Shown here: positions 1 to 64,000 of the stretch, piece after piece
Layout of the letters: each line of letters starts with the position of its first letter
How positions within the stretch are numbered: the first letter of the stretch is position 1
The notes under the pieces: model-generated
Seen by the model: the letters and a program-made list of their open reading frames with translations, nothing else
Database searches by the model: none
Told to the model about the DNA's origin: nothing
Translations under genes and position numbers: made by a program
From: Gilvimarinus chinensis DSM 19667
GTDB lineage: Bacteria > Pseudomonadota > Gammaproteobacteria > Pseudomonadales > Cellvibrionaceae
DNA length: 64,000 nucleotides
Reading direction: 5' to 3'
Assembly (NCBI RefSeq): GCF_000377745.1
Contig: NZ_KB898706.1
Coordinates: 1,206,249 to 1,270,248 of the forward strand

Positions 1-1
1 C

Positions 2-76
2 AAGGCAGGTGATTTAGTCATCGACGGCTCCATGCGCGGTCGGTTAGAGAAACTCGCCAAAGCAATCAATTCGTAG
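2..76 (+). CDS. atpH: ATP synthase F1 delta subunit, C-terminal end only
   Basis: The window opens inside this gene, and only the last 24 codons and the TAG stop are present. The residues [18 protein letters not shown] match the conserved C-terminus of bacterial AtpH, which in E. coli ends in a very similar VIDGSVRGRLERL segment. The delta subunit joins the F1 head to the b-subunit stalk. The gene sits 16 bases before atpA, as expected in the atpIBEFHAGDC operon. The fragment is short, so the call rests on this motif plus position. Confidence 0.9.
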
Positions 77-92
77 GATTGAGGAACAAAGC

Positions 93-1637
93 ATGCAGCA
101 GCTGAATCCATCCGAGATTAGCGAAATTATTAAACAGCGCATCGAAAGCCTCGATGTGTCATCCGAAGCCCGCAACGAGGGCACGGTCGTATCGGTTTCT
201 GACGGTATTGTTCGTATCCACGGCCTGATGGACGTGATGTACGGGGAAATGATTGAGTTTGAAGGTGGCGTTTATGGTATGGCGCTTAACCTTGAACAAG
301 ATTCCGTAGGTGCCGTAATTCTGGGTGACTACTTCAGCATTGCTGAAGGTCAAACCTGTAAGTGCACCGGCCGTATTCTGGAAGTACCTGTAGGCCCTGA
401 GCTTGAAGGTCGCGTGGTTGATGCCCTGGGTAACCCGATTGACGGTAAAGGCCCTATCGATGCGAAAGAAACCGACGCCATTGAAAAAGTAGCGCCGGGT
501 GTAATTTGGCGTCAGTCGGTAGACGAGCCGGTACAAATTGGTTTGAAAGCCGTTGACTCTATGGTGCCAATTGGTCGCGGACAGCGTGAGCTGATCATTG
601 GTGACCGTCAAATCGGTAAATCTGCCATTGCTGTCGACGCCATCATTAACCAGAAAGATTCTGGTATTAAATGTGTCTACGTCGCCATTGGCCAGAAAGC
701 GTCTTCTATTGCCAGTGTGGTTCGCAAGCTGGAAGAGCACGGCGCAATGGATCACACCGTTGTGGTTGCCGCGACTGCTTCAGACCCTGCTTCCATGCAG
801 TATCTGGCTGCTTTTGCCGGTTGTACCATTGGTGAGTACTACCGCGACCGCGGTCAAGACGCATTGATCATTTACGATGACTTGACCAAACAAGCCTGGG
901 CGTATCGTCAAATCTCTCTGCTTCTGCGTCGCCCACCGGGCCGTGAAGCTTACCCTGGTGACGTATTCTACTTGCACTCTCGTCTGCTGGAGCGCGCCGC
1001 TCGCGTAAACCCAGACTACGTAGAAAAGTTCACCAATGGTGAAGTAAAAGGTAAAACCGGTTCTTTGACCGCGCTGCCGATTATTGAAACCCAGGCTGGT
1101 GACGTATCGGCGTTCGTACCGACCAACGTGATCTCGATTACCGACGGTCAGATCTTCCTTGAAGCTGACATGTTCAACTCGGGCATTCGCCCCGCCATGA
1201 ACGCCGGTATTTCGGTATCTCGTGTGGGTGGCTCGGCGCAGACCAAGATCATCAAAAAGCTGTCCGGTGGTATTCGTACCGCTCTGGCTCAGTACCGCGA
1301 GCTGGCTGCTTTCGCTCAGTTTGCCTCTGACTTGGATGAAGCGACTAAATCTCAGCTTGAGCACGGTGAGCGTGTTACCGAGTTGATGAAGCAAAAGCAG
1401 TACTCTCCTATGAGCATCGCGCAAATGGGTCTGGTTCTGTACTGCGCTAACGAAGGTTACTTGAAAGATATCGAAGTTAAGAAAATTTTGGACTTCGAAG
1501 CTGCGCTGCTGTCTTACGCCGATGCCGAACACGGTGAGTTGATGAAGCAAATCAACGAAACCGGTAATTGGAACGGTGAGTTAGAAGAGCAATTCAAAGC
1601 CTTGGTTGAGAAATTCAAGTCCAGCCAAACCTGGTAA
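93..1637 (+). CDS. atpA: ATP synthase F1 alpha subunit
   Basis: Non-catalytic nucleotide-binding subunit of the F1 hexamer on the cytoplasmic face of the inner membrane. The 514 residues match E. coli AtpA (513) closely along the whole length. The P-loop near residue 170 reads GDRQIGKSA. It keeps the GxxxxGK(S/T) pattern, with Ile where E. coli has Thr. The stretch [20 protein letters not shown] and the motif [20 protein letters not shown] are family hallmarks. The ATG follows a GAGGAAC ribosome site. It lies in the atp operon between atpH and atpG and is followed by an intercistronic hairpin. Confidence 0.98.
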
Positions 1638-1641
1638 TGGT

Positions 1642-1662
1642 GTGGTGCGCTTTGCGCACCAC
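1642..1662 (+). other. Intercistronic hairpin atpA/atpG
   Basis: A perfect 9-bp stem (GTGGTGCGC / GCGCACCAC) with a TTT loop starts a few bases after the atpA stop. No run of T follows, so it does not look like a terminator. An mRNA processing or stability element, or a way of tuning subunit ratios, is more likely (inference). Confidence 0.6.
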
Positions 1663-1688
1663 CTAAAGAAATCTCGAGGGCCGGAGTA

Positions 1689-2552
1689 ATGGCAGGCGCA
1701 AAAGAAATACGCACACAGATTTCGAGCATTAAGAGCACGCAGAAAATTACCAGCGCGATGAACATGGTCGCGGCCAGTAAAATGCGTAAGGCTCAAGAGC
1801 GTATGCAAAGAGGCAAACCTTACGCCTCCCGTATGCGTGAAGTGATCGGGCATCTGGCAAACGCCAACCCTGAGTACAAGCACAGCTTTATGGAGCAGCG
1901 TGAAGTTAAGCGCGTAGGCTTTGTAATTGTGTCTACCGACCGGGGTTTGTGTGGCGGCTTGAACATCAATATGTTCAAGGCTGCTCTGAAAAAAATGAAG
2001 AGCTATTCGGATCAAAACATAGAGATAGATCTGTGTTTGATTGGTGCTAAAGCTCAGGCGTTTTTTAACAAGTTTGGTGGCAAAGTTTTAGCCAGCACCC
2101 GCGACATTGGTGAAGCCCCTTCACTGACCGATTTGATCGGTTCAATCAAAGTGATGCTGGATGCCTATGCCGAGGAAAATATCGACAAGCTGTACTTGGT
2201 GGGTAACGAGTTTGTGAACACTATGACACACGATCCTTATGTGTCGCAGTTGTTACCACTTGAGCCTAAACAAGACGACGCCATTCAGCACCATTGGGAT
2301 TACATCTACGAGCCCGATGCAGAGTCATTGCTGGATGTGTTGTTGAAGCGCTATATCGAAACACAGGTCTATCAGGCCGTGGTCGAAAACGGCGCTTGTG
2401 AACAAGCGGCGCGTATGATTGCGATGAAATCCGCAACCGATAACGCCGGTGAGCTTATTGATGGGCTGCAACTTGTTTACAACAAAGCGCGTCAAGCGGC
2501 TATTACCCAAGAGCTGTCTGAAATTGTGGGCGGTGCTGCGGCAATTTCTTAA
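1689..2552 (+). CDS. atpG: ATP synthase F1 gamma subunit
   Basis: Central rotor shaft of F1, whose N- and C-terminal helices form a coiled coil inside the alpha3beta3 head. The 287 residues equal the usual length. The N-terminus [20 protein letters not shown] and the following [16 protein letters not shown] are diagnostic, as are [11 protein letters not shown] and the C-terminal [18 protein letters not shown]. The ATG is preceded by a GGAG ribosome site. It lies in the atp operon, 51 bases after atpA and 70 before atpD, with a small palindrome in each gap. Confidence 0.98.
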
Positions 2553-2587
2553 TTGCCCTGCCGCGAGTAAAGAATTTAGCTTAAACC

Positions 2588-4002
<1,415 letters not shown>

Positions 4003-4007
4003 TTGAG

Positions 4008-4022
4008 CGCGGCTTAGCCGCG
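4008..4022 (+). other. Intercistronic hairpin atpD/atpC
   Basis: A 6-bp GC-only stem (CGCGGC / GCCGCG) with a TTA loop lies 5 bases after the atpD stop. No T-run follows. Third intercistronic palindrome in this atp segment. Confidence 0.5.
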
Positions 4023-4051
4023 TTCATCCCACAAGCTTAAGAGGCGGGATT

Positions 4052-4477
4052 ATGGCCATGACACTCCACTGCGATATCGTCAGTGCAGAAACCGAAATCT
4101 TTTCTGGTCTGGTAGAAATGCTGGTTGCCACTGGTTCTCAGGGTGACTTGGGCGTTAACTACGGCCACGCCCCATTGCTAACCGCACTGGAGCCAGGCCC
4201 TGTGCGTATCAAAAAGCAAGGTGGCGAAGAAGAGGTTTACTACGTTTCTGGCGGTTTCCTTGAGGTTCAGCCCAACCATGTCACCATTTTGGCAGACACT
4301 GCACTACGTGCAGGTGATATGGACGAAGCGGCGGCCGAAGAAGCCAAGAAAGAAGCGGCGAGCAAACTGCTGAGCCAGGCCGGGAATATCGATTATTCCA
4401 AGGCGGCGATCCAGTTGGCAGAAGCCTCTGCGCAGCTGCGTGCACTGCAAGCTGTAAGACGTAAAACGCGCTCGTAA
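4052..4477 (+). CDS. atpC: ATP synthase F1 epsilon subunit
   Basis: Rotor subunit and regulator of ATPase activity. It has an N-terminal beta-sandwich (about residues 1-85, with [19 protein letters not shown]) and a C-terminal helical hairpin (about 90-140). Its length of 141 is typical (E. coli 139). The ATG at 4052 follows AAGAGGCGGG. A second in-frame ATG at 4058 could also serve. Last gene of the atp operon, closed by a strong terminator directly downstream. Confidence 0.97.
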
Positions 4478-4496
4478 CCGTGTCGCGTAATCGTTT

Positions 4497-4525
4497 AAAA
4501 GGGTGGCCTAGGCCACCCTTTTTTA
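4497..4525 (+). terminator. Rho-independent terminator of the atp operon
   Basis: A perfect palindromic stem GGGTGGCC-TA-GGCCACCC, flanked by AAAA on the left and a TTTTTT run on the right, 20 bases after atpC. The A/T flanks make it potentially bidirectional. Confidence 0.9.
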
Positions 4526-4610
4526 TTGCGTAAAAGAAAAGCACAGTCAGCGAATCATTGAGTTGCTATTATGCGCTATCGTGACTGCTAACAAATACCA
4601 AGAGCGAGTT

Positions 4611-5975
4611 ATGTTGGAAATAGTGATACTGGCAGCGGGCAAAGGCACCCGCATGCGTTCGAGTAAACCCAAAGTAATGCAAACCATAGCTGGTAAGCCT
4701 TTGCTGCGTCATGTTGTGGATACCGCAAGCCCCCTACTTCCGGCAGGTACTAAACCGACTGTCGTTGTTGGTTTTGGCAAAGAGCATGTGATGGCGGGCT
4801 TTGACACAGATGAAATAGTGGCGGTAGAGCAAACTGAACAGCTAGGGACAGGCCACGCCGTGGCGCAAGCGCTAGATAAATTACAGGACGATGCTGTCGC
4901 ACTGATTCTTTACGGTGATGTTCCGCTGATCCGCCAGCAAACATTACAGGCATTGGTAGCTAAAACCGGTGCTAATACACTCGCCGTGCTCACTGTGAAC
5001 TTGCCCAATCCCAAAGGCTACGGCCGTATGTTACGGAATGACAGTGGAGATATCATCGCCATTGTGGAAGAAAAAGACGCTGATGAGCAGCAGCGAAACA
5101 TTAACGAAATCAACACTGGCATCATGGCCGTGCCGGTACGATTGCTAAAAAAATGGCTACCGGAGTTGTCCTGCGATAACGCTCAGGGTGAATACTATTT
5201 AACAGACATAATCGCTAAAGCCAGTGGTGCAGGCGTGTCGATTAATAGTGCTCAACCTGAGTTTGCCTGGGAGGTAGAAGGTATTAACGATCGCCGTCAA
5301 CAGGCTGCGTTAGAGCGGGCGTATCAAAGACATCAAGCCGAACAGTTTTTGGCAGATGGTTTGATGTTAGTGGACCCTGCCCGTTTTGATTGTCGTGGCG
5401 AATTATCTTTCGAGCAAGATGTAGAAATTGATATCAACGTGCTGATTGAAGGCCAGGTACATCTGGGAGAAGGCGTGCGGATCGGCCCCAACTGTATTAT
5501 TCGCAACTCTTCTCTTGCGGCTGGAACCTGTGTTGAAGCCAATAGCATTATTGACGGCGCTCAAGTGAGTGAGAATTGTACGGTGGGTCCTTACGCTCGG
5601 CTTCGTCCAGGCAGTGTACTGCAAAAAAGCGCGAAGATAGGAAACTTCGTCGAGGTGAAAAAGTCAGTAATTGGCATGGGTAGCAAAGTGAACCACTTAA
5701 GCTACATCGGTGACTGTACTATGGGCAGCGGCGTTAATGTGGGAGCCGGTACCATCACCTGCAATTACGACGGTGTGAATAAATTCCAAACCGAGATTGG
5801 TGATAATTCATTTATCGGTTCAAACTCTGCATTGGTTGCTCCGGTGACACTTGCCTCAGGTACAACGGTTGGTGCAGGCAGCACTATAACCCGAACGACC
5901 GCCAGCGACGATCTGGCAATTGCGCGGGCCAAGCAGCGTAATATTACTGGCTGGCAGCGCCCGACGAAAAAGTAG
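4611..5975 (+). CDS. glmU: Bifunctional GlcNAc-1-P uridyltransferase / GlcN-1-P acetyltransferase
   Basis: Makes UDP-GlcNAc in two steps: acetylation of glucosamine-1-P (C-terminal domain) and UTP transfer (N-terminal domain). The N-terminal pyrophosphorylase signature LAAGKGTRM is at residues 7-15, followed by KPKVMQ. The C-terminal half is a left-handed beta-helix of hexapeptide repeats with GPYARLRPG, GNFVEVKKS, NHLSYIGD and GAGTITCNYDG. An upstream in-frame TTG at 4563 exists. The ATG at 4611 was chosen because it follows AGAGCGAG and gives the family N-terminus (454 residues; E. coli 456). It comes directly after the atp operon, as in many gammaproteobacteria. Confidence 0.96.
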   Translation: MLEIVILAAGKGTRMRSSKPKVMQTIAGKPLLRHVVDTASPLLPAGTKPTVVVGFGKEHVMAGFDTDEIVAVEQTEQLGTGHAVAQALDKLQDDAVALILYGDVPLIRQQTLQALVAKTGANTLAVLTVNLPNPKGYGRMLRNDSGDIIAIVEEKDADEQQRNINEINTGIMAVPVRLLKKWLPELSCDNAQGEYYLTDIIAKASGAGVSINSAQPEFAWEVEGINDRRQQAALERAYQRHQAEQFLADGLMLVDPARFDCRGELSFEQDVEIDINVLIEGQVHLGEGVRIGPNCIIRNSSLAAGTCVEANSIIDGAQVSENCTVGPYARLRPGSVLQKSAKIGNFVEVKKSVIGMGSKVNHLSYIGDCTMGSGVNVGAGTITCNYDGVNKFQTEIGDNSFIGSNSALVAPVTLASGTTVGAGSTITRTTASDDLAIARAKQRNITGWQRPTKK

Positions 5976-5985
5976 GCGATACATT

Positions 5986-6819
5986 TTGCAATGGCTTGAA
6001 GTACTGATACTGGCGTTAATTCAAGGGTTGACCGAATTTTTGCCGGTTTCCAGCAGCGCACATTTGTTACTGGTACCGATATTTACCGAGTGGCCGGATC
6101 AGGGGTTAGCGTTTGATATCGCTGTACACTTTGGCAGTTTACTTGCCGTCATAGCTTACTTTCGTAAAGATATAGCGGGCTTAACCCTCGCCTGGTGTGC
6201 AAGTACTTTTCAAGGTAAAAAGAGCGGCGAGGCGCGTCTGGCCTGGGCGGTACTATGGGCTACTGTACCGGTAGGTTTAGCGGGGCTGTTGGCAAAAAGT
6301 TATATTGAGCACCAGATGCGCTCCGGTGTGTATATGGGGTATAGCCTGATTATTTTTGGCTTGCTCTTGGGGTGGGCGGATTGGCGCTATTCCAAACGGC
6401 TGAAACAATGTTCAGAGAGTGAAAGGTCGCTGTGCGGCAGTGAATACGATTTGAGTGTAAAGCAAATTATTGGTATTGCTTTGGCTCAAGTTCTGGCGCT
6501 TATTCCCGGAACCTCACGCTCCGGCATTACGATTACCGCGGGCTTGTTACTGGGATTAACAAGAGAAGCCAGCGCCCGTTTTTCGTTTTTGCTCAGTATC
6601 CCCGTCATTGCCCTAGCCGCTTTACTGCAAAGTGTAGAGCTCATCGGAGAGCCACAAGGTATTGCCGTCGATAAACTATTGGTTGCCACCATGTTGTCGG
6701 CCATCAGTGCCTATGCGTGTATTCACTGGTTTTTACTGTTGATCAAAAAGTTGGGCATGCAGCCTTTCGTGATTTACCGACTATTACTCGGTGCGTATTT
6801 AATCTATTTATTCAGCTAA
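5986..6819 (+). CDS. uppP: Undecaprenyl-diphosphatase
   Basis: Integral membrane phosphatase that recycles undecaprenyl pyrophosphate for peptidoglycan and other surface polymers (also called BacA, linked to bacitracin resistance). Two signature segments are visible: GLTEFLPVSSSAHLL near the N-terminus and PGTSRSGITITAGLLLGLTR in the second half. About seven to eight hydrophobic segments are present. The best start is TTG at 5986 (M-Q-W-L-E-V), which gives 277 residues (E. coli 273) and has AGTAGGCGA upstream. Starts further upstream would overlap glmU. Only 10 bases follow glmU, so co-transcription is likely. Confidence 0.93.
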   Translation: MQWLEVLILALIQGLTEFLPVSSSAHLLLVPIFTEWPDQGLAFDIAVHFGSLLAVIAYFRKDIAGLTLAWCASTFQGKKSGEARLAWAVLWATVPVGLAGLLAKSYIEHQMRSGVYMGYSLIIFGLLLGWADWRYSKRLKQCSESERSLCGSEYDLSVKQIIGIALAQVLALIPGTSRSGITITAGLLLGLTREASARFSFLLSIPVIALAALLQSVELIGEPQGIAVDKLLVATMLSAISAYACIHWFLLLIKKLGMQPFVIYRLLLGAYLIYLFS

Positions 6820-6837
6820 CGAAAAAAGGACGCTCGT

Positions 6838-9666
6838 ATGTCTGTTTTTAATAATCTCCAGAGTGCAGCGATTTATAAGACAGTGCTACTGTCTTTTATT
6901 TCAATTATAGCCGCATGCACTCCTACTGATGTGCAGCCCCCTAACAACAACGCACCGCTATCTGGCGACAATGTTATTCGTAAAAGCCCGAACGATACGC
7001 GTGAATATCGGGTTTTGTCGTTGCCCAATGCCTTGCAAGTCGTGTTGGTCTCTGACTCAACCATTGAAGTGTCAGGCGCGTCGCTAAGTGTTGGCGTAGG
7101 CAGCTATCAAAACCCGGAAGAGATACCCGGCCTCGCCCACTACCTGGAACATATGCTCTTTCTAGGTACCGAAAAGTACCCCGAGCCCAACAGTTTTCAA
7201 ACATTTGTGCAGCAGAACGCCGGCTTTAGTAATGCGTACACAGCCAGCACTCACACCAACTATTTTTTCCAAATCGGCGAAGGCGCTTTTGATGAAGCGC
7301 TGGATCGTTACAGTGACTACTTTAAGGCGCCGACCTTTGATCGGCAATACAGTGATAAAGAGCGCCACGCTGTCAACAGTGAATGGTCTATGGGGCGTGA
7401 GCAGGACGGGCGAATTATTAACCGCTTGCGCGGTATTACGGCAGACCCTAAGCACCCAGCGTACCGCATGAGTGTTGGAAACCTGGAGACGCTGGTGGAT
7501 CAGCCGGATATGCCGCTGTACGAAACCATGCTGAATTTCTACCAGCGCTACTATTCCGCGAACAACATGAAATTGGTGTTATTTGGTAAGCAGCCTCTGG
7601 ACGAGCTGCAAGCACTTGCGGAAAAACATTTTTCGACTATTGAAAACAATAACATTGAAGCCCCCCAAGTTAAGCAGAAGGGATTGACGAAAAGTGTGTT
7701 AGGTCAGCATATTTTTTATCAACCGCAAAAACCCACTCGTCAGCTGGTGATAGAGTTTTCTCTTAACGATAATACCGATCAATGGCCGTTTAAACCTAAC
7801 CGCTACCTCGCAAATTTAATCAGTTCTGAGGAGCCTGGTACGGCAGCGGAAATTTTGCGCAAGAAAGGTTGGGTTGATGATTTTACCGCGAGTATTAGCC
7901 CCGATTATTACGGCTCCGACGGTATGTTTATGGTCAATGTCGGGCTTACCGAGTCGGGGTTGTCTCATCAGGATGACATTATTGCCACAGTCTTTGCGTA
8001 CCTAAATGAAATCAGTCGCAATGGTGTCGATGAAAGTTACTTTCGCGAATACAAAGCGATGGTAGAAAAACAGTTTGCGGATTTGCAGATGCCAAACCCG
8101 CTGAACCAAGCCATTGGTTTTTCGAGCTCGATGTTTGAGACACCTGTCGAGCATCTGATTGATTTGCATTATGTTTACGAAAAGTTTGATCCCGAGGCCA
8201 TTAATCAGGTTTTACAACAGTTAAGGCCTCAGAATGCTCGTATCTGGCATATTCATCCACAGGCAGAGGTTGATACGGATATTCCTTTTTATGCCGGGCA
8301 ATACAAAACGAAAAAATTCACTAAAGAAGAACTCGATAAATGGCAGAAAAAGGCATCTGCTATGAAGTTGGAGCTTCCTGAAGAAAATGATCTTTTCAGC
8401 TCAGTGAACGCCACCGTCGTCGAACCCACAATCGAAAAACCTGTGCTCGTTACCGAGGACAAGGGTATTGAGGCGTGGCTTGCTCACAGTATGCACCATC
8501 AGTCCGAGCACGGTTACTTGCAGGTTATGTTCAATACCGATCTGCCTCAATTGAGCGCGGAAAATCGTGTCATGAGTGATTTGATTAATCGAATATTCTC
8601 ACTGCAAACCACCGCTTTGCGCGATAAAGCGGGCCGCGCCGGTATTGGCATCGGTATAGAACGGCCTCGAGACAATCACGCCCTGACGTTGTCTGGGTAC
8701 AGTGAAAAACACCCGTTATTGTATGAACGTTTACTCAAGCGCTGGGTGGAAATGGAGGTTGAGCCACAAGATTTTACCATCGCGATGGAAGGTTATCGTG
8801 ATTGGCTGGATGGACGGGCTAAAGCAGACCCTAATCGCCAGCTATTTACTGAGCTGGATCGACTTATGTCCACGCCCAGTTGGACAGATGCCGAGCTGCG
8901 CGAGGCCAGTGAAGCGATCACTCTGGATAAAATAAACCAGTACCAAAAAGAACTGTTAAGTAAAAACCGCATTCGACTCTTTGCTTTTGGTAATTATAAC
9001 GAGGCAATGGTTAATGAGTTTGTTGCTATTACCGAATCGCAACTACCTGATGCATGGCAAAAACGCGATCGATACCTCGGCCGTTATCACACGCCCGAAG
9101 TTGGGCAAGAGCAAAACCTCTCAAGCACCACACTGCACTCGGATAATGCGTTGCTGCGGGCCTACTACTCACCGGTGGATGAGTTGAATACAGGGGCGCA
9201 ACTGCTTCTGTTAAATTCCGTATTTCATCAGGCTTTTTACAATAAACTGCGTACCGAAGATCAAGTGGGGTATATCGTAGGTTCCAGCATTGACCGCATT
9301 GGAGACTATTGGGGGTTTATTCTCTACGCGCAAACCACCAACACGGAGCTTGCAGATTTAACACAGCGTTTCACCGAGTTTGTAAACGCCTACCCCGAGC
9401 AGTTGGCCGCTATCGAGCCATCGGTGTTTGAGACACTGCGCGACAGTGTGATTGCGCAGATCAATCAACCCCCGGGCAACTTCTTTGACGATTACCCGCG
9501 TTTTCTCAACGATTTCTATCGTGGGAACAATCAGTTTGATAGTCGCGAAAAGCTCACCGCGGCGATTGCGGCAACGGATAAATCTCAGGTGCAAGCTTTG
9601 TATCAGTCGCTTATTTTGAGTGCTGAAGCTGAGACAGTCACAATCTCTCTCAGTGGAAAAGAGTAA
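6838..9666 (+). CDS. Pitrilysin/insulinase-family (M16) zinc peptidase, predicted lipoprotein
   Basis: Large M16 metallopeptidase of 942 residues, similar in length to E. coli protease III (962). The inverted zinc motif HYLEH lies near residue 100 in GLAHYLEHMLFLGTEKYP, followed by NAGFSNAYTASTHTNYFF. A distal Glu ligand is expected in the following helix (SDKERHAVNSEW). The N-terminus is a hydrophobic signal ending in a lipobox-like IAAC at about Cys27, so the enzyme is probably anchored in the periplasm instead of being soluble like PtrA. It starts 18 bases after uppP with an AAAAAGGACG ribosome site. The substrate is unknown. Confidence 0.9.
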   Translation: MSVFNNLQSAAIYKTVLLSFISIIAACTPTDVQPPNNNAPLSGDNVIRKSPNDTREYRVLSLPNALQVVLVSDSTIEVSGASLSVGVGSYQNPEEIPGLAHYLEHMLFLGTEKYPEPNSFQTFVQQNAGFSNAYTASTHTNYFFQIGEGAFDEALDRYSDYFKAPTFDRQYSDKERHAVNSEWSMGREQDGRIINRLRGITADPKHPAYRMSVGNLETLVDQPDMPLYETMLNFYQRYYSANNMKLVLFGKQPLDELQALAEKHFSTIENNNIEAPQVKQKGLTKSVLGQHIFYQPQKPTRQLVIEFSLNDNTDQWPFKPNRYLANLISSEEPGTAAEILRKKGWVDDFTASISPDYYGSDGMFMVNVGLTESGLSHQDDIIATVFAYLNEISRNGVDESYFREYKAMVEKQFADLQMPNPLNQAIGFSSSMFETPVEHLIDLHYVYEKFDPEAINQVLQQLRPQNARIWHIHPQAEVDTDIPFYAGQYKTKKFTKEELDKWQKKASAMKLELPEENDLFSSVNATVVEPTIEKPVLVTEDKGIEAWLAHSMHHQSEHGYLQVMFNTDLPQLSAENRVMSDLINRIFSLQTTALRDKAGRAGIGIGIERPRDNHALTLSGYSEKHPLLYERLLKRWVEMEVEPQDFTIAMEGYRDWLDGRAKADPNRQLFTELDRLMSTPSWTDAELREASEAITLDKINQYQKELLSKNRIRLFAFGNYNEAMVNEFVAITESQLPDAWQKRDRYLGRYHTPEVGQEQNLSSTTLHSDNALLRAYYSPVDELNTGAQLLLLNSVFHQAFYNKLRTEDQVGYIVGSSIDRIGDYWGFILYAQTTNTELADLTQRFTEFVNAYPEQLAAIEPSVFETLRDSVIAQINQPPGNFFDDYPRFLNDFYRGNNQFDSREKLTAAIAATDKSQVQALYQSLILSAEAETVTISLSGKE

Positions 9667-9672
9667 CCCGTA

Positions 9673-9692
9673 GGGGCCACAGGCCCCTTCTT
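9673..9692 (+). terminator. Probable terminator after the M16 peptidase gene
   Basis: GGGGCC-ACA-GGCCCC, a 6-bp all-GC stem 7 bases after the stop codon, followed by TTCTTCC. The T-tract is weak, so termination may be partial. Confidence 0.5.
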
Positions 9693-9697
9693 CCAGC

Positions 9698-9726
9698 TTG
9701 GTTGTTTTCTTTCGTTTTGCTACAAT
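9698..9726 (+). promoter_or_regulatory. Predicted sigma-70 promoter of deoR-glmS
   Basis: TTGGTT at 9698-9703 and TACAAT at 9721-9726 are separated by 17 bases and lie 34 bases before the regulator's ATG. The spacer contains the motif CTTTCGTTTTG, so repressor binding there would block polymerase directly. Confidence 0.5.
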
Positions 9727-9772
9727 TTGTTTCGCTTCGAAACTTAAAGTCGTTCCTATATGGCGAAACGAA
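9709..9772. promoter_or_regulatory. Cluster of candidate DeoR-type operators
   Basis: Three related motifs occur: CTTTCGTTTTG at 9709-9719, GTTTCGCTTCGAAAC (6-bp arms GTTTCG/CGAAAC) at 9729-9743, and AAACGAAA at 9765-9772, the reverse complement of TTTCGTTT. TTTCGTTT-type repeats are the known recognition pattern of several DeoR-family sugar regulators such as AgaR. They overlap the predicted promoter and the start of the DeoR gene, which suggests autoregulation. Confidence 0.5.
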
Positions 9773-10527
9773 ATACACAGTGGCGCCGACGCCAAATTCT
9801 CGATCGTTTGGACGAGTCGGGCGAAGTGGTTGTTGAGGCCCTGGCACAAGAGTTTCAAACCTCTGAAGTCACTATTCGCAAAGATCTAACCGCCCTGGAA
9901 AGCAACGGCCTGTTACTGCGCCGCCATGGCGGTGCCGTTCCCCTACCCCAAGATTTACTGCGCGATAGCGCGGTTTTATCGCCGGTTAAGCAGCAAATTG
10001 CGCGTTTGGCCGCACAACAAATTCGCGACCACCACCGAATTATTATTGATAGTGGTAACACCACGGCCGCATTGTTACCGGAGCTTGGAAGCTTGCATGG
10101 TTTGGTGGTGATGACCAACTCATTAGGTATCGCTCAAACCCTGCTTGAGCTGGAAAACGAACCCACTTTACTCATGCCTGGAGGAACCTGGGATGCCCGC
10201 TCTGAAGCGTTTCAGGGGCAATTGGCCGAACAGATGCTGCGCTCGTATGATTTTGATCAGCTGTTTATCGGTGCCGATGGTCTTGATGTTGAGCGAGGTA
10301 CGACGACATTTAATGAGCTTTACGGGTTAAGCCGGGTAATGGCCGAAGTAGCACGTGAAGTTATTGTTATGGCGGAATCAGAAAAGCTCGGTCGGAAAAT
10401 GCATAACCTTGAGCTTCCCTGGTCGACGGTGGATCGGTTAATTACCGATGAAGGTATAAGCCCCGAGCAACAACACAGAATTGAACAATACGGTGTACAG
10501 GTTCTCTGTGCGCCAAAACTGATTTAA
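9760..10527 (+). CDS. DeoR-family transcriptional regulator, likely controls glmS
   Basis: 255-residue DeoR/GlpR-type regulator. The N-terminal winged helix-turn-helix spans about residues 5-60 and includes TSEVTIRKDLTALESNGLL and RRHGGA, the usual family signature. The C-terminal sugar-phosphate sensor domain (about 75-235) includes IIIDSGNTTAALLPEL and FIGADGLD. It lies immediately upstream of glmS, 45 bases apart and on the same strand. Orthologues in this position are known in other gammaproteobacteria and have been called GlmR. A role in sensing an amino-sugar phosphate is inferred from context. Confidence 0.88.
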   Translation: MAKRNTQWRRRQILDRLDESGEVVVEALAQEFQTSEVTIRKDLTALESNGLLLRRHGGAVPLPQDLLRDSAVLSPVKQQIARLAAQQIRDHHRIIIDSGNTTAALLPELGSLHGLVVMTNSLGIAQTLLELENEPTLLMPGGTWDARSEAFQGQLAEQMLRSYDFDQLFIGADGLDVERGTTTFNELYGLSRVMAEVAREVIVMAESEKLGRKMHNLELPWSTVDRLITDEGISPEQQHRIEQYGVQVLCAPKLI

Positions 10528-10529
10528 CA

Positions 10530-10554
10530 GGAAAGCGATCATTCTCGGCTTTCC
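10530..10554 (+). other. Intercistronic hairpin before glmS
   Basis: GGAAAGC and GCTTTCC form a 7-bp stem with an 11-base loop between the deoR stop and the glmS start. There is no T-tract. It could influence processing or translation of glmS, but no known glmS ribozyme or sRNA target pattern was recognised. Confidence 0.35.
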
Positions 10555-10572
10555 AAAACTAAGGACAATATT

Positions 10573-12402
10573 ATGTGTGGAATAGTGGGCGCCATTGCCC
10601 AGCGCGATGTGGCACAAATTTTAATTGAAGGTTTAAAACGTTTGGAATACCGCGGTTACGATTCGGCGGGCCTAACGGTGGTGAAAGAGCCGGGCCAATT
10701 ACAGCGCGTGCGCCGTTTAGGTAAGGTGCAGGCGTTGTCTGACGCAATGCTAGAGCCCCTGGCGGGCGGCTTAGGTATCGCCCACACCCGTTGGGCGACT
10801 CACGGTGAGCCTTCAGAGAAAAATGCGCATCCACACATCAGTCGCGAGCGAATTGCCGTGGTGCACAACGGCATTATCGAAAATCACGCCGAGCTTAAAA
10901 AGAGCTTGCAAGCGGATGGCTATGAGTTTGAATCGCAAACGGATACCGAAGTCATCGCTCACTTAGTGCATCGTGAGCTACAGCAAAAAGATACGTTAAT
11001 GTCGGCTGTGCGAGTGGCGGTAAAGCAGTTGCGCGGTGCCTATGGCACAGTGGTGATCGACTGCGATAACCCAGACAAAATGGTGGTGGCGCGCTCAGGC
11101 AGCCCATTGGTCATAGGTTTAGGCATTGGTGAGAATTTTGTTGCCTCTGACTCGCTGGCGCTGTTGCCGGTGACTCGTCAGTTTATCTATTTAGAAGAAG
11201 GTGACATAGCCGAAATCAGTCGGACCAGTCTGTACATTGAAGACAGCAGTGGTCATCAGGCTGACCGCCCTGCGCAAGAGTCTACAGCCAGTTACGATGC
11301 TGGCAATAAGGGTGAGTATCGCCACTTTATGCTTAAAGAAATCCACGATCAGCCACAGGCAGTGCGCAATGCGCTGGAGTCTCGCCTGGCAGAAGATCAC
11401 GTATTGGATCAGGCGTTTGGTACTCAAGCGGCGGATGTGTTTTCCAAGGTAAAACACGTGCAAATCGTTGCCTGTGGCACCAGCTACCACTCGGCCATGG
11501 TGGCACGTTACTGGTTTGAGTCACTCGCGGGCATCTCCTGCTCGGTGGAAATTGCCTCAGAGTATCGCTATCGCAAACCGGTGGTATTGCCGGGCAGTTT
11601 GTTGGTAACCATTTCCCAGTCGGGTGAAACCGCCGATACGCTGGCGGCACTGCGCATGGCAAGGCACATGGGTTATTTATCCACCCTGGCCATTTGTAAT
11701 GTAGGGGCGTCGTCGTTGGTTCGCGAGTCAGAACTTGCGTTTATGACCCGCGCGGGCGTCGAAATTGGTGTTGCCTCTACCAAAGCATTTACCACCCAGC
11801 TGGTAGGTTTGGGGATTTTGGTGTTGGCGCTTGGGCAGCACAATGATATGAATCCGCTGTTATTGGCCGAAATGGTCGGTGCGTTAAAAACCCTGCCGGA
11901 ACAGTTGGAGCAAACTCTTCACCTGGCCCCAGAAATCGAAAAGCTAGCTGAAGAGTTCGCCGATAAACATCACACGCTCTTTTTAGGCCGTGGCGACCAA
12001 TACCCAATCGCTATGGAAGGCGCGTTAAAGTTAAAAGAAATTTCTTACATTCACGCCGAAGCCTACGCCGCCGGTGAATTAAAACACGGCCCTCTGGCGT
12101 TGATTGATGAAGATATGCCGATTGTTGTGGTCGCCCCCAACAACGAACTGCTGGAAAAACTCAAGTCCAACGTTGAAGAGGTGCGTGCCCGTGGCGGCAT
12201 ACTGTATGTGTTTGCCGATAAAGATGCGCACTTTGAGTCTGATGAGACGATGCGCGTGATTAACCTGCCCCACACGCATCCCTGGATGGCACCCATTGTT
12301 TACGCTATACCATTACAATTGTTGTCTTATTACGTTGCCATTATTAAAGGCACGGATGTAGACCAGCCGCGCAACCTGGCTAAATCGGTAACGGTGGAAT
12401 AG
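10573..12402 (+). CDS. glmS: Glutamine--fructose-6-phosphate aminotransferase (isomerizing)
   Basis: First committed enzyme of amino-sugar synthesis: fructose-6-P + glutamine to glucosamine-6-P + glutamate. The 609 residues are the standard length. The N-terminal class II glutamine amidotransferase starts MCGIVGAI with the catalytic Cys after Met removal, and HTRWATHG follows. Two SIS domains occupy the rest, with the motifs [17 protein letters not shown] and a C-terminus of [13 protein letters not shown]. The ATG follows AAGGACAA. It feeds the same UDP-GlcNAc pathway as glmU, 5 kb upstream. Confidence 0.98.
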
Positions 12403-13160
12403 TGAACCGTCTGGATGCCGAATTGGTCGCCCGCGGCTTAGTGGATAGCCGAGCCCACGCGCAGCGGGTGATTAAAGCTGCGAGGGTCGAGCAGTGCCAG
12501 GCTGGGTTGTGGCAAGTCATAACAAAACCCAGTCTTAAGGTTGCTGCCGATTGCGAGCTGCGAGTCATCGCCAGTGATGAAGATCGGTATGTATCTCGAG
12601 GTGGGCTAAAGCTTGCCGGTGCTTTGGCTCAGAGCCGAGTTTCGGTAGAAGGCATGACTGCACTGGATGTTGGCCAATCAACTGGCGGTTTCAGCGATTG
12701 CTTATTGCAAGCTGGAGTTTCGAAAGTAATTGGGGTTGATGTTGGCCATGATCAATTGGCAAAAAAAATCCGCGAAGATAATCGGGTAATTTTTTACGAG
12801 GGCGTCAATGCACGTGCCCTACCCATAAGCCTTCGTGAAGATCACGCTCCGAGCGGATTTGATCTTGCGGTTATGGATGTGTCATTTATATCGCAAACGC
12901 TTATTCTTCCCTCTCTGGTACCCTTGTTAAAAACCGGGGGGACGCTTTTAAGTTTGGTTAAGCCCCAGTTTGAGGTAGGCCGTGAGGGTATTGGCAAGGG
13001 TGGTATTGTTCGCAATCAGCGTTACTATAACGATGTTGAAAATAAAATACGTGAGTGTTGCCACGAACTAGAGTTAACGTTAATGGATTATTTCGACAGC
13101 CCGATAACCGGTGGCGATGGAAACCGGGAATTTTTTATGTGGGCGGAAAAACAAAATTAA
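12402..13160 (+). CDS. TlyA-family rRNA 2'-O-methyltransferase / hemolysin-like protein
   Basis: 252-residue protein with an N-terminal S4 RNA-binding domain (about 1-60, with LVARGLVDSRAHAQRVIKA) and an FtsJ-like SAM methyltransferase domain (about 60-245). The SAM loop reads DVGQSTGGFSDCLLQ, where the family usually has DVGASTGGF. Later motifs are VMDVSFIS and VKPQFEVGREGIGKGGIVR. TlyA proteins 2'-O-methylate rRNA; the hemolysin label is historical. The GTG start overlaps the last base of the glmS stop (TAGTG), which implies translational coupling. Confidence 0.88.
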   Translation: MNRLDAELVARGLVDSRAHAQRVIKAARVEQCQAGLWQVITKPSLKVAADCELRVIASDEDRYVSRGGLKLAGALAQSRVSVEGMTALDVGQSTGGFSDCLLQAGVSKVIGVDVGHDQLAKKIREDNRVIFYEGVNARALPISLREDHAPSGFDLAVMDVSFISQTLILPSLVPLLKTGGTLLSLVKPQFEVGREGIGKGGIVRNQRYYNDVENKIRECCHELELTLMDYFDSPITGGDGNREFFMWAEKQN

Positions 13161-13176
13161 AACTTAAGGAAGGAAT

Positions 13177-13767
13177 ATGGATATTGGCAGATCACTGTCT
13201 GGGCGTTTTTCCCTTTTAGGCGTGGGATTTTTAGCGCTGAGCATTTTAATACTGGGGGCTTGCACCTCTCAGACGCAAACGCCGCTCGATTCACCCTATA
13301 CCAGCTCTTTTATTTCGGTGAGTGAACCCGGCTTTAAGCCCAGGAAAGGTGACAGTTTTGCTTGGCTGGGCAAGGCAGAAATTATCGCTGATGCTGACCA
13401 TAATATAAAACCTGAAACCCTGAAGCACTTGCGCAACCGGTTTGAACAGAATATGCGTGCCCAGGGGTACCAAATCACACCCTCAAAAAACAGCGCCAAC
13501 TATTTGATCAGCGCCGCGATCATTCTCGGGAATCCCATTACTGAGCGAGAGCTGGTGGAAAAGTTTGATATCGCCCCTTCTTTGTCGGGTAGCGGTGAAT
13601 ATGATGCGGGTACATTGGTTCTGCGCTTATTATCACCTGGTAGTTTACGCACACAATGGCGGGGTGCCATCGAGATATTTACCGACCCGAATCAAAATAT
13701 CGGTGAAAGGCAGCGCCGCGTAGACAGTGCGGTGGATACGTTTACCCGGCATTTGCACCCCAAATAG
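13177..13767 (+). CDS. Outer-membrane-type lipoprotein, DUF4136-like
   Basis: 196 residues with a signal peptide ending in a lipobox (ILGAC, Cys29). The mature part is compact, with features seen in DUF4136-type periplasmic lipoproteins. These include an FAWLGKAEI start, a central helix with NRFEQNMRAQGYQI, and a late W-R-G-A-I-E strand with a C-terminal helix RQRRVDSAVDTFTRHL. The family assignment is tentative and no function is known. It lies 16 bases after tlyA with a GGAAGGA ribosome site, so it is probably the last gene of that unit. Confidence 0.7.
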   Translation: MDIGRSLSGRFSLLGVGFLALSILILGACTSQTQTPLDSPYTSSFISVSEPGFKPRKGDSFAWLGKAEIIADADHNIKPETLKHLRNRFEQNMRAQGYQITPSKNSANYLISAAIILGNPITERELVEKFDIAPSLSGSGEYDAGTLVLRLLSPGSLRTQWRGAIEIFTDPNQNIGERQRRVDSAVDTFTRHLHPK

Positions 13768-13805
13768 GGGTTACCTTCCCTTTTTTAGTCGTTACAATTG
13801 ATTCC

Positions 13806-13821
13806 TGTGATGTGAGTCACA
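13806..13821. promoter_or_regulatory. Consensus CRP/Vfr-type binding site upstream of the exoprotein
   Basis: TGTGA-TGTGAG-TCACA matches the symmetric CRP core TGTGA-N6-TCACA exactly. Its centre is about 64 bases before the exoprotein ATG at 13878. Control of the secretion locus by cAMP-CRP is an inference from this match. Confidence 0.65.
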
Positions 13822-13877
13822 CCTTAATTTTAAGCGTATCTAGGTGTCCGATAGACGGCCCTAATAAGAGGATAACC

Positions 13878-16800
13878 ATGAACCGCCTTCAAAAGCCGTT
13901 ACTGAGCGCTGACTCAGCCAACCCAAGTCAAGTCATTAAGCCCTCAAACTCGCGCGCAACGCTTCGTCCGTTAGCGCTCGCAATGGCAGTGGCTGCCATA
14001 AGTCAGGGGGTTGTGGCGGGTCCCGATGGCGGCGTGGTTACCGACGGTAGCGCGAATATTATTCACAGTGGCAATATCACCGACATCTCTCAACACAGCC
14101 AGAACATTACCGTGGTGTGGGATAACTTCGATATCGATGTGAATGAGGTGGTTAACTTCCTGCAGCCCAACAGCCAGTCTCTGGCGTTGAACCGAGTGTT
14201 AAGCGCGGACGGTACGCAAATTAATGGTCAGTTAAACGCGAACGGCCGGGTGTTTGTGTTGGATGCCAATGGTGTTCTGTTTGGGCAAGACGCCCAGGTA
14301 AACGTGGGCAGCTTAGTGGCCTCTACGCTGGATCTTAGCCACAGCGACTATGACACCAACACCTTTACCTTCGCCGGTGGCGACACCCCCGCCGCAGTCA
14401 CTAACCTCGGAACGATAACAGCAGCCGACACCGGCGCGGTGGCGCTGCTGGGTGGTCGGGTCAGTAACTATGGCGTGATTCAAGCCAAGCTTGGCAACGT
14501 CGCCCTGGCGGCGGGTCAGCAAGTGACACTGGATTTTGCCGGCGATGGCTTATTGAACGTTCAGGTGGACGAAGCGGCGCTGGGCGCTCTGGCGGAAAAC
14601 CACGGCCTGATAAAAGCTGACGGCGGTCAGGTATTGATGACCGCTCATGCCAGCGATGCCCTACTGCAAACCGTGGTCAACAACACTGGCGTAATTGAAG
14701 CGCAAACCCTGCAAGAAAAAGACGGCAAAATCATGCTGCTGGGCGGTATGACGCCAGAGACCGGTGGCATCGTGCGCGTCTCGGGCACTCTGGATGCCAG
14801 CGCACCCACCGAGGGTGATGGCGGCTTTATTGACACCTCCGGCGCTATTGTCAAAGTTGGCGCCGATGCCCAGATAAACACCGCCAGCGCCAATGGCGCG
14901 GCTGGCACCTGGCTGCTTGATCCTACGGACCTAGAGATCAGCTACGATGCTATGGGCGCCGATGACGATGTCAGCCACACTCACACCCAGGCGCTGCAAA
15001 ACGCCCTGGAATCCGGCAACGTGATTCTGGAAACTGCCGACGCTGGCGGTGGCGCCGGTGATATCACAGTGGTTGACCCTATTGTCTGGGCGAGTAGCAA
15101 CACTTTGACTCTGGACGCCGACGGCGGTATCGCCTTTAACGATTATCTGCATGCCCCCAGTGGCGGGCTCAGCCTCAACGCAGTGGGCGACATCTCAACC
15201 GGCGCCGAAGGTCATATCAATGTAGGTACCTTTACTCTTGATTCAGGTAACTTCGAGCAAATTGCCGCCACCCTGCCCACCTTTATGGCTGATGACTTTG
15301 TCATTAACGGCGGCACCTTTACCCGTGCCACCGGCGGTAGTGTGGGCGGCGCGACGCTGCAAATTACCGATATATATGGGTTACAGGGCCTGGATACCAC
15401 ACCGACTGCCGATGCCGTTTTGACGAACGATATTGATGCTTCCGGCACCGCCGGCTGGAATGGCGGTGCGGGTTTTAACCCAATTGGCGACGATATCGTC
15501 CAATATTCAGGCACTTTTGATGGCCAAGGCCATACGATAGATGGCCTGACGATCAACCGGCCGGGTGAAAACTACGTTGGGCTTTTCGGCTATCTTGGCG
15601 CCGCGTCGACTGTCTCAAACCTTGGGTTGGAGAGCGTAAATATCACCGGTCAAGCTAGGGTTGCTGGCTTAACCGGGCAAAACAACGGTACGGTTGAACA
15701 CAGTTTTATTACAGGTTCTGTGTCCGGTGTCGGTTCAGTCGGTGGTGTGGTTGGTTTAAACCTTGGAACTGTAACCCATGTGTACTCGACCGCATCGGTC
15801 TCAGGCGATACCTATGTCGGCGGGTTGGTGGGTGAAAACCTGTTGACCATAACCGATAGCTACGCCTCAGGCGCTGTATCGGGTACAACCGATACTGGCG
15901 GGCTTGTAGGCCTTAATTATAACTTGGGGGATGTATCGGACAGTTACTGGGATGGTTTTACCTCTACCCAGGGAAGCACTGGTGTTGGTAGTAACACTGC
16001 GACGTTTACCGCAACAGAAGTGAATGGCGACTGGAGTGGTGCAGAAGATGCCTACAGTGAAGCCACCTACGCAAATTTGGATTTTACCACCGATTGGTTT
16101 ATCGCCGAGGGCAGCTCTCGCCCTATGCTGCGCGCCTTTTTGGATGGCGGCAATATCTCCAATCTTTACCAACTGCAAGGTATGGCTGCTGACTTAGCAG
16201 GTACTTATACCCTTCTCAACGATATCGACGCCTCGGACACGGCCTCTACCGATAATGCTGATGTATGGGGTGGGCGGGGTTTTGCGCCTGTGGGTACTTT
16301 AGGTGGTGAATTTAGCGGTAATCTCGATGGTCAGGGTTTTGTGATCGACGGCCTCACCATCGCCCGGCCCGACCAAAGTTATGTGGGCTTGTTTGGCAGG
16401 ATTGAGAGCGCCGCCTCTACTATCCAAAACTTAGGTTTGACCAATGTTAATGTTGAAGGTCAAGGCTTTGTAGGTGGTATAGCGGGATCTGCTGTGGGCA
16501 ATAGCGGCAGCCTTATTCTTAGCAATGTTTTTGCCGAAGGCTCGGTTACCGGCTCTGCAAATCGAATAGGCGGGCTTGTTGGCTACTTAGCTGGAGTTAA
16601 TGGCGGTAGCGGCTCCATTCAGCAAAGCTACGCTGCAGTCGATGTTACTAGCTTTCGCTTTTTCGTGGGAGGTTTGGTAGGTCAATCTCTCGGTTCGATT
16701 CAAACGAGCTACGCTACGGGTTCGGTAGATGGTGCGGGAAGTGTCGGCGGTTTAGTTGGATGGATGGATATTGGCAGCATTACCGATAGCTATGCTACGG

Positions 16801-19800
16801 GCGCTGTCAACGCCCTTACTGATTATGCAGGCGGATTGGTTGGTACATTGTTTAGTGGCTCAATCAGCCGTAGTTGGGCCAGTGGGGAAGTTACTGCCAT
16901 TCCTGGGTCAACTGGGGGGTTAGTTGGTCTAAATGACGCTCTTGAATCACTAACGGGTAACTATTGGGATAGTGAAACCACAGGCCAAAATGATGCTTCC
17001 TCTACAGGCGATTATGGCGCAATAGCGGTAAATGGCGATTGGGCCGCCGCTCCGGATGCCTACAACGAAGCTTCCTACACCGGCTTTGATTTTACCAACG
17101 ACTGGTTTATCGCCGAGGGCTCATCCCGTCCTATGCTGCGGGCCTTCCTTTCTGGCGGCGGCGAAATCCATAACCTTTACGACTTGCAGGGTATGGCTGC
17201 CGATATGGGGGCCAGTTACTCCCTGATGTCCGACATCGACGCCTCGGCTACGGCCGTCAGTGTGGCAGCCGGTAATAGCGGTGATTATTCCGATGTATGG
17301 GGCGGCCGTGGTTTTGCACCTATCGCCAATAACTCTGTGAATTTTCAGGGTTCTGTTAATGGGCAGAACCTTGTTGTGAATGATCTGACCATCAACCGGC
17401 CTGATCAGTTTTTGGTTGGGTTGATCGGTCTGATGGACACTACCGGTCAAATACAGAATGTGGGTTTGGTCAACGCCGATATTACTGGCGGTGATGTCGT
17501 AGGCGGTTTAGTTGGTTGGAGTTTTGCCGGCAGTAGCATCAGTAACAGTTTTGTGACTGGGACAATTAATGGCGATAACCGTGTTGGCGGGGTCATTGGC
17601 GACAGCAATTCAGATATCAGCAATAGCTACTCCGTTGCCAATGTAACCGCGGCCACCGGCAGCGCCGGTGGGTTGGCAGGTTTGTACTTCTCGGGCACGC
17701 TAAGTAACAGCTATGCCATAGGTAGTGTGACCGGGGGCACTGATGTTGGTGGTTTAGTCGGTACCAACAGTGCAAACATCACCACTAGCTTCTGGAACAG
17801 CGCAAACGCCAGTGGGTTTGGCTCAAATACAGGTACCGTCGACGCTGAGAGTGCAGGTTTGACGTTAACCGAGTTTACAGAGCCTACATCATTCGCCGCT
17901 TGGGGGGCAGACATTGACGCCGAGGGCGGCACAGGTTCAGTGTGGCGTATCTACGAAGGTCACAGCGCTCCGCTGTTGCGCTCCTTCTTAACCGAAATCG
18001 ATGTCATTGCTTACGACGATTACAAAGTCTACGACGGCAATCCCTACGATGGTCTTCACGATATCAACGCCACTACCGGTGCCGGTGTTCGTTACGGCAA
18101 TAGCTACGCCGAGTTTGTTTCTGTGTTTGGTGAGAACGGCACACCTTACAGCTCGGATGATATCAACAGCGCCGATCTGGAATACACAGGTGATTCCCAG
18201 GGTGCGGTGGATGCCGGCACTTACAGCATTACTCCAACTGAGCTTTGGTCCAACCAAAGCGGTTACGACATAGTTGTCACCGACGGTGTGCTCACTATCG
18301 ATCAGGCGGTGGTGAGCGTTACGGTAACCATTGATGATGCCAGTAAAGAGTACGGCGATGCCGACCCTAATTTTAGTTGGCGAGTTACTTCGGGCTCATT
18401 GGGTGAGGGGGATACTCTGACCGGCTCTTTGTACCGTGACCCAGGTGAAAATGTCGGCACCTACGATATCCACGGCAACATCACCGGTGACCTTGCTTCA
18501 TCTAATTACATCGTGACCCTTAACGAAGGCGTGTTTACCATTACACCACGCGCTATCACCATCAGTATTGATGATTTAAGCAAAGTCTACGGCGAGTTGG
18601 ACCCAGAGCTCACCTACTCTGTTAATGGTTCGGCGGTAAGCGGAGATACGCTGGCGGTGTCGCTCACGCGCGAGGCCGGTGAAAACGTTGGCGATTACGC
18701 CATTACCGGTGAGGTGAGTGGCGATGCCGCAGGCGATAATTACAGCGTCACCTTTAGCGATGGTTTGTTCACCATTACGCCGCGCGCCGTTACCATCAGC
18801 ATCAGCGAATTGGAAAAAATTTACGGCGATGATGACCCGGAACTGACCTGGGCTGTGACTGAAGGCAGCCTCGCCCCCGGTGAAACTCTGCAGGGTACCC
18901 TTAGCCGCGCTGAGGGTGAAAACGTAGGTGGTTATGCCATTAACGGCGAACTGAGTGGTGCTGTAGCCAGTGACAACTACGCGGTTACGTTAAACGACGG
19001 CATGCTCACGATTAACCCGCGGCCCATTATCATCAGCGCCGATGACCTGGCGAAAATTTACGGCCAGCAGGACCCGGAGCTCACCTACACACAAACTGGC
19101 AATCTCGCGTTCGATGACACCATGACCGTGGCGCTGCAACGGGCTGAGGGCTCCGATGTGGGTGTTTACACCATTACCCCAACGGTGAGCGGCGATGTTC
19201 AATCCGACAACTACGCCCTGAGCGTGACGAATGGTGCGCTGCAGATTACCCCGGCCCAACTAACGGTCACAGCTGAAGATGTAGAAACCTATTGGGATTT
19301 ATTACCGGATGAGTTTCCAACCTTAATCGACGGCTTAACCAATGGCGATACCGAACAAGACGTGTTTGGCAATAGCTTGACCGTGGAAACGGATTTAACC
19401 CTGCCGATCCCCGGTGACTACACCCTGACGCCCATCGCCACTCTGGCGAGTAATAACTACACCGTCAGCTTTGTGGATGGCGTTTTGACGTTACTGAGCT
19501 CAAACCCGGGTACGGGCTATGGCGATGGTTTGACCAGCACCCAGCTGCCTGCTCGTGAATCCTTAGGCCGTGAAGATCGTGCCAACATCTATGAAGGTCG
19601 CGCCTTGCTCGATGGTGCGCAGGATGAGATTTCTCTTGGCGTCATGAGCGGCGGCACTCGCATGAACGAACAAGAGTTGATGGATATCGGCTTACCCATG
19701 CCGCGCGCGGTTTTGTTCGCGATCAACAGCGCTGAGATCGAACCCATGTATGCCGACATGCTACAGGCGTTCGTGAACAAGTTAGCGAATTATCCCGACT

Positions 19801-20060
19801 TAACCCTACTGATTGAGGGGCATACCTCCAAAACTGGCCCTTTGTTGCTTAACCAGAAGTTGGCACGCCAGCGTGCTATGGCGGTGTATAACTATTTGAT
19901 TGAGCTGGGTATCGATCCCGGTCGATTGGGCACTAAAGGGTTTGATTGGCGGCACCCGATTGGAGACAACAGCACCCTTGAGGGACGGGCATTGAACCGC
20001 CGCGCCGAAATAACCCCCGATCAGCCGCGCAACGACGGGGAGCAAAACAATGATCAGTAA
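13878..20060 (+). CDS. Two-partner-secretion exoprotein (TpsA) with GLUG-like and MBG-like repeats and an OmpA-like C-terminus
   Basis: Giant surface or secreted protein of 2060 residues. An extended signal region (about 1-48) leads to the TPS haemagglutination domain (about 48-330) with LNRVLS, GRVFVLDANGVLFGQDAQV and NVGSLVAS, which the partner transporter recognises. Residues about 495-1370 hold three long modules of GLUG-like repeats (VGGLVG, SYATGSV). Residues about 1372-1875 hold a YDG/MBG-type array with four clear repeats (KVYGELDPELTY, GENVGDYAITG, NYSVTF) and a degenerate fifth. Residues about 1935-2055 resemble the OmpA peptidoglycan-binding domain (VLFAINSAEIEP, LARQRAMAVYNYL, GRALNRRAEI). 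ATG 13878 follows AAGAGGAT; the longer GTG start at 13812 is unlikely. The last bases overlap an upstream ATG of the transporter reading frame. Confidence 0.9.
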   Translation: MNRLQKPLLSADSANPSQVIKPSNSRATLRPLALAMAVAAISQGVVAGPDGGVVTDGSANIIHSGNITDISQHSQNITVVWDNFDIDVNEVVNFLQPNSQSLALNRVLSADGTQINGQLNANGRVFVLDANGVLFGQDAQVNVGSLVASTLDLSHSDYDTNTFTFAGGDTPAAVTNLGTITAADTGAVALLGGRVSNYGVIQAKLGNVALAAGQQVTLDFAGDGLLNVQVDEAALGALAENHGLIKADGGQVLMTAHASDALLQTVVNNTGVIEAQTLQEKDGKIMLLGGMTPETGGIVRVSGTLDASAPTEGDGGFIDTSGAIVKVGADAQINTASANGAAGTWLLDPTDLEISYDAMGADDDVSHTHTQALQNALESGNVILETADAGGGAGDITVVDPIVWASSNTLTLDADGGIAFNDYLHAPSGGLSLNAVGDISTGAEGHINVGTFTLDSGNFEQIAATLPTFMADDFVINGGTFTRATGGSVGGATLQITDIYGLQGLDTTPTADAVLTNDIDASGTAGWNGGAGFNPIGDDIVQYSGTFDGQGHTIDGLTINRPGENYVGLFGYLGAASTVSNLGLESVNITGQARVAGLTGQNNGTVEHSFITGSVSGVGSVGGVVGLNLGTVTHVYSTASVSGDTYVGGLVGENLLTITDSYASGAVSGTTDTGGLVGLNYNLGDVSDSYWDGFTSTQGSTGVGSNTATFTATEVNGDWSGAEDAYSEATYANLDFTTDWFIAEGSSRPMLRAFLDGGNISNLYQLQGMAADLAGTYTLLNDIDASDTASTDNADVWGGRGFAPVGTLGGEFSGNLDGQGFVIDGLTIARPDQSYVGLFGRIESAASTIQNLGLTNVNVEGQGFVGGIAGSAVGNSGSLILSNVFAEGSVTGSANRIGGLVGYLAGVNGGSGSIQQSYAAVDVTSFRFFVGGLVGQSLGSIQTSYATGSVDGAGSVGGLVGWMDIGSITDSYATGAVNALTDYAGGLVGTLFSGSISRSWASGEVTAIPGSTGGLVGLNDALESLTGNYWDSETTGQNDASSTGDYGAIAVNGDWAAAPDAYNEASYTGFDFTNDWFIAEGSSRPMLRAFLSGGGEIHNLYDLQGMAADMGASYSLMSDIDASATAVSVAAGNSGDYSDVWGGRGFAPIANNSVNFQGSVNGQNLVVNDLTINRPDQFLVGLIGLMDTTGQIQNVGLVNADITGGDVVGGLVGWSFAGSSISNSFVTGTINGDNRVGGVIGDSNSDISNSYSVANVTAATGSAGGLAGLYFSGTLSNSYAIGSVTGGTDVGGLVGTNSANITTSFWNSANASGFGSNTGTVDAESAGLTLTEFTEPTSFAAWGADIDAEGGTGSVWRIYEGHSAPLLRSFLTEIDVIAYDDYKVYDGNPYDGLHDINATTGAGVRYGNSYAEFVSVFGENGTPYSSDDINSADLEYTGDSQGAVDAGTYSITPTELWSNQSGYDIVVTDGVLTIDQAVVSVTVTIDDASKEYGDADPNFSWRVTSGSLGEGDTLTGSLYRDPGENVGTYDIHGNITGDLASSNYIVTLNEGVFTITPRAITISIDDLSKVYGELDPELTYSVNGSAVSGDTLAVSLTREAGENVGDYAITGEVSGDAAGDNYSVTFSDGLFTITPRAVTISISELEKIYGDDDPELTWAVTEGSLAPGETLQGTLSRAEGENVGGYAINGELSGAVASDNYAVTLNDGMLTINPRPIIISADDLAKIYGQQDPELTYTQTGNLAFDDTMTVALQRAEGSDVGVYTITPTVSGDVQSDNYALSVTNGALQITPAQLTVTAEDVETYWDLLPDEFPTLIDGLTNGDTEQDVFGNSLTVETDLTLPIPGDYTLTPIATLASNNYTVSFVDGVLTLLSSNPGTGYGDGLTSTQLPARESLGREDRANIYEGRALLDGAQDEISLGVMSGGTRMNEQELMDIGLPMPRAVLFAINSAEIEPMYADMLQAFVNKLANYPDLTLLIEGHTSKTGPLLLNQKLARQRAMAVYNYLIELGIDPGRLGTKGFDWRHPIGDNSTLEGRALNRRAEITPDQPRNDGEQNNDQ
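15364..17990 (+). repeat. Three tandem GLUG-type modules inside the exoprotein gene
   Basis: Three related coding modules begin near 15370, 16153 and 17170. Each opens with a Y-x-L-Q-G segment, runs through N/S-D-I-D-A-S and a LTI(N/A)RP segment, and continues in VGGLVG-type repeats. The first two end in nearly the same sentence, DWFIAEGSSRPMLRAFL (nt about 16090-16141 and 17098-17153). Similarity remains visible in the DNA, so unequal recombination could change module number. Confidence 0.7.
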
Positions 20061-20109
20061 CACAATTACCGATAGCACATTGACCAGTAAAACAACACAA
20101 GGCATTTCC

Positions 20110-21780
20110 ATGACGGTAAAACGGATCAGCTCAGTTTCAATGCTTACCTTGGCAGGGACGCTGGCCAGTGCGCAGGTATTGGCCCAAGTGGTGCCTAATG
20201 CCGGTACCTTTATCCGCGAGTTAGAAACCGAACCCGCGCCCGAGGTGCAAAGCAGCACCCTGGAGGTAGAGCTTCCCGAACAAACGCCCGCCTCGGCCAG
20301 CGACGAGGGTGGCCCTAGCGTGTCGGTAGAGCGCTTTGTCATCACCGGTAATCGCGCCATTGAGAGTGCCGAGCTGCTGGCGTTGGTGGAGGGGCAGCAG
20401 GGGCAATCGCTCACCCTCGGCCAGCTGCGTGAGCAGGCCGCAAAAATCACTACCTATTACCGCGAGCGCGGGTATTTTCTCGCCCGCGCTTATTTACCGC
20501 AGCAGGACGTCAGTAACGGAACCGTTACCATTGATGTGTTGGAAGGTCGCCTGGGTAAAGTCGATTTAAGCAACAGCTCACACACCGCAGATTTTGTGGT
20601 CAAGCGCCCCTTCCGCTCACTGGAGGCGGACACCATGCTGACCGCCGACACTCTGGAAACCCCACTGCTGCGCTTGTCAGACCTGCCCGGCCTTGCTGTT
20701 AACACGACCCTGGTGCCCGGTGAAGAAGTGGGCACCAGCGACTTAAAAGTGGATGTGGCACAGGGGCCGTGGGTGAACGGCACCGTCGAGCTGGATAACT
20801 ACGGCAACGAATCCATCGGCGAGTACCGTTTGGGCGGTAGCTTGCAGGTCAACAGCCCCCTCGGGCTTGGGGATCGCTTCGACCTTCGCGCCCTGGGCAG
20901 CGATGAAGAGCAGGTGTTCTTCCGCGCGCAGTACCAAATGCCGGTAGGCCCCTGGGCCACCAACATTGGTGCCGCCTACTCAGATATGGACTACGAGCTG
21001 GGTGGCAACTTTGAAGAGCTGGACGCCACCGGGAACGCGCAGATCACCACCGTGTTTGCCGATCAATCCTTAATCCGCACGCGCGAACTGAACCTCAACG
21101 TACAGCTTCAGTACGACAGCAAAGAGCTGCAGGATGAAATCGACGCCTTTGGTTCGGACAGCCAAAAAGAATCTGAGCTTTACACCCTGACGCTGAACGG
21201 CGACTGGCGCGATCAGTTCCTGGGCGGCGGTGTGACTCAGTGGGCGCTGGCTTATACCTGGGGTGAGTTAACCCTTAACTCCTACCTCGACCAAGTCATC
21301 GACTCGGTCACCGCGCAAACCGCCGGTGATTTTGAGCGCTGGATGCCCTCGATTATGCGTTTGCAAAACCTCGGTGGTAATTGGAGTTTGCACGGGCAAA
21401 TCCACGGTCAGTTTGCGGATAAAAACCTCGACTCCTCAGAGAAAATCAGCCTGGGGGGAGCCTACGGCGTGCGCGCCTACGCTCAGGGTGAAGCCACAGG
21501 GGATGAGGGCTACATTGCCAACCTGGAGTTGCGCTACAGCCTCAATAGCCAGTGGCAGGTGTTTGGTTTAGCGGATTACGGCCGGGTAATGATCAACAAA
21601 ACCCCCTGGGAGGGTATTACCGACGACGACCGCGAGCTGTCCGGTGCGGGCCTGGGTGCGCGCTTTAACAGCAGGCATTGGCACCTGAGCGCCACCGCTG
21701 CCGCGCCTTTGGACAACAAAGACACGGTGGGCGATGACGATGATGTGCGTCTGTTTGCCCGAGTCGCCTGGAAGTTTTGA
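20110..21780 (+). CDS. Two-partner-secretion outer-membrane transporter (TpsB, FhaC/ShlB family)
   Basis: Omp85-superfamily beta-barrel that exports the preceding exoprotein. With the ATG at 20110 the protein has 556 residues and a clean signal peptide ending ASAQVLAQ. An in-frame ATG at 20050 overlaps the exoprotein stop by 11 bases but would bury the signal. A POTRA_2-type region lies at about residues 70-150 (VERFVITGNRAIESAELLAL, YYRERGYFLARAYLP, TIDVLEGRLG). The ShlB barrel follows with LDNYGNESIGEYRLGG and ends in an aromatic residue (VAWKF), as outer-membrane barrels do. A strong terminator follows. Confidence 0.92.
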   Translation: MTVKRISSVSMLTLAGTLASAQVLAQVVPNAGTFIRELETEPAPEVQSSTLEVELPEQTPASASDEGGPSVSVERFVITGNRAIESAELLALVEGQQGQSLTLGQLREQAAKITTYYRERGYFLARAYLPQQDVSNGTVTIDVLEGRLGKVDLSNSSHTADFVVKRPFRSLEADTMLTADTLETPLLRLSDLPGLAVNTTLVPGEEVGTSDLKVDVAQGPWVNGTVELDNYGNESIGEYRLGGSLQVNSPLGLGDRFDLRALGSDEEQVFFRAQYQMPVGPWATNIGAAYSDMDYELGGNFEELDATGNAQITTVFADQSLIRTRELNLNVQLQYDSKELQDEIDAFGSDSQKESELYTLTLNGDWRDQFLGGGVTQWALAYTWGELTLNSYLDQVIDSVTAQTAGDFERWMPSIMRLQNLGGNWSLHGQIHGQFADKNLDSSEKISLGGAYGVRAYAQGEATGDEGYIANLELRYSLNSQWQVFGLADYGRVMINKTPWEGITDDDRELSGAGLGARFNSRHWHLSATAAAPLDNKDTVGDDDDVRLFARVAWKF

Positions 21781-21794
21781 TGGGTTCAACCCAT

Positions 21795-21829
21795 AAATAA
21801 ATGAACCCTTGGCGGGGTTCATTTATTTT
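21795..21829. terminator. Strong bidirectional terminator after tpsB
   Basis: A 14-bp perfect stem (AAATAAATGAACCC / GGGTTCATTTATTT) with a 6-base loop, ending in a T-rich tract, 14 bases after the transporter stop. Confidence 0.92.
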
Positions 21830-22113
21830 TTATGTAAGTAATAACGATAAAAGTAAAGAAAGCGCCACAGTGGCCGAAACCCATCATGAAAGGGATGGCC
21901 GTCGCACGCCAAACGACGGTTTATATATAATTTTCCGTGTTTCAAATTCTGATATAGCAAATTACTTGTAAACCAAGCCAGGAAGGCTCTCGGAAAATGC
22001 GGATTGGCGCATTATACTACTGATATAAAAATTAGCTGATGTCAGCTTTTGCCCGAATTGTGATCGTTATCGGAGTAAGAAATCATCAGCCATAGAAAAT
22101 TTAAGAGGCCGCT
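21830..22113. other. Intergenic region upstream of the chemoreceptor
   Basis: With the terminator, this forms a 333-base gap without a gene. It contains a small inverted repeat CCGTCG / CGACGG at 21899-21919 and AT-rich sequence likely to hold the chemoreceptor promoter. The last bases carry its AAGAGG ribosome site. No other feature was seen. Confidence 0.5.
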
Positions 22114-23646
22114 GTGAAAAATTTATCGCTTAAGTGGAAAATCCTGCTCAGTGTCACCCTGACTTGTATAGCCGCGGTAGTGGTTACAACGTTTGTGACC
22201 GTACGCTCAGGTATCGCCACCGTCGAAGAAACCATCATTAAAGATACCCGCACTCTCGCGGATGTACTGGGTGAGGCCAGTGTAGGCGCCATTACCTTTG
22301 AAGATGACATGACCGTCACTGCATCGCTGCAAGCGTTAAAAATTAGCGATCGTGTTTTAGGTGCGGTTATTTATACCAACAATAAACCCTTTGCCTGGTT
22401 TTCACGCTCAGGCGAGGGCATGCCTGCTAATCTACCGTCGCGGCCCAACGGTGAAGGTATTGTGGAGCTTGAAAACGCGATGGTTATTACCGAAACCATT
22501 CAGTCGGATGGCTCGCAAGTGGGTGTGATTTCTATGCACGTTGACTTGGCCGAACTGGATGCGGTTATTTCTGAGGCGGTTGTCGATGCAATCTGGGTGG
22601 TTATCATTATCAGCGTTATCGCGGCTGCTTTGGCCTATTTGGTCCAGGCCAGTGTGGTTAAACCAGTTAATAACGTTGTGCGAGCACTGCGCGATATCTC
22701 TGAGGGTGAAGGGGATTTAACCCGTCGTCTGCCCGTTGAAGGCACTGATGAAATCAGTGAATTAGCGGCCAATTTTAACCGCTTCGTGGAGCGCCTGCAG
22801 GATATTATTTCCAGCGTTGCTGAAACCGCTGTTGAGGTGGATGAAAGTGCGAATATTCTTTCAAACCTGTCGCAGGAAAATGAACGCTCTATCACTTCAC
22901 AGCAGTCGGATATTCAGCAGATCGTAACGGCAATTAAAGAGATGGCCAGTGTGGTGGCTGATGTGACCCAGCGCGTGGCTGAGACTGCCGATAATTCGTT
23001 GCAGGCGGACAAGGTAGCTATGGGTGGTAAGGACATAGTGCAGGGCACTATGAGTCAGATCCAAAGTTTATCAGCGGACATTAAAACCGCCTCTGAGGTA
23101 ATTGATCGCCTGCGCCAGGAAACGGTAGCAATTGGAACTGTACTGGATGTGATTCGCGGCATCGCCGAACAAACGAACCTGCTGGCATTGAATGCTGCCA
23201 TTGAAGCGGCGCGGGCCGGTGAGCAGGGCCGTGGGTTTGCTGTGGTTGCCGATGAAGTACGTACCCTCGCCTCTCGCACACAAAGCTCCACCACCGAAAT
23301 TCAGGAAATGATTGAGCGTTTGCAAACGGGCTCGGCCGAAGCGGTAGAAATGATGACCGCTGGCACCAGCCAAGCGGATGCCTCTGTTACTCGTGCGAGT
23401 GAAGCGACCGATGCACTGGAAGAAATTACTAATTATGTAGGTGAAATTCGCGACCGTACCAATCAGATCGCAGCTGCCTCAGAACAGCAAAGTGCAGCCA
23501 CTCAGCAAATTGAAGTGAATATCGATAGCGTTTCGGGGGTGGCTCAAAGCACTGCTGAAAGCTCCAGCCGTATTACCGCCAACAGTGTAAACCTGGCGAA
23601 AATGGCGAAGCAAATGTCTGAATTGGTTGGCCGTTTTAAAATTTAA
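22114..23646 (+). CDS. Methyl-accepting chemotaxis protein
   Basis: 510-residue transmembrane chemoreceptor. TM1 covers about residues 10-30 and TM2 about 157-178. Between them is a periplasmic segment of roughly 125 residues, short enough for a CHASE8- or dCache-lacking sensor type. A HAMP domain follows (about 178-232), then the cytoplasmic signalling helices with the highly conserved hairpin [20 protein letters not shown] near residue 348 and [15 protein letters not shown]. It relays ligand state to CheA/CheW; the ligand is not evident. GTG start at 22114 with AAGAGG eight bases upstream. No che genes lie nearby. Confidence 0.95.
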
Positions 23647-23683
23647 TTGGCATCTCCCCTTATTAAACTGTGAGGTTACAAGT

Positions 23684-23977
23684 ATGAGAAAAAATATAGT
23701 CACCTTTACATTATTGGCGGTGGTTTGTATGCCTGGTGTAAGCTTGGCCTGCTCAGAGCCCGCCAAACCCGCCGAATTTCCCGATCCAGCCACTGCGGTG
23801 ACGGCGCAAATGGTTAAGGCTAATAACGAAGTCAAAGCCTATGTAAAGGCGATGGAAGAGTACTTAGGTTGCTCAGGTATGTCGCGCACAGAGCAAGGTA
23901 AAGCGGTTAAAGAGTTGGAAGATTATGCGGAAAGCTTTAATAAACTGATTCGTGAATTTAAATCACGAAACGGTTAA
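23684..23977 (+). CDS. Small secreted protein, function unknown
   Basis: 97 residues from the ATG at 23684, which follows TGAGGTTACAAG and opens a clear signal peptide (M-R-K-N then a hydrophobic core to about residue 22, ending SLA before Cys). Cleavage could be by ordinary signal peptidase or, less canonically, at a lipobox. The mature part is helical and charged, with two Cys residues (near its start and in EYLGCSGMS) and a C-terminal helix rich in Lys/Glu. It starts 37 bases after the chemoreceptor gene and may be co-transcribed. No family was recognised. Confidence 0.6.
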   Translation: MRKNIVTFTLLAVVCMPGVSLACSEPAKPAEFPDPATAVTAQMVKANNEVKAYVKAMEEYLGCSGMSRTEQGKAVKELEDYAESFNKLIREFKSRNG

Positions 23978-24085
23978 TGCTCTATAAGGCGAAGGATTGC
24001 CTGCATTCTCCTTGTTGGTAGTTTTTGCTATTGCAGCCTATGCTTAGAATAGAACGTTAAATACCTATATTAACAAGGACCGTGT

Positions 24086-24604
24086 ATGACAAAAAATGGA
24101 AAAATAGCACTCACCAGTTTATCTCTTCTTGTTTTTTTTGGTTTTCTCTTTCTTTTATATAATGGTTATAAACTTTTTCGCGGCGACCTTTACGAGCAGT
24201 CGTTAGTGGCATTAGAACAACACCCGGAGATTAAAAAGAATATTGGTGTACCCTTCGAGCCCAGCTTGTTATTTAGCGGCAATTACTTTGTTAACTCGCT
24301 ATTTATGCAGTATGAAATCACAGGCGCTCAAGGTAACGGGTGGGTTGTGATGATTGCGCAAAAAAATGAAGGTGATTGGCACTTGGACAGGTTGTGGGTA
24401 CACACCGGCGAAGAAGAATATATTACAGTGATCGAGCCTGAATCCTATAGCTTTGATGCAGATGAGTATCAAGATAAAACGGTTGATGATTCAAGCGGTA
24501 GCTGCGAGGCACCCTTGGATTACCAAGGCTATACCAAAGAGGGCGAAGAGCCCCTACCGACAGACAGTGTGTTGCTTAATGATGATTCAATAGCGACTCC
24601 GTAA
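24086..24604 (+). CDS. Coa1/Tim21-like single-pass membrane protein
   Basis: 172 residues with one N-terminal membrane segment (about 8-30) and a soluble domain. The domain pattern is A-L-x-x-H-P-E-I-K-K-N-I-G-x-P, then an I-T-G-x-x-G-x-G-x-V strand, then W-H-L-D-R-L-W-V. This resembles the cytochrome-oxidase assembly factor Coa1 family, members of which are common but little studied in bacteria. The C-terminus is acidic and low in complexity. ATG with an AAGGA ribosome site. No oxidase genes lie nearby, so the functional link is only a family-level guess. Confidence 0.6.
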   Translation: MTKNGKIALTSLSLLVFFGFLFLLYNGYKLFRGDLYEQSLVALEQHPEIKKNIGVPFEPSLLFSGNYFVNSLFMQYEITGAQGNGWVVMIAQKNEGDWHLDRLWVHTGEEEYITVIEPESYSFDADEYQDKTVDDSSGSCEAPLDYQGYTKEGEEPLPTDSVLLNDDSIATP

Positions 24605-24676
24605 ATAAACAATTCTGTGCAAATAAAAATATTAGCCTTTGCAAACCATAGGTTATGGGCAGAGTCATTATTCGTT

Positions 24677-25081
24677 CTAAGTTTCAGTGCTGGTTTCAAT
24701 TAAACGACTAATGGTGGCTAAATCTTTTTGCACCAGACGCACATCTTCCTTGAACTGTAACTCCGACATGGCGTTTAGCTGAAATAAAGTGAAGGTCAGC
24801 GCGCTGTTGTTGCCGCTTTTTAAAACTCGCATGGGGTTGGTCAGTGAGGCCCCAGAAGCAAAGCGAATAGTGTGATCAAGCACTCCGAGGGTGTTATCTT
24901 CTACAAATTGAAATTCTGCTGGACCATCCGGAGTATCGACAAGCCACACCCCTTGTTTATCTGATTCTATAACCGACGTAAAAAATGGCACCCAGCGTGG
25001 TAGGTTGTGTGCGTTGCGGATGAACTGATACACCTGATTAGCGGGTGCTTGAATAGCTACAGATAAAGTTTCGATTTTCAT
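24677..25081 (-). CDS. SRPBCC/START-like domain protein
   Basis: 134 residues beginning MKIETLSVAIQAPANQVYQF, then IRNAHNLPRWVPFF, the standard opening of polyketide cyclase/Bet v1-type SRPBCC proteins. In these, a long C-terminal helix closes a hydrophobic ligand pocket. The C-terminal helix is visible (QFKEDVRLVQKDLATISRLI). The ligand is unknown. It converges with the Coa1-like gene. On its own strand it sits downstream of the GMC oxidoreductase gene but is separated from it by a terminator. The ribosome site GGGATGA precedes the ATG. Confidence 0.8.
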   Translation of the reverse strand: MKIETLSVAIQAPANQVYQFIRNAHNLPRWVPFFTSVIESDKQGVWLVDTPDGPAEFQFVEDNTLGVLDHTIRFASGASLTNPMRVLKSGNNSALTFTLFQLNAMSELQFKEDVRLVQKDLATISRLIETSTET

Positions 25082-25240
25082 GCGATCATCCCGTCGCTGC
25101 TGGTCATGTCGGTTATCTATAATGACCGCTAATTGTTTAAAAAATCAACTGTCGTTGAAGTAATATTCAAACAGGGGTGCTGGTAAATCACTCTTCTATA
25201 ATCTATTAAGACGTATCAGGCTCATAGGGTGCAAGAGAAA

Positions 25241-25282
25241 AAAAGCCCCCTCTCAGTTATAGATGCCTGGGAGGGGGCTTTT
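25241..25282 (-). terminator. Terminator of the GMC oxidoreductase operon
   Basis: Perfect 12-bp arms AAAAGCCCCCTC / GAGGGGGCTTTT with an 18-base loop, A-rich on the left and T-rich on the right. It can act in both directions. On the minus strand it lies about 60 bases after the GMC oxidoreductase stop. Confidence 0.85.
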
Positions 25283-25341
25283 ACCGGTATGACTTTGAGA
25301 TTAAAAGTGCACCGGAAATATTGATTTTTGGATCTTAACCG

Positions 25342-27057
25342 TCAGATTTTCCTTTGCTTTAATTGATCAACAGCATAGTCACAAGCCCGCGCAGTTAACG
25401 CCATAAATGTCAGCGATGGGTTCTGACAGGCACTGGAAGCAAAAGATGATCCATCGGTAACAAATAAGTTAGGAATGTCGTGACTTTGGTTAAAGCCGTT
25501 TAACACTGAAGTCTTAGCATCGCGCCCCATGCGCGCAGTGCCTACTTCATGAATAGCAAGGCCTGGAGTGCGTGGTTCTTTTCTGGTCTTAATGTTTTTC
25601 AGGCCACAGGCTTCTAACATTTCTCCAGCGCTTTCACCCATATCTGCCATCATTTTTTTATCGTTATCGCGGTATTCACAGTGAATCGATAACTGCGGGA
25701 TACCCCACTTATCCGTTTTCGTTTTATCCAGGCGGACGTAGTTATCGTAATCGGGCAGCATTTCACCCTGACCGCCTAAGTAAAAGCTCCACTCACCTGC
25801 GTCGTGGATTTTTTCTTTCAGGGCCGTGCCATATAAACCGCTGTGGGCCAGCGACTGCCAACTGTCACGCTGTGCACTACCTCCGTAGGCATAGCCACGT
25901 AAAAAGTCGGTGTCTTTTTTGTTGACATTGCGGAAGCGAGGAATGTAAATACCGGTGGGGCGTCTGCCTTTATAGTAGCTGTCCAGAAAGCCTTCCACAT
26001 CGGCTGTAGCACCGGGGCCATAAATATGGTCCATCAGGTAATGGCCTAAAGCGCCGGATGAGTTCGCAAGCCCGGTAGGGAAGGCGTCGCTGGTGGAGTT
26101 CAGCATTATCTGTGTGGTGCCGAGAGTGGATGCGCAGAGGAACACAACCTTAGCGTAGTACTCACGTACCTCTTTGGTTTCTGCATCAATAATGCGAACC
26201 CCGGTAACACGATTTTCTTTATCGTCGTAAATGACACTGTGTACTATGCTGTCGGTGGCAATGCTCAGATTACCGGTTTTTAATGCGGCAGGTAATGTAG
26301 AGCTTTGCGTCGAGAAGTAAGCACCAAAAGAACACCCCTTTTGACACTCGTTACGCGCCATGCATTGCACACGACCCTGAGCAATATGTTCGGGAGTGGG
26401 TTTAGACAAGTGAGCGCAGCGACCGATAATCATTTTACGATCTTTGTAGCGCTTTTCTAAACGCTGTTTTACCGACTTTTCTACCTGGTTCATTTCAAAC
26501 GCGGGCAGGTATTCACTGTCGGGCAATACGGCTAGGTTTTCTTTTGAGCCACTGATGCCCACGTGTTTTTCCACATAGCTGTACCAAGGTGCTAAATCTG
26601 CGTAGCGGATGGGCCAATCAACACCGATACCTTCTTTGCCGTTGGCTGCAAAATCTAAATCGCTGAAACGGTAGCTCTGGCGATGCCATAGCAGCGACTT
26701 CCCACCCAATGCATTACCTCGAATCCAATCAAATGGTTTCTCCTGTTGGTAGGGGTATTCGCGGTCGTTACCAAAAAATTGTTTGGTGGCGTCGTTAAAG
26801 GCGTAGCATTTTTTCTGAATGTAGAAATCTTGCTCAAGGGTTTCTCGATCAAGCCTACCACGCAGGGGCATTTCCCAGGCTCTAACGCCCTCGCCGACAT
26901 AATCTTTGCGATGCTCTACCGCCTGGCCTCGCTCGATCATCAGCGTTTTCAAGCCTTTCTCGGTTAGCTCTTTTGCGGCCCAACCCCCGGTTACACCGGA
27001 GCCCACCACAATTGCATCGAAGGGCTCTTTAGCCACTGAAATATAGGGATAACTCAT
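25342..27057 (-). CDS. GMC-family oxidoreductase (gluconate/sugar dehydrogenase large-subunit type)
   Basis: 571-residue FAD enzyme. The Rossmann motif GSGVTGGWAAKELTEKG lies near residue 18, followed by MIERG. The FAD/active-site region has GNALGGKSLLWH. The C-terminus has the family signature with HEVGTARMG and NLFVTDGSSFASSACQNPSLT, where His and Asn form the catalytic pair. It has no signal of its own. Such subunits are exported with a Tat-carrying subunit-3 partner, here encoded 22 bases upstream. Likely substrates are gluconate, related aldoses or other polyols. No cytochrome c subunit gene is adjacent. Confidence 0.88.
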   Translation of the reverse strand: MSYPYISVAKEPFDAIVVGSGVTGGWAAKELTEKGLKTLMIERGQAVEHRKDYVGEGVRAWEMPLRGRLDRETLEQDFYIQKKCYAFNDATKQFFGNDREYPYQQEKPFDWIRGNALGGKSLLWHRQSYRFSDLDFAANGKEGIGVDWPIRYADLAPWYSYVEKHVGISGSKENLAVLPDSEYLPAFEMNQVEKSVKQRLEKRYKDRKMIIGRCAHLSKPTPEHIAQGRVQCMARNECQKGCSFGAYFSTQSSTLPAALKTGNLSIATDSIVHSVIYDDKENRVTGVRIIDAETKEVREYYAKVVFLCASTLGTTQIMLNSTSDAFPTGLANSSGALGHYLMDHIYGPGATADVEGFLDSYYKGRRPTGIYIPRFRNVNKKDTDFLRGYAYGGSAQRDSWQSLAHSGLYGTALKEKIHDAGEWSFYLGGQGEMLPDYDNYVRLDKTKTDKWGIPQLSIHCEYRDNDKKMMADMGESAGEMLEACGLKNIKTRKEPRTPGLAIHEVGTARMGRDAKTSVLNGFNQSHDIPNLFVTDGSSFASSACQNPSLTFMALTARACDYAVDQLKQRKI

Positions 27058-27079
27058 GGTTGCTTAAACTCCAGACACA

Positions 27080-27679
27080 TCAAACGAAAGGTTGCAAAGA
27101 CCAGGCACGGCCAACTTCAGAAAACGGTACATCACCGTTATAGCCGCCGGGTATGGGGAGGTAGTTCAATTCTTTTGTAGCACCTTGCTCACTGGTGTAG
27201 TAAGCAAATACCACCAGTGAAATCAGAAATCGCCAAGTACCAGTTTCGGCGGCGCTGAAGGGGCTCTCTGAACGGTGCAATTTATCCACAAGCTCTTGCT
27301 GCTGCTCGTTTGAGCAGCTTTCAAAATGCTGGCTGTATTCTTTTGATGCAATAGCGTTGAGTTTATCTAAAAGGTTGGTAACGGATTTCTGCTCTGATTC
27401 AGTGGCACACAGGCGCAAATGGTAATCAATGTAATTATGAGCGCCCACCGTTTTCGCGCCGGCGGTTTCAGTGGTGGGAATAATAATCTCAGCCAATGCC
27501 GCAGTGCACAGCAGTTGCTTCGGGTTAAATAATTGGGGTTTGGTATCAGTAGCAGGTGCTTTGTACTCAGCCAGTGCATCGATTGCGCTGGCGCTTAAGC
27601 TGAGCCCTAGCAGCCCGGCAAAGGTTTTTAAGGAGTGGCGTTTGCTTGCGTCCGTCACAGGTTGCGGGTGGGTCATCAC
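27080..27679 (-). CDS. Gluconate 2-dehydrogenase subunit 3-family protein
   Basis: 199 residues with a signal-like N-terminus (SKRHSLKTFAGLLGLSLSAS) that resembles a Tat leader, but the twin-arginine is Lys-Arg. The central part matches subunit 3 proteins: LLCTAALAEIIIPTTETAGA, then HNYIDYHL, and a C-terminus with NGDVPFSEVGRAWSLQPF. The partner GMC gene follows 22 bases downstream, so they form a two-gene unit. Two adjacent ATG codons could serve as start. Subunit 3 is thought to help maturation and export of the flavoprotein. Confidence 0.82.
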   Translation of the reverse strand: MMTHPQPVTDASKRHSLKTFAGLLGLSLSASAIDALAEYKAPATDTKPQLFNPKQLLCTAALAEIIIPTTETAGAKTVGAHNYIDYHLRLCATESEQKSVTNLLDKLNAIASKEYSQHFESCSNEQQQELVDKLHRSESPFSAAETGTWRFLISLVVFAYYTSEQGATKELNYLPIPGGYNGDVPFSEVGRAWSLQPFV

Positions 27680-27908
27680 GGAAGTCTCTTAATGGTTTTA
27701 TATAATGTAACCGATTAAACCAAAGGGATTTTCCGTGTAGCAACAGCCTTTATACAGATTAACAAATCTTGTCGAGATTCTTTATAAAGTTTCGAGAGTC
27801 AATTTAATCATTTTACTAACCTAGGCTAGCGTTTTAATGAAGCAGTATTTTTGTAAATGACTTTCTCTAGGCTGGCCACAATAAATACAAACCCACGCTG
27901 GGGGTAAG

Positions 27909-28013
27909 ATGATGAATATCATCCAAGTGCTAATCAATTACCTCAGTACTCTGGGGTATTATTGTGTGGTGCTGATCGGTAAAACCCTTAATGGCTTTAA
28001 TTCCGACAAATAA
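27909..28013 (+). CDS. Candidate small hydrophobic protein (34 residues), undescribed
   Basis: A 34-codon frame with two adjacent ATG codons (27909 and 27912), preceded by GGGGGTAAG and ended by TAA. Its stop codon lies inside the left arm of a perfect terminator hairpin, the arrangement expected of a real short gene. The peptide has a hydrophobic middle (about residues 4-24: I-I-Q-V-L-I, then G-Y-Y-C-V-V-L-I-G) and a polar tail ending N-S-D-K, so a membrane peptide is plausible. It could be a small membrane protein or a type I toxin-like peptide. No homologue is recognised and expression is not shown. Confidence 0.45.
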   Translation: MMNIIQVLINYLSTLGYYCVVLIGKTLNGFNSDK

Positions 28014-28043
28014 GGCGCTATAGGATGGCGCCTTATTTATTTT
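28008..28043 (+). terminator. Terminator immediately after the 34-codon ORF
   Basis: Arms AAATAAGGCGC (28008-28018) and GCGCCTTATTT (28028-28038) pair perfectly over 11 bp with a 9-base loop, followed by ATTTT. The stem overlaps the ORF stop codon. No other gene upstream on this strand would need it. Confidence 0.85.
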
Positions 28044-28135
28044 AATGGCCATTAAAACAAGCAGTTGTGGGGTAAGGTCTCGCCAAGTTACCGCCCAAGC
28101 GCTACCATGACGCCTCATTTTTAGCGGCGAATATT

Positions 28136-28468
28136 ATGTCATTACCTCCCTGCCCCAGTTGTCAGTCTGAATACACTTATCAAGATCAAAACCTATTGAT
28201 TTGCCCCGAATGCGCCTACGAATGGAACCCGGATGAGGTGGCAGAGGCCGCTTTCACGGTGCAGGATGCCAATGGCAACTTGCTGGCCGAGGGCGATACG
28301 GTTACCTGCATTAAAGATTTAAAAGTCAAAGGCAGTTCACAACCGATAAAGATTGGTACCAAAGCGCGTATTCGACGTATTGTTGAAGCCAAAGACCACC
28401 AGCTGGATTGCAAGGTGGATGGCGCTGGCGAGATTATGATCACCGCTAAGTTTGTAAAGAAGGCTTAG
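28136..28468 (+). CDS. yjdM: YjdM/PhnA-family zinc-ribbon protein
   Basis: 110 residues matching the short protein first named PhnA in E. coli. An N-terminal zinc ribbon ([21 protein letters not shown], written here as C-x2-C ... C-x2-C, residues about 6-26) is followed by a small beta domain containing [16 protein letters not shown] and the C-terminal ITAKFVKKA. Despite the old name there is no proven role in phosphonate use and no phn genes lie nearby. It is apparently monocistronic. Confidence 0.93.
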
Positions 28469-28501
28469 CATTTTACGGTCTGGCTCTTACGCTCCGAGCT
28501 T

Positions 28502-28524
28502 GTTATAGTCAGCAAAACCATAAC
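28502..28524. promoter_or_regulatory. Palindrome upstream of the xylanase gene
   Basis: GTTATAGT-N7-ACCATAAC, 8-bp arms with one mismatch, ending 14 bases before the xylanase GTG and just upstream of its AGGGGAG ribosome site. It could be a repressor operator or a 5'-UTR hairpin. Related TATGGT/ACCATA palindromes precede the chitinase and the alpha-glucuronidase genes. Confidence 0.35.
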
Positions 28525-28538
28525 AGGGGAGCCATATC

Positions 28539-29351
28539 GTGAAAACCTTTATTCCTTTCAAAGCCGTTGCTTTGCTGGCCGCCTGCGGCTTGGCAGGCTG
28601 TGTGATGCCCGAGCAACAAGCCGCAACCACCGATAGCGTGGCCGTTGCGGGTATTGATAAGTTCCAGGCGTATACCCAAACCTACCCAGAACAAGTCCAC
28701 CTAACGCAAAACCACGCCACAGGCCATGTGGGCGATTTTTTCTTTACCCACTGGAAAGATGGCGGCGCGGCCTCGTTGAGCTTAGATAACCAAGGCAGCT
28801 TTACCGTCAATTGGGAAGGCGGCGGTTATAACTATGTGGGCGGCCCCGGTTGGCACTATGGCGATAAAGACAGAGTGATCGGCTACCGCTTTGACGAAGA
28901 CAGTGGCGCCAACTTTATTACCCTCTACGGCTGGGGTTACGACGAGTCTATGCCCACCAGCGATCCGGCGCATTTGGTGGAATACTATATTCTGCAGCGC
29001 TTTACCTATAACCCCAGTAAAGACGGTATTTTCGGTAAAACTTTTGTCAGTGACGGCGTGGAATACTCGACCTACCGCACCGTGCGCGAACAAAAGCCCT
29101 CTATCAACAGTACGTCAACGTTTTATCAGTACTGGAGCATTCCTACCGAGCAGCGCGAGCTGGGCAAAGACTATAAAATTGTGTTCGCTGACCACGTCAA
29201 AGCCTGGGCCGATACCGGCTGGATCATTCCGGATATGAACAACTTTAACGCCAGTGATGACCCGACCTATCAGGTGATGGCGGTAGAGGTATTTAACCCG
29301 CCGAAGGACGGCACCGCCTCGGGGCAAGTGTGGGATGCATCCGAGCAATAG
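28539..29351 (+). CDS. GH11-type endo-1,4-beta-xylanase, predicted lipoprotein
   Basis: 270 residues with a lipoprotein signal (LAGC, Cys21). The body matches the GH11 jelly-roll xylanases: FTVNWEGGGYNYVGGPGW, then ANFITLYGWGYD, LVEYYI with the likely nucleophile Glu148, the thumb segment PSINSTSTFYQYWS, and VMAVEVF with the likely acid/base Glu250. It should cut the xylan backbone internally. GH11 enzymes are usually secreted free, so surface or periplasmic lipid anchoring is notable. GTG start after AGGGGAG. It is monocistronic with its own terminator. The GH67 glucuronidase 29 kb away would act on its products. Confidence 0.85.
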   Translation: MKTFIPFKAVALLAACGLAGCVMPEQQAATTDSVAVAGIDKFQAYTQTYPEQVHLTQNHATGHVGDFFFTHWKDGGAASLSLDNQGSFTVNWEGGGYNYVGGPGWHYGDKDRVIGYRFDEDSGANFITLYGWGYDESMPTSDPAHLVEYYILQRFTYNPSKDGIFGKTFVSDGVEYSTYRTVREQKPSINSTSTFYQYWSIPTEQRELGKDYKIVFADHVKAWADTGWIIPDMNNFNASDDPTYQVMAVEVFNPPKDGTASGQVWDASEQ

Positions 29352-29361
29352 TTATTATTCC

Positions 29362-29385
29362 AAGGCCGCATGCAGCGGCCTTTTT
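29362..29385 (+). terminator. Terminator after the xylanase gene
   Basis: AAGGCCGC-ATGCA-GCGGCCTT, an 8-bp stem followed by TTT, 11 bases after the stop. It lies between convergent genes. Confidence 0.85.
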
Positions 29386-29408
29386 ACCCCTTAATGGATA
29401 AGAGCGGG

Positions 29409-29912
29409 CTATTCTTCTCCACCGCAACGCCCCTCTTCTTTTATTCCAGAATAAGTGACTGCTAAGTCACTTTTTACCATCGAGACAAAACAATAAGGAT
29501 AAGCAACAACGCTTGGGTAGGCGCAGTCGCCACTGGAGTCGGGCAATATATCGGTATAGCGAACTTCAATGGCACCGTTTTCTGTGACTACCTGATCGAT
29601 GCGCAGACCGTAGCCTGGGTCGGGTTTCTGCCCGGCGTGCATGGCCACCACTTGCTGAGTATCAAAATCGATAGTGGGAATATCATCCTGATTGTTTAAA
29701 TCTGATACTCCATACACCTCGCGAAAGCGATGCTCATCGGTAATAACCTCACGGCTTGGCTCGCCAATGGTGGTGTGCCAGCTGTTGCCGCATTCAATCA
29801 CCTCATACGCGTAAGACGTGCCCGTATTTTCATGGCCACTGTTGTGCGTCTCGTTGTCACTACCGCTGCAGCCAATAAAAGCCAGGGGGGCGAGCAAATA
29901 GACAGGTTTCAT
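29409..29912 (-). CDS. PrcB_C-like domain lipoprotein
   Basis: 167 residues from the ATG at 29912, chosen because AAGGAG precedes it and it opens a short lipoprotein signal (M-K-P-V-Y-L-L-A-P-L-A-F-I-G-C, slightly atypical lipobox). A longer reading frame upstream has no ribosome site. The C-terminal half resembles the PrcB_C domain: TIDFDTQQVVAMHAGQKPDP, then GYGLRIDQVV and a late PYCFVSM strand. Two Cys pairs could form disulfides. Function is unknown. It converges with the xylanase gene and diverges from the chitinase gene. Confidence 0.65.
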   Translation of the reverse strand: MKPVYLLAPLAFIGCSGSDNETHNSGHENTGTSYAYEVIECGNSWHTTIGEPSREVITDEHRFREVYGVSDLNNQDDIPTIDFDTQQVVAMHAGQKPDPGYGLRIDQVVTENGAIEVRYTDILPDSSGDCAYPSVVAYPYCFVSMVKSDLAVTYSGIKEEGRCGGEE

Positions 29913-30029
29913 CTCAACTCCTTGATATCGGTCCGTGATCGGCGGCTGCCAGACTAACAAAACCCAGGTGGATGAGGTGTTAATAATCTTAATTTTCGAT
30001 GTGTTTATCCCTGCGCAGGTTAGCAAGGC

Positions 30030-30045
30030 TGTGATCGCTATCACG
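30030..30045. promoter_or_regulatory. CRP-like site between the PrcB_C lipoprotein and chitinase genes
   Basis: TGTGA-TCGCTA-TCACG differs from the symmetric CRP core at one base. It lies in the divergent promoter region, about 215 bases before the chitinase start and 125 before the lipoprotein start. Confidence 0.5.
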
Positions 30046-30126
30046 GCGCTGGTTATATTTTGTGCGCTCTGCCGGGTTTTTAATGATCAAACCTTGACCA
30101 CTTCACCTTCCTTACCGCCATAATTA

Positions 30127-30138
30127 GACAACGTTGTC
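30127..30138. promoter_or_regulatory. NagR-like (LacI-family) operator upstream of the chitinase
   Basis: GACAACGTTGTC is a perfect 12-bp palindrome with the central CG typical of LacI-family sites. Extended, it matches 15 of 18 positions of the GlcNAc regulator NagR box known from other gammaproteobacteria (AATGACARCGYTGTCATT). Its position about 115 bases before a chitinase gene supports the reading. Confidence 0.55.
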
Positions 30139-30141
30139 ATT

Positions 30142-30162
30142 TATGGTTTGATACCAACCATA
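30142..30162. promoter_or_regulatory. Second palindrome upstream of the chitinase
   Basis: TATGGTT-TGATACC-AACCATA, perfect 7-bp arms around a 7-base spacer, directly next to the NagR-like box. The regulator is unknown. Confidence 0.35.
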
Positions 30163-30252
30163 GAAAATGGCAACCGGCGGCAGTACTGAAAGGTGGCAGC
30201 GGGGTTTATCTGGCCTTTCGGCATCGATCAATAAAAACATCAAGGAATTACT

Positions 30253-32628
30253 ATGCGATCAATTGGTTTCCTCTCCCTTTGCGCGGCATCCGTTTTTACG
30301 GTGCAGGCCACACAGGCCGCGGACTGCTCCAGTCTGAATAGCTGGGACAGCAACACTTCTTACACTGGCGGTGCGCAGGTTAAATACAGCGGCGCTGCCT
30401 ACCAGGCCAACTGGTGGAGTCGGGGCGACAACCCGGCTGACAACTCTGGTCAGTACCAACCCTGGAGCGATCTAGGCACCTGTGACGGCAACCCGGGTGG
30501 TGACACCAACACGGCCCCCACCGCGAACGCTGGCGGCCCCTATAGTGCCACTTTGGGCAATGCGATCGCCTTCGACAGCTCTGCCTCCAGCGATAGCGAC
30601 GGCAATATCGCAAGCTACAGCTGGGACTTCGGCGACGGTAATACCAGCACCCAGGCCAGCCCCTCTTACACCTATGCCAGTACTGGAAGCTTTAGTGTCT
30701 CGCTGACGATTACCGACAACGACGGCGCTACTGACACCGCCTCCGCTACAGCTACTGTAAGCGAAGCCGGAGGTGGCAGCGGTGACTGCAATGCGCCTGT
30801 CTATCAGGCGGGCACCGCCTACAGCGCGGGTGATGTCGTCACCAACGTGGGCCATACCTACACCTGTGACATTGCTGGCTGGTGCTCGTCCAGCAGCGCT
30901 TGGGCTTACGAGCCGGGTGTGGGCAGCGCCTGGCAGCAGGCCTGGAGCGATAACGGTGTATGCGATGGCACTGCACCGACTAATCAGGCCCCAAGTGCCG
31001 ATGCCGGCGGCCCCTACTCGGGTACTGTGAATACCGCCATCGGCTTTGCCGGCAGTGGCAGCGATGCCGACGGCACAGTAGTCAGCTATAGCTGGAGCTT
31101 TGGCGACGGTGCCAGCGCTACCGGCGCCAGTGTCTCTCATAGCTATACCAGTGCCGGTAGCTACGAGGTAAGTCTAACGGTGACCGATGATGACGGCGCC
31201 AGCAGCACGGCCACTACTCAGGTGGAAGTTGTACCGGCTAATCAAAACCAGCCGCCCGTGGCGCAGGTGAATGGCCCCTTCACCGTGGATGCCAATGTGA
31301 GCATTGCATTATCCAGTGCGGGTTCGGCCGATGCCGACGGTAGTATCGTTAGTTACGCGTGGGATTTTGGCGATGGTAATAGCAGCACGTTAGCCAACCC
31401 CAGCCATAGCTACAGCGCCGATGGCTTTTATACCATTACCCTCACCGTCACCGATGATGAAGGCGCTACCGACAGTGCCGTTACCAGTGCCAATGTGGGC
31501 AGTGGTGGCAATGGTAGCGGGGGCGACAAAGTTGTGGGTTACTTCGTGGAGTGGGGAATTTACGGCCGCGATTATCATGTTAAAGACATAGAAACGAGTG
31601 GCAGCGCCGATAAGCTGACTCACTTAGTCTACGCCTTTGGTAATGTTAAAAACGGCCAGTGTGTTATGGACGACTCCTACGCGGCTATCGACAAAGCCTA
31701 CGATGCCGCGGGCAGCGTGGACGGTGTGGCTGACTCCTGGGAGTCTGACGCGGTGCGCGGTAACTTCGGCCAAATTAAGCGCCTCAAGCAAATGCACCCC
31801 AACCTGAAAGTAGTGTGGTCATTCGGCGGCTGGACCTACTCCAGCGGTTTTGGCCAAGCGGCGCAAAACCCGCAGCAGTTTGCCAAATCCTGCTACGACC
31901 TGGTGTTCGATCCGCGCTGGGAAGGTGTGTTTGATGGCATCGACATCGATTGGGAGTACCCCAACGCCTGTGGTCTTGAGTGCGACAACAGCGGTTTCGA
32001 CGCCTATCGTGAGTTGATGGCTGCCTTGCGCGCCGAGTTTGGCAACAAGCTGGTGACCTCTGCCATTGGTGCCGGTGAGGCCAAGTTGGTGGCAGCGGAC
32101 TACGGCGGTGCAGCTCAGTATCTGGATTTTTATATGCTGATGACCTACGACTTTTTTGGTGCCTGGGCAGCGGAAGGTCCCACCGCTCCGCATTCGGCAC
32201 TGTACACCTACGACGGTATTCCACAGCAGGGCTTTACCAGCAATAACGGTGTGCAAACCCTGAAAAGCCTGGGCGTCCCCGCCGAGAAAATTCTGTTGGG
32301 TATCGGCTTTTACGGTCGCGGCTGGACGGGCGTCACTCAGTCCGCTCCGGGTGGTACTGCCACAGGCCCTGCCAATGGCACCTACGAAGACGGTATTGAG
32401 GACTACAAAGTCTTGAAAAATACCTGCCCCGTTACTGGCACCTTTGCAGGCACCGCTTACGCCCACTGTGGCAACAACTGGTGGAGCTACGACACACCGG
32501 CGACCATTATCAGCAAGATGAACTACGCCGAGCAGCAAGGTCTGGGCGGCGCCTTCTTCTGGGAGCTGTCTGGCGATACCGCCAACGGCGAATTGATCCA
32601 GGCCATAGACTCAGGCCTGGGTAATTGA
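30253..32628 (+). CDS. Modular GH18 chitinase (CBM5/12, PKD repeats, catalytic domain)
   Basis: 791-residue secreted chitinase. A signal peptide (to about residue 22, ATQA) is followed by a CBM5/12-type chitin-binding module (about 24-78, with YQANWW and W-S-D-L-G), PKD domain 1 (about 85-170), a second CBM5/12-like module with extra Cys (about 176-236), and PKD domains 2 and 3 (about 242-415, each with YSWDFGDG or a close variant). The C-terminal GH18 catalytic domain (about 425-785) has the motif DGIDIDWEYP with catalytic Glu near 568. It would hydrolyse chitin to GlcNAc oligomers. ATG after CAAGGAATT. Confidence 0.94.
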   Translation: MRSIGFLSLCAASVFTVQATQAADCSSLNSWDSNTSYTGGAQVKYSGAAYQANWWSRGDNPADNSGQYQPWSDLGTCDGNPGGDTNTAPTANAGGPYSATLGNAIAFDSSASSDSDGNIASYSWDFGDGNTSTQASPSYTYASTGSFSVSLTITDNDGATDTASATATVSEAGGGSGDCNAPVYQAGTAYSAGDVVTNVGHTYTCDIAGWCSSSSAWAYEPGVGSAWQQAWSDNGVCDGTAPTNQAPSADAGGPYSGTVNTAIGFAGSGSDADGTVVSYSWSFGDGASATGASVSHSYTSAGSYEVSLTVTDDDGASSTATTQVEVVPANQNQPPVAQVNGPFTVDANVSIALSSAGSADADGSIVSYAWDFGDGNSSTLANPSHSYSADGFYTITLTVTDDEGATDSAVTSANVGSGGNGSGGDKVVGYFVEWGIYGRDYHVKDIETSGSADKLTHLVYAFGNVKNGQCVMDDSYAAIDKAYDAAGSVDGVADSWESDAVRGNFGQIKRLKQMHPNLKVVWSFGGWTYSSGFGQAAQNPQQFAKSCYDLVFDPRWEGVFDGIDIDWEYPNACGLECDNSGFDAYRELMAALRAEFGNKLVTSAIGAGEAKLVAADYGGAAQYLDFYMLMTYDFFGAWAAEGPTAPHSALYTYDGIPQQGFTSNNGVQTLKSLGVPAEKILLGIGFYGRGWTGVTQSAPGGTATGPANGTYEDGIEDYKVLKNTCPVTGTFAGTAYAHCGNNWWSYDTPATIISKMNYAEQQGLGGAFFWELSGDTANGELIQAIDSGLGN

Positions 32629-32658
32629 TCGTCGGCAAGTGCTAGTTCACTGCAACCT

Positions 32659-32686
32659 AAGCGGCCTCTTATGGGGCCGCTTTTTT
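32659..32686 (+). terminator. Terminator after the chitinase gene
   Basis: AAGCGGCC-N8-GGCCGCTT with a run of six T, about 30 bases after the stop codon. Confidence 0.88.
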
Positions 32687-32837
32687 AATGTCATCTCAAC
32701 GTGTGTGGTGCTACAGGCTGTCTTCTCAGGCACCTCAATATAGACGTAAACCTGTCCCCTGTTTCGCGAAAGCTCAAGTCCTGTAAGCTATGCTCACAAG
32801 GCTTTCTAAATTCTTGCTCAATGTTAATGGAGTAGCC

Positions 32838-34511
32838 ATGACCGATAAGCGCAAATACTCATCCAAAGTGGTCGACGGTATTGAAAAGACACCTGCCCGT
32901 GCCATGCTGCGAGCGGTGGGATTTAATGACGACGATTTTAAAAAGCCGCAGGTGGGTATTGCCTCTACCTGGAGCATGGTCACGCCCTGCAATATGCATA
33001 TTGATAAACTAGCGGATGAAGCCTGCGCCGGCGCCGACCAGGCGGGCGGCAAAGGCGTAGTATTTAACACCATTACCATTTCCGACGGGATTTCCAATGG
33101 CACGGAAGGCATGAAGTACTCGCTGGTCTCGCGCGAGGTGATTGCTGATTCTATCGAAACCGTCGCCGGGTGCGAGGGCTTTGACGGGCTGGTGGCTATT
33201 GGCGGCTGCGATAAAAACATGCCCGGCTGCATGATTGGTTTGGCGCGGCTCAATCGTCCCTCGGTGTTTGTCTATGGCGGCACCATTAAGCCAGGCGCCA
33301 ATCACACCGATATTGTCTCGGTGTTTGAGGCGGTGGGGCAGCACGCCCGGGGCGACCTCTCGACCATTGCCGTCAAGCAGATTGAAGAAACCGCCATCCC
33401 CGGCCCCGGCTCTTGCGGCGGGATGTACACCGCCAACACCATGGCTTCGGCCATTGAGGCGCTGGGCATGAGCCTGCCGGACAGTTCCGCGCAAGAGGCG
33501 GTGTCATCCTCCAAAGCCGAAGACTGCCGCCGCGCCGGTGCTGCAGTGCTCGAACTTTTGGCGCAGGACATCAAGCCCACCGATATCATGACCCCCAAGG
33601 CGTTTGAAAACGCCATTACTGTCACCATCGCCCTGGGCGGCTCGACTAACGCCGTGCTGCATCTGCTGGCTATGGCTCACGCGGTGGATGTACCGCTCAC
33701 GCTGGATGATTTTGTGCGCATTGGTCAACGTGTGCCCGTGCTGGCCGACCTGCGCCCCAGCGGACAGTACATGATGTCCGAGTTAATTGCCGTGGGCGGC
33801 ATTCAGCCGCTAATGAAAATGTTGCTGGACAAAGGCCTGCTGCACGGCGATTGCCTCACCGTCACCGGTAAAACCCTGGCCGAGAACCTGGCCGGTGTTA
33901 AGCTCTACCCGGCGGAGCAGGAGATTATTAAAGATTTTGATAACGCCATTAAAGCGACCAGCCATCTGGTTATCCTTAAAGGCAATTTGGCTCCCGAGGG
34001 CGCGGTGGCGAAAATCACCGGCAAAGAGGGTTTAGTGTTTACCGGCAGCGCGAGGGTGTTCCACTCTGAGGAGGAGGCGTTAGAAGCCATCTTGGGCGGT
34101 GCGGTAGTCAAAGGCGATGTGATTGTTATTCGCTACGAAGGCCCGCGCGGTGGCCCAGGTATGCGCGAAATGCTCAGCCCCACCTCGGCGGTTATGGGTA
34201 AAGGTCTTGGCAATGACGTTGCTCTGATTACCGACGGGCGCTTCTCCGGCGGCAGCCACGGTTTTGTGGTGGGGCACATTACCCCCGAGGCGATGGACGG
34301 CGGCCCCATTGCCATTATCGAAAACGGCGATGAAATCACCATCGATGCTGAAAACGCTCAGATGCGCCTGAATATTCCCGACGCGGAAATCCGGGCGCGC
34401 CTGGAAAAATGGCAACGGCCCGCGCCGCGCTACACGCGAGGGGTGTTGGCTAAATTTGCCAAGACTGTCTCTTCCGCATCGGAGGGTGCGGTGACGGATA
34501 AGGATCTTTGA
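32838..34511 (+). CDS. ilvD: Dihydroxy-acid dehydratase
   Basis: Fe-S dehydratase of valine, leucine and isoleucine synthesis. With the ATG at 32838 (TGGAG upstream) it has 557 residues, matching the shorter IlvD class and not the 616-residue E. coli form. Cluster ligands are visible in TPCNMH (Cys50) and [13 protein letters not shown] (Cys124). Further signatures are [14 protein letters not shown] and [17 protein letters not shown] near the C-terminus. An earlier frame start at 32790 lacks a ribosome site. No other ilv genes are adjacent. Confidence 0.95.
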
Positions 34512-35338
34512 TAGTAATAGAGCTCACGTGCCTTCATCATCAACTCAAAGTCAGTGGCAATAGCATCGTATCCGAGCGGGTAAAATTGGCGCTGGTTTTT
34601 TCAGCGCTTAGTTGTATCGCGTAGTTGTATTTAGGGGAAGTGTGTTTTTGAGGTTAGGAATAACGTGCGAGCAGAGGCTGAAAATAACGAAATACAAAAA
34701 GAAAAAATATTAATAACTTCTCAATGGCTGTAACACTTAAAGGCAAAGTCGAATTTTTTGCCCCAATGGTGGGCATTTAAAGTTAAATAAATTATTCGAT
34801 TTATGATCAGTTTCGATAGCAAGAAAGATCAGTTACAGCTAAAAATTTATTAGCTAATAAGTTCAAGCATCTGTAAATAACACTATATATAACGCTTTTC
34901 TTCGGTATCACAGAGTGGTAGCGCAGCGATAAATCAAACGTTAAAACCCTTTCAACGAAAACTATAAAAATGTATTGGCGTGATATATGCGTTATCGGCT
35001 TGGTCATGTCGGTGCTGTGTTTTGGCTTTTCATTCCAAATATTTTATTAACCCGAGGGTGGTTTATGTCGGGTTTATAAGTAGTGCATGGATACATCGCC
35101 ATTCATCTAATGGTTCAGGCGAAGGATAAAGGACGAATAGATAAGCAAGATCTATCTATCCGCTGGGTGAATACTAGGGGCGTTTTCGAATATCTGCAGC
35201 AGAAGTTGGATATTACATGCAAAGCGTACTAAACCTATGTGTGATCAAAACTGCTTAAAGCACGGACTAAAATCAATTAACCGCTTTAATGTCTTGAAAA
35301 TAAAGGCTGAACGAGTTGGAAACTTAAAGGGATGGGTT
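34512..35338. other. Long AT-rich intergenic region before the TonB-dependent receptor
   Basis: 827 bases without a convincing gene. It contains a hairpin GCGCTG / CAGCGC at 34589-34607 with a T-rich loop but no trailing T-run, a markedly AT-rich stretch (about 34620-34860), and probably the receptor promoter and leader. Reading frames inside it lack ribosome sites and recognisable products. No tRNA or mobile-element end was recognised. Confidence 0.5.
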
Positions 35339-37594
35339 ATGAATATCTTGAAGACTAAACGCAGCTATGCGTCTAAGTCATTCATTACAGTGGCCTCTGT
35401 AGCCGCCGTAAGTTACGCAAGCACCACCGCCGCACAAAATCAGCAAGATCCACCGCAAGAACCTCGTAAAACCCCCAGAGCCATCGAAGAAGTTATGGTC
35501 ACCGCGCAAAAGCGTGCTGAGAGCGCGCAGGATGTCGCCATCGCGATCTCTGCATTTAGCGGGCAGGATTTAGAAAACATGGGGGTAGAAGCTGGTATTG
35601 AAATTACCCAGCGTGTGCCGAACATGAATTACTTTGCCATCTTTGGTGAGGCGTCCAGCCCCTCAATGACGTTGCGCGGCATTGGCTTGTCTAACTTCGC
35701 CGACACCTGGGAGGCACCCGTTGGCTTGTATGTGGATGAAGTGTATCGCGGTAATCCCGCCGGTTCAGGCATGCAGTTATTTGATGTAGAACGTGTTGAG
35801 GTGCTGCGTGGCCCCCAGGGTACGCTGTTTGGCCGCAATACGTCTGCGGGTTTGGTGCACCACATTACCAATGACCCTACCGAAACATTTGAAGCTGATG
35901 CCAGCGTGCAGTTGGGCAGTTATAACCAGCGCATCTTCGAAGGTGCCGTCAGTGGGCCGCTGAGCGATAGCGTGCGCGGCCGTTTGGCGGTTAAGAAAAA
36001 CGACAGCGATGGCTGGCAAACCAACGGCGTAGATGGCCAGGATTTGGGTACAACTGACACCCTGGGTTATCGCGCCAAACTGGCCATCGACTTTACCGAC
36101 CGAGTCAATTTGCTGCTGGATGTTCACGGCAGCGAGGCTGATCAGCAAACCGTTGGTTTTGTGCACATGGGCTACCTTGATCCGGCGGATACCGCGACTT
36201 TTTGCTCGGTGTCGCGTATTCAAAACGGCGAGTGCATCAGCAGTATTGGCGGAGCGGGAACCGGCCGTGAAGAGGCCGGCGGCTGGGGCCCCGAGCATGT
36301 GTCGTCTGGCGCGGCGGACGGCCTGAAAACAGAAATTGAAACTTTCGGCGCCTCGGCCAAGCTGGTTATCGCGGCCGATAATTTTGACATCACTTCCATT
36401 ACCGCCATTGAGCAAATGGATAAGCTGCTGGAGGACGACTTTGATGCGACCGCCGTTGTGTGGTTTGACGAGCAATACAAAGCGGATACCGAACAGTTCA
36501 GTCAGGAGCTTCGTATCAGCGGTGCCACCGACACTATGGACTGGGTGTCCGGCCTTTATTATTTTAAAGACGATCGAGACCTAATCACTCAAGCGCCTAC
36601 CACCACGGACGCCGAAAATTTTGGCGGCTACTGGCACAACGAGTATATGGATCAGGACACTGAGTCTTACGCGATCTTCGCGCAAATAGACAAAGCCCTG
36701 ACCAATACCCTGTCGTTGACCGTCGGGGGCCGATACACCTGGGAAGAGAAAAACGCCGACCTCAGCAACCGAGGCGAACCCAGCTATTACGGCGACCAGC
36801 ATTTTACCGACACCATTAAAGAAGACGGTTTCAGTGGTCGCCTGGGCTTGGATTACACGCCTACAGACAACACGCTTTACTACGCCAGCCTATCCAGTGG
36901 TTTAAAGTCCGGCGGTTTTAACGGCTCTTACGTCGGCAGCCAGGGCGCCTTTGGGCCAGTGGAAAAAGAAACCATGACCAGTCTTGAGGCGGGCTACAAA
37001 GCCACCCTTGCCGGCGGCCGTGCCCGTTTAAATCTGGCCGTGTTTGCTTACGAGCTGGAAGACTTTCAGGCGCAGTTGTGGGACTCATCCACAGGTTCGG
37101 CGGATATCGCTAACCTGGGTGACGTGAGCGGTCGCGGGCTTGAGGCCGAACTAACTTATTTGCTGACCGACAACTTTGAAATTATTTCGGGTCTGGGTTT
37201 GCTGGATACTGAAATTGATTCAGAACTGGTAACCAACGTTGGTGGTCAGGAGATTGCGATAGACGGCAATGAAATGCCCTCGGCGCCCGGTATTTCTGCC
37301 AACATTGTGGCACGTTACTACCTGAACAATTGGACCCTGCAAGCCGACTACACCTGGGTAGACGAACACGAGCTGCAGCTGGAAAACGATCCCTGGTCCA
37401 AGCAAGACGCTTACGGCATTACCAACGCCCAAGTGTCTTGGAATTCGGGCGCCTGGACAGTCACCGGGGCGGTAAAGAATCTGCTCGATGAAGAGTACTT
37501 CACCTACCAAAACACCGGTGGCGACGACTGGGGTTACGCTGTATGGGGCGCGCCACAAACGGCGTATGTGAAGGTCAATTACAGCTTTTATTAA
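35339..37594 (+). CDS. TonB-dependent outer-membrane receptor
   Basis: Ligand-gated outer-membrane barrel of 751 residues from the ATG at 35339, which gives a normal signal peptide (to about residue 33, TTAAQ). The frame extends 34 codons upstream but those residues are polar. The TonB-box-like EEVMVTAQKR segment is followed by the plug domain (about 60-170) with SMTLRGIG, VGLYVDEVYRG and VEVLRGPQGTLFGRNTSAG. The barrel ends in the aromatic beta-signal YVKVNYSFY. The substrate is not evident; the closest pattern is the family of receptors for siderophores or small organic molecules. No SusD-like partner is present. Confidence 0.92.
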   Translation: MNILKTKRSYASKSFITVASVAAVSYASTTAAQNQQDPPQEPRKTPRAIEEVMVTAQKRAESAQDVAIAISAFSGQDLENMGVEAGIEITQRVPNMNYFAIFGEASSPSMTLRGIGLSNFADTWEAPVGLYVDEVYRGNPAGSGMQLFDVERVEVLRGPQGTLFGRNTSAGLVHHITNDPTETFEADASVQLGSYNQRIFEGAVSGPLSDSVRGRLAVKKNDSDGWQTNGVDGQDLGTTDTLGYRAKLAIDFTDRVNLLLDVHGSEADQQTVGFVHMGYLDPADTATFCSVSRIQNGECISSIGGAGTGREEAGGWGPEHVSSGAADGLKTEIETFGASAKLVIAADNFDITSITAIEQMDKLLEDDFDATAVVWFDEQYKADTEQFSQELRISGATDTMDWVSGLYYFKDDRDLITQAPTTTDAENFGGYWHNEYMDQDTESYAIFAQIDKALTNTLSLTVGGRYTWEEKNADLSNRGEPSYYGDQHFTDTIKEDGFSGRLGLDYTPTDNTLYYASLSSGLKSGGFNGSYVGSQGAFGPVEKETMTSLEAGYKATLAGGRARLNLAVFAYELEDFQAQLWDSSTGSADIANLGDVSGRGLEAELTYLLTDNFEIISGLGLLDTEIDSELVTNVGGQEIAIDGNEMPSAPGISANIVARYYLNNWTLQADYTWVDEHELQLENDPWSKQDAYGITNAQVSWNSGAWTVTGAVKNLLDEEYFTYQNTGGDDWGYAVWGAPQTAYVKVNYSFY

Positions 37595-37623
37595 TTAACT
37601 CTAACGACCTTAGCACTGCAAAC

Positions 37624-37646
37624 AAGGAGCGGCTTGCCGCTCCTTT
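37624..37646 (+). terminator. Terminator after the TonB-dependent receptor
   Basis: AAGGAGCGG-CTTG-CCGCTCCTTT, a 9-bp stem with a short T-tail, 30 bases after the stop. Confidence 0.75.
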
Positions 37647-37708
37647 ACCTGCCCCCTTGATAAACAGAGCGGACCAGAGGGCCAAGCTCTCTATCAAAAC
37701 TTGCAATG

Positions 37709-39322
37709 CTAGACCTCATGCTCCGCCGATAATGCCTGTTCATAACATTCCACCGAGCGTATAAAACCTTTGCTAACGGCGTCTCCAATTTCGGCGCACA
37801 CGGTAATCCCCTGCACAAAAGGTTTAATCGGCATTAGATAAGGCAGTGCAGCCAGAGCGATACGATGCGCCCCGTCGCTTTTGGCCTGGAGAGTATAGTC
37901 CGTGTCGATAGGAGGTTGGAGTCCTTCACACGCTACCAGTAGATGCTTCAGGCTGGGAAAAGGCAAATCATCAATCCGACGAGATCTTTGCCCTCTCGCG
38001 TCGATGAATATGTCAAAGTTCAAAGTACCACTTTCGGTGGAAATATAGGTTTTGGTTTCCTTTATTGTCAGCTCGTAATTATGCCCCAAAGCCTTCAGCT
38101 CAATGACACCTGCCTGGCGTAATGCGAGTAGCCTGCGGATAGACTCAGACGGAACAGCCGCATAGTTGTCGATAAAAACACGTTTTAAGCTTTGGTTAAA
38201 CCGTGTCAGGTCTGAATGATTCAGGTGCGGCACTATGGGTTCAATGGCTTCGTGCAACCTTAATAAGGTATACCGCCACGCAATGGTATGGCGGTTTTTC
38301 TTATTGCGTTCCACCTCTTCCAGGTTGTGACTGGCCCAATAAAAAGGGTTGTGTTTCTTACGGCTTTCATAATACGCATCGGTGAAACTGTCTGGGGTTA
38401 GCGTGTGCAAATTGATATGAGAACTCCACGCAGGGTCATTGAACGTCAGTTCTCTTACCATCAAGCTGAATACGCGATTGAGAAGGCCTTCTGGGCCTTG
38501 ATCAATAGCTTCTTGGATGGCCTCGGGTGTGGCAACGGCCAGTGGCTCGTGGGGAATAGGACAATAGAAGTCGGCCTCGGGGAGTAAACCGGACCTGGAT
38601 AACATAGATATTCTCAGGTTTCTGCTCGACTCTTTTAACTCGAATGCTAAAGTTTTGCCCTCGTTTGACTCGACAAAACGGCCGTGTTGAATAGCAACGG
38701 CCATGGCCGCATCAATACCGCTGAGCGAGGTACCCATAATGCCAACATCGGTTGCGGGTATTGGTGTGTGAATTAACCCAGACCAAGGGCTTGGAAAGTA
38801 GCAAGGCTTTTTTTCACGCGCCTTTGGCCACTCGTGGCCCGTTGCAATGGCTACATAATCGTAGGCTTTTGGCTCACTGGATGTCGAAAGCCACAGTCTG
38901 AGAGGTTGGCCTGCGGTAATATCGTTGACGGTGGTATTAACCTTTATTTGGATATCGTGGCCAGCCGCGATGCCTTGGCTAACAATAGCGTGAAGCTGCG
39001 CCGCAAAGTAGTGACCTAGTAATACGCGTGGTAAAAATTGCCTATCGTGCAGGTCATCTTTACACACCCCATGACGCTCTAAAAATTCGGCACCTTGAGC
39101 TTTTAGCCACTGCAAATACGTAGAATCTGGCGCAGGTATCTCGATACTTGCGATGTTGGCCAACATGATTGGATGGTTTACCTTGTCGTCAAAAGGCATA
39201 CCCACGCCGGCTTGTGCACGAGATTCGTAGAGAGTAATGGCTAAAGGACGGCGGCATTTGATCAGCCCCGCCAAGGTGTAAATACCCGTTGGGCCAGTAC
39301 CAATAATGGCAATGCGCTGCAT
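37709..39322 (-). CDS. FAD/NAD(P)-binding protein (NAD_binding_9 type)
   Basis: 537-residue flavoprotein-like protein. The N-terminal Rossmann motif IAIIGTGPTGIYTLAGL is followed by TLYESRAQAGVGMPF. A second nucleotide-binding segment, VGIMGTSLSGIDAAMA, lies near residue 190. These features fit the FAD-NAD(P)-binding family, whose members are mostly uncharacterised and sometimes occur beside TonB-dependent receptors or tryptophan halogenases. The C-terminal region is long and unassigned. It is convergent with the receptor gene. No signal peptide, so cytoplasmic. Confidence 0.75.
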   Translation of the reverse strand: MQRIAIIGTGPTGIYTLAGLIKCRRPLAITLYESRAQAGVGMPFDDKVNHPIMLANIASIEIPAPDSTYLQWLKAQGAEFLERHGVCKDDLHDRQFLPRVLLGHYFAAQLHAIVSQGIAAGHDIQIKVNTTVNDITAGQPLRLWLSTSSEPKAYDYVAIATGHEWPKAREKKPCYFPSPWSGLIHTPIPATDVGIMGTSLSGIDAAMAVAIQHGRFVESNEGKTLAFELKESSRNLRISMLSRSGLLPEADFYCPIPHEPLAVATPEAIQEAIDQGPEGLLNRVFSLMVRELTFNDPAWSSHINLHTLTPDSFTDAYYESRKKHNPFYWASHNLEEVERNKKNRHTIAWRYTLLRLHEAIEPIVPHLNHSDLTRFNQSLKRVFIDNYAAVPSESIRRLLALRQAGVIELKALGHNYELTIKETKTYISTESGTLNFDIFIDARGQRSRRIDDLPFPSLKHLLVACEGLQPPIDTDYTLQAKSDGAHRIALAALPYLMPIKPFVQGITVCAEIGDAVSKGFIRSVECYEQALSAEHEV

Positions 39323-39696
39323 AGTGTGTGACCATTCTTTGGTTAATCATTACTTGGGGCATTTATTTAGCAATTTCTTTGCCTATGCCCCTTTTTTTCC
39401 CAGTTATTGAGTTCATCTGCCTGGGTGAAAGTGGAGGTGTGGGCCGGTTGTTAGCCGAGAGAAAATCGGACTTTTACAGGGTAAGGCCTAAAGTCGCGGT
39501 TTGTTTGGTGTGGAGGTTTAGGGTGAGCTTGCGCCCAGACGAAATCCAGATCTGATTTCGTTAATCCGTAACACGAGTAACCAAAACAGGCTATGCTAGT
39601 CATTCGTGGCACTGGTTGTGCCAATGTATACTGTTATCCAAGACATCCCAGGTTTTCCAAGCCTTAGCGGTCTTTTACAACAATAAGAGGTACATC
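39323..39696. other. Intergenic region, no gene recognised
   Basis: 374 bases between divergent genes. It should contain the promoters of both the flavoprotein (minus strand) and the TIGR02647-like gene (plus strand). A 75-codon frame at 39328 has no ribosome site and an implausible product. The last bases carry the AAGAGG ribosome site of the next gene. Confidence 0.5.
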
Positions 39697-39936
39697 ATGC
39701 CGTTCTCTCAAGATCAGCTCAGTGAATTGAATTTACTCACCCTGTTCTCATCGTCATCCACTCAAGAGGGTATCAAGGTGCATCAACACTCTGCTGACCC
39801 GGCCACAGTGGCAGCGGCCGAGCGGCTGCATAAAAAAGGCCTGGTTACTCAACCCGATGGCGGTTACCTCACTCCTCTTGGTAGCGAGATGACCGAGCAT
39901 GTGCATAAAGTGTTATCGGTATTACGTAGTGAATGA
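39697..39936 (+). CDS. TIGR02647-like small conserved protein
   Basis: 79 residues from the ATG at 39697 with AAGAGG nine bases upstream. The pattern ELNLLTLF-x4-TQEGIKVH, then AAAERLHKKGLVTQPDGGYLT and P-L-G-x-E, matches the TIGR02647 family of small gammaproteobacterial proteins. The C-terminal part looks like a winged-helix wing (LVTQPDGGYLTPLG), and a DNA-related role has been suggested for the family but is not shown. Apparently monocistronic. Confidence 0.8.
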   Translation: MPFSQDQLSELNLLTLFSSSSTQEGIKVHQHSADPATVAAAERLHKKGLVTQPDGGYLTPLGSEMTEHVHKVLSVLRSE

Positions 39937-40458
39937 TGCTTTGAAGCCAACCACTGTTGTCGCTGATTAATGACAGCGGTGGTTACGCCCTCCCTGTATA
40001 GTCGTCGATGTACCGTTATGCGTGGCTGCAAACTCGACAGATAAAAAATACTCCATTTTGGATTTTGTCAGTAGGCTCTCATTTTACGCGGCTATCTTTT
40101 GTGGCGCTGCCAGGCTTCCACGCAGTACAAGCAAGCGCGTTTAAGCGGCTGGCAAGATTTTTAAAATGGCCACATCATCTTGGTAGAGTGGTGCCTCTGG
40201 TTTAGCGTATAAGGTTTATCGTGGCATACGATAAACCAGCATGAACCCGTGGTGGACGAGATTGCTTAGCCACTTTTAAAGTCAGTAATCTATTGATTGT
40301 TTCTTCCCCTCAGTTTCGGAAATTTTAATTCTCACCGATTCAATCCGTGCAATATGGCAAAAAGGTTTGCTCAACCCCTTCCTGTGCTTTTTACGTGGAA
40401 TAATATTCATCCATATATAGAATTTTGGCTCTATTGATAACCGTTCAAGGATAAATTA
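39937..40458. other. Intergenic region with two long inverted repeats
   Basis: 522 bases without a credible gene. At 39949-39984 a 13-bp stem (two G-U pairs, 10-base loop) follows the TIGR02647-like gene and may act as a 3' end. At 40213-40237 there is a perfect 10-bp inverted repeat GGTTTATCGT-GGCAT-ACGATAAACC without a T-tract. A 65-codon frame at 40008 lacks a ribosome site. The final stretch, ending CAAGGATAAATTA, is the leader of the next gene. Confidence 0.5.
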
Positions 40459-41928
40459 ATGATTTTAATTAAGAATAGTTTGTATGGGGGAGCTGTCGCT
40501 CTGGCAGTGTTGGGGTTAACGGCGTGTGGGGGCGGTTCGTCTGACTCCGGCGGCAGTCAAAGTGGCGGTTCTTCGTCGGGTGAGACCTCGTCCAGTAGCT
40601 CCGTTGCGAATTCAAACTCCAATTTTCCAGCTAAAATTCTTAGCTCTCACATTGCCGATATAGACGCTGATGGAGATGGGGATGTAATTGTATCCCCCTA
40701 CTCTTCCGAGAGTACATCCGAGATACAGCTCTTTCTGAACAGCGGCGGCACGTTCGATTTACTGTCTGGTGCCTTTCCTGAATTTCCTGCAACCTTTACT
40801 TCCGCGGCACACATTAGAACATTAGATGCCAACAATGATGGAAATAAAGATGTACTCGCTCTGCTGATTAACGACTCGTACGAAAGCAGCGTGTTAAATG
40901 TGTACCTCGGTCAAGGCGATGGAACGTTTACTACTGGAGCCACCATTACGTCTTCTCCGCTGAGTGGTTGGGGCGAGTTCCGGGTTGCTGATTTTGACGG
41001 TGACGGAAACACTGACTTTGTCCTTACGCAAAATCCTATGGGTCAGTGCAGCGGTAATCCTGCCGAAGATATTTGCTGGGGCGGTCATATTTACTTAAAT
41101 GACGGCAGTGGCAATTTCCTTGCAAAAGAAATTTCGCTGACTGACTCGTTGCTCAACTCCACGACTTCAGTGGATAAATTACAAGCTATTGACGCCCATT
41201 CTGGAGCGGTCTTTATTCCCGATCAGCCCGATCTGAATGTATGGTCCTTATTGGCTGACGACGTTAATGGTGATGGTACGGTAGATTTGGTGGCCCCAAC
41301 CTTCGGTGACAGGATGACTCCCACCTTCATTAATAACAGCCTGCCCGGTAGCCTACAGTTCTCCGTCGTGTACTCGAACACTCTCACTAATCAAGCCGAT
41401 GGCGCCTTGGTTGATGTAAATCGCGATGCTTTACCAGATTTGGTTTCATCATCCGCGATTTTTAACGGTAGTGAAGACGGTGATCCGGAAACCATGACAG
41501 TGCCTGTGTACGTCAGTATTAATACGGGAGATGGAATTTTTGCTCAGGCCACAACAGACTATTTTGCTGCTGAGGTTCCGAGTGTACAGCACGCCAGATC
41601 CTGGTCAGTGGCAGACTTTAATCAAGATGGCTTCGATGATCTTTTCGTCGCCGACCATGGCTATGATTTCCCTCCTTTTAGCGGCTACCCTAACCTGCTG
41701 CTTATGAACACGGACGCTGGATTGGAAAACACCACATCGAGCGCGCTGGAAAGCCAAAACAGTTTTTCCCACGGTGCGAGTGTGGGCGATATTAATGGCG
41801 ACGGGTATCCAGATTTATTGATTAATAATGATATCCAGATCGAGTCCACCCATGCCGATGCCGCACCAGCAGTGAGTCGTTTATGGCTTAATAATGGTGA
41901 TGGAACCTTTACCGAAGGAAGTTTGTAA
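40459..41928 (+). CDS. FG-GAP/VCBS-repeat lipoprotein
   Basis: 489 residues. The signal ends in a lipobox (LTAC, about Cys23) followed by a Gly/Ser-rich linker (about 24-55). The rest is a beta-propeller-like array with at least seven calcium-loop motifs of the D-x-D/N-x-D-G-x-x-D type, for example DIDADGDGD, DANNDGNKD, DFDGDGNTD, DVNGDGTVD, DFNQDGFDD and DINGDGYPD. One (DVNRDALPD) is degenerate. Such proteins are surface or periplasmic and often bind ligands or other cells. The specific role is unknown. Confidence 0.85.
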   Translation: MILIKNSLYGGAVALAVLGLTACGGGSSDSGGSQSGGSSSGETSSSSSVANSNSNFPAKILSSHIADIDADGDGDVIVSPYSSESTSEIQLFLNSGGTFDLLSGAFPEFPATFTSAAHIRTLDANNDGNKDVLALLINDSYESSVLNVYLGQGDGTFTTGATITSSPLSGWGEFRVADFDGDGNTDFVLTQNPMGQCSGNPAEDICWGGHIYLNDGSGNFLAKEISLTDSLLNSTTSVDKLQAIDAHSGAVFIPDQPDLNVWSLLADDVNGDGTVDLVAPTFGDRMTPTFINNSLPGSLQFSVVYSNTLTNQADGALVDVNRDALPDLVSSSAIFNGSEDGDPETMTVPVYVSINTGDGIFAQATTDYFAAEVPSVQHARSWSVADFNQDGFDDLFVADHGYDFPPFSGYPNLLLMNTDAGLENTTSSALESQNSFSHGASVGDINGDGYPDLLINNDIQIESTHADAAPAVSRLWLNNGDGTFTEGSL

Positions 41929-41937
41929 ATCGCCATA

Positions 41938-41987
41938 AGCGCGCTGGGGTCCATACTTTAAAATATGAATTCTCGCGCGCTCATTTT
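41938..41987. terminator. Possible terminator between convergent genes
   Basis: AGCGCGC and GCGCGCT pair over 7 bp across a 30-base AT-rich loop, followed by CATTTTTTAT. The large loop lowers confidence. Confidence 0.4.
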
Positions 41988-42175
41988 TTATCTGAAACAC
42001 ACACACTTATATTCGGCCCGTACTCATAGCTACCTATGGACTGGGTCGAGAGTTCAACCTCAAGGGCTTTAATCGCGCTGTAACTTTCAAAAATTCCCTT
42101 CTGCTTAACGGCGGTAAAGCCGGTACTTCTCCCAATGGGCTTTTATACGATGAATTAGCCCTGCCTCGTGCGATC

Positions 42176-45100
42176 TTATTGCGCTTTTACTTCAAATGTT
42201 AATGTGGTGCCTGTGAGTGCTGCAATATAGGCGTCTTCTTTAAGCAATCGATTTTCCGCCAGCCCGGCATCAAGCAGCTGGGTGATGACATTATCGGCGC
42301 GCTGGTCCGCTAACTGCTCCAACGCGGCATCGGTTATTTGCACCGTATTGCTGATTTGCTCAAGCGCTTGTTGTTCGGCTAACTTGGCCGCCGCTTCTGT
42401 TTCCAGGGTTTGTTCGGTGGCGATTCGTTCGACCAAGGTGCTAAAGCTCTCACCGTTTAAGTCCCGGTAGCGTTTGTGCAGCTGCCGTTGTACACCGCTG
42501 TTTTGCAAGGCATTAGCAATGGTTGTTTCATCGTAAACTACAGGCTCTTGTTCCGGGTCGGCGTCGGTTAGCTGGGCCATAAGTTGATTGATTTGCAGTG
42601 CTCGCTTATCGTCGTTGCGGTCCGCATTGCCCTGCACCACCAGAGTAAGCTCAGGCTTTTTGTTTAAGGCGTTCGCCAGTTTTTGTAAATTGTCGTGCTG
42701 GTCTTTACCGACACTGGCGCTGCCGGTGGTAAAGCTCACCTCGCCTAGGTTTTCATCCGAGCTGACAATTGAGCCCAATAAGGTAAAGGGCGATGCCACG
42801 GCTTTTACCAAAATGTTGATAAAGGTTTTGGTAATAAGCCCCGGAATATTAAAGCCGGGGTCGCTTTGATCGCCGCTAATGCCTAAATCCAAATTGATGT
42901 TGCCATCTAAATCTTTTAGCAGAGTCAGGCCCAGTTTGATGGGTGCATCGATGGCTTGCTCACTGTTAACAGCACCACCCAGTTCAAACTTTTCGGCAAT
43001 AATGTCATTAGCGCCGATGATCTTTGTGCCCTCAAGGGTGTAATCAAAATGATAATTTAAATCGCCTTTGTCGACGTTATAACCAATGTAGGTTCCGGTG
43101 TAGGGTGATAAGCCTTTTAAGTTAAGCGCTTTGATTGAGCCCTCAACTTCTTTTTTATTTTTGCTGGTCTCGGCTTTTATACTCAGAGGAGCGTGTTTAT
43201 TAATGCTGGCTTCTAACGTGACTGAAAGATTCTGCATATCCGCACTATCAAAGTCAGTCAGCGATAGTTTGATATCGTTAATGGATGATGCAAATTCGGG
43301 TTGAATCAGCGTATCTTTAAAATAGACATTGCCTTGGTTAACGGTAAGGCGCGCAATGCTCAGTGCCAGCGCGTTAGACTCGCTGGCATCGGCATCGGCA
43401 TCGGCATCGGCATCGGCATCGGCATCGGCATCGGCATCGGCTTGCTCGGTCGTTTTGACCAGCGTTTCCCAGGTGGAGGGTGTGCCGCGCGACATACTAG
43501 CCCAGGGTGCACTGAGTTCAATGGCGTTAATCGCCAGTTTCATTTCCGGGTATTGAAATTCGGTGCTTTCAATACTGAGATTGTCCCAGCTTAAAAACTT
43601 TTTATTATCGGTGGTGTTGATAAACGCTGCACTTGCCAGATCAGTATCGGCCTTGATGTTCAGGCTAAGCTCGGGCTCGGTATTCAGATGAATGCTTGCG
43701 TGGGTGGTTAAAGTGCCATCGGTAATTGCAATGTTGGTGGCACCGCTAAGGTACGGCGTGACGGCCGCGGTTGCCAAACCTTGCACAGAAGCATCCAAGG
43801 TAGCGGTAACTGGCGCAAGGGTCATTTGCCCTTCGGCTGTTAATGGTGCTTGGTTGATCAGTGCGCTGATGCTCAACTGACTTGGTTGCGTACTGTTCAG
43901 CTCAATGGGTGCGAGGGAGGCTTCAAGTTGCTCCAGGTTCCAGGTTACCGGTGGTGAAACGGTTTTGTCGGTAAACTGTGATTGCGAATTTTTTATGCGC
44001 AAGGCACCCAGGGTAAAGCCCCATGGGTCGGCTTCGGGCTCGGCCACTGCGGTGGTTGCTTGCGCGTCGTTGGCCGCGCTGTTATCGGCATTAGTAACTT
44101 GCTCATGCGCCTGCAGCATTAACGAGTGAAAGCGAGTTTCACCGGTTTTATCCAGCCATTGGTTGGTGGTTAAACCGTCAATATCAACGGCTTCCACAGA
44201 CACATTGCGTGCAAGAAAATCCAGCTTAATATCGTCTATTGCCAGGCTGTCCAAGCGCAGCAGCGGCGGCTCGGCTGTGGCGTCGTTAACGGCTAGTTTG
44301 GTGAGTGCGATGCGGCTTTGGCTTAACGTAATTTGCGTGGCCTCGCCAGCTTCCTGTTTAAAAATCTGTACCGAGGCGCTGGCGTTCAGCTCGCCGTTGT
44401 GGACTTCGGCATCGATGATATTGCGCACAAAGTCGGCAAAACCTGTGAGGTTAATCGCCTGGGCTTGCACGTTGATATTAAACAGCAAGGGCTGCAGGCG
44501 GTAATCGCCGTCAAGGGTTACGGTGCCGCCATCGGCCAGATCGGCCGCAATATTAAACGGATTACTGTTACTGGCGCCCGTGTCGATGTATAAATCGTTA
44601 AACACCAGGTTAAAGTCTTCTATTCCCGCATCGGCGGGTATACGGCCTGCGGTATCGCGATAGTGAAACGCGCCGCCGCTGATTTGAATCAGCTGCACTT
44701 CAACGCCGATAGGTTCACTTGATGTATCGAGCTCAGGCTTGGATTCTGTATTCTTGGCGCTTGCCTGATGGATTGAGTCGATGACCGAGTCGAAGTTAAA
44801 ACCATCGGCGGTTTGCAGGATATTGATTTGCGGCCCAGCGAGCTGAACCTCTTTTACCACCAAGTGCCAGTTAAACAGCGAGGGCCAAAAGTCCACGTTG
44901 ACGCTTAGGTGATCCCAATAGGCCAGAGGTGTGTCGGGGCGGTCGGCAATGGAGAAGTTTTTCGCTTGCAGCTCCAAGGTAAACGGGTTGTAGGCAAAAG
45001 ACGCCACACTGACCTGACGCCCCAAGTATTCACTGCCCTGCTCTTCGGCCACTTGCTTTAATTTGCCTGGCAAATACCAGTAACCCAGCATCAGATAAAG

Positions 45101-45178
45101 GCAATAGCACAACGCCAGCAGGCCAAGCAAAAGGATCATCGAGCGTTTAGCCCAGTGCGCGATGCGGGACGTGTCCAT
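42176..45178 (-). CDS. DUF748/AsmA-like large envelope protein
   Basis: 1000 residues with one N-terminal membrane helix (about 13-35) and a long periplasmic part of repeated beta-strand-rich segments. This is the pattern of DUF748 proteins, relatives of the AsmA/TamB-type lipid-bridge proteins. Motifs include NPFTLELQAKNFSIAD near the start, and a C-terminal segment KPELTLVVQGNADRNDDK that resembles an OmpA-type fold. Residues about 580-598 are an (Ala-Asp)9 tract encoded by a perfect hexanucleotide microsatellite. A role in outer-membrane lipid homeostasis is an inference from the family. ATG follows AAGGTGG. Divergent from the MATE gene. Confidence 0.85.
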   Translation of the reverse strand: MDTSRIAHWAKRSMILLLGLLALCYCLYLMLGYWYLPGKLKQVAEEQGSEYLGRQVSVASFAYNPFTLELQAKNFSIADRPDTPLAYWDHLSVNVDFWPSLFNWHLVVKEVQLAGPQINILQTADGFNFDSVIDSIHQASAKNTESKPELDTSSEPIGVEVQLIQISGGAFHYRDTAGRIPADAGIEDFNLVFNDLYIDTGASNSNPFNIAADLADGGTVTLDGDYRLQPLLFNINVQAQAINLTGFADFVRNIIDAEVHNGELNASASVQIFKQEAGEATQITLSQSRIALTKLAVNDATAEPPLLRLDSLAIDDIKLDFLARNVSVEAVDIDGLTTNQWLDKTGETRFHSLMLQAHEQVTNADNSAANDAQATTAVAEPEADPWGFTLGALRIKNSQSQFTDKTVSPPVTWNLEQLEASLAPIELNSTQPSQLSISALINQAPLTAEGQMTLAPVTATLDASVQGLATAAVTPYLSGATNIAITDGTLTTHASIHLNTEPELSLNIKADTDLASAAFINTTDNKKFLSWDNLSIESTEFQYPEMKLAINAIELSAPWASMSRGTPSTWETLVKTTEQADADADADADADADADADASESNALALSIARLTVNQGNVYFKDTLIQPEFASSINDIKLSLTDFDSADMQNLSVTLEASINKHAPLSIKAETSKNKKEVEGSIKALNLKGLSPYTGTYIGYNVDKGDLNYHFDYTLEGTKIIGANDIIAEKFELGGAVNSEQAIDAPIKLGLTLLKDLDGNINLDLGISGDQSDPGFNIPGLITKTFINILVKAVASPFTLLGSIVSSDENLGEVSFTTGSASVGKDQHDNLQKLANALNKKPELTLVVQGNADRNDDKRALQINQLMAQLTDADPEQEPVVYDETTIANALQNSGVQRQLHKRYRDLNGESFSTLVERIATEQTLETEAAAKLAEQQALEQISNTVQITDAALEQLADQRADNVITQLLDAGLAENRLLKEDAYIAALTGTTLTFEVKAQ
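43385..43438. repeat. Hexanucleotide microsatellite (GGCATC)9 inside the DUF748 gene
   Basis: Nine perfect copies of GGCATC on the plus strand, encoding alternating Asp-Ala on the minus strand. A multiple of three, so copy-number change alters tract length without breaking the frame. Confidence 0.97.
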
Positions 45179-45292
45179 ATTCCACCTTTGTTAAAACGTT
45201 TCTTTACGCAAAATGTGCGCGGTGCGATCAATGCGCAGACGGATTTGCGTGAGCTGCGCTGTATTATAGAGCACCCGAATGAAGGACATGTG

Positions 45293-46642
45293 ATGTTACC
45301 CCAGACTCAAACTTCAATGTGGCGCCGGGTTGCGGTGCTGGCTTTACCTGTGGCGCTGCAAATGGTGTTGCAGTCGTTTCTCGGTATGGCCGATGTGCTG
45401 ATGGTGGGCGGTCTGGGCGCCGAGGCGGTGGCGGCCGTGGGCCTGGCGGCCAAGCTGCACTTTTTGATGCTGGTGACCATGATGGGCGTAGCCACAGCCT
45501 GCGCTATTTTGGTGGCGCAGTACGCCGGGGCCGAAGACGCAAGGGGCGCCGAGCGTTCACTGGCCATGGCGCTGCTGGTGGGGGTGTGCTTTATGCTGCC
45601 TTTTACCGCTGTATTTTTCAGTGCCGGCGGCTGGCTGGGGCTGATTAACCCCGATACTCAGGTGGTGGCCTTAACCGCCGAATTTTTATGGATTACCGCA
45701 CCGGTTTTGCTGATTGCGCAGATTATTACGGTCTTTGAGGCGGCGCTGCGGGCCATTGGCAATACCCTGGTGCCCTTGGCCATGGGCGCAGTGGCGGCGC
45801 TACTGAATATCCTTTTTAACTACATTCTGATTTTTGGCCACTGGGGGTTTCCCGAGCTGGGGGTCGCTGGGGCAGCCTGGGGTACCCTGCTGGCGCGCGT
45901 GCTGCAATTGCTGTTTACCCTCGCGTGGTTGTACGCGGTCAAACACGAGTTTGCCCCCAAAATGAAACGCTGGTGGAGGGAGGTGACCACACCGGAATTA
46001 AAACGCTTTTTATGGTTTGCCCTGCCGCTGTTGGTCAATCATATTGTCTGGGCGGTGGGTAACTGCGCTTATCACGTGGCCTCTGGCTTTGCCGGTACCG
46101 ATGCCCTGGCGGTGATGGGCGTGCTGGTGCCTATTGAAAGTTTGTTTTTCTCGCTGTTTGTGGGCTTGGCGAATGCCGCTTCGGTGATGGTGGGGCAAAG
46201 TTTAGGCGCAAATCGCCCCGACGCGGCCTGGCAGCTGTACCGCTTTTTTAATCGCTTAACCCTCGCGCTGGTGCTGGCAATGTCGGTGGTGCTGTGGCTG
46301 GCCCGGCCCTGGGTACTGCAGGCGTTTGCTCATATCGACCCGGCCACTAGCGCGCTGCTGTATCAAACTCTGGCGGTATTTTGCCTGGGCGTGTGGGTAA
46401 AAGTGCTGAACATGCTGCGTATTCTGGGTATTTTGCGTGCCGGTGGCGACACCCACTACTGCCTGGTGGTGGATGTGATTGTGATGTGGGTTTTTGGTGT
46501 GCCCTTGTACATGGCGGGCGTCTTTTTTACCGATTGGAGCTTCGCTGCGCTCTACGCGCTGATGTACATTGAGGACGCGCTCAAATGGCTGCCCATTCGC
46601 GCGCGGGTGAAGCGCGGCGTGTGGGTGAAAAATTTAACCTAA
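45293..46642 (+). CDS. MATE-family multidrug/sodium efflux transporter
   Basis: 449 residues from the ATG at 45293 (GAAGGAC upstream). The frame extends 46 codons upstream into the divergent gene, but those residues are polar and unlike the family. Twelve hydrophobic segments are expected. Signatures are the N-terminal ALPVALQMVLQSFLGMADVL and the repeat of the same fold in the second half (ALPLLVNHIVWAVGNCAYHV), with GLANAASVMVGQSLGA. It probably exports drugs or cationic compounds in exchange for Na+ or H+. The substrate is unknown. Confidence 0.9.
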   Translation: MLPQTQTSMWRRVAVLALPVALQMVLQSFLGMADVLMVGGLGAEAVAAVGLAAKLHFLMLVTMMGVATACAILVAQYAGAEDARGAERSLAMALLVGVCFMLPFTAVFFSAGGWLGLINPDTQVVALTAEFLWITAPVLLIAQIITVFEAALRAIGNTLVPLAMGAVAALLNILFNYILIFGHWGFPELGVAGAAWGTLLARVLQLLFTLAWLYAVKHEFAPKMKRWWREVTTPELKRFLWFALPLLVNHIVWAVGNCAYHVASGFAGTDALAVMGVLVPIESLFFSLFVGLANAASVMVGQSLGANRPDAAWQLYRFFNRLTLALVLAMSVVLWLARPWVLQAFAHIDPATSALLYQTLAVFCLGVWVKVLNMLRILGILRAGGDTHYCLVVDVIVMWVFGVPLYMAGVFFTDWSFAALYALMYIEDALKWLPIRARVKRGVWVKNLT

Positions 46643-46718
46643 TGTGCGTTTAAACACTTTTTTGTCGCACTTTAGGCGTAGAATCGCGAGCGATTAAGGG
46701 TTTACACGGATTGTTGGG

Positions 46719-48560
46719 ATGAAAAAACTGCACCCTATCACCACCTTTTGGGGCCGCTTAGCCTTAACTCTCGCGCTGTTATTTGCCAGTTTGTGGAGTT
46801 TAATGAGCGCCGCCAATCTGGGCAACTTAAGCATTTCCGACATCCGGCTCACCTACGACAATCGCGACTTGCCTGTCGCTGACCTGCCGCTTTCCCGCGC
46901 TTTAATCGGCCGCTATGCCGTGCAACTTAGCCTGGACACTCATGGTAAAAGCGCGCTTTCGTTACGGGTAATTCCAGACGATGAACTGCACCGGGTGCTG
47001 GTGAATGGTCAGCCTGTTTCTCTGCAAGGCTTTTCCCGCAGCCAACGGCGCGATTACAGTAAAGGCCTGGTGCTGCCTTTGCGGGATTTGCGGCCCGACG
47101 CTGCCAATATTGTGCAATTTGAGTTGAGCAACGCCAGTAACCCCGCGGGCTTTGATGTGCGCCCGGTCGCAAGCTTGAGCGGCCAGCAGATGGTGTTGCT
47201 GGCTGTGGCTTTAGCGTTGTTGGCGCTTGCCTTGTTGCGCCACTTGCCCATCAGCCGGGGGCAGGGGGTCATAGTGGCTGCGGGGCTTGTTGCCTGCACC
47301 GTGTATTTATCGCAAACCGATTCTTTCACTCGCACGTTTGATGTGTACGAGGGCGGCGGCCATCGCGATTACATTCATTACCTGATTGAGCATCAGAGTT
47401 TTCCCTTGGCCTCTGAGGGGTGGGAGTACCATCAGCCGCCGTTGTATTACATGGTTACTGCGCTCACAAAAGTGCTGCTGGTGGATGCCAGCGGTGGTGA
47501 CGATCGCTGGGCCCAATGGCTGGCTTTATGGCTGTGGGCCATTTTTTTGTGGGCTTCGCTCGCTGCTTTGCGCATCGCGTTTCGGGTGCATCCGTGGGCG
47601 CTATTGTTGGCCAGTGTGGCGCTTTGTTTCTGGCCCTCGGGCATCGTGCACAGTATTCGCATTGGCAATGATGTGCCTTTGTACGCCTTCTACGCGTTGG
47701 GCTTTTTCTTTACTTTGCGCTGGTGGCGCACCGGGGCACGGCAATGCTTAATGTGGGCCGCTTTTTGGGCGGCCTGTGCGCTGTTGACGAAATCCAACGC
47801 GCTCGCCCTGTGGGCGGTATTGGGCGGTTTGTGGTGGCTGCGATCTGTGCGCCACGGTAAGGGGCTTTTGTTGTCGCCATGGCGGCGGCGTCAGGCAGTA
47901 GGTGCGGCCTTTGTCTTGGGTGCGTTTTTTGTCGTGGCGGTAGGGATCAACCTGGGTGATAACCTGTGGTATTACGCAAAAGGTCAGTCGGAAGACTGGC
48001 TGCTGTCGAATGTCAGCAACACGATTAATTCGGGTTTACAGGTGGCCAACAGGCCGGCGAATTATTTGGTGTTTGATCTGGCCACGTTTATTCAGCAGCC
48101 CTTTATGAGCAGTTGGCAAGATATTTACGGGCGCCAGTATTTTTGGAATTACGTGTTGCGCTCCAGTTTGTCATCCGAGTTCTTTTTTAGCGGCGACTCT
48201 TTCAAGCTTTGGGGCAAGGTGAACGGTGTCTTGCTGTTACTGATGCTGGCCGGACAGGTGTATTACAGCGTTACTCACAATGCGGTTTTGGATAATCGCG
48301 CCAGAATTCGCGGCTTATATCGCGCCATGCCCTGGTTGCTGACCATTGTGTTTCCACTGTTGTTGCTCCTGGCGTATCGCATCAAAGTACCGTTGTCCTG
48401 TAATACCGATTTTCGTTATGTGTATATGATGCTGGTACCGCTGCTGTATTGGTCCGCCCATGCGCTTACCCGCGAAGGGTTTCTGGCAAGGTTTTTGGCA
48501 TTGACCCCAGCGGCGATCGGACTATCGTCGATAGTGTGGCTGGCACTGTTGTTACGTTAG
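46719..48560 (+). CDS. GT-C-type membrane glycosyltransferase, GT39/ArnT-like
   Basis: 613 residues. After a first membrane helix (about 10-32) comes a roughly 110-residue extracytoplasmic segment, then about ten membrane helices. The segment TRTFDVYEGGGHRDYIHYL with acidic residues, followed by WEYHQPPLYY, matches the first-loop signature of polyprenol-phosphate-sugar-dependent transferases (Dol-P-Man:protein mannosyltransferase/ArnT-like). Donor and acceptor are unknown. It starts 76 bases after the MATE gene. The start codon lacks a strong ribosome site (GTTGGG directly before it). Confidence 0.75.
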   Translation: MKKLHPITTFWGRLALTLALLFASLWSLMSAANLGNLSISDIRLTYDNRDLPVADLPLSRALIGRYAVQLSLDTHGKSALSLRVIPDDELHRVLVNGQPVSLQGFSRSQRRDYSKGLVLPLRDLRPDAANIVQFELSNASNPAGFDVRPVASLSGQQMVLLAVALALLALALLRHLPISRGQGVIVAAGLVACTVYLSQTDSFTRTFDVYEGGGHRDYIHYLIEHQSFPLASEGWEYHQPPLYYMVTALTKVLLVDASGGDDRWAQWLALWLWAIFLWASLAALRIAFRVHPWALLLASVALCFWPSGIVHSIRIGNDVPLYAFYALGFFFTLRWWRTGARQCLMWAAFWAACALLTKSNALALWAVLGGLWWLRSVRHGKGLLLSPWRRRQAVGAAFVLGAFFVVAVGINLGDNLWYYAKGQSEDWLLSNVSNTINSGLQVANRPANYLVFDLATFIQQPFMSSWQDIYGRQYFWNYVLRSSLSSEFFFSGDSFKLWGKVNGVLLLLMLAGQVYYSVTHNAVLDNRARIRGLYRAMPWLLTIVFPLLLLLAYRIKVPLSCNTDFRYVYMMLVPLLYWSAHALTREGFLARFLALTPAAIGLSSIVWLALLLR

Positions 48561-48916
48561 GGGCGGGTTTGTTTCGGTTAGCTGCGCTACTTGTTGAGTC
48601 AAATGTGAAATGTTCATTTTATAAACCCGTGTCGACGGGCGTTGCGAGGTACTTGTGGTCTTGGCCAAAAGTACCGCCGCCGTTCCTGCGCCACAGCCCA
48701 GGCTGCCCTCACCGCCTTTGGCATTCACCCTCTCCTGTTTGCTTACCCGCTAAAGCGGTAGTCGCTGACGCTGGCCGGTATTATGTTGGGCCCACAGCTT
48801 GTTTTAAATATAAGCAGAGTTTTACTTGTAAATGAAGTCGTGGTATACAAGCGTTTGGTCAGGGCCGGTAGGCCCCAATGAGCCTCCTACAATAACAATA
48901 GTCTCCCGGAGGAGTC
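48561..48916. other. Intergenic region upstream of the fucose-type cluster
   Basis: 356 bases without a supported gene. At 48601-48622 lies an imperfect palindrome AAATGTGAA-ATG-TTCATTTTA, a candidate IclR operator. At 48648-48675 there is a 7-bp inverted repeat GGTACTT / AAGTACC, and GTGGTATACAAG lies near 48840. The end holds the GGAGGA ribosome site of the symporter gene. Confidence 0.45.
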
Positions 48917-50209
48917 GTGAATCGTCAGCAACCCCAGGCCATGCCCATGGTCAGCGCCCGCGTGTGGGTGCCATTGTTTTTGATTGTCAGCCTCTTTTTT
49001 ATGTGGGGGGTGGCGAACAACCTCAACGATATTCTGATCACTCAATTTAAAAAAGCCTTTGTGCTCACGGATTTGCAGTCGGGTTTGGTGCAGTCGGCTT
49101 TTTATTTTGGCTATTTTGTGTTTGCTCTACCCGCTGCCCTCGCCATGAAACGCTTCGGTTATCGCGCTGCGATTGTATTTGGTTTACTGCTTTACGCAGC
49201 AGGCGCAGCTCTGTTTTACCCCGCCGCTCAGGCCCATGAATACGTTTACTTTTTGGCGGCACTGTTTGTCATTGCCAGCGGCCTGTCTTTTTTAGAAACC
49301 TCGGCGAACCCGCTGATTGTCGCCATGGGCGATCCGGCCACCGCCGAGCGGCGTTTAAACTTTGCCCAGTCGTTTAATTCGCTCGGCACGATTTCGGGGG
49401 TGTTGATTGGGCGCGAGTTTATTCTCTCGGGGGTAGAGCACAGCCCCGAGGCGTTAGCAGCGATGAGCGAGGCGCAGCAAACGGCCTTTTACACCACTGA
49501 AGTGCAGGCTGTGGCCGGGCCTTATCTCGCCATAGCAGCGGTGGTGCTGTTTTGGGCGTTGTGTGTGGCACTGGTGAAATTTCCGGTTATTACGTGGGGG
49601 CATGAGAGTGACGAGCGCGGCTTCTGCCGGGCTGACTTTAAAGTTCTGTTGCGGCGGCGGCACTATCTGTGCGGTGTGCTGGCGCAGTTTTTCTATGTGG
49701 GTGCCCAAGTGTGTATTTGGAGCTTTATGATTCGGTATGGCCAAGAAACGGTACCGGGCACCGGTGAGAAAGCTCTGGCCACCTATTTAACCGTGTCGCT
49801 GGTGGCGTTTATGGTGGGGCGGTTTTTCGCCACCTGGCTGATGGGCTGCGTGCAGCCCGCGCGACTGATGGCCTGGTACGCGCTGATTAATATTGGCTTG
49901 TGCGGTTTTGCCATGTTGGCGGCCAATCATGCGGGGTTGATTGCCCTCGCTGCCACCAGCTTTTTTATGTCGCTGATGTTTCCGACCATTTTTGCCCTCA
50001 GTATTAAGGGGTTAGGCCGTGAAGCGAAAGCCGGCTCGGCGCTGCTGATTATGGCCATTATTGGCGGGGCTGTTATTACAGCGGTGATGGGGCTGGTATC
50101 TGATGTAACCAGCATGCACACGGCGGTTATAGTGCCTTTGTTCTGTTTTGTGGTGGTGTGGTTGTTTGCTTGTATAAGTCAAACGGAGACGAGTCTTGAC
50201 GGAGTTTAG
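48917..50209 (+). CDS. FucP-type sugar:H+ symporter (major facilitator superfamily)
   Basis: 430 residues, 12 membrane helices expected. It matches the L-fucose permease family: FFMWGVANNLNDILITQFKK keeps the Asp of the fucose-binding site, and SGLSFLETSANPLIVAMG keeps the second acidic residue (E. coli Asp46 and Glu135). The GTG start follows GGAGGA. Its stop overlaps the amidohydrolase start by 14 bases. With that gene, IclR and UxaA-type genes downstream, import of L-fucose or a similar deoxysugar is the best reading, though galactose or other sugars are possible. Confidence 0.87.
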   Translation: MNRQQPQAMPMVSARVWVPLFLIVSLFFMWGVANNLNDILITQFKKAFVLTDLQSGLVQSAFYFGYFVFALPAALAMKRFGYRAAIVFGLLLYAAGAALFYPAAQAHEYVYFLAALFVIASGLSFLETSANPLIVAMGDPATAERRLNFAQSFNSLGTISGVLIGREFILSGVEHSPEALAAMSEAQQTAFYTTEVQAVAGPYLAIAAVVLFWALCVALVKFPVITWGHESDERGFCRADFKVLLRRRHYLCGVLAQFFYVGAQVCIWSFMIRYGQETVPGTGEKALATYLTVSLVAFMVGRFFATWLMGCVQPARLMAWYALINIGLCGFAMLAANHAGLIALAATSFFMSLMFPTIFALSIKGLGREAKAGSALLIMAIIGGAVITAVMGLVSDVTSMHTAVIVPLFCFVVVWLFACISQTETSLDGV

Positions 50210-51032
50210 CGTTATTGACGCCCATCAGCATTGTTGGGAGCTGGAAAATACACAATGGCCCACACCTGATTTAGTGGATATTTATCGTACTTTCAGTGCG
50301 GCAGATTACTTGGCGGCAAGTGTTGAGGCTGGAGCCGTTGGCTCTGTACTGGTACAGACACAGCCAAATACCGCCGATACCGATTTTCTACTGATCGAGG
50401 CCGATACTTACCGTCATGTATTGGGGGTGGTAGGTTGGGTTGATTTGAGCGCAGCGGATGCACCGGCGCAGCTAACCCTTCGTGTGCGCCATCCGGCCTT
50501 TTGTGGCGTGCGGCCCATGTTGCAGGGTTTGCCCGAAGATGACTGGATTCTACGACCAGCATGCGCCCAGGCCTTATCAGCCTTAACGGATCTTAAACTG
50601 TGTTTTGACGCTTTGGTGTACCCTCGGCATCTACCGTACATTGAGGAACTGGCAAGGGGTTATCCTGAATTGTCGATATGTATAAACCATGGCGCGAAGC
50701 CAGATATTGCCGCGTCTGAGTGGCAGAGCTGGTACGCACTTTTAGCACGGCTGGTGGCTTTGCCAAATGTGTTCTGTAAATTGTCGGGCCTTGCGACCGA
50801 GGCCCCAGTGGGTGCCCAGCTGGCGGTGGTGCGACCTTATGCTGAGGCAATTTTGACCCTGTTTGGGCCGCAAAAAGTTATTTGGGGGAGCGACTGGCCA
50901 GTGTTGAATATGGCGAGTACCTACCCCGAATGGCTGGCATATTGCCGGCAACTGGTGCAATCTTTAGCACCCGACGCCGAAGCGGCGATCTTCCGTGATA
51001 ACGCGATTCGCTTTTACGGACTTAGTAATTAA
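50196..51032 (+). CDS. Amidohydrolase, L-fuconolactonase-like
   Basis: 278-residue metal-dependent hydrolase of the amidohydrolase-2 type. The N-terminal HxH metal site is in DAHQHCWE (residues about 8-15), and the late Asp is in WGSDWPVLNMAS. This family includes L-fucono-1,5-lactonase and L-rhamnono-lactonase, and the FucP-type neighbour favours fuconolactone. The TTG start at 50196 lies within the end of the transporter gene with ACGGAGAC upstream, so translation is coupled. No signal peptide, cytoplasmic. Confidence 0.82.
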   Translation: MTEFSVIDAHQHCWELENTQWPTPDLVDIYRTFSAADYLAASVEAGAVGSVLVQTQPNTADTDFLLIEADTYRHVLGVVGWVDLSAADAPAQLTLRVRHPAFCGVRPMLQGLPEDDWILRPACAQALSALTDLKLCFDALVYPRHLPYIEELARGYPELSICINHGAKPDIAASEWQSWYALLARLVALPNVFCKLSGLATEAPVGAQLAVVRPYAEAILTLFGPQKVIWGSDWPVLNMASTYPEWLAYCRQLVQSLAPDAEAAIFRDNAIRFYGLSN

Positions 51033-51085
51033 AACAACAATGATTTTTCAGGCTTTGAGCAGCGACACTTTAGAGTAAGGACAAA

Positions 51086-51883
51086 ATGACAGGTAAACGC
51101 AATGTGGTCGTCAAGGCGGCGACCGAAGACAGTCGAAAGTACAAGGCACCGGCGCTGGAAAAAGGGCTGGATATTCTCGAGCTGCTGGCTTCGACCAGCG
51201 AGCCTATGACCACATCGCAAATGGCGGCGAAGTTGGGGCGTTCGGTGAGCGAACTGTTTCGAATGGTTCTGGCGCTGGAGTACCGTGGCTATATCAGTCC
51301 CGCCGACGATGGTCGCGACGGCTATGAGTTGTCGAACAAGTTATTTGCCCTGGGTATCGCACGCGCACCCACAAAAGCGTTGCTGGAAACCGCGCTGCCC
51401 GTTATGGCGGCGCTCAGCCGTGAGATTGGCCAGTCCTGCCACTTGGCGGTACCTTCGGGAAACCAGATTGTGGTGGTTGGGCGCATTGAAAACCCGGGTG
51501 ACTTGGGCTTTTCGGTGCGTATTGGTTACCGCAGGCCGCTGGTCAAGGCCGCCTCGGGCAAAATCTTGTTTGGTTTTCAGGCATCGGATGTACAGAGCGT
51601 CATGCTCAAAGACCTGGCCGGTGAAGATGAAGCCGAACTGGAGAGTTTTATCTCCAGCGCCGAGCAAGCGCGCAAGGCCGGGTATGTGTGTACACCCAGC
51701 GATTTTATTAACGGCGTAACCGACTTGTCGGCACCGGTGGTCGGGTATCGCGGCGCGCTGGCGGCGCTCACGGTGCCCCATGTGGTTTACCACCCAGAGC
51801 CTTGCAGCGTTGAACGGGCCCTTGAAAGGCTGCGCGAGGCTGCGCAAAAAATCTCTTCTCAGCTGACCGAGCAAAGCCATTAA
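51086..51883 (+). CDS. IclR-family transcriptional regulator
   Basis: 265 residues. The N-terminal winged helix-turn-helix spans about 22-90 (ALEKGLDILELLA, then TTSQMAAKLGRSVSELFRMV), and the C-terminal IclR effector domain about 95-260 (GQSCHLAVPSGNQIVVVGRI, RPLVKAASGKILF). It lies inside the sugar-acid cluster and probably senses a sugar acid intermediate and controls the flanking genes. Candidate operators are the palindromes upstream of the symporter gene and before the UxaA N-domain gene. Confidence 0.9.
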   Translation: MTGKRNVVVKAATEDSRKYKAPALEKGLDILELLASTSEPMTTSQMAAKLGRSVSELFRMVLALEYRGYISPADDGRDGYELSNKLFALGIARAPTKALLETALPVMAALSREIGQSCHLAVPSGNQIVVVGRIENPGDLGFSVRIGYRRPLVKAASGKILFGFQASDVQSVMLKDLAGEDEAELESFISSAEQARKAGYVCTPSDFINGVTDLSAPVVGYRGALAALTVPHVVYHPEPCSVERALERLREAAQKISSQLTEQSH

Positions 51884-52030
51884 GCATTCTGTAAAGGCGC
51901 TGTTCCTGGCGCCTTTAATCTCTTATAGTTTATTGGACTTTTTCTTGTGTTTTGCGCCATAAGTCGGTTGACTTTCGACGACCGCTTGTTTTTACTTGTA
52001 AGTATATTTTTAATTATAAAAAGGTTTTCT

Positions 52031-52315
52031 GTGGTAGCCGCAATTGATCTGCAGCCGGGTCGCGTGGTCGATACTGGCGTATATCTGCCCCTCTTCGCTA
52101 TGGGCGCTGCCTCATTGGGCAATTTATGCCGCGAGGTGGCCGATGTGCAGGCCCAGACGGCCATGCACGAGCGCTCGGTGTTATCCGCTAAAGTAGGTCG
52201 ATTATTCCAGCCGATTGCACCCACTAAACGTGCTTCTCTGCGTTTTGGCATTGCTGCAACACCCGGTTTAACACCGGTGTTTGATTACAGCTACCCGGGG
52301 GGATGCGATCATTGA
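52031..52315 (+). pseudogene. Decayed aldo/keto reductase (L-fucose dehydrogenase type)
   Basis: The frame from GTG 52031 (AAAAAGG upstream) reads like pieces of a sugar-oxidising aldo/keto reductase. The first piece is LPLFAMGAASLGNLCREVAD, the N-terminal strand and loop. It is followed, without the usual central WDAGIRYFDTAPHYG-like catalytic segment, by VLSAKVGRLFQP and PVFDYSYPGG. About 40 residues are missing internally, including the catalytic Tyr region. The frame stops after about 95 of the usual 320-340 residues, close to a run of six G that may mark a frameshift. Functional loss is therefore likely. In related clusters this gene supplies the first step, L-fucose to L-fuconolactone. 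Confidence 0.75.
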
Positions 52316-52332
52316 ATAAGTCGCCGCACCCT

Positions 52333-52348
52333 CAGGCACCGGTGCCTG
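52333..52348. promoter_or_regulatory. 16-bp perfect palindrome before the UxaA N-domain gene
   Basis: CAGGCACCGGTGCCTG, self-complementary without a loop, 13 bases before the ATG. It is an operator candidate or a hairpin at the ribosome site. Confidence 0.4.
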
Positions 52349-52360
52349 CGGAGTAACGCC

Positions 52361-52675
52361 ATGACGCAAACCGTAAGCGCAGCCCCGCAGGTGGTGTTAT
52401 TGCATTCGCAGGATAACGTGTTGATCAGCGTAGCAACGCTGGCGGCAGATACGTGGTTTGAGCTTGAGGGGCAGGGCTACAAGCTTAAGCAAACGGTGCC
52501 GCTGGGGCACAAAATTGCCCGCATTGATATGTCCGCGGGCACGCGAATTTTACGTTACGGTGCGCCTATTGGTTCGCTGTATTGCGACGTTCAGGCGGGC
52601 GATTGGGTACATACGCACAACTTAAAAAGCGATTATCTGGCCAGCCACACGCGTAACGGACGGGCTAGGGGGTAG
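52361..52675 (+). CDS. UxaA-family dehydratase, N-terminal SAF-domain subunit
   Basis: 104 residues forming only the SAF domain that is the N-terminal part of altronate/galactarate dehydratases. Motifs are VPLGHKIARID, ILRYGAPIG and GDWVHTHNL. The catalytic part is a separate gene that begins directly at the stop codon (TAGTGATG). Split forms of this enzyme are known. ATG follows GCGGAGTAA. It acts with the next gene as one dehydratase for a sugar acid. Confidence 0.87.
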   Translation: MTQTVSAAPQVVLLHSQDNVLISVATLAADTWFELEGQGYKLKQTVPLGHKIARIDMSAGTRILRYGAPIGSLYCDVQAGDWVHTHNLKSDYLASHTRNGRARG

Positions 52676-52677
52676 TG

Positions 52678-53922
52678 ATGACCAAGGGGGCCGGGGTGAG
52701 CACTAGCAAACAACCGCAAGCCACCTTACGTGGCTACTTGCGCAGCGATGGTCGCAAAGGCATTCGCAATGTGCTGGTGGTGGCCTATCTGGTGGAGTGC
52801 GCTCACCACGTTAGCCGTCGTATTGTGATGCAGGCAGACGACAGCGAGGTGCATTTAATCGGTTTTCCCGGCTGCTACCCCAACGATTACGCCAGTGCCA
52901 TGATGCGGGCCGTATGCACACACCCCAATGTCGGCGCTGTGCTGCTGGTGTCTTTGGGATGTGAGAGCATGGACCGCGACAGCTTACTGCAAACCGTGCG
53001 CGACTCTGGCCGCCCGGCTGAGTTGTTAGTGATTCAGGAATCGGGTGGCACTGCCAGCACCATTGCTGCTGGCCTGAGCCTGGTAAAACAGATGCGCGAT
53101 CAGCTCGCTCAGGCTCACACGGTGAGTATGGCGGTCAATGAATTGGTCATCGGCACCATTTGCGGCGGCAGCGATGGCACCAGCGGCATTACCGCTAACC
53201 CCGCTGTTGGCCGTTGCTTTGATGCCCTGGTCGCCGATGGCGCGGCCTGTGTGTTTGAAGAAACAGGCGAACTGATTGGCTGTGAAAACATTATGGCCGA
53301 ACGCGCCGCCACGGCCGAGTTGGGCACACTGATTCAAGCGTGCGTCGCCAAGGCCGAGCGCTACTACACCATTATGGGTTTTGGCAGCTTTGCGCCGGGC
53401 AATGCTGATGGCGGCCTGACAACGCTGGAAGAAAAATCCATGGGGGCCTACTCCAAATCGGGCTCGTCAAAAATCAGCGGTTTGATCAAACCGGGCGATG
53501 TGCCGCCCACGGGTGGTTTGTATCTTTTAGACGTTGTTCCTGACGGTGAACCGCGCTTTGGTTTTCCCAATATTGCAGACAATGCCGAAATTGTCGAAAT
53601 GATTGCCTGCGGTTGTCACCTGACGCTGTTTACCACTGGACGCGGTTCGGTAGTGGGTTCGGCCATTTCTCCGGTCATAAAAATTTGCGCTAACCCCGAC
53701 ACCTACAAACGCTTAGCCGGCGATATGGATGTAAACGCCGGGAAAATTCTTACCGGTGAAGCCACGCTGGATGAAGTGGGGCAGGAAATTTATCAATGCG
53801 TGATGAATGTGGCCAGCGGCGCGCGCAGTGTTTCTGAAGCCCTTGGCCATCAGGAATTTATACTGACGTATAAATCATTCGAACCTATAGGCCCCGGTTG
53901 CTTGCCCGCCGGTGTGCAATAA
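52678..53922 (+). CDS. UxaA-family sugar-acid dehydratase, catalytic C-terminal subunit
   Basis: 414 residues corresponding to the catalytic part of altronate/galactarate dehydratases. It opens with LRGYLRSDGRKGIRNVLVV and contains ECAHHV, GFPGCYPND, TICGGSDGTSGITANPA and CGCHLTLFTTGRGSVVGSAI. Family members use Fe2+ and dehydrate hexonates; some act on L-fuconate or related 6-deoxy acids. Here L-fuconate is the likely substrate, to 2-keto-3-deoxy-L-fuconate. GTG 52675 and ATG 52678 are alternative starts, both overlapping or touching the previous stop, so the two halves are co-translated. Confidence 0.87.
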   Translation: MTKGAGVSTSKQPQATLRGYLRSDGRKGIRNVLVVAYLVECAHHVSRRIVMQADDSEVHLIGFPGCYPNDYASAMMRAVCTHPNVGAVLLVSLGCESMDRDSLLQTVRDSGRPAELLVIQESGGTASTIAAGLSLVKQMRDQLAQAHTVSMAVNELVIGTICGGSDGTSGITANPAVGRCFDALVADGAACVFEETGELIGCENIMAERAATAELGTLIQACVAKAERYYTIMGFGSFAPGNADGGLTTLEEKSMGAYSKSGSSKISGLIKPGDVPPTGGLYLLDVVPDGEPRFGFPNIADNAEIVEMIACGCHLTLFTTGRGSVVGSAISPVIKICANPDTYKRLAGDMDVNAGKILTGEATLDEVGQEIYQCVMNVASGARSVSEALGHQEFILTYKSFEPIGPGCLPAGVQ

Positions 53923-54057
53923 AGTCTATTGTTGATATTAAGGCATAAGGCAGCGTACAAAAATGAAAGGCACACCCATCGTGAACCGAGTAAGTGCAAT
54001 CAACGAAAGCCGGGTGAACCCACAAAACAGTATTTTCCTACGGATAAGGCCATCATT

Positions 54058-55326
54058 ATGAGACGACTCGTTACCTCGGTGTTTGCTTTCGCGTTTGTAT
54101 GTCAAAGAGCCTTCAGCGAAAGCCCGGCGCAGACAGAAACATTACCTTTGTGGCCACCAGAAAACACCGTTTTGGTTGCGCAAACTCACGACCAAGAAAA
54201 ACTCTGGCAGAAGGGTTCACTCACGCTCGGTGACGAACGCCGTGTCATGCTAAATCAAAATGAAAATAATGCTTTAGTGTTTGAGTGGCAGGATGCGTGG
54301 TGGTCTGCGGTTCGTTTTGAAACTACACCTCCGGCCAACCTTGAACCGTATCGGCAAGATGGCGGCGTTGTGTTTACCCTGCAGCTGGAAAAATTCGACA
54401 ATGCCGGGTTTGATATTGCGTACCTGTGTGGCAATGGCTGCGAGCGCAAGGTAACGGTGACACACCAAATTTCCAAGCTGCTGGGCAAAGGGCCACAAAC
54501 CGTCAAACTGCCCGCGGGCTGTTTAATCCGCGAGCACGAGAGCGCAGGCTTTATTCGCGTGCCTTTACGTTTTGGGGCCGGTGGTAGCGGCAAAGCAACG
54601 TTTACCTCCGTGCGATGGCAGAAAAATTTACAGGCGGTGGACGGCACAACCCTTGAGTGCCCGGATCAGAAAACCGTGGCTATAACGCCCCAACCGCTTA
54701 ACGAACATTGGGCGCTCAGTTGGTGGATGCCGCGCCACCAAGAAAAATTAAAACAAGCGCGTGACAATAATCCCGAGCTTATTTTTATAGGCGATTCAAT
54801 CACCGAAGGGTGGGAGAAGTCTGGCGCCAAGGTGTTTGAAAAGTATTTTGGTGATTACCGCACCTTAAACCTGGGGTACGGTGGTGATCGTACCGAGAAC
54901 GTACTTTGGCGTTTACAGCATGGCGAGGTAGACGAAACCGATCCAAAGCTTGTGGTGTTAATGATCGGTACCAACAATACCGGTCACCGGCAGGATGATC
55001 CGGCCCGCATTGCCGAGGGTATTCAGCACATTCTTGTTGAGCTTGAGCAGCGCGTGCCCAACAGCAAGGTGTTGCTCTTGGCAATTTACCCGCGCGGCGC
55101 CACTGCTGACGATGTACTGCGCAAAAACAACGCCTTGGTCAACGCCCGTATTCGCAACTTCGCTGACAATAAGCGTGTTTTCTTTAAGGATATCAACAGT
55201 GTACTTCTCACCCAAGACGGCGTGTTAACCGAAAAGGTGATGCCGGATTTACTGCATCCGGAAGTATACGGCTACACCTTGGTGGCTGAAGCTATTAAGG
55301 GTGATATAGAAAAATTAATGCGGTAA
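54058..55326 (+). CDS. Secreted SGNH/GDSL hydrolase with N-terminal carbohydrate-type domain
   Basis: 422 residues from the ATG at 54058 (GGATAAGG upstream), which opens a signal peptide; earlier frame codons are polar. The N-terminal half (about 30-200) is a beta-rich domain of unknown type, possibly a carbohydrate-binding module. The C-terminal half is an SGNH esterase: FIGDSITEGW with Ser247, GYGGDRTENVLWRL with Gly, MIGTNNTGH with Asn, and DLLHPEVYGY with Asp397 and His400. The domain resembles carbohydrate or platelet-activating-factor acetylhydrolase-like esterases. Removal of acetyl groups from a polysaccharide is plausible. Confidence 0.83.
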   Translation: MRRLVTSVFAFAFVCQRAFSESPAQTETLPLWPPENTVLVAQTHDQEKLWQKGSLTLGDERRVMLNQNENNALVFEWQDAWWSAVRFETTPPANLEPYRQDGGVVFTLQLEKFDNAGFDIAYLCGNGCERKVTVTHQISKLLGKGPQTVKLPAGCLIREHESAGFIRVPLRFGAGGSGKATFTSVRWQKNLQAVDGTTLECPDQKTVAITPQPLNEHWALSWWMPRHQEKLKQARDNNPELIFIGDSITEGWEKSGAKVFEKYFGDYRTLNLGYGGDRTENVLWRLQHGEVDETDPKLVVLMIGTNNTGHRQDDPARIAEGIQHILVELEQRVPNSKVLLLAIYPRGATADDVLRKNNALVNARIRNFADNKRVFFKDINSVLLTQDGVLTEKVMPDLLHPEVYGYTLVAEAIKGDIEKLMR

Positions 55327-55420
55327 AGGTTAAGAAGCGCGCGCAGTATTCAATAATGAATTTATGCGCGCGTAACTATTTGAGAGCTAATGTGAATAGC
55401 ACTCGGTGAGTCTGGTAAGC

Positions 55421-55879
55421 CTATGCTGGCTGTCTGGGTTGTTGAGCTTGCTGTGTCTGGTTGCGAGCAATAGTAGAAACCATATTTAATATATTATTCT
55501 TCCATCTCTTTTCATTGCGATAGACTTCATCGTTTATGGATAACATATCATCGATGATCATTTGCTCTAAATTGAGTTTTGGCAGCCCTTGCTGATTAAT
55601 GAATTTCATATTCCATTCACCAAACCGACGCGCTCCCTCAAAATTCTGGCTGAACGCAGTCAAAATCTTGTGACGTGGGTCTCGCTCAATGCTGGCCATG
55701 ATCTCGCTCGCCTCATCGTTTTCACTTTCCAGGTATTGAAAAAAATACGGCGATTTAAAGTATAAGTAACCAGTAACATTTTGGCTGTGATTTCGCTCTT
55801 GAGCCTGCTGCAACAGCTCGGTTAAAGCGTTGGCATCAAATGTTTGTTCCGCATGGCTGACGTATAAAATAGCTTTCAT
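55421..55879 (-). CDS. BLUF-domain blue-light photoreceptor
   Basis: 152 residues from the ATG at 55879, with AAAGGA upstream. The BLUF fold covers about residues 2-95. The flavin-site residues are present: Tyr6 (ILYVSHA), Asn30, Gln48 (YFFQYLE) and Trp89 (RRFGEWNMKF). Blue light would shift the FAD hydrogen-bond network. The C-terminal tail (about 95-152) is short and Gln-rich, with no fused output domain, so it must act through a partner. It lies on the same strand as, and 200 bases downstream of, a large membrane protein gene. Confidence 0.88.
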   Translation of the reverse strand: MKAILYVSHAEQTFDANALTELLQQAQERNHSQNVTGYLYFKSPYFFQYLESENDEASEIMASIERDPRHKILTAFSQNFEGARRFGEWNMKFINQQGLPKLNLEQMIIDDMLSINDEVYRNEKRWKNNILNMVSTIARNQTQQAQQPRQPA

Positions 55880-56081
55880 AAAGTCCTTTAAAGTAAAAGG
55901 AAGGGCGAGCAAGTTTGCAGGAAAGTATGCTTGGGTACAAGAAAAATCGTGGGGTTTAACAGGCTATATAACACTATACTGGCCTTTATTTAGACGAAAA
56001 AGTAGTAGCTCAATCTACACCGATAAACACCGGCTGATAACGGGTAACCATTGGCTCAGGCTGAGCTACTACAGAGGGTGT

Positions 56082-57992
56082 TTAGCGTTTTACATTTTCA
56101 TCGTCATTTTCGCTTGCCAGGTCTGCCTCACGCCGCAAATAGCCACCCTTCTCAGAATCTTGTTCAAGTGCAGGTTTGTGCTCGGCGCCAAGGCTCGCTC
56201 GGGTTTGTTGATTGATTTGATGAATTTGGCTGGCGTTGCCTAAATCACGCTCACTGGTAATTGAGGCGATGGATTCGCGATCTTTCAAGAAGGCGATTAC
56301 ATCGGCGCGAATGCCCTCAATATCAGTTTCTGCCTTATGCATCTCCAGAATGTAACGGGGAAATTCTAAATTTCGCATACCGGTATCGGCGAAGGTGGTG
56401 GACACCAAACGCGACGTGATAACCCAGGGAGTGATAGAGCTGCGCACTAAAATATTTTCAGAGCGAGTGCTGTCGTGAATACCAGTACCGGTAGAGATTT
56501 TCGACTCGGTAAAGGTACCTTCACATTTAAAGTACACCAGCAGAGACTGGAACTGTATCTCGGCGTAGAACATGCGACAGGCGTTGGCTAAAATCCGTCC
56601 GAACGCACGACACAAAAAACCGAGTAATAGCAGGTGCAGCAAGGCGAGCAGCGGGTCGCTCAGGCTGGCCGGTATTTTCCATTCTTCAATTGCGCGCTGA
56701 TCTGTCTGACTTAAAGATGACGCCAGGGTATAAATATCCACCACCTTGTAGGCAGCAAACAACGTAAACAGCGCCGCTAAAACAAACAGAACCTGCCCGG
56801 CAATGGTGCCGATAAAGCGCCAAAGGTCAAAGGTTTTACCCAGCTCCATCGGCGCAACCTGGGGTTGAATCTCCTGCAATAGTTGGCCGCTAAACTCTCC
56901 TTTACCGTCCACTTGCTCACGCAACTTGGGTTCAAGCACCCGGTAGACCCGGTTGGGTACCTCTTTATAGCGGCGGTTTGCCATAACCAGATTGTCGAGA
57001 TTAATAAATATTTCATTGGGGTGGACAGACTCCTGCCAATTTTCACGCAGCTCGGAGACTTCTGTCAGAGGTTGAGCGTGGCGCAGGCGCTTGGCCAGTA
57101 AAAGGCCTACTACCGCACAGACAACAGAGGCCACCAATAAAGTGCCAAAAATATACAGCCAAATATGCAGCTGCTGCAGCAGTCCGTTACGTGAGTCAAC
57201 CGCCGCCTGCACCGCTGTTTTGCTGTCGGCGGCAACAAAAGCTACGGCCACGGCAATAATGGCTGGAATCAACAGCGACCAAATCAATACTTTAACCAGT
57301 CCGCCAGCCCCAAGGGTGGTCACTTTGCTTTGTAAGCTGCGGTCTATGCCTCTGCCTGCCGAGCGCCAGATAAACCCTAAGGCTACCGCCAGAAACAATG
57401 AGTAAAACGGAAACAGCAGTGGCCCCCAGTCGCCCGCCAAACCGGTTAATGACACAAAAGCTACCACTGCATAAGCAATAACGGCGGTTAGGGTTTTTAC
57501 CCAGGCACCAAACACCTGCTGTGCGGCATTGCGAATTGGGTAGGGCATATACAGAAGGCGTGGAAATAGGCTGTGAAGCAATCGCGCCAGCAACCCTGAA
57601 GGTTCTATAAAGGTGGCGTTTTTGCGCCCCATTAACATTTCTTCGAGGGTTTTATCAGAATAGGCAACGTACTTGGCTTCTTGCTCTGCACCACTGGCCT
57701 CGGAAGCCGCAAAATTACGCGCTAACGATGTAGGCGGGTTACGACCAACAAAATACCTAAGAGTGGCGAAAATACCGCCGCCTAATCGTCTTAGGCCCCC
57801 GATCAGAATAAACATCCCAAAGGCCACGAGTATCCAGGCCGCCACCTGGCTTTGGCTTATGTAGCCTACGGCTGAAACCAGCAGCACAATTCCAAGGGCG
57901 CTTTGCGCTGCGCCCGCTAGTGCTGTAACCCAGCCGAGCGGTTTAAACGGGTTTTTTAACCCAAGGTCAATCGACCCGTAATCAAATGCCAT
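56082..57992 (-). CDS. Large multi-pass membrane protein of unknown function
   Basis: 636 residues from the ATG at 57992 (GGAG upstream). At least seven hydrophobic segments: a pair near residues 25-75, three to four around 150-265, and one to three near 365-450. They are separated by hydrophilic loops, one with PTSLARNFAASEASG. The C-terminal 200 residues are soluble (MRNLEFPRYILEMHKAE, then an Asp/Glu/Lys-rich end). No recognised family or catalytic motif. It is followed on its strand by the BLUF gene and preceded by the GH67 gene and its terminator. Confidence 0.7.
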   Translation of the reverse strand: MAFDYGSIDLGLKNPFKPLGWVTALAGAAQSALGIVLLVSAVGYISQSQVAAWILVAFGMFILIGGLRRLGGGIFATLRYFVGRNPPTSLARNFAASEASGAEQEAKYVAYSDKTLEEMLMGRKNATFIEPSGLLARLLHSLFPRLLYMPYPIRNAAQQVFGAWVKTLTAVIAYAVVAFVSLTGLAGDWGPLLFPFYSLFLAVALGFIWRSAGRGIDRSLQSKVTTLGAGGLVKVLIWSLLIPAIIAVAVAFVAADSKTAVQAAVDSRNGLLQQLHIWLYIFGTLLVASVVCAVVGLLLAKRLRHAQPLTEVSELRENWQESVHPNEIFINLDNLVMANRRYKEVPNRVYRVLEPKLREQVDGKGEFSGQLLQEIQPQVAPMELGKTFDLWRFIGTIAGQVLFVLAALFTLFAAYKVVDIYTLASSLSQTDQRAIEEWKIPASLSDPLLALLHLLLLGFLCRAFGRILANACRMFYAEIQFQSLLVYFKCEGTFTESKISTGTGIHDSTRSENILVRSSITPWVITSRLVSTTFADTGMRNLEFPRYILEMHKAETDIEGIRADVIAFLKDRESIASITSERDLGNASQIHQINQQTRASLGAEHKPALEQDSEKGGYLRREADLASENDDENVKR

Positions 57993-58351
57993 GTGATGAA
58001 ATCTCCATAAAATCGGGTTTGGCCCCAAAGGCCGATAGCTTAGTGTGCGGCGAACCGCTTGGCAAAGTATATGTACCGGCTATGAAACAGGCAGACTGTT
58101 CAGGTTTGATACAAGGTAAGAGAGCAAAGCCCAAAAGTGTATTTGTACTCGGGTGGCGCGTAAAGCAACGTGACAAATTATTACAAACAATTCAGGCCTG
58201 GCCAATATCTATCGCTGGATAGCCGCAAGTGTCAGTAACGCGTAAGAGGGTTTAGTCAGTCAAGAAAGGTAAGAGCAAAAAGGTGTATTGTTAATTGATC
58301 AGAAGCTTCAGTAGATGAAAAAAAGCCCAGCAAACGCTGGGCTTTTTCGTC
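57993..58351. other. Intergenic region between the membrane-protein gene and the GH67 gene
   Basis: 359 bases holding the GH67 terminator and, toward 57993, the probable promoter and ribosome site of the membrane-protein gene. Frames within it (for example 57986-58222 on the plus strand) look like non-coding readthrough and have no recognisable product. Confidence 0.5.
58318..58347 (-). terminator. Terminator of the alpha-glucuronidase gene
   Basis: Arms AAAAGCCCAGC (58321-58331) and GCTGGGCTTTT (58336-58346) pair perfectly with a 4-base loop, flanked by further A on the left and T on the right. It lies directly after the GH67 stop on the minus strand. Confidence 0.9.
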
Positions 58352-60520
58352 TTAATGACCGCCAGGCGTTGGATACCAGGGGTCCGGTACGTACAGCTCT
58401 TTTTCCATCCGCTTGTAGTATTCCAAGTCGTGCGCGGGCTTGGCTGAGCCTTCGGGCAGCGGTAAACCGCTCACGCTTTGGAAGTAGCTGATGCAGGCGT
58501 CGCGCCAGTGTTTGGCGTCGCGCAGTTGCACTTGCAGCAGCGCCTTAACGCGCTGATAGCGTTCGGCGTCCACGTAATCTTTTACGCTCTCCCAGGTGGC
58601 TTGCATCTGCTCCACTTGCGCCACGCCCGTATCGTATTTGTGTACCAGCTCTTGCCAGAGGGTGCGGCCCGAATCCATTTTGTAATCCCAGCTTAAGTGA
58701 TGGAACCACAACAGAATATCCTCGGGGGTGGTGGCCGGGTTGGCAAACTTTTCGGTGAGTTGTTCGTGATACTGTTCGATGGCGTTGGAGCCGGATTGGG
58801 TGCGATCAAAACCAATGCCGTTTTCACTGGCTTGGTGGTAGTAGTAAGCCGTCCAGTCCGGGCGACCAGCTTTGTCGTGCCAGGGGGCCGGGCCATAGTG
58901 ATGGCCTTGGGCGTACAAATGGGTGAGGCCCAGCGGCATGCGATAGTTAACGCCCGCCTCGCGGGAGATGGCCATAATCTCTTGCATGGGCTGCAGAAAA
59001 GCTGAATCGTTACTAAAGGTTTGGCGCAGCCACTCTTCGCTAATAGCGCTTGAGGTTAAATTGACATCCCACGCCAGGCGGCCAAAAGCGTACCAGCTGC
59101 TTTGCACAAACGGGTGGCTGGTCCAATTGCGCGAATTGCCGGGGTTGATGACCGCAGCCATGCCGGTGTGTTTATAGTCAAACACATCACCCGCCAAAAT
59201 TTTACCGATGGTGGTGCCTTCGCCTTGGGCGTAGGTGTCAGCATTTAGCGCCTCGGTAAACAGCGGTCCCTGATAGGCGAGGTGGTAGGAAAAACCAAAA
59301 TACTCTTGGGTGACTTGCAGCTCCAGGGCAATGTTGGTTTTTTCTAAACTGCCAAACAGAGGCGAGAAAGGCTCGCGTGGCTGGAAGTCGATGGGCCCGT
59401 TTTTAATTTGCACAATGACATTGTCTTTGAACTTGCCGTCCAGCGGCATAAATTCATCGTAAGCTTCGCGGAAGCGGTCACCCTGCTCGGGTGCGTAAAC
59501 AAAGGCGCGCCAAAATACCAGACCGCCGAAAGGCTCTAGTGCTTCGGCCATCATGTTGGCACCTTCGGCATGGTTGCGGCCAAAATCCTGTGGCCCCGGC
59601 TGGCCTTCGGAGTTGGCTTTCACCAAAAAGCCGCCGAAGTCGGGAATGTATTCGTAGACCTTTTTAACCCGCTCTTTCCACCATTGCTGAACCTTGGGGT
59701 CCAGTGGGTCGGCGGTTTCAACGCCGTCCAACAACATGGGTGAGTTAAATTTCACCGACAGATACAGTTTGATGCCGTAAGGGCGAAAGACATCGGCCAG
59801 GGCCGCGGTTTTTTCAAGAAACTGGTCGGTCAGTACCCGCGCGTCGGCGTTGACGTTATTGATGACGGTGCCATTAATACCGAGCGAGGCATTAATGCGG
59901 GCGTAATCGTGATAGCGCGGGTTGTCTTTGTAAGCGGGCAGGGTGCCCCAGTCCCACAGGGATAAACCCGCGTAACCACGCTCGACCACGCGGTTTAGGT
60001 TATCCCAATGGTTAACCACCCGGTGCTGTACCGATGGTGCGGAGGCAATGTTGATATCGGTCACCGATTGACCGGTTTGCATCAGGCGCAACAGATGGAA
60101 GCTACCGTAGAGCACGCCGACATCTGAATTGGCGGCAATGGCGGTGGTGCCATTGTCCAGCGTTTGAATCACAAAGCCTTCAGGGCCAACCCCGCTCAAT
60201 GTCTGGCCCAGTTTTTTCAGCTCGGGGGAGTGCTCGGGCGTACCGATGAGCAAACGGCCGTTATCGCCAGACCCGTTGCCCGGGCTTTTACCCGTCAGCC
60301 CCTGTAAGCCGCGTTCCAATTCTTGCACTGCCAAGTCCATGGTGGGCGAGCTGTGGCTGGCGCTGATGTGCTTGAACTGCTGGCGGTACTGCTCGGCGAG
60401 TGTGGGCTCGGCGGCTTGGTAGCGCAGCCACATGCGGTAGCCGTCTTCGGCGTGGGTATGGCCGGCGATAGTAAGAGAGGTGCACAAGGCAAGGGTTAAG
60501 GCAAAAAATCGCGTGATCAT
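58352..60520 (-). CDS. aguA: GH67 alpha-glucuronidase
   Basis: 722 residues with a signal peptide ([20 protein letters not shown], cleaved near HAEDG). It removes (4-O-methyl-)glucuronic acid from glucurono-xylooligosaccharides. The full-length match to GH67 enzymes includes [19 protein letters not shown], the [12 protein letters not shown] segment, [28 protein letters not shown] and [19 protein letters not shown]. Catalytic acids are in these blocks. Its partner in xylan breakdown is the GH11-type xylanase. It is monocistronic, with its own terminator, and has a TATGGT/ACCATA palindrome upstream. Confidence 0.95.
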
Positions 60521-60546
60521 CGTGAGTCCTGCAATTGGCGCTATGT

Positions 60547-60568
60547 TATGGTCATTGTGACTACCATA
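60547..60568. promoter_or_regulatory. Palindrome upstream of aguA
   Basis: TATGGT-N10-ACCATA, 27 bases before the aguA start on the minus strand. It resembles the half-sites upstream of the xylanase and chitinase genes but with a different spacing. Confidence 0.35.
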
Positions 60569-60668
60569 CTACTATACCACCGTAAGCTGGCGAATAAAGT
60601 GTATCTGACCCTAGTCGGCCCGGATTTTGAATCATAGTGTCCCAATCAGTGAAAGAATGTGAGGGAGA

Positions 60669-61328
60669 ATGCCTGTGAGTACCGACTGGATTAGCGCCGC
60701 CAGCAACTTAATTATGACGGCTATTTGGTTGATTTATTTACAATTTTTCTATCTAAGTTACCGCAGGTCTAACCGCCCGTTTATGATTATTCATCAGGCG
60801 CAAGGCAACGGTCCTGAAGCCCCTTGTTTATTTGTAAATATGAGCAAAGAGCCGATTCATGTACAAAGCATCGTCGCCTATATTGAAACCGATAAGGGGG
60901 TGCGCAGCTGTTTTATCACGGACTACCAGCGCCATTCTCCAGAAGATAGTGATGTAGAGCCTCGTTTGCAGGAGGGGCCGATTCAACCTGGCGGGTATCT
61001 GGTGTTGGGCAGTTTTGACGATATTTTCCGTTGCCACCCGGATATAGTTACACAGGATGCTAGGCGCAGTCAGTCCCTAGACGGCAGCCGTGTAGAATTA
61101 TGCGTGGCGGTTACTCACGGACCGAGCCAACATTTAATAGGTGCCAGGCGGGCGTTTCGGATTCATGAGGCAGATGATCGTATCGAGTTACAGGCGCACA
61201 GTATTTATACCGAACAGCTGACCTCACGGCGCAAGCGCAAAGCGGTGCGTCGCTGGGTTCAGGAGCGCTTTAAACCGGAATACGACAGCGAGCAACAGGA
61301 TCGGGGCAGCAGGCAGCGGCTGGATTAG
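60669..61328 (+). CDS. Single-pass membrane protein, unknown
   Basis: 219 residues with one N-terminal membrane helix (about 8-30) and a soluble domain ending in a basic, Arg-rich tail (SRRKRKAVRRWVQERFKP). The soluble part has alternating strands (IIHQAQGNGPEAPCLFVNMS, IHVQSIVAYIET) that suggest a beta-sandwich. ATG 60669, or GTG 60675, follows GAGGGA. It lies between divergent aguA and the co-directional tag gene. No family was recognised. Confidence 0.65.
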   Translation: MPVSTDWISAASNLIMTAIWLIYLQFFYLSYRRSNRPFMIIHQAQGNGPEAPCLFVNMSKEPIHVQSIVAYIETDKGVRSCFITDYQRHSPEDSDVEPRLQEGPIQPGGYLVLGSFDDIFRCHPDIVTQDARRSQSLDGSRVELCVAVTHGPSQHLIGARRAFRIHEADDRIELQAHSIYTEQLTSRRKRKAVRRWVQERFKPEYDSEQQDRGSRQRLD

Positions 61329-61378
61329 CCTTTAAGGTATAGGCAATTGGATAAGACCTGACATACGGAGACGGTGAT

Positions 61379-61987
61379 ATGGGTAAAACGGTAAACGGCC
61401 CCGACGGTAAACCTCGGTGTGGTTGGTGTGGCAATGTGGAGGCTTTTTTCCCCTATCACGATAATGAGTGGGGTTACCCGGTCGATGATGATATTCGCTT
61501 GTTTGAAAAAATCTGTCTGGAGAGTTTCCAGTCGGGTCTGAGCTGGCGAACTATTTTGGCGAAACGCGATAATTTTCGCCGCGCGTTTGCGGGTTTTGAT
61601 TTTAATAAAGTAGCGGCGTTTACGGAGCGCGATATCGAGCGCCTATTGAAAGATGAAGGTATCGTCAGGCACCGAGGGAAAATTGAAGCCGTTATTAACA
61701 ACGCGCAAAAGGCCAAAGCGCTGGTGGCTGAACAGGGCTCGCTCGCTGCTTTTTTTTGGCGGTTTGAACCTGCAGGCAAGTCTGCGGTTGCGCCGCAAAC
61801 GCAAACGACTACAGAAGAATCCGTCGCACTAGCAAAAGCGCTGAAAAAACGCGGCTGGAAGTTTGTCGGGCCAACAACTGCGTTTGCATTTATGCAGGCG
61901 ATGGGGTTGGTGAATGATCACCTTCGAGAATGCGTGTATCGAAGTGAAGTGGAAAAAGCTCGAACGACGTTCATAAGGCCGCAATAA
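61379..61987 (+). CDS. tag: DNA-3-methyladenine glycosylase I
   Basis: 202 residues that excise 3-methyladenine from alkylated DNA (base-excision repair). Signatures are CGWCGNVEAFFPYHDNEWGY near the N-terminus, FEKICLESFQSGLSWRTIL with the catalytic-pocket Glu, and a helix-hairpin-helix-like ERDIERLLKDEGIVRH. The zinc ligands are retained (N-terminal Cys and His; C-terminal NDHLRECV with His and Cys). Length is normal (E. coli 187). ATG follows ACGGAGACGG. Confidence 0.95.
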   Translation: MGKTVNGPDGKPRCGWCGNVEAFFPYHDNEWGYPVDDDIRLFEKICLESFQSGLSWRTILAKRDNFRRAFAGFDFNKVAAFTERDIERLLKDEGIVRHRGKIEAVINNAQKAKALVAEQGSLAAFFWRFEPAGKSAVAPQTQTTTEESVALAKALKKRGWKFVGPTTAFAFMQAMGLVNDHLRECVYRSEVEKARTTFIRPQ

Positions 61988-62031
61988 ATGCGACCTGTGT
62001 AAACGTGAATTCCTATTTTAATAACAGCAAT

Positions 62032-62886
62032 TTAAGCGGCTTGGGCGATTTTACCTTGGGCCTCTTCCTGCCATTGAAGCTGATCGCTGTAGTGCAGTAA
62101 GCGCATGTGGCCGGAATAATCTTCAACAATGGCGGTGCAGTTTTCTATCCAGTCACCGGTGTTGCAATAACGAATACCTTGTTCGTTATGCATGGAGGGG
62201 TAATGGATATGGCCGCAAATTACACCATCAAAGCCTCGGCGGCGCGCCTCCTCGCAGGCCTCTCTTTGGTAGGTTTCAATGGCGTGTTTAGCGCCTTTGA
62301 TGTTGTTTTTAATCATTCCTGCCAGCGAGAAATAGGGCCGACGCATGAGCTTGCGCCAGCGGTTGGCCCAACGATTAATAAACAGAAGCAGCTCGTACCC
62401 TACATCGCCCACTAAGCGGGTGAGGTGAGACAAGTTGATGTAGGCATCCATGGCGTCACCGTGCATGATCAGATAGCGTTTGCCATTGGCGCAGGTGTAT
62501 TCGTGCTCTTCAATGATTTCTATAGGACCAAACAGGTTGCCGGTGAAACGGCGCATGGGCTCATCGTGGTTGCCCGGTACATAAATGACACGCGTACCGT
62601 TATTGGCTAGCTCATAAAGCTTCAGCAAAACATTGTAGTGATCTTTGGGCCAGCGAAATTTTCGTTTCATGGCCCACATGTCAATGATGTCACCGACCAA
62701 GTACAGTGTGTCGCAACTGATGTTGTCTAAAAACTCCAGCAGATACTCTGCCTTACAATCGCGCGAGCCCAAATGAATATCAGAAATCCAGATTGTGCGG
62801 CCCTTGATAAGCGGCGATTGGGGTTTTACCGAGGGAGAAGTCTTGCGGTGAGAAGGGTTTGATTCGGTGGCAGTTGGTGTTGTCAT
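62032..62886 (-). CDS. LpxH-like metallophosphoesterase (UDP-2,3-diacylglucosamine diphosphatase family)
   Basis: 284 residues from the ATG at 62886 (GAGGCC upstream). The calcineurin-like metal-binding blocks are all present: WISDIHLGSRDCKAEY, LVGDIIDMWAMKRK, VIYVPGNHDEPM, YLIMHGDAMD and GVICGHIHYPSM. This is the LpxH/COG2908 family, which makes lipid X in lipid A synthesis. It is longer than E. coli LpxH (240), with a basic, Ser-rich N-terminal extension, so it may be the LpxH2-type paralogue whose activity differs. Likely monocistronic. Confidence 0.82.
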   Translation of the reverse strand: MTTPTATESNPSHRKTSPSVKPQSPLIKGRTIWISDIHLGSRDCKAEYLLEFLDNISCDTLYLVGDIIDMWAMKRKFRWPKDHYNVLLKLYELANNGTRVIYVPGNHDEPMRRFTGNLFGPIEIIEEHEYTCANGKRYLIMHGDAMDAYINLSHLTRLVGDVGYELLLFINRWANRWRKLMRRPYFSLAGMIKNNIKGAKHAIETYQREACEEARRRGFDGVICGHIHYPSMHNEQGIRYCNTGDWIENCTAIVEDYSGHMRLLHYSDQLQWQEEAQGKIAQAA

Positions 62887-63003
62887 GGCTGCGGCCTCAG
62901 CTTTGCGTTGGCCAAATATTGGCCGCCAAGTATGACAGTGAGACAACAAAAAGGTGAAGCTTTGGTGACGCCCTGCTCATTAAGCCGGTCGGTCTTGCAG
63001 GGG

Positions 63004-63801
63004 TTAAGCCATGGAACGACGCAGTGCCGACGCTATCAGCGAGAGAACAAATCCGCTGGTAGCAGCAAGGACGATGGCGGGGCCTGCAGGCCAATCCCAG
63101 TAAAACGATGCCGCCAGCCCACCGATAACGGCGCAAGCACCAATAGCGCTGGCACTTACAGCCATTTGTTCCGGTGTGTGGCTCAAGCGTCGTGCGGCAG
63201 CGGCGGGAATAATCAGCAGTGCGGTGATCAATAATACGCCTACAACCTTCATGGCTATGGCAATGACCAAGGCCATTAACAGCATTAATGCGGTGCGCAC
63301 AAAAGTGACTCGTATGCCTTCCACTCGGGCTAAATCTTCATGCACCGTGATTGCTAATAAAGGTTTCCATAACGCTGCAAGAGCCCCTAGCACAAAGGTG
63401 CCGACCGCCCAGATGGTGATGACGTCTGCTGTGGTAGTGGCGAGAATATCGCCAAATAAATACCCCATAATGTTCACCCGGCCGGGGCCGATAACACTGA
63501 TGGCTACCAGGCCCAGCGCCAGAGTAGAGTGAGACAATATTCCCAACAGTGTATCGGTGGCCAGTTGGCGACTGCGCTGTAGTGCTACTAGTGCCAGAGC
63601 CAGCAGTAGGCCACCAAATGCCACAGCGGCATTCAGATTAATGTCCAGCAAAAGCCCAAAGGTCACGCCCAGCAGAGCGGAGTGGGCCATGGTATCGCCA
63701 AAGTAAGCCATGCGGCGCCATACCGCAAAGCAGCCGAGCGGCCCAGCTACCATGGCCACACCGAGGCCCGCCGCCAGCGCCAGCAGTAAAAACTCAGGCA
63801 T
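63004..63801 (-). CDS. znuB: Zinc ABC transporter permease
   Basis: 265 residues, eight to nine hydrophobic segments, matching ZnuB of E. coli (261). Typical ABC-3 features are [20 protein letters not shown] and [20 protein letters not shown] near the N-terminus. The start codon overlaps the end of znuC by 8 bases (translational coupling), so the order on this strand is znuC then znuB, as usual. It imports zinc across the inner membrane with ZnuA and ZnuC. Confidence 0.95.
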
Positions 63802-64000
63802 GGTGGGAGTGCTCCGGGTCTATTTCATCGCAGCGGTCATGTGCGTGATCGTGGTGGTGGGTGTACAGCGCGATTTGCGCTTCGGCGCGATGGCCGAATA
63901 GCTCTAGATACGCCGGATCGGCGGTGACTTGAGCCGGGTGGCCGTGGCAGCACACGTGACCGTTTAAACATACCACGGTATCCGTATTCGCCATCACCAA
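63794..64000 (-). CDS. znuC: Zinc ABC transporter ATPase, C-terminal end only
   Basis: The last 68 residues are in the window and the gene continues beyond base 64000. The sequence reads [18 protein letters not shown] and then YLELFG, the C-terminal region of ABC ATPases of the ZnuC type. It ends in a His/Asp-rich tail (several HH and HDH clusters), as seen in metal-transport ATPases and possibly zinc-binding. Its stop overlaps the znuB start. Confidence 0.92.

Follow-up and report, generated by a model that had tools for sequence, protein, structure and literature searches.

An OmpA-like domain at the C-terminus of a two-partner-secretion exoprotein of Gilvimarinus

Retention of TpsA proteins and other type V adhesins

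To our knowledge, the mechanism that holds a TpsA fibre to its cell has been worked out for few proteins, which use a disulphide hook or a retained prodomain. An example of the latter is FhaB of Bordetella. It has a TPS domain and a partner TpsB, and its C-terminal prodomain, approximately 1200 residues long, is reported to stay in the periplasm and to be degraded by DegP and CtpA; the available parts of the source describe no OmpA domain in FhaB (PMC8263021). For HxuA, as for HMW1, the C-terminus is expected to remain periplasmic and to lock in the TpsB pore, and the tail of CdrA, a TpsA protein held on the surface via its C-terminus, is described as periplasmic (PMC5422565). Likewise, the C-terminal part of CdiA is said to remain inside the attacker cell at rest (PMC7690452). 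Secretion of a TpsA protein can also be inhibited by fusing its C-terminus to a globular, disulphide-containing protein (PMC3297439).

Another comparison is offered by the intimins and invasins (type Ve), which differ in having their own barrel, in the N-terminal place of the domain and in using LysM instead of OmpA. A 2015 paper, going by its title, reportedly deals with a peptidoglycan-binding periplasmic domain in an adhesin of this type. The likeness lies in the combination of a type V adhesin with such a domain (PMC3008723).

In the literature, as far as its text was accessible, no description was found of an OmpA or LysM domain at the C-terminus of a TpsA protein. The nearest cases concern toxins: some toxin polypeptides contain LysM or other peptidoglycan-binding domains, and toxins from another delivery system can carry OmpA at their very C-terminus (PMC3482391).

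The exoprotein and its OmpA-like end

The window is the 64,000-nucleotide stretch of the Gilvimarinus chinensis genome that was analysed. Judged by its domains, the reading frame ending at position 20,060 is a TpsA exoprotein (Table 1). Type Vb secretion calls for an N-terminal TPS domain, found here as PF05860 (111 bits, cut-off 33.5), and for a cognate TpsB, found as PF03865 (122.7 bits) and PF08479 (69.2 bits). Pfam also matches GLUG, MBG_2 and OmpA in the tpsA product. The frame encodes 2082 residues from a GTG and 2060 from an ATG. The ATG is more likely to be the start, since the nearest relative (L060) begins at a matching MNR.

Table 1. Features of the tpsA-tpsB locus, in window positions
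Feature	Position	Strand	Remarks
tpsA, 2060-residue two-partner-secretion exoprotein	13878..20060	+	ATG start; in-frame GTG upstream at 13812
Extended signal peptide	13878..14018	+	ends before GPDGG; read by eye
TPS secretion domain, PF05860	14019..14747	+	C1:1220267-1220995; Pfam
MBG_2 repeat region, five stretches	17997..19496	+	Pfam 225.8 bits; borders set by us
Conserved segment, ~67 residues	19497..19697	+	lies between the end of the MBG repeats and OmpA; the OmpA-less relative in G042 has its counterpart as C-terminus
OmpA-like domain, PF00691	19713..20000	+	Pfam match; ligand positions Ser1984 (19827), Asn1992 (19851), Arg1999 (19872)
Short C-terminal tail and stop	20001..20060	+	low predicted confidence
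tpsB, POTRA_2 and ShlB transporter	20050..21780	+	overlap with the tpsA stop, unless translation begins at an inner ATG at 20110

A first-pass annotation had proposed that an OmpA-like domain is fused to the C-terminus of this exoprotein, and had suggested a profile search and a structure prediction. The first confirms the fusion, and the second agrees with an OmpA-like fold. PF00691 matches residues 1968-2063 of the 2082-residue GTG-started frame with an E-value of 7.6e-16 and 58.7 bits (cut-off 27.2), and the match spans the full profile (1-98). On the contig the domain lies at G000:C1:1225961-1226248, with no internal stop. The stretch originally marked, 19690-20060, takes in this domain and the short tail, and the motifs quoted for it (VLFAINSAEIEP, NQKLARQRAMAVYNYL, GHTS and RRAEI) are present in the translation.

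The AlphaFold model of the domain, built on an alignment of 56 OmpA-domain rows, has an OmpA-like fold with a pLDDT of 85.4 and a pTM of 0.79; an earlier model from 7 rows had a pLDDT of 62.2. Its closest PDB match is 3td5, which contains a bound peptidoglycan peptide (E 9.0e-13, rmsd 1.1 Å, 44% identity). YiaD is the best NCBIfam match, at 97.7 bits, which is under YiaD's own cut-off of 175. In a viral structure library, phage OmpA-like proteins top the matches, and the search gave nothing further of use.

The fold, the GHT..TG motif and the Asn and Arg ligands are common to the window domain, to the periplasmic domain of Acinetobacter OmpA/Omp38 (3td3-3td5) and to YiaD. The window domain differs in having Ser for the Asp ligand, and in its carrier, which is a TpsA protein and not a porin or lipoprotein. 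Peptidoglycan-binding OmpA domains hold diaminopimelate with the side chains of Asp, Asn and Arg. Here Asn (at +8) and Arg (at +15) are retained, and Asp is replaced by Ser in all eight OmpA tails found. The change to Ser and the kept Arg had been pointed out before and are real; the retained Asn can be added to them. In a similarity-drawn sample of other OmpA domains, 59 of 60 have Asp at this position. Across seven aligned tails, the pocket Asn and Arg and the frame GHT-S-x-TG are invariant. Because Asp is Ser in every tail, any peptidoglycan binding by the domain is probably altered. In AbOmpA of Acinetobacter, the mutations D271A and R286A are reported to be critical for binding (PMC6572160).

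Distribution of the OmpA tail and of other TpsA ends

Eight copies of the tail were found, in 7 of 144 Cellvibrionaceae genomes. Six of the eight Gilvimarinus genomes have it, as does one of the 136 others; the tail from this other genus is 48% identical and also has Ser. In a tree of 67 rows and 103 columns, seven tails form one clade with support of 100/99 and a long stem branch (1.33). The domain is under purifying selection, with a dN/dS of 0.086 against L060, the one pair for which it was measurable.

In all eight cases a TpsB reading frame adjoins the OmpA-tailed tpsA. The C-terminal Tox-OmpA toxins of polymorphic systems have a variable toxin end followed by an immunity gene. The present tail is conserved and is followed by tpsB, and this assignment was rejected. 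A LapG-type release was also considered and set aside: the genome encodes a Peptidase_C93 protein, but near the tail there is no conserved AAG motif.

A congener, G042, has a corresponding TpsA-TpsB pair without OmpA, its TpsB being 76-79% identical to that of the window. The TpsA protein of this pair stops directly after the shared segment, and its TpsB begins a few bases on. The OmpA domain is therefore an end module that was gained or lost.

Among 120 other TpsA end pieces of Cellvibrionaceae (96 reaching a stop codon), a search with an OmpA model found no OmpA domain; its recovery of all eight controls is not independent, because the set used to build the model includes the seven tails. 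Queries with the whole tail (segment plus OmpA) are blind to fusions with other linkers, and the evenly drawn samples that they covered include few congeners. Five long OmpA-ended reading frames (G058, of 1745 residues, G456, G306, G509 and G217) were rejected as further TpsA fusions; they have no TPS match and bear barrel, LRR, Ig-like or TSP3 domains. This negative result is not absolute, because whole-protein scans missed the TPS domain in two giant TpsA proteins. In G058, a separate TPS search gives three matches, all on contigs other than that of the OmpA-ended frame. The scan covered these five; the long frames of G135/G136 (~3.2 thousand residues), G194 and G152 were recorded as reading frames.

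Other TpsA ends of the family also look like anchors in their sequence. LysM stands at the C-terminus of giant TpsA proteins in 4 of 93 ends, in other genera of the family, and perhaps represents two independent cases. An HMW1-like cysteine-hook pattern is found in 14 of 96 ends and a DPAIF pattern in 37 of 96, both patterns having been widened after inspection of the ends (8/96 and 32/96 with the first, narrower versions). The OmpA domain occupies the same place as the cysteine hook or LysM in these relatives. The expectation that TpsA proteins normally lack a peptidoglycan-binding domain thus holds for most ends here and fails for those with LysM.

HMW1 and HxuA are held by a disulphide loop. 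The window protein has no Cys after its ATG, the sole Cys of the GTG-started frame lying upstream of it, and therefore cannot use a cysteine hook; the two cysteines near the C-terminus that mark an HMW1-type anchor are absent.

A candidate periplasmic plug and wall tether

The proposed model treats tpsA and tpsB as an adhesin-like type Vb surface fibre and its pore. The TPS domain would begin export and the GLUG/MBG body would reach the surface. The OmpA domain would then form a folded periplasmic plug and a tether to the cell wall, sitting on or binding the wall through its diaminopimelate pocket. Since the pocket Asp is Ser, with Asn and Arg retained, binding would probably be weaker, or adjusted to another stem peptide. 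The outer membrane would hold the fibre, and the wall would add at least a loose hold. C-terminal retention, established for FhaB and anticipated for HMW1 and HxuA, makes a periplasmic location plausible. Retention is likely by this analogy; strong peptidoglycan binding is, from the ligand residues, less so. The model as a whole, a plug with weakened or tuned wall contact, is given an even chance. Against it count the rarity of the fusion, the constant Ser, the small number of independent LysM cases, and the disulphide of the fusion partner that inhibited secretion, which has no equivalent in the OmpA domain.

Alternatively, the fold may serve only as a quick-folding stop-transfer and protease guard, with Ser marking the loss of the ligand site and of peptidoglycan binding. 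The Ser in all eight tails, even at 48% identity in another genus, and the long stem branch fit such a loss, and the extreme C-terminus of FhaB is reported to shield the prodomain from CtpA (PMC8263021). However, the invariant Asn, Arg and GHT-S-x-TG frame exceed the needs of a mere plug, and the LysM ends of other genera suggest wall binding. From the PorE structure, the main chain could also still make contact where the Asp would lie (PMC7192894). A plug without a tether is thus considered rather unlikely. The anchor of full strength that was first envisaged, OmpA- or Pal-like despite the Ser, agrees with the retained Asn and Arg and with a peptide-bound AbOmpA as the closest structure. It is highly improbable, given the Ser in every tail and the critical role reported for Asp271 of AbOmpA (PMC6572160).

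The periplasmic anchor of the window protein is one that we infer, and the domain might instead cross TpsB and act on the surface, for instance by binding peptidoglycan fragments or neighbours. The toxins of another delivery system with OmpA at their extreme C-terminus are proposed to affect peptidoglycan synthesis in the target (PMC3482391). Full export is very unlikely nonetheless: the tail is conserved and not polymorphic, tpsB is the next gene, and a globular C-terminal fusion inhibited TpsA secretion, although the OmpA domain, unlike that fusion partner, has no disulphide (PMC3297439).

The plug-and-tether model can be extended, more tentatively and with the balance leaning against it, to the family. 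TpsA C-termini in Cellvibrionaceae may act as a socket for interchangeable wall modules: Gilvimarinus and a second genus would use OmpA, and others LysM. Some type Vb fibres would therefore be mechanically continuous from the outside, through the outer membrane, to the peptidoglycan, and the OmpA site with its Ser would serve as a tether that is tuned and can be released.

If this is true, type Vb adhesins would be linked directly to the wall by a C-terminal OmpA or LysM domain, as is thought for the type Ve intimins. Gilvimarinus provides a natural pair, corresponding TpsA-TpsB systems with and without the OmpA domain, and so makes the tether idea directly testable.

Architecture of the exoprotein and its OmpA domain

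The first-pass annotation held that an OmpA-like domain is fused to the C-terminus of a two-partner-secretion exoprotein (TpsA). The Pfam search confirms this fusion, with PF00691 scoring 58.7 bits against a cut-off of 27.2. Translated from an ATG at 13878, the product has 2060 residues. The tpsA gene precedes that of its pore, tpsB, the opposite of the usual order as given in an excerpt of PMC3297439. On the 5' side lie a DeoR-type regulator, glmS, tlyA and a DUF4136-like ORF; one compared locus (L069) has an ORF of comparable size at the matching position.

Features of the tpsA-tpsB locus (window coordinates) and of related loci
Feature	Location	Strand	Remarks
DUF4136-like ORF, between tlyA and tpsA	13177-13767		28.0 bits, under cut-off 32.8 (Pfam)
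tpsA ORF	13812-20060	+	TPS PF05860 111 bits, GLUG, five MBG_2 stretches, C-terminal OmpA PF00691
OmpA domain PF00691	19713-20000	+	Pfam match; frame free of stops
tpsB ORF, next after tpsA	20050-21780	+	POTRA_2 + ShlB (Pfam)
Short TPS ORF, own genome, outside window	G000:C1:923988-924365 (L072:3932-4456)		175 aa
LapG-like Peptidase_C93 match, own genome, outside window	G000:C9:6246-6590 (L246)
DUF937 + OmpA protein (G104)	L240:6416-7687		GHTS replaces GHTD, as in tails
Giant LysM-ended TpsA ORFs	L199 (G005), L214 (G128), L216 (G127), L223 (G129); larger loci L244, L241-L243		N-terminal TPS + C-terminal LysM
TPS-started open frames ending in CHAT domain	L215 (G049), L218 (G116)		1454 and 1801 aa respectively

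Structure prediction likewise returns an OmpA fold. The nearest PDB sequence is the Acinetobacter Omp38/OmpA domain (3td3 group, 83.8 bits). A model built from 56 aligned rows of OmpA domains, the window sequence first, has a mean pLDDT of 85.4 and a pTM of 0.79. Its top structure match is 3td5 (E 9.0e-13, rmsd 1.1 A, 104 columns, 44% identity), the domain with L-Ala-gamma-D-Glu-m-DAP-D-Ala-D-Ala bound.

A natural counterpart is found in a congener, G042, whose locus consists of TPS, MBG_2 and TpsB, and whose TpsA gives no OmpA match. Its last 130 residues align with the last MBG repeat and pre-OmpA segment of the window protein (126 aligned columns, 37% identical; E 3e-20 when just these two sequences are compared). 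Within a few residues of that stretch the G042 protein stops. TpsB, 76-79% identical to the window TpsB, starts a few bases past the TpsA end, so there is no space for an OmpA remnant. The OmpA domain is therefore an end module, either gained behind a conserved C-terminal segment of TpsA or lost from that position. The G042 locus may be a paralogue, since its other neighbours are unlike those of the window copy.

Distribution of the tail

A taxonomic survey, proposed in the first-pass annotation, shows that the tail (conserved segment plus OmpA domain) occurs in 7 of 144 Cellvibrionaceae genomes (8 copies), mostly Gilvimarinus. Within this genus six of eight genomes carry it whole (G000, the source genome, G043, G044, G045 with two copies, G046 and G047); outside, it occurs in one of 136 family genomes (G017, another genus). 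Seven of the eight copies have a TPS domain in the same open frame; the G047 copy reaches the contig end, which leaves its N-terminal part off this contig. Wider samples were drawn from the class (369 genomes), the order (390) and the phylum (398); they include few congeners and in two cases list the tail-less G042. Among the matches listed, only that in the source genome runs from the tail's start. The others start no earlier than position 20 of the 181-position model, mostly at 37 or beyond, and are mainly its OmpA part; most fall in ORFs under 500 aa.

Seven tails form a single clade (support 100/99, with a long stem branch of 1.33), in a tree of 103 columns whose bootstrap is not settled. 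Against L060, the nearest relative, dN/dS is 0.086 for OmpA, 0.08 for the linker, 0.045 for MBG, 0.035 for TPS and 0.258 for the middle region; the OmpA ratio comes from this pair alone, its synonymous sites being saturated against L069, L066 and L067.

The two G045 copies (L067 and L068) lie at separate loci. Their last 188 residues are identical, and neither of their TpsB proteins aligns better than the other with the window TpsB, which suggests a recent duplication or conversion. Elsewhere in the source genome, a short TPS ORF (L072) may be a relic of a second locus; genes near it resemble those that flank the copies in G042 and G047.

The ligand site

According to an excerpt of PMC7192894, PorE hydrogen-bonds the stem peptide through the side chains of Asp576, Asn584 and Arg591; counted from Asp, Asn is at +8 and Arg at +15. 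At identical spacing the window protein has Ser1984, Asn1992 and Arg1999, thus sharing Asn and Arg with PorE and differing at Asp. The first-pass annotation's reading of this exchange, Arg being kept, holds for all eight copies: Asn and Arg are invariant and Asp is Ser in the seven aligned tails, and the eighth (L068) is the same. Among 67 OmpA domains, a biased sample gathered by similarity to the window's domain, this position is Asp in 59 and Ser in eight (seven TpsA tails and one DUF937-OmpA protein of G104), and all 67 have the Arg. In AbOmpA, D271 and R286 are termed critical from ITC on D271A and R286A proteins (excerpt of PMC6572160). The predicted pocket is thus altered at one of three ligand side chains, a change common to both tail-bearing genera.

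Ends of TpsA proteins, likely retention and possible wall binding

At least 126 other TpsA frames were counted, from listed PF05860 matches with open frames of at least 800 aa, excluding the tail group and G042. Ends were obtained for 120 of 126; in 96 the end piece includes the stop codon, and in 24 the frame is open to the last base of the piece. An OmpA model, built from a set including the tails and hence with controls not independent of it, found 8/8 tails at 105 bits or more, nothing in the G042 protein, and none of the 120 ends at E<1 among the PF05860 matches listed. Pfam on 93 of the 96 stop-bearing ends (three with N bases excluded) gave LysM in four and CHAT in two; OmpA was not among the best 25 of 34 families.

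The LysM-ended proteins (open frames of 4219-6284 aa) have TPS within the first 400 aa (88.7-100 bits), and ShlB/POTRA ORFs adjoin them in both cases scanned, G127 and G129. Whole-protein scans of those from G128 and G127 reported LysM and missed TPS, probably a filter effect on long proteins. Since a single genus supplies three of these four proteins and the G005 match is exactly at cut-off (20.9 bits), there were perhaps two independent gains.

Pattern searches, broadened after a first look, found a Cys pair with an aromatic-Leu step after it near 14 of 96 ends (8 with the narrower version), which resembles the HMW1-type hook and is named from that resemblance alone. A D-P-A-I-F type motif, often preceding S-I-x-L-P-x-D-Q, lies near 37 (narrower, 32) and is possibly another anchor type.

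Several TpsA proteins are described, in excerpts of the sources, as holding back their C-termini: the FhaB prodomain (PMC8263021), CdiA at rest (PMC7690452) and, as an expectation, HMW1 and HxuA (PMC5422565). The CdrA tail is termed periplasmic and LapG-cleaved (PMC5422565; PMC4694147 on LapG and CdrA). The source genome has a LapG-like match (L246). The HMW1-type hook is Cys-based, whereas the window protein has no cysteine past its ATG, which rules out such a hook. TpsA secretion was inhibited when a globular protein containing a disulphide was fused to the C-terminus (excerpt of PMC3297439). The OmpA domain would fold in the periplasm and, once folded, would halt export there.

The first-pass annotation proposed that the domain could tether the exoprotein to the wall. 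This reading is supported in part: the domain is an end module and is likely to be retained in the periplasm, and strong peptidoglycan anchoring stays a conjecture. The modelled fold, and the presence of two ligand side chains out of three, argue for some wall binding, while the fixed Ser argues that it may be weak or different. LysM domains at the corresponding end of TpsA proteins from other genera lend support to the idea that such ends serve to bind the wall.
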